Shown in pieces: positions 1-23,435 of a stretch of DNA of 23,435 nt. The translations under genes were made by a program, and so were the position numbers. This stretch comes from a virus, in the IMG/VR virus record IMGVR_UViG_3300028809_000069, positions 1 through 23,435 of that record; one strand, 5' to 3'. The notes under the pieces are model-generated. The model searched no databases. It saw nothing but the letters and a program-made list of their open reading frames with translations, and was not told where the DNA came from. Every line of letters starts with the position of its first letter. The first letter of the stretch is position 1.

Positions 1-426
1 AAGGCCCACCTCGAGGCGCTCGCCTTCGGCGTGCCCGTCTTCCGCGACGGCCCCCGCACCGGGCAGGCCGAGCCCTACATCGTCGTCCAAGAGGGACTGC
101 CCGCCACCCGCAACCTGCGCGCGGCCGGCGACTTCGGCGACCCGAACGCCGAGATCCCCATCGTGGAGACCGTCGTCGTCGACCTGGTGCAGCAGGCCCG
201 CGTGAAGACCGGCCCAAAGACGACGCGCGTCACCGAGCGGTACGGGCTCGCCGAGGCCATCGGCGCCGCCCTGCACGGCTGCCGGCTCCCCGCGTCCCCG
301 GCCCCGGTCACCGCGGTCCGTCTTGTCGACATTGACCGCATCCCCATCGAGGACAACAAGGTCCGGCACTCGATCACCGTCGAGGTGCACCGGACCCTCC
401 TGCGTTCGGAGGTAGTGCCCGCATGA
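1..426 (+). CDS. Tail terminator/tail completion-like protein (5' partial)
   Basis: The reading frame is open from the first base (KAHLEALAFGVPVF...), so the gene starts upstream of the window; a GTG at 31 is internal and not a credible start. About 141 residues are visible. There is no catalytic motif; the small alpha/beta sequence contains VVVDLVQQARVK and VRHSITVEVHRTL stretches. Its place, two genes before the major tail protein, matches the tail terminator (lambda gpU-type) or tail completion slot of siphoviruses. The role is therefore inferred mainly from order; a head-tail connector protein is the main alternative. It ends in an ATGA overlap with the next gene, suggesting translational coupling. 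Confidence 0.6.
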   Translation, partial: KAHLEALAFGVPVFRDGPRTGQAEPYIVVQEGLPATRNLRAAGDFGDPNAEIPIVETVVVDLVQQARVKTGPKTTRVTERYGLAEAIGAALHGCRLPASPAPVTAVRLVDIDRIPIEDNKVRHSITVEVHRTLLRSEVVPA

Positions 427-734
427 CCGTCATGTTCACCGAGATGCCCCGGGCGGACGTCATCACCTACCTGGGCCCGGCGTACCCGCCCGCCCCCGCG
501 TCCACGGTCGAGCGGGTGCGGTTCCTGTCCGACGTGGCGTCCGGCGGGGTGTCGGTGCAGTCCGGGTCCCGGCCCGGCACCACGTGGTGGGTGGTCGACG
601 GCGTGATCGTCCCGCAGGACGCCGGCCCGCTGCCCCAGCTGGAGGGCGACGAGGTGTACGAGCTGCCGCCGACTGTGGAGCCCGAGGCACCCCCGATCAC
701 CGACCCCAGCACCTACACCGCTGACATCCAGTAG
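423..734 (+). CDS. Small hypothetical protein between tail terminator and major tail protein
   Basis: This 103-residue acidic protein starts at the ATG of an ATGA overlap with the preceding gene. The N-terminal half (ADVITYLGPAYPPAP, WWVVDGVIVPQDAG) looks like a small beta-rich fold. The C-terminal third is rich in Pro and Glu and probably disordered. I do not recognise a family. Its place between the tail-completion gene and the major tail protein, and its coupling to the former, suggest a structural or assembly accessory role. No transmembrane segment or signal peptide is visible. Confidence 0.7.
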   Translation: MTVMFTEMPRADVITYLGPAYPPAPASTVERVRFLSDVASGGVSVQSGSRPGTTWWVVDGVIVPQDAGPLPQLEGDEVYELPPTVEPEAPPITDPSTYTADIQ

Positions 735-766
735 GGCCGGACCCCGGCACCAGGAAGGAACCCGAG

Positions 767-1345
767 ATGCCCATCTCCCGAGTGACGAAGCTGTACGCAG
801 TCGAGGACGCGAAGATCTTCCCGCTCCTCTCCGACCCGGACGGCGGCACCCCGTCGTACGGCGCGGGCATCGACGTGCCCGGCATCAAGGCGCTGGAGAT
901 CTCCGGCGACATCGAGGTGAAGGAGCTGCGCGGCGACAACGGGCTCCTCGACTCGGACTCGGCCATCTCCAACGTGACCGTGTCGTGGCCGCACGCCAAG
1001 CTGTCGCTGGACGTCCTCGTCGCGCTGATGAGCAGCGAGGTCACCGACTCCGGCACCACGCCGAGCCAGAAGACGAAGTGGCAGATGAAGAAGGGCGCCA
1101 AGCCGCTGCCCTTCAAGATCGAGGCCAAGACCCCGACGAGCGGCGGTGACATCGTCGGCGGCGACGTCCACTTCCGCCTCCTGAAGTGCGTCATGTCCAG
1201 CTTCCCCGGCCTCGGCCTCGCCGAGGAGGACTACAAGACGCCGGAGAACGAGGCGCGCTGCGTGCCGCTCATCTCCAACGGCGAGTGGATCGACGTCGAG
1301 ATCAACGAGACGGCCGTAGCGATCCCGACCGCTGCCACCCCGTGA
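767..1345 (+). CDS. Major tail protein (tail tube)
   Basis: This 192-residue protein has a purine-rich ribosome binding site (AGGAAGGAA) upstream of the ATG. It is soluble and beta-rich, with segments such as GIKALEISGDIEVKELRG and SAISNVTVSWPHAKLSLDVL, as expected for a tail-tube protomer that stacks in hexameric rings. The position directly before a frameshifting chaperone pair and the tape measure gene is diagnostic for the major tail protein in siphoviruses. An imperfect GC-rich hairpin follows the stop codon, consistent with a transcript end or attenuator after a highly expressed gene. Assignment rests on synteny and general character rather than on a unique motif. Confidence 0.85.
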   Translation: MPISRVTKLYAVEDAKIFPLLSDPDGGTPSYGAGIDVPGIKALEISGDIEVKELRGDNGLLDSDSAISNVTVSWPHAKLSLDVLVALMSSEVTDSGTTPSQKTKWQMKKGAKPLPFKIEAKTPTSGGDIVGGDVHFRLLKCVMSSFPGLGLAEEDYKTPENEARCVPLISNGEWIDVEINETAVAIPTAATP

Positions 1346-1347
1346 CC

Positions 1348-1395
1348 CCGGGCCGGGGCCCGTGTCTCTCGCTCAGCACGCGGCCCCGCCCGGCC
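1348..1395. terminator. Imperfect GC-rich hairpin after the major tail protein
   Basis: The arms around CGGGCCGGGGCC (from about 1349) and GGCCCCGCCCGG (to about 1394) can pair with small bulges around a loop of roughly 15 nt. It lies just behind the major tail protein stop and before the chaperone gene. It could lower transcription into the tape measure region or stabilise the upstream mRNA end. No T-run follows, as is usual in high-GC actinobacteria. Confidence 0.45.
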
Positions 1396-1445
1396 ACCCC
1401 CTTCATCCGCAGGCCGAAACCCGGCACTCACGTAGGGACACCACC

Positions 1446-1961
1446 ATGACGCACGGCCTTGACCTCCTCGCCGACGGCGGAACCGTTGACCTCGTCGACG
1501 GCACCAGCGTGCAGCTCCGCTACAGCATGCGCGCCCTCGCTCTCCTCGAGGCCCGCTACGGCTCCGTCGCCGCCGTCCAGGGCGCGATCGATTCCACCGG
1601 CAACGGGGCTGCGTTCGGCCCGATCATCCAGCTCGTCGGCGCCGGCGCGGTCGGGCCGGGCGGGTTCGAGCCGCACTTCCGCGAGCACCAGGACGCGAAG
1701 GGCGAACGGAAGATCAGCGGGGACATCGTGTTCCGGCGCCGCACGGACGGCGCGGACCTCGCTGACCTGCTCCACCCCGGCCGGCTGAGCCAGTACGTGG
1801 ACGCCTTCAACGCGGCGTTCTCCAAGGCCCTCGAGAGCCTGGGAAACGACGACGCGACCCCGGACCTCAACAGGGCGATCGAGACGGTTTCCCCTGGGCT
1901 GAGTTCTACTACCTCGCCGTCGGTGCCCTCCACATTCAGCCAGACACCTTCTGGGGCATGA
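1446..1961 (+). CDS. Tail assembly chaperone, short (gpG-like) product
   Basis: I place the start at ATG 1446 because GTAGGGA lies a few bases upstream; the longer frame from 1362 would run through the intergenic hairpin. The product is 171 residues, beginning MTHGLDLLADGG. This is the unshifted product of a two-part tail assembly chaperone, the gpG/gpGT arrangement that holds the tape measure protein before tube polymerisation. Codons 133-134 (GGA AAC) are the two zero-frame codons of a slippery heptamer. The zero-frame tail after it is Ser/Thr/Pro-rich and looks like low-information sequence, whereas the -1 frame encodes an ordinary protein. It lies between the major tail and tape measure genes as expected. 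Confidence 0.85.
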   Translation: MTHGLDLLADGGTVDLVDGTSVQLRYSMRALALLEARYGSVAAVQGAIDSTGNGAAFGPIIQLVGAGAVGPGGFEPHFREHQDAKGERKISGDIVFRRRTDGADLADLLHPGRLSQYVDAFNAAFSKALESLGNDDATPDLNRAIETVSPGLSSTTSPSVPSTFSQTPSGA

Positions 1962-2086
1962 CGCCGGCGCAGCTCCTCACGCTCGCCGAGCAGCACCAGG
2001 CCGCCCACCAGTCCGGCGGCCGACGTGAACCCGAACCCGCCGACGGCGCATCCCTGCTGGGGTTCGCCACGATGAACCGGAGGTGA
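1446..2086 (+). CDS. Tail assembly chaperone, -1 frameshifted (gpGT-like) fusion
   Basis: Slippage of -1 at 1841-1847 moves ribosomes into a frame open to the TGA at 2084-2086, giving about 213 residues: 134 shared, then 79 new. The new part reads through FPWAEFYYLAVGAL, then DTFWGMTPAQLLTLAEQHQ, and ends FATMNRR just before the tape measure start. It has no good start codon or ribosome binding site of its own, which supports expression by frameshift only. Conservation of this arrangement in siphoviruses is well established; the exact shift site is read from the sequence and the ratio of products is unknown. Confidence 0.85.
1841..1847 (+). promoter_or_regulatory. Programmed -1 ribosomal slippery heptamer GGGAAAC
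   Basis: The bases are phased G GGA AAC relative to the chaperone start at 1446, exactly the X XXY YYZ pattern. Shifted pairing would be GGG AAA. The -1 frame is open from here to 2086 and encodes the second chaperone domain. No obvious strong pseudoknot was found just downstream by eye. Confidence 0.85.
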
Positions 2087-2090
2087 CCCG

Positions 2091-5000
2091 ATGGCCGACG
2101 ACATCAACCTGCCGAACCTCGTCTCCCACCTCCAGGTCAACCTCGGCGGCACCTCCGGAGAGATCGACGACGCCAGACGGCAGGGCTCCGCCATGGGGTC
2201 CGCGCTCGGCAGCGGCATCAACCGGCAGCTGGACAACCTCCTGCGGCACCTGCCGCAGGTCACCATCGACGGCGACTCCGAGCCGCTCGATCGGGACCTC
2301 GCCCGCGTGCACCGTCAGCTCGCCATGCTGGACTCGCAGCGCATCGGCGTGGACGTGTCCATCACGGACGCCCTTCGGCAGCTGGAGGACCTGGAGGCGA
2401 ACCTCCAGCGGATCGGTGACGAGCACCACGACGTCAACGTCCGGGCCGCGACGGCGGCGGCTGCACGGCAGCTGGAGGAGTTGCGGCGGGCCGCCCGGCA
2501 GGTCGATGACACGGACGTCGATATCGACGTGGACGTGGACACTGACGGCCCGGACCGGCTCACCCGCATCCTGCGCCGGATTCCCGCTGTCGCGGGGCGG
2601 GCGGCGGGCTCGCTGGCCGGGGTGGGCGCGGCGACGGCCGGTGTCGGCGCGGCGGTGCCGATCCTGGCCGGTGTCGTCTCCACTCTGCAGAACGTCGCGC
2701 CGGCGGCGGGGGTGGCGGTCACGGGGATGGCCGCGCTGCAGCTGGCGCAGGGCGCGGTGAAGCTCGCCGCGATCGGGATGGACGACGCGCTCACCGCAGC
2801 GCTCGACCCCAGCAAGGCGGCCGAGTTCGGGGAGGCCCTCGAGAAACTGTCGCCGGAGGCGCGGAAGTTCGCGACCGCCGTACGGGATGCGGCGCCGGCC
2901 CTGCGCAGCATGCAGCAGGACGTCCAGGACCGCGTGTTCCGCGGCCTCGCCGACAACTTGCAGCGGACCGGCCGCGTCGTCCTCCCCGTCCTGCGGAAGA
3001 ACCTCCTCAACACGGGGACGGCCCTGAACGAGATGGCGTCGGGTGCGCTCGACGCGGGCCGGGAGCTGGCCACCAGCGGCACCCTGGGCAAGGGCCTCGG
3101 CTCCGCGTCCAAGGGCCTGCGGAACCTGTCCAAGGTGCCGCGGACCGTGGTGAAGGCGCTGGGGCAGATCGCTGCCGCCGCCGGCCCGTCGTTCGAGCGG
3201 CTGACGGAGGGCGCGGCCGAGGCCGCCGAGGACATCGGGAAGCGGCTCAACGCCTCGTTCGAGTCCGGGCAGATGCAGGAGTCCATCGAGGGCGCCATCG
3301 ATCTGCTGAAGGATCTGATGGAGGTCGGCGGGAACGTCGGCGAGATCTTCCGCGGCATCTTCTCCGCGGTGCCCGAGGGCGGCGGCATCATCGGCATGCT
3401 GCAAGACGTCACGCAGGCGATCGCCGACGCCGTCAACAGCCCCGAGGTGCAGGAAGGACTGACGGCCCTCTTCGAGGTGATGGGCACCCTCGGCGAGACG
3501 GTGGCGCCGCTGCTGGCGCAGGCGCTCGGCATGATCGCGCCGATCCTCGCCGAGATCGGCCCGCCCATGGAGGAGCTGATCGTCGCCCTGGGCGAGGCGC
3601 TCCAGCCGATCCTCGAGGCCCTCGAACCGGTGCTGGTGGAAGTGGCCGGCGTGTTCCGGGAGATCGTGGCCGCGATAACGCCGCTGCTCCCGCCGATCTC
3701 TGAACTGATCGTCGATTTGCTGCCGCTCCTGCAATACTTTCTGCGCGGAGTATCGGTCATTATCCGCGAGGTGATAGCGCCCGCGCTGGAAATGTTCGCG
3801 GTCGGGCTACAGAAGATCGTCGAATGGCTGGGTATTCTCGTCGGCTGGCTGGCCGGTCAGGCCACCGAAGGCGTAAAGGGTTTCTCGCAGGTTTTGCGCG
3901 GCGATTTCGAATCGGCGTCGGATTCGGCGAATGCATCAATTGCGAACATGTCAATCGACGTGGCGCGGAATGTCAGCAGTCTGCCATCGAAGATCACCGC
4001 GCACACGCTGTCCTTCGTCAGCGTCCTGCGCAGCATGGGCGAGAACGCCAAGGTCAGCGTGACCACGCAGGTCTTCGACATGATCGACCGAGTGCGCGGC
4101 ATGATTGCGGGCCTCCCCGGCATCGTCCGCGGCATCGTTTTCGGCTTCATCGACATCTTGCCGCAGGCCGGACGGGACCTCATTCAGGGTTTCATCATCG
4201 GTATCAAGTCTGCGATTCCCGGGGTGCGGGACGTCCTCACCGGACTCACGGGCAGCCTGACCGACTGGAAGGGCCCGCCCGCGAAGGACGCGCGGATTCT
4301 CACCCCGGCCGGCCGCCTGTTGATCGAGGGGTTCATTAAGGGCATCGACGGCACCACGGCGAAGCTGCGTTCCAAGCTGGCGTCTATCACGAAGGCGCTC
4401 CCGTCGAATGTCCGCTCCGGCTATGGCAAGACGCTGAAGAAGGCCATCACCGAGCTGGAGAAGCTGACCACCCGGCGTGACGCGGTCATCAAGAAACTGG
4501 CGGCCGGTCAGAAGAAGTTGGACGACCTGCTGAAGGCGCGGTCCAAGGCGGCCGGGGACATCACCAAGGGGATCCTCGGCGAGGCCGACATCACCTCCGG
4601 GCACGCCGACGTCAACTCCGTCAGCGCCATCACGGTCGAGTTGCAGCAGGCTCTCAAGCGCACGCAGGAGTTCCAGAAGAACATCGTCGCCCTGCGCAAG
4701 GCGGGCCTCCGCTCGGACCTTTTGCAGCAGATCGCGGACGCGGGGGTGGACGCCGGCGGGGCGACCGCTGCCGCGCTGGCCCGGGCGACGCCGGCTGAGC
4801 TGAAGAAGATCAACGGCCTTCAGGCGCAGCTCGCGAAGAGCGCGAAGAGCACCGGGGACACGGTCGGCGACGCCCTGTACTCGGCGGGGATCCGCGCGGC
4901 TCAGGGTCTGGTGGAGGGGCTGAAGTCGCAGGAGAAGACCATCGAGAAGCAGATGGTGAAGATTGCGAAGGGCATGATCACCACCACGAAGAAGGCCCAC

Positions 5001-5315
5001 AAGACACGTTCCCCGTCCCGGGAGTTTGCGTGGATCGGTGAGATGGACGGGCGGGGCCTGGAGGCTGGTCTCCTCGCCACGGTGGGCCGGGTCCGGGCGG
5101 CGGCGCGGACGGTGGCGGGTGCCGCGCTCGACGTCGCGTCGGGGGCCGGTGCGGCGCTCGCGGTCACCCCGACGGCCGGGCAGCTCGCGGCCGTCACCGC
5201 GGGCACCGTCGGGGGCGGCGACCAGTACAACACCTTCCACCTGTACGAGACCGAGGCCAGCCCGGACGGGGTCCTGCGGGCCCTGTCGTGGCGTGGCCTC
5301 GTGGGGAGGCGGTGA
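2091..5315 (+). CDS. Tape measure protein
   Basis: This 1074-residue protein is by far the largest product here and follows the chaperone pair, as the tail-length ruler should. GGAGGTGAC lies just upstream of ATG 2091. Visible parts: an N-terminal region with heptad-like helices and an Asp/Val-rich run near residues 140-155; an Ala/Gly-rich hydrophobic segment around 165-220; long amphipathic helices with hydrophobic blocks around 460-600; a KR-rich helical region around 770-830; and the motifs KDARILTPAGRLLIEGF and KTRSPSREFAWIGEMDGRGLE, which echo each other as SP/TPxGR...G motifs of actinophage tape measures. At about 0.15 nm per residue the length predicts a tail near 160 nm. Part of the gene (about 3660-4200) uses A/T-ending codons far more than its surroundings. 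Confidence 0.93.
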   Translation: MADDINLPNLVSHLQVNLGGTSGEIDDARRQGSAMGSALGSGINRQLDNLLRHLPQVTIDGDSEPLDRDLARVHRQLAMLDSQRIGVDVSITDALRQLEDLEANLQRIGDEHHDVNVRAATAAAARQLEELRRAARQVDDTDVDIDVDVDTDGPDRLTRILRRIPAVAGRAAGSLAGVGAATAGVGAAVPILAGVVSTLQNVAPAAGVAVTGMAALQLAQGAVKLAAIGMDDALTAALDPSKAAEFGEALEKLSPEARKFATAVRDAAPALRSMQQDVQDRVFRGLADNLQRTGRVVLPVLRKNLLNTGTALNEMASGALDAGRELATSGTLGKGLGSASKGLRNLSKVPRTVVKALGQIAAAAGPSFERLTEGAAEAAEDIGKRLNASFESGQMQESIEGAIDLLKDLMEVGGNVGEIFRGIFSAVPEGGGIIGMLQDVTQAIADAVNSPEVQEGLTALFEVMGTLGETVAPLLAQALGMIAPILAEIGPPMEELIVALGEALQPILEALEPVLVEVAGVFREIVAAITPLLPPISELIVDLLPLLQYFLRGVSVIIREVIAPALEMFAVGLQKIVEWLGILVGWLAGQATEGVKGFSQVLRGDFESASDSANASIANMSIDVARNVSSLPSKITAHTLSFVSVLRSMGENAKVSVTTQVFDMIDRVRGMIAGLPGIVRGIVFGFIDILPQAGRDLIQGFIIGIKSAIPGVRDVLTGLTGSLTDWKGPPAKDARILTPAGRLLIEGFIKGIDGTTAKLRSKLASITKALPSNVRSGYGKTLKKAITELEKLTTRRDAVIKKLAAGQKKLDDLLKARSKAAGDITKGILGEADITSGHADVNSVSAITVELQQALKRTQEFQKNIVALRKAGLRSDLLQQIADAGVDAGGATAAALARATPAELKKINGLQAQLAKSAKSTGDTVGDALYSAGIRAAQGLVEGLKSQEKTIEKQMVKIAKGMITTTKKAHKTRSPSREFAWIGEMDGRGLEAGLLATVGRVRAAARTVAGAALDVASGAGAALAVTPTAGQLAAVTAGTVGGGDQYNTFHLYETEASPDGVLRALSWRGLVGRR

Positions 5316-5317
5316 GC

Positions 5318-6724
5318 GTGGCACAGCAGGCACTCGGCCGCGTGCGGTGGGGCGGGCTGGAGTTCGGGCCCGGCACCCCGTACACCGTGGCCGCCGTGGA
5401 AGGGCTGGACGATCTGCCGGACATCCGCGGCGAGGACGTCGAACGGCCGGGCCAGCACGGCGACTACACCGGCCCCGACTGGACCGGGGCGCGGGTAGTG
5501 CAGCTCAAGCTCGGCATCCGCGGCGAGTCGCCGGACGACCTGCGGAAGCTGACGCTGGCCCTGCGCAACGCCACCCAGCCGCAGCGCCAGCCTGCCCCGC
5601 TCCAGTTCCTGGACCAGGACGTCATGGTGTGGGGCAAGGTGCGGAAGCGGTCGCTGCCGTACGACGCTGAGCAGCTGTGGCGGCTCGGTGACGCGGCCCT
5701 CGAGGTGTACTGCGCGGACCCGTACCTGTACGGGCTCGAGGAGAAGACGGCGTTCACGTCGACGTACTCCCCGTCGGCGGGACGCACGTACCCGCTGGCG
5801 TACGGGGCAGCCCCGATCCTCGCCCGGAACTACGCCTTCAACCCGTCCGCCGAACTCGGCTTGACGGACATCTCCGCCTACAACTCGTCCGCGCTGGCCC
5901 GCGTCACCTCGGACGGCCAGTCCGGCACGGCATCCGTTCAGATCACCAACGGGTCGGGGACCACGTTCGGCGGCGCGCAGTACGCGATCACTCCTCAGCC
6001 GGCCGGGACCACGATCACGGCGTCCGCGTGGGTGAAGGTGCCCGGCACCGGCACCACCGTGTTCTTCGCGTTCCGCTCGGCATCCTCGACACTCGGCACC
6101 GCCAGCGCCGGCACACCGGCGGCCGGACAGTGGACGCGGGTCAGCGTCCAGTACACCGTCCCGGCCGGGCAGACCTGCACACAGGTCGCGGTCGCCTACA
6201 ACTCGGCCCCTGGGGTGGTGTGGCAGGCGGACGCGATGATGGCCGAGACCGGAGTCTCCAGCCCGTCGGACTACGTGGACGGCTCGCTGCCCGGCTGCAC
6301 GTGGGAGGGCACGCCGCACGACTCCCCGTCCCGGCGCCTGGGCGCTGCCACGGGGGTCCGCTCCTACGGCAGTGCGGGCACGTCCGGCCGGCTGACTGCC
6401 GTCAACGACGGCGCTTCACCGGCGTACCCGGTGCTGCGCCTCGACGGGCCCGTGGCCAACCCCGCGATCGAGCAGGTGACGACCGGCGGCATCCTCGTCC
6501 TCGACGCCTCCCTCCAGGCCGGCGAATACCTGATCATCGACACCCGCACTCGGGCCGTCCTGCTGATGGGGTCCAGCCCTCGCCGCGCCTGGGTCCGCGC
6601 CGGGTCGACGTGGCCACTCCTCGAGCCGGGCCCCAACGAACTCGCGTTCCGGGGGTCCGCCCTGCCGGGTGACGCCGGCCAGCCGTCCCTTCTCACCGTC
6701 ACCTGGCGAGACACCAGCCTGTAG
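5318..6724 (+). CDS. Distal tail protein (Dit-like) with inserted carbohydrate-binding-like domain
   Basis: Two in-frame GTG starts, 5312 and 5318, follow GGGGAGG at 5303-5309. I chose 5318 for its 8-nt spacing; 5312 would overlap the tape measure stop as GTGA. The product is 468 residues. Residues 1-160 resemble the N-terminal belt domain of siphovirus distal tail proteins (VQLKLGIRGESPDDLRKLTLALR, then RSLPYD...DAALEVYCADPYLYG). Residues about 171-338 form a separate beta-sandwich-like module (NYAFNPSAEL, ITASAWVKVPGTG, QWTRVSVQYTVPAG, WQADAMMAETG) of the kind found in carbohydrate-binding modules. The C-terminal 130 residues resume a Dit-like galectin/OB-type end (GEYLIIDTRTRAVLLMG). The protein probably caps the tail tube and touches host surface glycans; the sugar target is unknown. 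Confidence 0.8.
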   Translation: MAQQALGRVRWGGLEFGPGTPYTVAAVEGLDDLPDIRGEDVERPGQHGDYTGPDWTGARVVQLKLGIRGESPDDLRKLTLALRNATQPQRQPAPLQFLDQDVMVWGKVRKRSLPYDAEQLWRLGDAALEVYCADPYLYGLEEKTAFTSTYSPSAGRTYPLAYGAAPILARNYAFNPSAELGLTDISAYNSSALARVTSDGQSGTASVQITNGSGTTFGGAQYAITPQPAGTTITASAWVKVPGTGTTVFFAFRSASSTLGTASAGTPAAGQWTRVSVQYTVPAGQTCTQVAVAYNSAPGVVWQADAMMAETGVSSPSDYVDGSLPGCTWEGTPHDSPSRRLGAATGVRSYGSAGTSGRLTAVNDGASPAYPVLRLDGPVANPAIEQVTTGGILVLDASLQAGEYLIIDTRTRAVLLMGSSPRRAWVRAGSTWPLLEPGPNELAFRGSALPGDAGQPSLLTVTWRDTSL

Positions 6725-6739
6725 AAAGGAGGGCCCGAG

Positions 6740-7897
6740 GTGGCCCTGATCAACCCGCCCATGTGGATGCAGGCCGGAAGCTACCCGGCCCGTAACGACC
6801 GGCTGGCCCTGACCGCGCTCCTGTCCTACCCCGGGTTCGCTGCGGACGAGGCGACGCCGATGCGGATCCGGCAGGGCGTCAAGCCCAGCTACCAGCAACA
6901 GCAGCTGAAGGTCCGCGCCGCCCCGACCCCGAACATGAGCGTCATCGTCAGCGCCGGGTTCGCGTTCGTCGACCAGCACGACGCCGGCGGGCAGGGCACG
7001 TACATCTGCGCCAACGACGGGGACGTGGCCCTGACGGTGCAGCCCGCGGGTGGGGCCGGCCAGTACCGGAAGGACACCGTGGTCGCCTCGGTGTACGACG
7101 GCGAGTACGCCGGGTCGGCGAACGAGTGGCGGCTGGAGGTCATCCAGGGCCCGTACGCCAGCTCGGCGGGCACCACGCAGCGGGGCAGCCTGCCGAACAA
7201 CGCGCAGATCCTCGCGGACCTGTCGATCGGCCCGAGCCAGACGGCAGTGGCCGCGGGCAACATCGCCGATGTCCGGAACTACACCGTGGCCGCGGGCGGG
7301 ATTGTGCCGGTGGCGTCGAGCGTGGCCCCGAACCGGATGCACCCGGGGCAGGTGCTGTACCTGACGGACACCGACACGTTCGTGTACGGCAAGCCCGACG
7401 GCAGCACCGCCAACGTGCTCCAGTCTGCGGGCGCCTCCGCGATCGGGAAGAAGACTTTCGTCCGGCTGGACTCCAACTTCACCAGCTCGTTCAGTACCCC
7501 CGTGGACGTGACCGGCCTGATGATCCCGGTCGCCGCGAACGCGGTCTACACGGTGGAGGGCATGCTGCACTGGTACACCAGCGACGAGTCTCAGGGCGAC
7601 CTCAACTTGGACTGGGTCGGGCCCACGGGCGCGACGGGGACGTGGCTGGGGTTCGCTCAGCCGATCAGTGCCAGCAGCGGTGAGGGCCCGGTGCGGACCC
7701 TGTCCACCGCGCTCACCTCCGCCCGCAGCTTCGGCGCCCGCACGGACGTCGACAATCCGTCCGGCATGCTGGTGCGGGCCCTCCTGCGGACCGGGTCGAC
7801 GGCGGGCACCTACGGCCCGCAGATCGGCCGCACCGGTACCGCCGGCGTCGTCACCATGGTCCGTGACTCATGGCTGACGGTGGAGCGGGTGGCGTGA
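6740..7897 (+). CDS. Minor tail protein (baseplate/receptor-binding candidate)
   Basis: This 385-residue protein starts at GTG 6740 behind an excellent AAAGGAGG. The N-terminal half (MALINPPMWMQAGSYPARNDRLALTA, then a repeated-strand region ending near NIADVRNYTVAAGG) is typical of actinophage baseplate or upper-fibre proteins. The C-terminal part (after about residue 235: KTFVRLDSNFTSSFSTPVDVTGL, YTVEGMLHWYT, DLNLDWVGPTGATGTWLGF) looks like a compact beta-sandwich tip domain. No enzymatic motif is visible. Placement between Dit and the hub-like protein supports a tail-tip structural or receptor-binding role; the receptor cannot be inferred. Confidence 0.75.
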   Translation: MALINPPMWMQAGSYPARNDRLALTALLSYPGFAADEATPMRIRQGVKPSYQQQQLKVRAAPTPNMSVIVSAGFAFVDQHDAGGQGTYICANDGDVALTVQPAGGAGQYRKDTVVASVYDGEYAGSANEWRLEVIQGPYASSAGTTQRGSLPNNAQILADLSIGPSQTAVAAGNIADVRNYTVAAGGIVPVASSVAPNRMHPGQVLYLTDTDTFVYGKPDGSTANVLQSAGASAIGKKTFVRLDSNFTSSFSTPVDVTGLMIPVAANAVYTVEGMLHWYTSDESQGDLNLDWVGPTGATGTWLGFAQPISASSGEGPVRTLSTALTSARSFGARTDVDNPSGMLVRALLRTGSTAGTYGPQIGRTGTAGVVTMVRDSWLTVERVA

Positions 7898-9105
7898 TGA
7901 CGGCCGACCTGACGATGCTGTCGGCGCAGCTGTTCGCCGCCACCTCCGACCAGCCGGAGCACACGTACACGTACCTGTTCTGCGACCTGCGTACGGACAC
8001 GCTCCTCGCCGAGCTGCCACTGTCTGGGGTGAAGTACTCGTTCGAGCTGAACGGGATCGGCAAGCTCACCGGCACCATCCCGTACAACGATGAGACGCTG
8101 CCGCTCGACCCGGAGACCGCATCCCAGCCCGGCCGCACTGCGGTGTACGTGGACCGGGACGGGGTGCTGGTGTGGGGCGGCATCATCTGGACACGGGACC
8201 GCGCCAAGGGCGGCAAGGCCATACAGGCCGCCGAGTTCCTGTCGTACTTCCAGCGCCGGTACGTGAAGAAGACGCTGTCCACGGACACGTCGCTGCTGAT
8301 CGACCCGTCGTACGTGGACGTCGGCGGGCAGCGCCTGTACTCGGATCAGATGCACGTCGTGTGGAGCCTGATGCGGTACGCGCGGGACCAGCCCGGCGGG
8401 AACATCGGCCTGGACCTGAACCCGCTCGCCGGGGCCGCGCACGGCATCAGCCGCACCACCACGTTCTTCGGCTACGAGCGGCCCGAGATCTACAAGGCGA
8501 TCACCGACCTCGCCTCGGCGGACGACGGGTTCGACTTCGGGGTGGAGCTGGGCTGGACGAGCGCCGCGAACAACGAGCCGCCGCGCCGGTACCGGCGGGC
8601 CCGCACCTGGTACCCACGCCGCGGCCGGACCGCCGCCGAGTCCGGTCTCGTCTTCTCGAAGGGCGGCGGGTTCGGGTCGATCATTGACTACGACTGGCCG
8701 GAGGACGGCACATCGCTGGTGACGGAGATGTCCGGGCTCGGGGCCGGCCGTGGGGAGGCCCGCATCGTGAAGACGGCCAGCGCGGACGATCTGATCGCGT
8801 CGGGGTGGCCGCTCCTCGAGGGGGTGGCCACCTACGACGGGGTGGTGGACGAGGCGCAGGTGCAGGCGCTGGCGAACGCCGATCTGGAGGCCCGATCCAA
8901 GAGCGACGTGCAGCCGACTTTCGAGGTGGCCGCCGACGTCGACCCCGCCTTCGGTAGCTATCAGGTGGGGGACGAGGCGCTGTTCGTCATCGACCCCGAG
9001 CCGGACTCGCCGCGCGGCCGCGAGGGCGTCCTCCGCATCGTCAGCATCGAGAACACCTCGACGAACGGGCCCGAGCGGGTCCGCCTCACGTGCGTGGGGG
9101 TGTGA
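7897..9105 (+). CDS. Minor tail protein, Tal/gp27-like baseplate hub
   Basis: The ATG at 7897 shares its first base with the TGA of the preceding gene (TGATG), so I prefer it over the upstream frame extension. The product is 402 residues. LPLSGVKYSFELNGIGKLTGTIPYNDET, followed by VYVDRDGVLVWGGIIWTR, is characteristic of the N-terminal domain of siphovirus hub/Tal proteins and the ReqiPepy6 Gp37-like family. The C-terminal half (VQALANADLEARSKSDVQPTFEV, GSYQVGDEALFVID) matches later domains of the same group. It probably forms the trimeric hub that closes the tail tube. No lytic domain is fused, so cell-wall cutting at entry must come from elsewhere if it is needed. Confidence 0.8.
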   Translation: MTADLTMLSAQLFAATSDQPEHTYTYLFCDLRTDTLLAELPLSGVKYSFELNGIGKLTGTIPYNDETLPLDPETASQPGRTAVYVDRDGVLVWGGIIWTRDRAKGGKAIQAAEFLSYFQRRYVKKTLSTDTSLLIDPSYVDVGGQRLYSDQMHVVWSLMRYARDQPGGNIGLDLNPLAGAAHGISRTTTFFGYERPEIYKAITDLASADDGFDFGVELGWTSAANNEPPRRYRRARTWYPRRGRTAAESGLVFSKGGGFGSIIDYDWPEDGTSLVTEMSGLGAGRGEARIVKTASADDLIASGWPLLEGVATYDGVVDEAQVQALANADLEARSKSDVQPTFEVAADVDPAFGSYQVGDEALFVIDPEPDSPRGREGVLRIVSIENTSTNGPERVRLTCVGV

Positions 9106-9106
9106 C

Positions 9107-9589
9107 GTGCCCAGGGTGTACAGGACGCCGGACGTGTTGCAGCGGCTCGCCGAGCTGGAGGAGACCGTCGCCGCGTTGCAGCGGTCGGGCCGGGAGCGGG
9201 ACGAGGCCCCGTTCTACCCGACGTCGCTGCGCACGTTCGTCTACGAGGACAACACGAGCTTCACCACCCTGTGGGAGACCGTCCTCAGCCCGCGCACGGC
9301 GACGCTGGCGATGGGCCTGGTGTTCATCGGGGACGTCGTCGGCACCACGAACACCGGCGGCGAGTGGCGGGTGCAGCTGGCGGACACCACGACGGCCGGG
9401 AGCGGCACCGTGCCCGCAACGTTCGGCTACGTCCTGCCGACGCTGACGATCGACCTCACCCCGTACCGGCAACTGCCGGACCTGAAGGTGCAGATCCAGG
9501 TCCGGCGCACGACGGGCGCCACGACGGGCGGCAAGTTCGGCTCCGGCGGCGCCATCGGCGGAGCACCCCGCTACGCCCGACTCCTCTGA
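9107..9589 (+). CDS. Small minor tail protein with N-terminal coiled coil
   Basis: This 160-residue product starts at GTG 9107, one base after the preceding stop, with only a weak G-rich ribosome binding site. Residues about 8-30 (DVLQRLAELEETVAALQRSGRERDE) are a clear short coiled coil. The remainder is a beta-rich domain (TATLAMGLVFIGDVVG, GGEWRVQLADTTT, KVQIQVRRTTG) ending in a Gly-rich tail. This architecture is common for small trimeric tail-tip or fibre proteins encoded between the hub and the endolysin. A structural role is inferred from position and shape; I do not recognise a specific family. Confidence 0.7.
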   Translation: MPRVYRTPDVLQRLAELEETVAALQRSGRERDEAPFYPTSLRTFVYEDNTSFTTLWETVLSPRTATLAMGLVFIGDVVGTTNTGGEWRVQLADTTTAGSGTVPATFGYVLPTLTIDLTPYRQLPDLKVQIQVRRTTGATTGGKFGSGGAIGGAPRYARLL

Positions 9590-9601
9590 AAGGCACACCT
9601 C

Positions 9602-10588
9602 ATGTCCACCACACCACTCACCCCCGACCTGTGGCTGAAGATCCTCCGCGCCGAAGGCGTCCGCGTCGAGGAGTACCCGGGCTGGCGCACCCGCGAGCGC
9701 GACGCCGCCACCGGCAAAGTCTTCGGCCCGGTGCGGATGTTCCTCAACCACCACACCGCGGGGCGGAACGCTAAGGACGTCGTCGCGAAGAACGGTGTCC
9801 CGGGTCTGCCGGCGCCGCTCGCTCACGTCTACCTCGCCCGGTCGGGTGTGGCCACGATGTGCAGCGCGGGCCGCGCGAACCACGCCGGGCCGATGGCGAC
9901 CAACGCGTACGCCTCGTTCCGCGACGAGAAGACCACGCACCCGGCGCCGTCCCGCGCGTCGGGCACGGTCGACGGGAACGACGTCGCGTACGGCCTGGAG
10001 GCGGAGAACCTCGGCGACGGCAAGGACGTGTACCCGCGCGCCCAGTACGACGCGTGGGTGCGGATCAACGCGGCCGTGTGCCGGCACCACGGCTGGACGG
10101 CCGAGTCGGCTGGCTGCCACAAGGAGACGAGCGTGGAGGGGAAGGTCGACCCGCGCGGTCCAGTGGAGGGCTACGGCCCGCGCGGCCGGTTCGACTTCAC
10201 GCCGACGCAGTTCCGTGCCGACGTCGCTGAGCGGCTGGAGCACGGCCCCGATTGGAACCCTGAGCAGGAGGAAGACCCCATGGCAGGCATGACGAAGCGC
10301 GACATCTTCGACGCGGTGTGGAAGACGGACGCGCTCGCCGCACCGACGGACGCGGCCGACCGCAAGACCAACCCGACGTGGCAGCCCCAGTCCATCCTCC
10401 GCGACGTGCAGACCCGCGTCCGCGCGATGCAGGCGACCGAGGTCGCGCAGACCGCGGCCATCTCCCGGCTGGCCGCCCTCGTCGGCTCCAACGTGGACAC
10501 GGACGCGGTGGTCGCCGCGGTCCGCGAGGAGATCCGGGACGCGGTCGTGAAGGTCACGGTCGACGTCACCGGCACCCCCAGCAGCTGA
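9602..10588 (+). CDS. Endolysin, N-acetylmuramoyl-L-alanine amidase (Amidase_2/PGRP fold)
   Basis: This 328-residue enzyme is predicted to cleave the amide bond between N-acetylmuramic acid and L-alanine in host peptidoglycan. Motifs fit the zinc amidase_2 family: MFLNHHTAG (His50/His51), YGLEAENLGDG with Glu134, GCHKE (His173) and KVDPRGPVEGYGPRG (Asp183). There is no signal peptide, so export should depend on the holin. After an acidic linker (EQEED, residues 221-225) comes a C-terminal helical region, TKRDIFDAVWKTDALAAP... and QSILRDVQTRVRAM..., of a type seen in other actinophage lysins and suited to oligomerisation or wall binding. An internal start at 10280 could make this region separately. 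A weak GAAAGG precedes ATG 9602. Confidence 0.9.
   Translation: MSTTPLTPDLWLKILRAEGVRVEEYPGWRTRERDAATGKVFGPVRMFLNHHTAGRNAKDVVAKNGVPGLPAPLAHVYLARSGVATMCSAGRANHAGPMATNAYASFRDEKTTHPAPSRASGTVDGNDVAYGLEAENLGDGKDVYPRAQYDAWVRINAAVCRHHGWTAESAGCHKETSVEGKVDPRGPVEGYGPRGRFDFTPTQFRADVAERLEHGPDWNPEQEEDPMAGMTKRDIFDAVWKTDALAAPTDAADRKTNPTWQPQSILRDVQTRVRAMQATEVAQTAAISRLAALVGSNVDTDAVVAAVREEIRDAVVKVTVDVTGTPSS
10280..10588 (+). CDS. Candidate alternative product: separate C-terminal domain of the endolysin
   Basis: ATG 10280 is in frame with the endolysin (codon 227) and is preceded by AGGAGG at 10266-10271 with 8 nt spacing, a much better site than that of the full-length gene. It lies exactly at the junction between the catalytic domain and the C-terminal helical domain. 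Translation would give a 102-residue protein, MAGMTKRDIFDAVW... . Internally initiated wall-binding subunits are known for other phage lysins. That this one is used is inference. Confidence 0.5.
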   Translation: MAGMTKRDIFDAVWKTDALAAPTDAADRKTNPTWQPQSILRDVQTRVRAMQATEVAQTAAISRLAALVGSNVDTDAVVAAVREEIRDAVVKVTVDVTGTPSS

Positions 10589-10631
10589 GCCACCCGGCCC
10601 GCTGCCCAACCCCTCAGGAGAGAAGACAGCC

Positions 10632-10913
10632 ATGACGAACCCCACCCCCAACTTCCCCAGCCGCGCGGACGTCGAGACCGTCGTGAAGACCGGCGGCACC
10701 TACGCGAGAGACCTCGTCGAGCGGATCGTGTGGACGTTCCTCGTCGCCGCCGGCGGTGTGGCGCTGGCGGCCGGGCCCGGTGACATGTTCTCCGCGTCGT
10801 TCTGGGAGACGGTGGGCGTGGCCGGGATAGCGGCGGTCGGCTCGCTGCTGAAGGGCCTCGTCGCGAAGGTGATCGGTCAGCGCAACAGCGCCAGCACGGC
10901 GCCGGGCGTCTGA
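10632..10913 (+). CDS. Holin (two-helix, r1t-like)
   Basis: This 93-residue protein begins at ATG 10632 behind AGGAGAGAAG. It has a polar N terminus, a first hydrophobic segment around residues 31-50 (RIVWTFLVAAGGVALAAG), a short loop, a second amphipathic/hydrophobic segment around 57-80 (FWETVGVAGIAAVGSLLKGLVAKVIG) and a short polar tail. Size, topology and position right after the endolysin are those of small class II holins such as the r1t-like family. It would form membrane lesions that release the endolysin at a set time. Confidence 0.85.
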   Translation: MTNPTPNFPSRADVETVVKTGGTYARDLVERIVWTFLVAAGGVALAAGPGDMFSASFWETVGVAGIAAVGSLLKGLVAKVIGQRNSASTAPGV

Positions 10914-10948
10914 CCATTGCGAAGAGCACCACAGGAGAGGGCGCGGCG

Positions 10949-11266
10949 GTGAACGAGATCTTCGGCATCAACCCGGTGGAGGGCGGCGCCACCGCGCTCC
11001 TTGTCCTCGTCGTCCTCATGATCCTGACGGGCCGCCTCGTTCCCCGCCGCATCCTCGAGGACACGATCGCCGACCGGGACAACTGGCGGCAGGCATACCT
11101 CGAGTCCGAGGCGGCCCGCCGGGTAGAGCACGAACAGACGGGGGAGCTGCTCGAGATGGCGAAGATCGGCGGGCACATCCTCACCGCCTTGCCCCAGCCA
11201 GGGCAGGCTGTAGAGGAGGTGAACGGCGGTGCGAGCGTGGATCAGGCGACGCGTACTCGGATGTGA
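10949..11266 (+). CDS. Single-pass membrane protein with coiled-coil tail (lysis module)
   Basis: The GTG start at 10949 follows CAGGAGAGGG. The 105-residue product has one transmembrane segment at about residues 13-31 (GATALLVLVVLMILTGRLV), then a charged helical region (EDTIADRDNWRQAYLESEAARRVEHEQTGELLEMAK). N-out/C-in topology is plausible from the positive charges after the helix. Such proteins often follow the holin in actinophages. Possible roles include second holin, antiholin or spanin-like helper; the sequence alone does not decide. It overlaps the next gene by 38 bp. Confidence 0.75.
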   Translation: MNEIFGINPVEGGATALLVLVVLMILTGRLVPRRILEDTIADRDNWRQAYLESEAARRVEHEQTGELLEMAKIGGHILTALPQPGQAVEEVNGGASVDQATRTRM

Positions 11267-11441
11267 CGACACCGAGCAGCGCCCTTCCGAGGCGGCACTG
11301 GAGCGGGCACGGGAGGCACGGCAGGAAGCCGAAGCCCGTCAGCCCATGGTGACTGCGGTGGTGGCGAGCATCCGCCGGGCCCGGGAGGAGAACCACCTCG
11401 CCGAGCGCATCGAGGCGTTGTTCAGAGGGGCAGCAAGGTGA
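11229..11441 (+). CDS. Small basic helical protein (lysis module)
   Basis: This 70-residue product starts at GTG 11229 with GAGGAGGT 8 nt upstream, so the start is well supported despite overlapping the preceding gene by 38 bp. It has a basic N terminus (MRAWIRRRVLG), then a charged helical stretch with many Arg, Ala and Glu residues and a terminal EENHLAERIEALFRG amphipathic helix. I know short proteins of this shape next to holin genes in actinobacteriophages, but no function. There is no clear transmembrane segment; peripheral membrane binding through the basic helix is possible. It overlaps the following gene as GTGA. Confidence 0.7.
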   Translation: MRAWIRRRVLGCDDTEQRPSEAALERAREARQEAEARQPMVTAVVASIRRAREENHLAERIEALFRGAAR

Positions 11442-11764
11442 GAGATCTGAGTGCCGACCAGTGGGCGAACGTTGCGGCGTCGCTGCTGGTGGCGGTGGTG
11501 TGCGTGGTGTTCGTTGTCGTCTATCACCTGCGTACGACGTGGCGGCGGTCGGAGGTGGGCCGCAATTTGATGGCGCTCGCCGCCGCGCTCGGCGCGCTGT
11601 TCGTCTACACCGTGCTGATGACCTTGTGGCCGGACGGCAGTTTCGCGCAGGCGCTGCGGTGGGCGCGCACGGCGATCGCGGTGGTGATCGCGGGGGTGAT
11701 GGCGCAGCGCGTCCGCCTGCTGTTGAAGGCTCAGCGCGAGCACCGCGATCGAACTGGAGTGTGA
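11438..11764 (+). CDS. Three-helix membrane protein at the end of the lysis operon
   Basis: The GTG start is in a GTGA overlap with the previous stop. The 108-residue product has three hydrophobic segments, at about 11-31 (NVAASLLVAVVCVVFVVVYHL), 45-64 (MALAAALGALFVYTVLMTLW) and 73-93 (LRWARTAIAVVIAGVMAQRV), ending in a basic tail. It completes a tight four-gene set with the holin and two other small proteins. It may be a second holin or antiholin, or an envelope protein for superinfection control. It ends 8 bp before the convergent GntR-like gene, leaving no room for a separate terminator. Confidence 0.75.
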   Translation: MRDLSADQWANVAASLLVAVVCVVFVVVYHLRTTWRRSEVGRNLMALAAALGALFVYTVLMTLWPDGSFAQALRWARTAIAVVIAGVMAQRVRLLLKAQREHRDRTGV

Positions 11765-11771
11765 GCCGGTG

Positions 11772-12008
11772 CTACTTCTGCGGCAGGGTGGTGACGAAGG
11801 TGCCCACGCCCGGCTGCATCTGCGCGAGGCCGGCGGCGCGCAGCTCGGTGAGGACGCGGCGGGCGGTCATCTGCGCGATGCCGAACTCGGCCTGGATGGC
11901 GAGGACGCCGGGGAGCTGGGTGCCGGGCGGGTACGTGCCGTCGGTGATGCGCTCCTCGTAGATGGCGTACACCTGTCGCCATCGCGGTACGTCTGGCTGC
12001 CATTCCAT
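11772..12008 (-). CDS. Short GntR-type winged-helix regulator
   Basis: The minus-strand product from ATG 12008 is 78 residues, MEWQPDVPRWRQVYAIYEERI..., consisting only of the GntR DNA-binding domain. GTYPPGTQLPGV, the recognition segment FGIAQMTARRVLTELRAAGL and the wing GVGTFV are all typical. There is no effector-binding domain. A longer frame begins at ATG 12035, but that ATG lies inside a TATGAT that looks like this gene's own -10 box, so the shorter form with a very short leader is preferred. It diverges from a pair of cysteine-rich genes across a 16-bp palindrome, so autoregulation and control of that pair are likely. Similar short GntR proteins occur in actinobacterial integrative elements. 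Confidence 0.85.
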   Translation of the reverse strand: MEWQPDVPRWRQVYAIYEERITDGTYPPGTQLPGVLAIQAEFGIAQMTARRVLTELRAAGLAQMQPGVGTFVTTLPQK

Positions 12009-12030
12009 GATCGGGACGCTAGGCGGGCGG

Positions 12031-12036
12031 ATCATA
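12031..12036 (-). promoter_or_regulatory. Candidate -10 box for the GntR-type gene
   Basis: TATGAT on the minus strand lies 23 bp upstream of ATG 12008, matching five of six consensus bases. No convincing -35 hexamer is seen at the usual distance. The transcript leader would be very short and no Shine-Dalgarno sequence precedes the start. Confidence 0.4.
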
Positions 12037-12050
12037 CCGAGCGAGACGAG

Positions 12051-12079
12051 TTCGCCTGTTTCGCCTAGCTAGCTAGGCT
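12051..12079 (+). promoter_or_regulatory. Candidate promoter for the cysteine-rich gene pair
   Basis: TTCGCC (12051-12056) and TAGGCT (12074-12079) are separated by 17 bp and point toward the gene at 12171. The -10-like box overlaps the 16-bp palindrome, so a protein bound there would block it. The hexamers are weak matches; this is a proposal. Confidence 0.35.
12063..12078. promoter_or_regulatory. 16-bp perfect palindrome, candidate GntR operator
   Basis: GCCTAGCTAGCTAGGC is its own reverse complement and sits between the divergent GntR-type gene and the cysteine-rich gene. CTAG elements recur nearby (CACTAGGG at 12080-12087 and CTAGG at 12019-12023). Tetranucleotide CTAG is usually scarce in GC-rich actinobacterial DNA, making three clustered copies notable. 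Confidence 0.6.
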
Positions 12080-12111
12080 CACTAGGGCTACGCTCCGCAG
12101 TGAAGGAACTA

Positions 12112-12140
12112 CCCCCGCGACCGTGCGACCGGTCCGGGGG
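12112..12140 (+). other. Leader hairpin upstream of the cysteine-rich gene
   Basis: CCCCCG at 12112-12117 pairs with CGGGGG at 12135-12140, and GACC (12119-12122) with GGTC (12131-12134), leaving an 8-nt loop. It would sit in the 5' leader of the transcript for 12171, about 20 nt before its ribosome binding site. It could be an attenuator or an mRNA stabiliser. Confidence 0.4.
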
Positions 12141-12170
12141 CGTGGCCCACGCTGACAAAGGAGCGTCGAC

Positions 12171-12503
12171 GTGCCAGAGACTATCCACCCGCCCGCCGTA
12201 CGGACAGACGGTGTCCTCCAGCTCCCGCTGCCCGCGCTCTCCCAGCTGTCCGACCGGCAGCGCCGCGGCGCTGACTGCGCCTGGTGCCGCACAGCGCTCA
12301 CCACCGAGACGGCCGTCGACGCCGGCGAGCGGCCCGCCGTCGACGGCGGCCAGCTCTTCCCCCGCGGGTGCTGGGTGTGCGCCGCGCGGGCGGCGTACCG
12401 GCTGCTGTGGGAGCACTGCCCCGCCTGCGACGTGTGCCGGACGGACCCGTCGTGCCCGACCGCCGTCGCCGCGCAGCGGATCATGAGGCAGGGCGGGCTG
12501 TGA
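12171..12503 (+). CDS. Cysteine-rich small protein, putative zinc-binding
   Basis: The GTG start at 12171 follows AAAGGAG at good spacing. The 110-residue protein has eight cysteines in paired form: CAWC (36/39), CWVC (67/70), HCPACDVC (83/86/89) and Cys95. This suggests two metal-binding knuckles. Its N terminus (PALSQLSDRQRRGADCAWCRTAL) is of a kind I associate with small proteins of Streptomyces chromosomes and integrative elements, where it is also found near short GntR regulators. Function is unknown. It is coupled by GTGA to a second cysteine-rich gene and forms a self-contained unit with its own promoter region and downstream hairpins, i.e. a moron-like insertion. Confidence 0.8.
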   Translation: MPETIHPPAVRTDGVLQLPLPALSQLSDRQRRGADCAWCRTALTTETAVDAGERPAVDGGQLFPRGCWVCAARAAYRLLWEHCPACDVCRTDPSCPTAVAAQRIMRQGGL

Positions 12504-12685
12504 CCGAGCCGGTGACGACGATGGAGGCCGCGCCCGCCCTGGGCGAGCCGCTGCTCGAGCCGGAGCCGGCCCCCGGCTGCACCAACTGCCGCGGCTGGGC
12601 CTGCCGCCGGGACATAGCCCGGAAGGCCGGCGACCTCACGCGCGTCTCTGACTGCAACGTGATGATCCGCCGCTGCACCCACTGA
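12500..12685 (+). CDS. Second small cysteine-rich protein
   Basis: The start is GTG 12500 in a GTGA overlap with the previous gene. The 61-residue product has a Pro/Glu-rich N terminus and then CTNCRGWACRRD (Cys27, Cys30, Cys35), AGDLTRVSDCNV (Cys52) and RRCTH (Cys59, His61). The pattern of CxxC, AGDLxxVxDCNVxI and a terminal His resembles a widespread small Streptomyces protein of unknown function, often seen in mobile elements; this is from memory and untested. With its partner it may bind zinc and act as a regulatory or host-interaction protein. No enzymatic motif is seen. Confidence 0.75.
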   Translation: MTEPVTTMEAAPALGEPLLEPEPAPGCTNCRGWACRRDIARKAGDLTRVSDCNVMIRRCTH

Positions 12686-12686
12686 C

Positions 12687-12730
12687 TCCCGCGCCCGGTG
12701 TGCAATCCGCCGATCGCACCGAGCGCGGGA
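12687..12730. terminator. Hairpin 1 of a terminator bank
   Basis: TCCCGCGC and CGGTG (12687-12700) pair with CACCG and GCGCGGGA (12717-12730), with one mismatch and a 16-nt loop. It begins two bases after the stop of the second cysteine-rich gene, the expected place for a factor-independent terminator. No T-run follows. Confidence 0.7.
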
Positions 12731-12732
12731 CC

Positions 12733-12772
12733 GAGCGGCCCGCCCCCGTACCCCGTCGGGGACGGGCCGCTC
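12733..12772. terminator. Hairpin 2 of a terminator bank
   Basis: GAGCGGCCCG (12733-12742) pairs perfectly with CGGGCCGCTC (12763-12772). A nested CCCCG/CGGGG helix sits inside the loop. It lies two bases after hairpin 1, making a tandem terminator. Confidence 0.7.
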
Positions 12773-12868
12773 ACCAAGAACCTGGCACGCCGCGCCTGCC
12801 TTAAGGCCGGAGCCAGGACGCGGGCCGCCCGATGGCGGAGCAGTACAGGGCGGTCCGCACCCACCAGC

Positions 12869-12899
12869 TCCCTTCGCTGCCACCTGTCCGGCGAAGGGA
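12869..12899. terminator. Hairpin 3 of a terminator bank
   Basis: TCCCTTCGC (12869-12877) pairs perfectly with GCGAAGGGA (12891-12899) around a 13-nt loop. It lies one base before hairpin 4, between convergent genes. Confidence 0.55.
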
Positions 12900-12900
12900 A

Positions 12901-12937
12901 GAGCGGCCGCCCGGTTAGCAGCCTGGGGCGGCCGCTC
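12901..12937. terminator. Hairpin 4 of a terminator bank, at the end of the XRE gene
   Basis: GAGCGGCCGCCC (12901-12912) pairs perfectly with GGGCGGCCGCTC (12926-12937) around a 13-nt loop. Its right arm touches the last bases of the minus-strand XRE gene, so it can end that transcript as well as block rightward transcription. Confidence 0.7.
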
Positions 12938-13172
12938 ACCCCACCAGTTCAGCGAGGGACACGCCGATCGCCCGAGCGAGACGGATCAGGGTGTCGAGGG
13001 TGGGGGACTGCTGGCCGCGCTCGATCCGTACGACGGAGGGGCGGTCGGTCTCGGCAGCTAAGGCCACGGTCTCCTGTGTGAGTCCGGCCCGGAGCCTCGC
13101 GGCGCGGATGCGTTCGCCTACTGCCTGCCGCTCAGCGAGAACCCAGTCGGGTGGGGGCGAGACAGATGGCAC
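12936..13172 (-). CDS. XRE/Cro-CI family helix-turn-helix regulator
   Basis: This 78-residue protein is a single HTH domain: VGERIRAARLRAGLTQETVALAAETDRPSVVRIERGQQSPTLDTLIRLARAIGVSLAEL is a complete XRE fold, with helix 2-turn-helix 3 at about residues 32-52. The start is GTG 13172; only a weak GGGCGG lies next to it and an ATG at 13194 is out of frame. Lacking any dimerisation or cleavage domain, it resembles Cro-type or accessory repressors. An 18-bp dyad lies about 35-52 bp upstream and is a candidate operator. It faces away from the integrase, across the noncoding region, so it could influence integrase or excision control. A second, different regulator set is at 15123-16175. Confidence 0.88.
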   Translation of the reverse strand: MPSVSPPPDWVLAERQAVGERIRAARLRAGLTQETVALAAETDRPSVVRIERGQQSPTLDTLIRLARAIGVSLAELVG

Positions 13173-13206
13173 CCGCCCACGTTCGCGGGTTCATGATCCC
13201 ATTGTC

Positions 13207-13224
13207 TGTAGGAGTTGGCCTACA
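13207..13224. promoter_or_regulatory. 18-bp dyad, candidate operator of the XRE regulator
   Basis: TGTAGG (13207-13212) and CCTACA (13219-13224) are perfect inverted half-sites separated by AGTTGG. The site lies upstream of the XRE gene start on the minus strand, the usual place for autoregulation. Confidence 0.5.
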
Positions 13225-13341
13225 TCGTTTGATCTTGCAGGGCTGGTGGGTATCGATGCGTCGCACCCCCCTCACTGACGCCGGCCGTGGCGGCTCTCTG
13301 CACGAGGTCACCCGCTCGGATGGCGGGACCACGCGCCGGCG

Positions 13342-13375
13342 GACTGCCCCGGCCCTTCACCGGGTCGGGGCAGTC
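13342..13375. terminator. Strong hairpin in the region before the integrase
   Basis: GACTGCCCCGGCCC (13342-13355) pairs with GGGTCGGGGCAGTC (13362-13375) over 14 bp, including one G-U pair, around a 6-nt loop. It would insulate the integrase promoter region from transcription entering from the left, or end leftward transcripts. Confidence 0.65.
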
Positions 13376-13487
13376 TCATGTCCCCAGGATGGGCGGCTGG
13401 CGGGTTCCGACAATCGGCGCCCTGGTCAGAGCCTTGTGCGCCGGGGTGGAGATGGGGCAGGTAACTCCGATAAACGCGCTCAGAGCC

Positions 13488-13583
13488 CAGCAGGTCAAAC
13501 GCGGGTTAGTACAGCGCTCGGAGCGTGATAGTTGCTCCCTACCGGCCGCACGGCGATTCCCCAATCAGTGGTGTGACCTGCTG
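13488..13583. repeat. Inverted repeat pair CAGCAGGTCA / TGACCTGCTG
   Basis: Perfect 10-bp inverted copies lie at 13488-13497 and 13574-13583; a partial direct copy, GCAGGTAA, is at 13457-13464. They may be arm-type binding sites for the integrase or an excision factor. Confidence 0.45.
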
Positions 13584-13625
13584 TTTCGACCCTACAGACT
13601 TTCCCCGGAGCCTTGTACAGCGCTC
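13509..13625. repeat. 11-bp direct repeat GTACAGCGCTC
   Basis: Identical copies lie at 13509-13519 and 13615-13625, 106 bp apart, the second ending 25 bp before the integrase start codon. Direct repeats at this spacing suit integrase arm sites or an autoregulatory site. Confidence 0.5.
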
Positions 13626-13650
13626 ATAGGGCGGATAAGTTCCGGGAGTC

Positions 13651-14613
13651 ATGGGAGACAACCGACGCCTGTTCACCACGCTCATCCGCTCGTGGGAACT
13701 GTCCCTCCGCTCCAACAACAAGAGCGCTGAGACCATCCGCTCCTACCTCCGCTCCGCAAACCTCTTCGCCGACTATCTCATTGATCCCCCCGCACCTCCC
13801 AAGGACAGCGGCATCCAGCCCGTCGACCCGGTGGACGACGTCGTCGACATCAGCAAGGCCCACGTCCAGGCGTTCACCGTCCACGAGATCGCCCGCACCT
13901 CCGCCTCCTCGGCGCGCTCCCGTTTCCTCGGTGTCCAGCAGTGGCTGAAGTGGCTGGTGATCGAAGAGGAGATTGACCGGTCCCCCGCGGAAGGGCTGTC
14001 CGCTCCGCAGACCGAGGACCCGGAAGTGCCGATCCTCTCCACCGACCAGCTCCAGCAGCTCCTCAAGACCGTCACCGGCCGCGGCTTCCCCGAGCTGCGG
14101 GACCGCGCACTGATCCTGCTCTGGCTGGACTCCGGCGTCCGCCTGTCCGAAGCGGTGAACCGCACGGTGGAAGACGTCGACCTCGACATGCAGGTGATGC
14201 ACGTGATGGGGAAGGCCGGCGGCGGGCGGGCGGCGCGGGGCCGGGCGGTGCCGTTCGGCACGAAGACGGCTCAGGCGCTGGACCGGTACCTGCGGGCGCG
14301 GGCCCGGCACCCGGACGGGAGGCGGCTGGACGCCCTGTGGATCGGGCAGAAGACGCGGAAGCCGCTGACCGTCTCGGGGGCGGGCAAGCTGCTGGCGCGC
14401 CGGTCGCAGGAGGCCGGTCTCGGCCGTATCCACCCGCACCAGTTCCGGCACACCTTCAGTCACATGTGGCTGACGGCCGGGGGGAACGAGACGGACCTGA
14501 TGCGGATCACGGGCTGGAAGTCGCGCAGCATGGTGGACCGGTACGCACGGTCGGCCGGTGCGGAGCGGGCGCGGGAGCAGCATCGGCGGTTGAGCCCGGG
14601 CGACCGGCTGTAG
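13651..14613 (+). CDS. int: Tyrosine integrase (site-specific recombinase)
   Basis: This 320-residue protein has the tyrosine recombinase layout. An N-terminal SAM-like core-binding domain spans about residues 8-115 ([34 protein letters not shown]). The catalytic domain runs from about 125 to the end. Active-site residues are visible: Arg164 in [10 protein letters not shown], Lys188 in HVMGKAGGG, His263 and Arg266 in [11 protein letters not shown], Trp289 in ITGWKS where many members have His, and Tyr298 in MVDRYARS. It is compact, XerC/D-like in length, with no obvious N-terminal arm-binding domain. It should integrate the phage into the host chromosome; repeats upstream may be its attP. The ATG at 13651 is preceded by a CGGGAG ribosome binding site. 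Confidence 0.95.
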
Positions 14614-14621
14614 GGCGGGGC

Positions 14622-14689
14622 GGTCCCGGAAGATGCTGTCGCGGGGTGCCTCCGCCGGCGGGGCGGGGTGCGCCAGCATCACCGGGACC
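14622..14689. terminator. Hairpin between convergent integrase and small lysogeny gene
   Basis: GGTCCCGG (14622-14629) and ATGCTG (14633-14638) pair with CAGCAT (14674-14679) and CCGGGACC (14682-14689), giving 14 bp interrupted by a small internal loop. It follows the integrase stop closely and also lies behind the minus-strand gene at 14735, so it may work in both directions. Confidence 0.6.
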
Positions 14690-14734
14690 TCAGCCCCAGG
14701 TGACTGCCTTGTGCGTGTGAGGGAGGGGCGGGCG

Positions 14735-14983
14735 CTAGGCTCCTGCCTCCCCTGTTCCGTGCGTGGTGCGCCGTACCCACCGTCGAGTGTCGACGCTCTC
14801 TTGGAGTACTTCGGCGAGGCTGGCGACGATCTTCTCCGGTGGGTGGGAGAAATCTATGGCGAGCCGGAACTCCTTGAGGCTGTCCTTGAGCGCGACGGGC
14901 GCTCTGCCGCCAAGGTCGTCTGCGTAGACGACGACTTCTGGTACTGCCACGCGACCCCCTATTCCACGGCCGTGCGAAGACAT
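14735..14983 (-). CDS. Small hypothetical protein transcribed with the repressor
   Basis: I chose ATG 14983 (82 residues, MSSHGRGIGGRVAVPEVVVYADD...), because upstream sequence in frame looks noncoding; ATG 15046 is the alternative. No Shine-Dalgarno is visible and an imperfect CGnACGTACGTnCG palindrome lies at 14991-15004, just upstream. The core VVYADDLGGRAPVALKDSLKEFRLAIDFSHPPEKIVASLAEVLQESV looks like a folded alpha/beta domain of a type I have seen as an uncharacterised Streptomyces protein. It is in the same direction as the repressor and 139 bp behind it, so it is probably expressed in the lysogen. A lysogenic-conversion or superinfection role is possible but unproven. It uses more A/T-ending codons than neighbours. 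Confidence 0.6.
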   Translation of the reverse strand: MSSHGRGIGGRVAVPEVVVYADDLGGRAPVALKDSLKEFRLAIDFSHPPEKIVASLAEVLQESVDTRRWVRRTTHGTGEAGA

Positions 14984-15122
14984 GGGTAGTCGCACGTACG
15001 TTCGACCTGCACGAGGTTCGATCACTGTACGCGTAGCAGCACGCATCAGCGAGTCACCCGACGGGGTGAAGTTAAACCCAGAGTCAGTAAGAAAACAGCA
15101 GCTCGAACAGTGGTTCGCGCGG

Positions 15123-15509
15123 TCAGTCCTCGCTGGCGCTGTCGAGCGACCGCCGCGCCTGCTCCAACTCGGCACGGCTCGCGCCGACTTGATGGGCTAC
15201 GCGGATCACGGTGTCGTCATCGCCGGGGTCGGCGTCGAGCTCGGACACCTCGATGCCGATGTACTGACGGATGGCGGCCCGGCGGACTCGGGTGAGGTCC
15301 TCGCCGATGCCGGCGGCGATGGCGCGCAGCACTTCCGGGGTGACCTTGATCTGGTGCCCCTTGGCCACGTTCTCGGCGGTGGACTTGCTGATGCGCCGGC
15401 CGGTGCGGGGGTCGACGGCCTGTTCCTCGAAGGCCCGGAACGTGAGGCGCTTGCCCCGGCCCACGTGCTCTTGCACGAGGCGTGTCAGCGCGTCGTCCTG
15501 CTCCGGCAT
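15123..15509 (-). CDS. Candidate immunity repressor (HTH regulator)
   Basis: This 128-residue protein starts at ATG 15509 with GGGGAGAG upstream on the minus strand. The middle contains a helix-turn-helix-like region: RLTFRAFEEQAVDPRTGRRISKSTAENVAKG (residues 21-51), then VTPEVLRAIAAGIGEDLTRVRRAAIRQYIGIEV, which looks like XRE helices 4-5. The acidic C terminus may mediate dimerisation. It diverges from a Cro-like gene across a 255-bp region packed with TGTCCA half-sites and lies beside the integrase, all typical of a phage master repressor. There is no Ser-Lys autocleavage pair of the LexA/CI type, so induction would not follow classic self-cleavage. DNA-binding specificity for TGTCCA sites is inference. 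Confidence 0.75.
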   Translation of the reverse strand: MPEQDDALTRLVQEHVGRGKRLTFRAFEEQAVDPRTGRRISKSTAENVAKGHQIKVTPEVLRAIAAGIGEDLTRVRRAAIRQYIGIEVSELDADPGDDDTVIRVAHQVGASRAELEQARRSLDSASED

Positions 15510-15528
15510 CCGCGTCTCTCCCCTTAAG

Positions 15529-15534
15529 TGTCCA
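15529..15534. promoter_or_regulatory. Operator half-site TGTCCA next to the repressor start
   Basis: A single TGTCCA within GTGTCCAC lies 20 bp upstream of the repressor start codon, with no inverted partner. It could serve weak autorepression. Confidence 0.4.
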
Positions 15535-15597
15535 CGCTGCCACTGTTACCTCAAAGGCAAAGTCGCAGGTTTCGAGGTAGTTAGGCAACCCTGAACC

Positions 15598-15615
15598 GTG
15601 GACACCATTGTCCAC
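15598..15615. promoter_or_regulatory. Operator OA: GTGGACA-N4-TGTCCAC
   Basis: Two perfect 7-bp inverted half-sites, GTGGACA (15598-15604) and TGTCCAC (15609-15615), are spaced by CCAT. It sits about 90 bp upstream of the repressor and 150 bp upstream of the Cro-like gene. Confidence 0.65.
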
Positions 15616-15675
15616 GTCCCCGGACGTATGTAGCCACCGGGCCTGCCGTGTTTGGCGAACTCCTTACCGTCTGCG

Positions 15676-15705
15676 TGGACATCTCCCTGTCCAGAAAACT
15701 GGACA
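15676..15705. promoter_or_regulatory. Operator OB: three alternating half-sites
   Basis: TGGACA (15676-15681), TGTCCA (15688-15693) and TGGACA (15700-15705) lie at even 12-bp steps, roughly one helical turn, each with 6-bp spacers. The regular phase suggests cooperative binding on one DNA face. Confidence 0.65.
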
Positions 15706-15731
15706 AGCGCTGTACTAAGTGCGATGCTTCT

Positions 15732-15753
15732 CGTGTCCAGAAACGTGGACACG
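15732..15753. promoter_or_regulatory. Operator OC: CGTGTCCA-N6-TGGACACG
   Basis: Perfect 8-bp inverted arms at 15732-15739 and 15746-15753 surround GAAACG, almost the same spacer as GAAAAC in the preceding operator. It ends 11 bp before the Cro-like start codon, so binding would block its promoter or early transcription. Confidence 0.7.
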
Positions 15754-15764
15754 AACGGAGAACC

Positions 15765-16175
15765 GTGGGCGACAGATACCGACTGCATGCCGGTGACCTG
15801 CTGCGGAGGCTGCTCGACGACCACCGCGACGACGAACCGGCGAGCGTCCGCGAACTCGCCGCCGCCATAGGGCTCAGCAAGAGCAAGGTGCAGGCCCTCG
15901 TGGACGAGGACCGGCCAACGGTCAACGGCGACGAGGCGCGGAGGGTGGCAGACGCCTACCACCTTCCCCCACGCGCTCTTTTCCACCCCGTGTCCATGTC
16001 CATGGACATGGACACCGACTCACTCACAGGCAAGGAGACAACCCGTGCCGACGGACCTGAACCCCGAGGAGCGCTCGCTCCGGGCTCGCATCGCCGTGCA
16101 CACCTCGTGGGCGAACACACTCGACCCCGCCTCCCGGACGGCGAAGGCGCGAGCCGCGGCGAACGACCGCTTTGA
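15765..16175 (+). CDS. Cro-like/early HTH regulator
   Basis: The product from GTG 15765 is 136 residues; CGGAGA lies just upstream. Residues 5-75 carry an HTH: DLLRRLLDDHRDDEPASVRELAAAIGLSKSKVQALVDEDRPTVNGDEARRVADAYHLPPRALF. This resembles the DNA-binding half of the XRE family. It diverges from the repressor, so it is the Cro counterpart by position. Residues 76-84 (VSMSMDMDTD region) are encoded by a 26-bp DNA palindrome, and the following 50 residues look like unconstrained sequence. The frame overlaps the next gene by 131 bp, which is exceptional in this genome; the functional protein may need only the first 75-85 residues. Confidence 0.7.
   Translation: MGDRYRLHAGDLLRRLLDDHRDDEPASVRELAAAIGLSKSKVQALVDEDRPTVNGDEARRVADAYHLPPRALFHPVSMSMDMDTDSLTGKETTRADGPEPRGALAPGSHRRAHLVGEHTRPRLPDGEGASRGERPL
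15990..16015. promoter_or_regulatory. 26-bp perfect palindrome built of four TGTCCA half-sites
   Basis: Two TGTCCA half-sites (15991-15996 and 15997-16002) are followed head-to-head by two TGGACA (16003-16008 and 16009-16014), flanked by G and C, making a perfect palindrome. It lies inside the Cro-like coding frame and 30 bp before the next gene's start. It may be a downstream operator or a stoperator-like roadblock; as RNA it can also fold into a hairpin. Confidence 0.75.
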
Positions 16176-16332
16176 GAAGCAGGCCCGCGAGAAGCACCCG
16201 AACGCGACGGACGAGCAGATCGCGAAGACGGCCGAGCACCTGCGGAAGGCGCACTTCTCGGCGATGGCGCTGAAGTCCGCTGCCGCGCGCCGGGCGAAGT
16301 CCCGCAAGCCGGCCGCCGCGCCCGCCGCCTGA
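16045..16332 (+). CDS. Small Ala/Lys-rich hypothetical protein, first early gene
   Basis: The GTG start at 16045 follows AAGGAG with good spacing. This 95-residue basic helical protein begins MPTDLNPEERSLRARIAVHTSWANTLDPASRTAKAR. It continues with AREKHPNATDEQIAKTAEHLRKAHFSAMALKSAAARR and ends in an Ala/Lys/Pro tail. I have seen similar short proteins in Streptomyces and its phages without assigned function. The positive charge and helical repeats fit nucleic-acid binding, but this is speculative. The 26-bp operator palindrome just before it suggests that it is directly repressor-controlled. Confidence 0.75.
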   Translation: MPTDLNPEERSLRARIAVHTSWANTLDPASRTAKARAAANDRFEKQAREKHPNATDEQIAKTAEHLRKAHFSAMALKSAAARRAKSRKPAAAPAA

Positions 16333-16345
16333 CCCCCACCTCATG

Positions 16346-16400
16346 AAGCGCCGAAGGGCCACCCGACTTGCCGGCCTGGTGACCCCTCGAACGGCGCCCC
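16346..16400. terminator. Weak imperfect hairpin between early genes
   Basis: GCGCCG (16348-16353) can pair with CGGCGC (16392-16397), with an inner helix of GGG/CACC against GGTG/CCC. Internal mismatches make this a weak candidate for an attenuator in the 94-bp gap. Confidence 0.3.
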
Positions 16401-16426
16401 TACCAACCAGAGAAAGAGAGGCCCCG

Positions 16427-16870
16427 ATGGGCACATTGTTGCAGAGCAGCCGGAGGGTTTTCCCGCTGCATGAGTCGCCGCAGGCGCGGCCGACGACCGT
16501 CCCCGCGGTGTTCCGCGCGGCGGCCCGGCTGCTCGCGAAGAACGGCCACCACCAGGGCGACTACTGCCCCGACCCGTTCGACCGTTACACCACGTCGGTG
16601 CACGCGTCGCGTCCGCTGTCGATCGTGGCGGCGATCCGGTGCGTGGCGTCCCCGCACGGCGACAACCCGCACCGCGAGACGGAGCTGTCCGAGCTGGCGG
16701 TGAAGGTGCTGGCCGGTCGTCTGGAGGTGGACGGCGAGCCCGCGTGGAACGACGAGCCGCACCACCTGGAGGGGCACGTCGCGAACTGGGGTGACGTCCG
16801 GGGCCGGACTACGGAGTCGGCGGTGGCGGTGCTCGAGGGCGCGGCGGACGCGAACGAGGTGTCCGCATGA
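16427..16870 (+). CDS. Early hypothetical protein, DUF6197-like
   Basis: I chose ATG 16427 because GAAAGAGAGG lies upstream; the longer frame from 16343 starts inside a possible hairpin. The 147-residue protein has an N-terminal helix VPAVFRAAARLLAKNGHHQGDYCPDPFDR, a middle block PLSIVAAIRCVASPHGDNPHRETELSELAVKVLAGRLEV, and the ending HVANWGDVRGRTTESAVAVLEGAAD. This three-part pattern recalls the DUF6197 group of actinobacterial and phage proteins, a recollection not checked by search. Function is unknown. It is coupled by ATGA to the next gene. Confidence 0.7.
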   Translation: MGTLLQSSRRVFPLHESPQARPTTVPAVFRAAARLLAKNGHHQGDYCPDPFDRYTTSVHASRPLSIVAAIRCVASPHGDNPHRETELSELAVKVLAGRLEVDGEPAWNDEPHHLEGHVANWGDVRGRTTESAVAVLEGAADANEVSA

Positions 16871-17391
16871 ACACGAAGCTGGTGAACAGCGCGGCGGACG
16901 TGATCCTGCGGGCGTTGACGCAGAACCGGACGGCTGCGGGTATCGCGCTGGCGTTGGAGTCGGCGCAGCTGCTCCAGTCCCCGGAGACGGCCGCCGAGTC
17001 GGCGCACTACCGGTCGGCGTTCGAGGCGCAGCGGTCGCGGGCGGAGACGCTGGACGGGCTGCTCCGTACGGCTCAGGACCGCGTCGCCGAGCTGGAGGCC
17101 GCGCAGGGCACCGTCTACCGGGCGTCGCACGACTCGATCGTGATGGGTCTGTACACCACGGCCGCCGCCGCCCGGGAGCACTGCGAGACCCTCGTCCGCC
17201 GCGAGTACACGAGCAGCGGAATCGCTGATCTGAAGCTGTCGTGGCGCGAGGGCGAGGACGCCGTCGACCAGCCGGAGGACGGGGAGCAGGAGCTGATCGA
17301 GCACGTCGGCCCTCACTTCGCCCGCCCCACGGGCTACGTCGTCACCGCGCTGGAGATCGCCGCCAAGTACGACCCGGACGGTGACGAGTGA
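16867..17391 (+). CDS. Early hypothetical protein with coiled-coil region
   Basis: The ATG at 16867 overlaps the previous stop as ATGA. The 174-residue protein has an N-terminal Ala-rich helical part, then a coiled-coil-prone stretch (YRSAFEAQRSRAETLDGLLRTAQDRVAELEAAQG, about residues 58-92), and a more compact C-terminal domain. I do not recognise a family. It belongs to a run of coupled early genes that leads to the annealing protein, suggesting joint expression early in infection. Confidence 0.7.
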   Translation: MNTKLVNSAADVILRALTQNRTAAGIALALESAQLLQSPETAAESAHYRSAFEAQRSRAETLDGLLRTAQDRVAELEAAQGTVYRASHDSIVMGLYTTAAAAREHCETLVRREYTSSGIADLKLSWREGEDAVDQPEDGEQELIEHVGPHFARPTGYVVTALEIAAKYDPDGDE

Positions 17392-17621
17392 ACGCCGCGA
17401 CCACCCCCGAGTGGCTCACCGCCTTCGCCATCGGCGCCGGCACCCTGCCGCTCCTCGCCGCCGTCGCCTTCGCCGCCAACCGGGACCTGCACCTGCCGCA
17501 CGTCGACACGACCCCGGCCGTGACCGCCGCCGAGCAGGCCGTCCAGAAGGCCCGGCTCCAGCTCGCCGCGTGGCTGCTCCTCGCCTCCTGGCACCTCCAG
17601 ATCGGGGAGGCCACCCGATGA
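17388..17621 (+). CDS. Small membrane-associated early protein
   Basis: The GTG start at 17388 overlaps the previous stop as GTGA. The 77-residue product has a hydrophobic N-terminal segment ([22 protein letters not shown], about residues 9-31) and a second moderately hydrophobic C-terminal helix ([18 protein letters not shown], about 55-72). A helical hairpin in the membrane is likely. Early-expressed small membrane proteins in temperate phages may act in superinfection exclusion; this is possible but unsupported here. Confidence 0.65.
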
Positions 17622-17863
17622 AGACCACCACGTCCAGCCGCGAGGCCCGCCTCGCCCAGCTCCTCGACACCATCCGCACCTGGGGCGGCCGGTGGACGTC
17701 CGGCCGCGTGCAGGAACTCCGGCGCCTGAACGGCCACATCCCGTGCCGCACGACCGCCCGCCGGGACCTGCTCACGCTGGCCGGCCGCGGCCACCTCCAG
17801 CAGCTCGGCCCGGACAACGACCGCTACTTCATCCTCAACACTCGGAAGGACGTGCGCCCGTGA
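17618..17863 (+). CDS. Small winged-helix-like DNA-binding protein
   Basis: The ATG at 17618 overlaps the previous stop as ATGA, with GGGGAGG upstream. The 81-residue product reads as a compact winged helix. [30 protein letters not shown] is followed by [31 protein letters not shown], with an ARRDLLTL recognition-type helix and a beta wing near the end. It could be an early regulator or a replication accessory. It is coupled by GTGA to the annealing protein gene, so the two are probably translated together. Confidence 0.75.
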
Positions 17864-19002
17864 GCGCCGAACTCACCAAGACGGGTGGCGCGCTCGCCAT
17901 CCGCGCCGACCAGACCGACTGGACCCCCCAGCAGGGTGCCGTCCTGCGGCAGTCCGGCATCGACAACCAGGTGGCCCCCGCCGAGCTGTCCGCGTTCCTC
18001 CACCTGTGCCAGCGCACCCGCCTCGACCCGTTCTCCCGGCAGATCTACCTCATCGGCCGGTGGGACAACCGGCAGCAGCGGAAGGTGTACACCCCGCAGA
18101 CCAGCATCGACGGGTACCGGGTCATCGCCCACCGGGCGGCGGCCGAGGCTGGGCACGCGCTCGGCTACGAGGACACCCTGTGGTGCGCGAAGGACGGCCG
18201 GTGGCAGGACGTGTGGCTGTCGGAGGAGCCGCCGGCCGCCGCGAAGGTCGTCGTGATCCGGAACGGGATGCGGTTCTCGGCGGTCGCCCGGTACTCGGAG
18301 TACGTCCAGACGAAGAAGGGCGGGGAGCCGTCGGGCCTGTGGGTGAAGATGCCCGCGACGATGACGGCGAAGTGCGCCGAGGCGCTCGCCCTGCGTATGG
18401 CGTTCCCGCACGACTTGGCCGGGGTGTACACGGCTGAGGAGATGGCGCAGGCGGACAACCCGGCGGCCGGTGAGCGGCATCTGCGGAAGGTGCAGCCGGG
18501 CGAGGGCGACCCGTGGGCCACCCCGGTCCCGGACGCCGAGCAGCCGGGCACCACGGCCGTGAAGGGCCGGTCGCAGGAGGCTCAGGACCTCGCCGACAGC
18601 GCCACCGAGGCCACCCACCCGGACGCGGTGAAGGAGATCTACCGCGACGCCCGGCGTGTGGGGCTCCTGACCGAGGCGGTGAAGAGCCCGGACCGGGAGT
18701 TGCTGGAGCTGGGGGCGTACCTGATCGCGCGGGGCCAGCAGCTCGCCACGCCCGCCCCGGCCGGAGACCAGCCGGGCGACGACGGGGTGGTGGACGCCGA
18801 GGTCATCGAGACCCCCACCACCGCCGGCGACCCCGTGGCCGACGCGCAGGCCGCCGAGGAGGAACTCCGCGCCGCCGCCGCCGCGGCCGGACTCGACAAC
18901 CTCGACGAGGAGTTCGAGCGGTCCTACGGCCTCCCCATCAGCGAGGCCGCCGCCCGGGACCTGCGCGGCATGACCGCGATCCTCACCGGCCACGCCGCCT
19001 GA
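17860..19002 (+). CDS. recT: RecT/Bet-type single-strand annealing protein
   Basis: The start is GTG 17860 in a GTGA overlap. Of 380 residues, about 25-195 match the RecT/lambda Bet superfamily: [81 protein letters not shown]. These are the core motifs of phage recombination protein Bet. The protein would coat and anneal single-stranded DNA in recombination-dependent replication. The C-terminal 180 residues are an acidic Ala/Pro/Glu-rich extension with a small helical domain ([21 protein letters not shown]). No recognisable partner exonuclease is adjacent; it may lie beyond the right edge or be a host enzyme. A hairpin follows the gene. Confidence 0.92.
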
Positions 19003-19019
19003 CCACCACCGCACGACTC

Positions 19020-19052
19020 GGGGCCGCCCACGGGCGAATCGCGGGCGGCCCC
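19020..19052. terminator. Hairpin after recT
   Basis: GGGGCCGCCC (19020-19029) pairs perfectly with GGGCGGCCCC (19043-19052) around a 13-nt loop. It lies 18 bp after the recT stop and ends 17 bp before the next start, so it may lower transcription between them or protect mRNA. Confidence 0.65.
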
Positions 19053-19069
19053 ACCCCAAGGAGTAGCAC

Positions 19070-19750
19070 ATGAGCCTGAAGGACACCGCACGCACCGTCG
19101 CGGTCCTCACCACCCTGCACGGCGCCATCGGCGACCAGCTGAAGACCGCCAAGCGCGACCTGGAGGCCGGCCTCAAGGAGGCCAAGGCCGAGACCGGCAC
19201 CCAGAAGATCGCCGTCAGCCTCGACGAAGGCCACGACATCGGCACCGTCAGCCTGGTGCAGCCCAAGGCGGCCGCCGCCGTCACCGACGCCGACGCGTTC
19301 ACCGCGTGGGTCCTCGAGAACTACGGCAGCGAGATCACCCGCCGGTTCGTCACCGAGGTCAAGCCCGGCTTCCAAAAGAAGATCCTCGACGCGCTCACGG
19401 CCGCCGGGACGGCCGAGTGGGCGGACCCGGAGACGGGCGTCATCCACGAGGTGCCCGGGGTGGCGATGCAGGGGCGGGCCGCGTACACGCGGCTGACCGT
19501 GCCGGACGTCGGGAAGGCCGCCATCGCCGAAGCGTGGCGGGAGGGCCGTCTCGGGGCTGCGATGCCGCCGGCCATCACCCCGGGCCCGGCCGAGGACGCG
19601 CCGGACGACGGCACGGTGGCCAAGATGCAGCGGGAGTTGGCCGAACTGCGGGAGCGGGACGCGTGGCTGTCCGCGCTCGAGGCCGCGGGCGTCGACAACT
19701 GGTCCGGCATGGAGTACGCCATCTCTCTGCGCGATGGCGGTGAGGACTGA
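19070..19750 (+). CDS. Conserved-looking early protein downstream of recT
   Basis: The ATG at 19070 follows AAGGAG. This 226-residue protein begins MSLKDTARTVAVLTTLHGAIGDQLKTAKRDLEAGLKEAKAE, a helical N-terminal part. A small beta segment (KIAVSLDEGHDIGTVSLVQPK) follows, then DADAFTAWVLENYGSEITRRFVTEVKPGFQKKILDAL, and a short C-terminal coiled coil (KMQRELAELRERDAWLSALE). I associate this pattern with uncharacterised proteins near recombination genes in Streptomyces phages. No nuclease motif is visible, so it is not an obvious RecE/exonuclease partner. A recombination or replication accessory role is inferred only from location. Confidence 0.75.
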   Translation: MSLKDTARTVAVLTTLHGAIGDQLKTAKRDLEAGLKEAKAETGTQKIAVSLDEGHDIGTVSLVQPKAAAAVTDADAFTAWVLENYGSEITRRFVTEVKPGFQKKILDALTAAGTAEWADPETGVIHEVPGVAMQGRAAYTRLTVPDVGKAAIAEAWREGRLGAAMPPAITPGPAEDAPDDGTVAKMQRELAELRERDAWLSALEAAGVDNWSGMEYAISLRDGGED

Positions 19751-20142
19751 TGTTCGTCCTCCGCAGCAAGCACCGCGACCTCCAAGCCCGGCACGAGCGG
19801 CTCGTGCGGCTCCTCGCCACGACCCGCGAGCAGCTCGCCGACTGGAAGGGCTCCGCGATCCGCACGGCCGGCCGGAACACCGCACTGTCCGAGCGCCTGG
19901 AAGTCGCCCGGGGCGCGGTCCTCGCCGACAACGAGTACGTCGGGCAGCTGGAGACGCGCCTCTTCCGGCTCCTGCGGGCCTGCGTCCGCTACCGGGCCAC
20001 CGTCTGGCGCCTGGAGCGGGACAACGCCCGCCTCCAGCGGCGCCTGGACGACGCCGTCGGTCTCACCTCCAGCGGCATCGCGGACAGCAGCTCGTGGCAG
20101 CCCGGCTTCGAGACGCCGAAGCCGAAGGCAGGTGCGCGATGA
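19750..20142 (+). CDS. Coiled-coil early protein
   Basis: The ATG shares one base with the preceding TGA (TGATG). The 130-residue basic protein is almost entirely helical: LRSKHRDLQARHERLVRLLATTREQLADW..., then NEYVGQLETRLFRLLRACVRYRATVWRLERDNARLQRRLDDAV, a long coiled coil with Leu/Arg heptads. The last 25 residues are polar and flexible. Function is unknown; oligomerisation or scaffolding is likely. It is coupled by ATGA to the next gene. Confidence 0.7.
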   Translation: MFVLRSKHRDLQARHERLVRLLATTREQLADWKGSAIRTAGRNTALSERLEVARGAVLADNEYVGQLETRLFRLLRACVRYRATVWRLERDNARLQRRLDDAVGLTSSGIADSSSWQPGFETPKPKAGAR

Positions 20143-20405
20143 GCGAGTGGAACATCGCGCTGGGTGCGCTGGTCGTCGTGCTGGCCATCTCGGCCGGTGC
20201 GCTGCTGTCCCGCAGCTACGTCGTGCGGCCGCGCGTCCTCGAGGAGACGGTGACGCTCGAGGACCTGATGCGGCCCACGGTCCACGGGGTGAACGACCTC
20301 GCGTACTGCCCGGCCGAGCACAGGGACACGCTGCACGCCTTCGCTGACGGCACCCGCACCTGCTGGACGTGCCGCACCGAGACGCCCACAGCGGTGCCCC
20401 GATGA
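20139..20405 (+). CDS. Small membrane protein with a CxxC knuckle
   Basis: The ATG at 20139 is in an ATGA overlap. The 88-residue product starts with a transmembrane segment or uncleaved signal anchor (WNIALGALVVVLAISAGALLS, residues about 4-24). A soluble tail follows with YCPAEH, Asp/His residues and a terminal TCWTC pair, which could bind a metal. It overlaps the next gene by ATGA. Role unknown. Confidence 0.65.
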   Translation: MSEWNIALGALVVVLAISAGALLSRSYVVRPRVLEETVTLEDLMRPTVHGVNDLAYCPAEHRDTLHAFADGTRTCWTCRTETPTAVPR

Positions 20406-21442
20406 GCCCCCGCCCCGTGAACGCCACCCGCGCGGACATCGTCGCCATGCTCAGCGACGGACACAGCAACCAGCGCATCGTCCGCGAACTCCGCGTCGAC
20501 AAGCACCGCGTGGCCCGCATCCGCCGCGAACTCGGCCTCCCCGCCTACGTCCCCACCGAGCAGACCCGCACCCTCGAACAGAAGTGGGCCAGCCACACCC
20601 GGCCGGCCGACGGCGGGCACCTGGAGTGGACCGGCGAGCACGCCAGCGCCTCCGGCACACCGGTGCTCCGCTACAAGGAGAAGTCCTACAGCCCCGCTGC
20701 GGTCGCCTTCAGCATCCGTCACGGCCGGGACGCCGTCGGCTACGTCATCGCCGACTGCGGCCGTCAGCACTGCGTCGCCCCCGAGCACGTGGACGACGAG
20801 GCCGGCCGCCAGTCCAAGCGGCAGGAGCTGCGCCGTGAACGCGGGCTCGGCTCCCGGTCGGACACCTGCCCGCACGGCCACGACCAGAGCCAGCACGGCC
20901 GCCTGGAGCCGGACGGCACCGCGTACTGCGAGGCATGCAAGCGCGACCGGAAGGCCGTACCGCTGGACGAGCAGGAGGCCCGGCGCCGCACCCGCGCGGC
21001 CACACGGCGCCGCATCGAAGCGCGGCTTCGTGAGGACGTCCCCCACACCCAGATCGTCCAGCAGCTCGGCGTCAGCCGCGAGACCGTGCGCGGCGTCCAT
21101 CGGGCGCTCGGCCTGCCGGCACGGCCCCGGGGACGCGGGCTGACGTACGCCTCCCCGGAGGACGCGTTCCGCGCCCACACCGTGCCGGGCACGGACGGGC
21201 ACGTGCAGTGGACCGGGTACACCGACGGCGCGCTGCCGGCTGTGTGCCACGGGCCCGCGCGCATCCCTGCCCCGCGGATCGCGTTCCGGCTGCACCACGG
21301 CCGCGACCCGGAGGGGCGGCTGACCCGGACCTGCGAGATGCCGGGCTGTGTCGCCGGGGCGCACTTCGCGGACCGGCCGATGCGGGAGGCCAACAAGCGG
21401 GCCGACGTGGCGTTCGCCGCGATCTTCGGGCCCTCGACGTGA
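20402..21442 (+). CDS. Tandemly duplicated HTH plus degenerate HNH protein
   Basis: This 346-residue protein starts at ATG 20402 (ATGA overlap). It consists of two homologous halves. Residues about 9-145 and 203-342 each have an HTH (IVRELRVDKHRVARIRRELGLPA and IVQQLGVSRETVRGVHRALGLPA). Each then has an HNH-like beta-beta-alpha region (HLEWTG...AFSIRHGRDAVGYVIADCGRQHCVAPEHV and HVQWTG...AFRLHHGRDPEGRLTRTCEMPGCVAGAHF). Between them is a zinc knuckle, CPHGH...YCEACK (156-179). HNH enzymes normally have Asp-His before the first Cys; here the positions read IADC and TRTC, so both nuclease sites seem inactivated. It is probably a metal-bound DNA-binding protein derived from an HNH homing-type endonuclease. 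Confidence 0.8.
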   Translation: MSPRPVNATRADIVAMLSDGHSNQRIVRELRVDKHRVARIRRELGLPAYVPTEQTRTLEQKWASHTRPADGGHLEWTGEHASASGTPVLRYKEKSYSPAAVAFSIRHGRDAVGYVIADCGRQHCVAPEHVDDEAGRQSKRQELRRERGLGSRSDTCPHGHDQSQHGRLEPDGTAYCEACKRDRKAVPLDEQEARRRTRAATRRRIEARLREDVPHTQIVQQLGVSRETVRGVHRALGLPARPRGRGLTYASPEDAFRAHTVPGTDGHVQWTGYTDGALPAVCHGPARIPAPRIAFRLHHGRDPEGRLTRTCEMPGCVAGAHFADRPMREANKRADVAFAAIFGPST

Positions 21443-21699
21443 CTGGCCGGGTTCCGGAGCCGTGCGACGTGCCCAACGACGGCCACGACGGAGAAGTCCG
21501 CTTCTACGTCACCGGCTGGAAGTGCGACGCCCACAGCCCGTGGGCCGTCAAGGGCGGTCGGCGGCCGGCTCCGGGACCCGGCGCTATCTACCGCTACCGC
21601 GCCGCCCAGGCCGCGGGCGACCACACCACCACACGACAGAACGGCGGCGCCCTGCCCGGCACCGCCGCCCCGACCACCCACGAAGGACAAAACCCGTGA
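21439..21699 (+). CDS. Small hypothetical early protein with Cys/His pairs
   Basis: The GTG at 21439 is in a GTGA overlap. The 86-residue product contains CDVPNDGHDGEVRFYVTGWKCDAHSPWAV, with Cys and His residues spaced as in a small zinc-binding fold, followed by a probably disordered Gly/Thr/Pro-rich tail. The first part resembles short zinc-finger-like proteins common in Streptomyces phages and plasmids. No function can be assigned. It overlaps the next gene by GTGA. Confidence 0.65.
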   Translation: MTGRVPEPCDVPNDGHDGEVRFYVTGWKCDAHSPWAVKGGRRPAPGPGAIYRYRAAQAAGDHTTTRQNGGALPGTAAPTTHEGQNP

Positions 21700-22526
21700 A
21701 CATTCAGACCCTACCCGGCCTCCCCGACACCGACGAGACGACCGCCGTCGTCATCGACGTCACCCCCGAACTCGCCCGCGTCTGGCTCCGCTCCAACACC
21801 CACAACCGCCGCCTCCGCAAGCGCGCCGTCACCGACTACGCCCGCGACATGGCCGCCGGCCACTGGAACCTGAACGGCGAGGCCATCAAGTTCGCCAAGG
21901 ACGGCACCGTCCTCGACGGGCAGCACCGGCTCCGCGCGGTCATCGACGCCGACACCACGGTGCAGATGCTCGTCGTAGTCGGACTGCCCGCCGAGGCGCA
22001 GGAGACGATGGACACCGGCCGCAAGCGCACCACCGCCGACGTCATGGGCCTGCGCGGGGAAACGAACGCCGCGGTGCTGGCGTCCGTTCTGCGCCGCGTG
22101 TGGGCGTGGGACAACGGCGACACCCGCTTCTCCGGGAACTACGCGGCCACCAACAAGGAGTGCGCGCAGCTGCTCGCGGAGCGGCCGGAGCTGCGCCGCT
22201 CCACCGAGATCGCGGTGCGTACCCGCCAGGCGTTCCCGCACATCCCGCAGTCCGTCCTCGGTGTCGCGCACCACCTGTTCTCGCGGATCGACCTCGACGA
22301 GACGACGTGGTTCTTCCAGCGGGTCGGTGACGGCGCGGAACTCTCCGTCGGGCACCCGATCCTCGCTCTGCGGGCCCGGGTCACATCGGAGCGCCTCGAC
22401 AGCGTGCAGATGCCGGAGAGCCGCTACATGGCCTACCTGATCCGCACCTGGAACGCGGTGCGTGAGGGCCGCTCGCTGGACCGGCTGGTGCACCCGCCGA
22501 ACTCCGCGATGCCCACCCCGAAGTAG
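21696..22526 (+). CDS. ParB-like (DGQHRL motif) early protein
   Basis: The GTG at 21696 follows AAGGAC and overlaps the previous stop. The 276-residue protein has VTPELARVWLRSNTHNRRLRKRAVTDYARDMAAGHWNLNGEAIKF, then DGTVLDGQHRLRAV (residues 69-82). The DGQHRL motif marks the ParB/sulfiredoxin-like fold found in many phage proteins annotated as ParB-like nuclease domains, where it binds or hydrolyses nucleotides. GLPAEAQETMDTGRKRTTADVMGLRGE and a helical C-terminal domain follow. No partner parA is seen, so plasmid-type partition is unlikely. A role in phage DNA metabolism or regulation is more plausible. A perfect 16-bp hairpin follows. Confidence 0.8.
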   Translation: MNIQTLPGLPDTDETTAVVIDVTPELARVWLRSNTHNRRLRKRAVTDYARDMAAGHWNLNGEAIKFAKDGTVLDGQHRLRAVIDADTTVQMLVVVGLPAEAQETMDTGRKRTTADVMGLRGETNAAVLASVLRRVWAWDNGDTRFSGNYAATNKECAQLLAERPELRRSTEIAVRTRQAFPHIPQSVLGVAHHLFSRIDLDETTWFFQRVGDGAELSVGHPILALRARVTSERLDSVQMPESRYMAYLIRTWNAVREGRSLDRLVHPPNSAMPTPK

Positions 22527-22547
22527 CCCCCGACCCACCCGCACGGC

Positions 22548-22585
22548 CCCGGGGCGGGGGGTGCCCGCACACCCCCCGCCCCGGG
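22548..22585. terminator. Perfect 16-bp stem hairpin before the replication gene
   Basis: CCCGGGGCGGGGGGTG (22548-22563) pairs perfectly with CACCCCCCGCCCCGGG (22570-22585) around a 6-nt loop. It is the strongest hairpin in the window, placed between the DGQHRL gene and the replication gene. It probably ends or sharply attenuates the early operon. Confidence 0.8.
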
Positions 22586-22611
22586 CGACCTACCGAAGAG
22601 AGAAGCCACAC

Positions 22612-23435
22612 ATGCCCTGGTTCAAGATCGACGACGCGTCCCACAGCCACCCCAAGTTCATGGCTGCCGGGAACGCCGCACTCGGTCTGTGGCTGCGCTG
22701 CGGGGCCTACTCGGCCCAGCACCTCACCGAAGGCATCGTGCCCGGCGCCATCGCCACCCTGTACGGCACCGAGCCCCAAGCCCGGAAGCTCGTCAAGGTC
22801 GGACTGTGGCACCCCGCCGGCCACGACTGCCCCCGATGCCCGCAGCCGAACCCGGGTGACTTCGTGGTCCACGACTTCTTCGAGGGCGGCCGGAACGTCA
22901 CCCGGACCCAGCACGAGGCGAACAAGAAGGGCGCCGCCGAGCGGGCCGCGAAGAGCCGCGCCAGCCGAAAGGGCTCCCGATCCGCCGACGAATCGTCCTC
23001 GAATCGGGAGCGATTCGGAGACGAAAACTATCCGAATCGTCCTCGAAAAGACCCCCTGTTTTCGGATGGCATCGCAGGTCAGGAAGGTCTGTCACACCGC
23101 ACGCCCGCTGAAGGTGCTGCGCCTGCCCATGCCACATCCATGCCTTACCAGGTACTTCCTACGGAAGTACCTCCTCCCCCTCCCCCCTCCGAAACCAGCA
23201 GCACCACCACGGTCGAGGTCTCCGGAAGAGGAGAAGTCCAGCCGCTCATCGAAGCGATGGAAGCCCGCGGCATGCGCGTCGCCTGGAGCTTCAGCGCCGC
23301 CGAATGGCTCGAACTCCGCGACGCCGTACGACGCGCCGGCGCACCCGCCCTCGTCGACCACGCCGCCCGCGCCTGGCAAGCCGCCAAGTCCCAGCCCTAC
23401 AGCGCCAAGTACTTCCTCCGCGGCTGGACTTCTCC
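22612..23435 (+). CDS. Replication initiation/helicase-loader-type protein (3' partial)
   Basis: ATG 22612 follows GAAGAGAGAAG and the frame is open to the window's end (about 274 residues visible). The N-terminal 115 residues, MPWFKIDDASHSHPKFMAAG, NAALGLWLRCGAYSAQHLTEGIVP, ARKLVKVGLWH and FVVHDFFEGG, match the start of actinophage replication proteins in the DnaD-like/replisome organiser group. A CPRC insertion lies at 73-76. A low-complexity linker (about 118-200) is basic, then Ser/Pro-rich. A C-terminal helical domain begins near 200 (EVQPLIEAMEARG) and ends in YSAKYFLRGW, a usual ending of these proteins. It probably binds the origin and brings in helicase. Linker DNA is less GC-rich and holds iteron-like repeats. 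Confidence 0.72.
   Translation, partial: MPWFKIDDASHSHPKFMAAGNAALGLWLRCGAYSAQHLTEGIVPGAIATLYGTEPQARKLVKVGLWHPAGHDCPRCPQPNPGDFVVHDFFEGGRNVTRTQHEANKKGAAERAAKSRASRKGSRSADESSSNRERFGDENYPNRPRKDPLFSDGIAGQEGLSHRTPAEGAAPAHATSMPYQVLPTEVPPPPPPSETSSTTTVEVSGRGEVQPLIEAMEARGMRVAWSFSAAEWLELRDAVRRAGAPALVDHAARAWQAAKSQPYSAKYFLRGWTS
22989..23047. repeat. Iteron-like repeats, candidate replication origin
   Basis: CGAATCGTCCTCGAA occurs identically at 22989-23003 and 23033-23047. The shorter CGAATCG also occurs at 23000-23006, and its inverse CGATTCG at 23011-23017. The stretch is less GC-rich than its surroundings (GAAAACTAT at 23023-23031) and lies in the linker of a replication-type gene, as the lambda origin lies within gene O. 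Confidence 0.5.
23150..23172. repeat. Perfect 10-bp inverted repeat in the replication gene
   Basis: AGGTACTTCC (23150-23159) and GGAAGTACCT (23163-23172) are separated by TAC. It lies 100 bp right of the iteron-like repeats and is followed by a pyrimidine-rich run. It could be a cruciform, a protein site or part of an origin. Confidence 0.5.

Follow-up and report, generated by a model that had tools for sequence, protein, structure and literature searches.

In lambda and the Stx phages, the gene for the initiator O carries iterons and an AT-rich tract in its middle (PMC7466680), and in SPP1 the repeats of oriL lie inside gene 38, whose product gp38 is accompanied by the loader gp39 and the helicase gp40 (PMC6316719). 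For mycobacteriophages, Wetzel et al. (2020) suggested that the origin of phages with RepA may lie within or beside repA, as in lambda, and they found no repeated motifs at the RepA loci (PMC7157519). In the open-access literature we found no description of an in-gene iteron origin for actinophages, nor of the array or the hairpin reported here. The DNA that we analyzed (the window, meaning the whole stretch) is a 23.4-kb IMG/VR virus contig whose end falls inside a replication initiator gene. Very probably, the linker of this gene contains the iteron-type origin of a Streptomyces-type phage, an origin that is bound by the N-terminal domain of the encoded protein and works like lambda oriλ with O or SPP1 oriL with gp38. 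An in-gene origin is in itself of a known kind, and what is new here is the shared heptamer grammar and the hairpin.

The initiator ORF lies on the plus strand at 22612..23433, starting with the ATG at 22612, and is cut by the contig end, so that 274 aa are seen; complete homologues have about 315 aa. The original prediction had taken this gene for a phage replication initiator, and a profile search against PHROGs agrees, with residues 1-205 matching phrog_2447 'replication initiation protein' (E 2.8e-41) and a further match to phrog_30000 (E 2.4e-91). A Pfam profile search with the protein gave zero matches, and for this reason we do not place it in the lambda O family; the 7-bp palindrome on an 11-bp register described below likewise argued against membership. 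Judged by its sequence, the protein belongs among the actinophage replication initiators (PHROG 2447, the 'RepA-like replication initiator' of SEA-PHAGES records). Elsewhere in the window, the ORF at 19070-19750 has a C-terminus matching Phage_T7_Gp5_9 (RecBCD inhibitor, E 4e-13) and is joined to phrog_11955, a phage domain of unknown function, and a perfect 11-bp inverted repeat, GTGTCCATGTC-CATG-GACATGGACAC, is present at 15990-16015.

The AlphaFold2 model of the initiator begins with a confident N-terminal winged-helix domain of helices and a wing (aa 1-100, 22612..22911, plus strand), which has pLDDT >90 through most of its length and is the proposed iteron binder. A long helix (residues 98-129) leads into a disordered linker (aa 130-205, 22999..23226, plus strand), with pLDDT <50 at residues 133-147, 150-187 and 189-204, and this is followed by a helical C-terminal domain (aa 206-274, 23227..23433, plus strand, pLDDT ~93) that is incomplete because the contig stops there. 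The linker is where the majority of the cis elements described below are found. With Foldseek against BFVD, the initiator resembles a DUF1376 protein (E 3.3e-7) and a replisome organizer (E 5.3e-4). A PDB fold search with the window protein gave no significant match, and one with a Firmicutes initiator gave weak MarR-type matches only.

Inside the initiator gene, at 22978..23054, we find an array of seven 11-bp units that homologues keep. Its repeat is the palindromic heptamer CGAWTCG in a register of 11 bp, or one helical turn; the heptamer is its own reverse complement except for the central W, and its orientation therefore hardly matters. Four units are exact (CGAATCG at 22989, 23000 and 23033, CGATTCG at 23011) and three are degenerate (CGATCCG at 22978, CGAAAAC at 23022, CGAAAAG at 23044). 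The two identical 15-bp repeats of the original prediction, CGAATCGTCCTCGAA, are found exactly at 22989-23003 and 23033-23047, and its additional CGAATCG/CGATTCG copies at 23000 and 23011. Its placement of these repeats in a variable linker is borne out by the AlphaFold2 model, in which that part of the protein is disordered: from aa 123, in the last part of the long helix, the array extends into the disordered stretch. The description as lambda-style iterons stands as far as the location inside an initiator gene is concerned, but the repeated element is a palindromic heptamer in 11-bp phase, neither a 15-mer nor a 19-bp iteron as in lambda. The segment at 23000..23089, a possible unwinding region, is less GC-rich than its surroundings, as predicted (53-55% GC against ~70% upstream), and across the family the mean AT at gene nt 360-480 is 0.40-0.48 compared with 0.22-0.33 in most of the preceding domain. 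This candidate unwinding segment is moderately AT-rich; a true AT tract is absent. A host DnaA-type origin was rejected, because a cluster of DnaA boxes is absent at the site: boxes like TTGTCCACA (<=1 mismatch) number none near the array and two in the window, which is the chance level.

Could such an array arise by chance or codon usage, or as a protein-level repeat of the Glu/Ser/Asn/Arg-rich low-complexity linker? The linker protein is indeed of low complexity, and the bare 7-mer is common, with 6 matches in the window against 3.95 expected. The signal consequently resides in clustering and phasing. With <=3 mismatches allowed, the 15-mer has 5 matches in the window where 0.63 are expected, and 5 was reached by no shuffle. 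Four exact CGAWTCG in one 11-bp phase appeared in 3 of 20,000 synonymous-codon shuffles of the initiator gene, and a same-phase array of four of any palindromic heptamer in 1 of 20,000 in a second set of shuffles. A step of 11 bp is not divisible by 3, so the heptamers occupy all three reading frames, which excludes a protein repeat as their cause. Chance and codon bias are thus refuted by the synonymous-shuffle test, and the absence of any pairs outside linkers in the wider comparison below speaks against them as well, so that we assign this explanation next to no probability.

For the comparison with relatives, homologues were picked solely on protein similarity, yielding 21 non-redundant genes with the same N-terminal type. 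A first count of all 7-mers across whole genes was too blunt, and several homologues were not significant in it. Between gene nt 300 and 520, we counted 38 pairs of identical palindromic heptamers a multiple of 11 bp apart in the 21 homologues, where 200 synonymous-codon shuffles gave 1.7 on average and 5 at most; outside the linker there is one such pair in the first 300 nt and none after nt 520. In 554 kb of sequence, made up of the window and of loci from viruses, phages and bacteria, two CGAWTCG copies lie 11 or 22 bp apart 64 times in linkers and 0 times elsewhere. Linker arrays are also present in the isolated Streptomyces phages Raleigh, Darolandstone, Eastland and AxeJC, and in prophages of named Streptomyces and Kitasatospora genomes. 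The original prediction proposed that linker DNA of related phages should conserve repeats despite a diverged protein, and this is what we observe: the phased repeats are kept while the protein diverges, and the type of repeat goes with the N-terminal domain. It also named related genes that keep the protein and lack repeats as evidence against an origin. Such genes are present among the outlying members of the family: we did not see a CGAWTCG array in SF3, VWB and about 10 diverged prophage homologues that retain the initiator protein, and the array is therefore not universal in the protein family. Some close relatives (L005, L006) have degenerate variants only, possibly of the form CGGWWCCG. 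In the initiators of L005, L006 and L014, the helix-turn-helix stretch is altered (LLEGFVPKDIVKPFKG) and the heptamers are altered too (CGGWWCCG-like); from these sequences, the three are possible natural variants of the recognition code. Another relative, L050, has a second three-copy CGAWTCG array at 1937-1965, ~9.4 kb from its family initiator (11378-12319, minus strand), perhaps a second origin of the kind that SPP1 has (oriL/oriR).

The two ends of the initiator are exchanged independently of each other, and across these module swaps the iteron type appears to follow the N-terminal and not the C-terminal domain, a correlation drawn from few swaps. One homologue (L018), with 30% identity to the window protein in the N-terminal and 90% in the C-terminal domain, carries GTAACG repeats with a 12-bp spacing in place of CGAWTCG, and another (L013; 47% and 85%) has the repeat GTAGACG. 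The reverse case (L010), with 80% identity in the N-terminal and 24% in the C-terminal domain, retains CGAWTCG. Conserved words between domains that are so clearly exchanged could also mean that the linker is a recombination joint, which permits domain swapping between phages and has no role in replication. However, the iteron type switches with the N-terminal domain, and the pairing of a hairpin in the linker survives changes on both of its sides; hairpin covariation and the type switch together indicate selection on function and not on identity for recombination, and we regard a recombination joint as very unlikely. Repeats are also seen in the prophiT36-2a RepA-like gene (L316, locus 1501-2343), which has GGGGACA direct repeats ~12 bp apart in its linker; these are of note because no repeats had been reported for the mycobacterial RepA-like class of initiators.

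The hairpin, AGGTACTTCC-TAC-GGAAGTACCT, is a perfect inverted repeat at 23150..23172 on the plus strand, within the disordered stretch. It has 10 perfect pairs, and its RNA form would close with C(UACG)G, a UNCG-type tetraloop (RNA fold z -3.4). Among 20 homologues, 98.4% of cells are paired, and both sides have changed at 7 of the 10 pairs, a result found in 0 of 500 shuffles. The hairpin persists where the N-terminal domain has been swapped (L013, L018, L019), it is read in two different frames, as QVLPTEVP and as GTSSGSTP, and in most of the 8.8-kb loci the linker hairpin is nearly the sole one with arms >=9 and a loop of 3-4 nt. The loops are UAC, UUC or UCC between C and G, which makes UNCG tetraloops, and in our count from the listed hairpins 58 homologous hairpins are of the UNCG type while 2 have the opposite sense (GTA). 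This strand bias favors a role as RNA (or single-stranded DNA) over a site for a protein on double-stranded DNA, and the hairpin most likely acts as RNA; as to its role, we can guess at priming, transcript processing or translational autoregulation. Nothing in Rfam reached the gathering score in 22500-23435. An intrinsic terminator was considered and rejected, as no T tract was found.

Between the array and the hairpin sit two further motifs. The first, GCAGGTCAG at 23074..23082 on the plus strand, is kept far beyond codon need, GCAGGTCA being found in 61 of 90 homologous genes as opposed to a mean of 1.3 (maximum 5) in synonymous shuffles. The second, GTCACACCGCACG at 23091..23103 on the plus strand, corresponds in the alignment to a GTCAC..CGTGAC dyad in relatives, and GTCAC[AG].CG occurs in 66 of 90 genes (mean 3.1, maximum 7 in synonymous shuffles). 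Three homologues (L043, L053 and L067) have GTCCC..GGGAC in place of the GTCAC..GTGAC dyad, which looks compensatory. At 23172-23195 the linker has a C-rich tract, for which relatives show (CCCGA)n or (CCCCT)n, four C-runs that are G-runs on the template strand. A G-quadruplex formed by this tract was set aside, since the excess over what codon usage predicts is weak (48 of 95 genes; 34.6 expected, maximum 44).

The layout was also sought beyond the family, by scanning 2.9 million viral contigs three times for exact patterns, with three palindromic heptamers at 11 bp as the sole criterion; the families of representatives were verified by Pfam/PHROGs. Of 34 stretches with CGAWTCG at a lag of 11, 26 lie in initiators (15 in the actinophage initiator linker, 5 in the DUF1376 type, 4 in Firmicutes replisome organizers and 2 in other initiators); the remainder are 6 near-identical intergenic copies and 2 others. 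For CGTWACG at lag 11, 16 of 22 stretches are within ORFs with the architecture of the window initiator, four representatives having been checked against PHROGs, and for GCAWTGC at lag 11 there are at least 120 stretches, 66 of the 80 analyzed being in one DUF1376 cluster. At lag 12, CGAWTCG stretches fall in initiators in 34 of 54 cases, many of the lag-12 matches being protein repeats because 12 bp is four codons, and at lag 10 in up to 3 of 9. The lag 10, lag 12, CGTWACG and GCAWTGC scans were meant as controls and are not neutral, since initiators were matched in them too; the claim of a shared layout therefore rests on the location of the matches. This location suggests a layout common to several initiator families with a family-specific heptamer, reached by convergence or common descent. 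Six metagenome contigs of 56-58% GC (L037, L040, L045, L046, L047 and L055) carry near-identical CGAWTCG 11-bp arrays without a long ORF, possibly an intergenic origin or another class of site.

We also considered an intragenic operator, at which the initiator or a phage repressor controls transcription of the replication operon from the repeats while the origin lies elsewhere. Phased palindromic heptamers would suit any cooperative winged-helix binder, and an autoregulatory operator within the gene would likewise yield phased repeats. Yet the site is in the middle of the gene, and no promoter-like sequence was found in the region around the array. Moreover, the repeat type tracks the initiator's own N-terminal domain, and other initiator families also carry arrays of this kind in mid-gene at the domain boundary, where the origins of lambda and SPP1 are proven. 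On balance we think an operator improbable, and prefer the in-gene origin.

Replication from such an origin would begin with the N-terminal winged-helix domain binding CGAWTCG heptamers one helical turn (11 bp) apart, a spacing that would align several initiators on one face of the DNA. The resulting nucleoprotein complex would melt the adjacent, less GC-rich stretch (~23000-23089), and the C-terminal domain together with the product of the next gene may then recruit the replicative helicase. The annotation of the relative phage Eastland calls the next gene a DnaC-like helicase loader, and in PHROGs it is phrog_8924, for which no function is given, so that the helicase-loader step depends on the annotation of one phage. 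The downstream GCAGGTCAG, the GTCAC motif and the UNCG hairpin may belong to one cassette with the array and serve in regulation or priming. We advance more tentatively, leaning slightly toward doubt, the broader idea that tailed-phage replisome organizers of different phyla share one origin grammar, in which palindromic heptamers about one turn apart are dual-coded in the linker behind a winged-helix domain that sets their sequence, and to which the actinophage cassette adds a UNCG RNA hairpin acting in initiation (for example, in primer formation, transcript processing or autoregulation of the initiator).

A palindromic heptamer in 11-bp phase behind the winged helix of an initiator is enough, from the sequence itself, to locate candidate origins in different phage families, and these candidates are possible parts for vectors in Streptomyces and mycobacteria. 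Because each domain type comes with its heptamer, nature supplies a data set on the recognition code, and the hairpin within the initiator gene is an element that is open to synonymous mutation.

Compared with the known systems, the window resembles ori-lambda of lambda and the Stx phages (PMC7466680) in that its putative iterons sit midway through the initiator gene, in a linker between the predicted DNA-binding and partner-binding domains, with an A+T-richer neighbor; it differs in its 7-bp palindromes on an 11-bp register, whereas lambda has 19-bp imperfect inverted-repeat iterons and an AT tract. SPP1 oriL/gp38 is alike in that repeats and an unwinding region (in the window, a candidate one) lie in the initiator gene, where in SPP1 they act with a loader and a helicase and here would do so. 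SPP1 has a second origin ~13 kb away, and the likeness seen is one of layout. The mycobacteriophage RepA loci differ from the window in that no repeats were reported there, while a phased array is evident here. The DUF1376 proteins (PF07120), the Firmicutes replisome organizers (phrog_6251/1701) and DUF6291 share arrays of palindromic heptamers at 10-12 bp directly after the N-domain. They show no link to the window family at the level of blastp, and each type has its own heptamer (CGAWTCG, CGTWACG or GCAWTGC).
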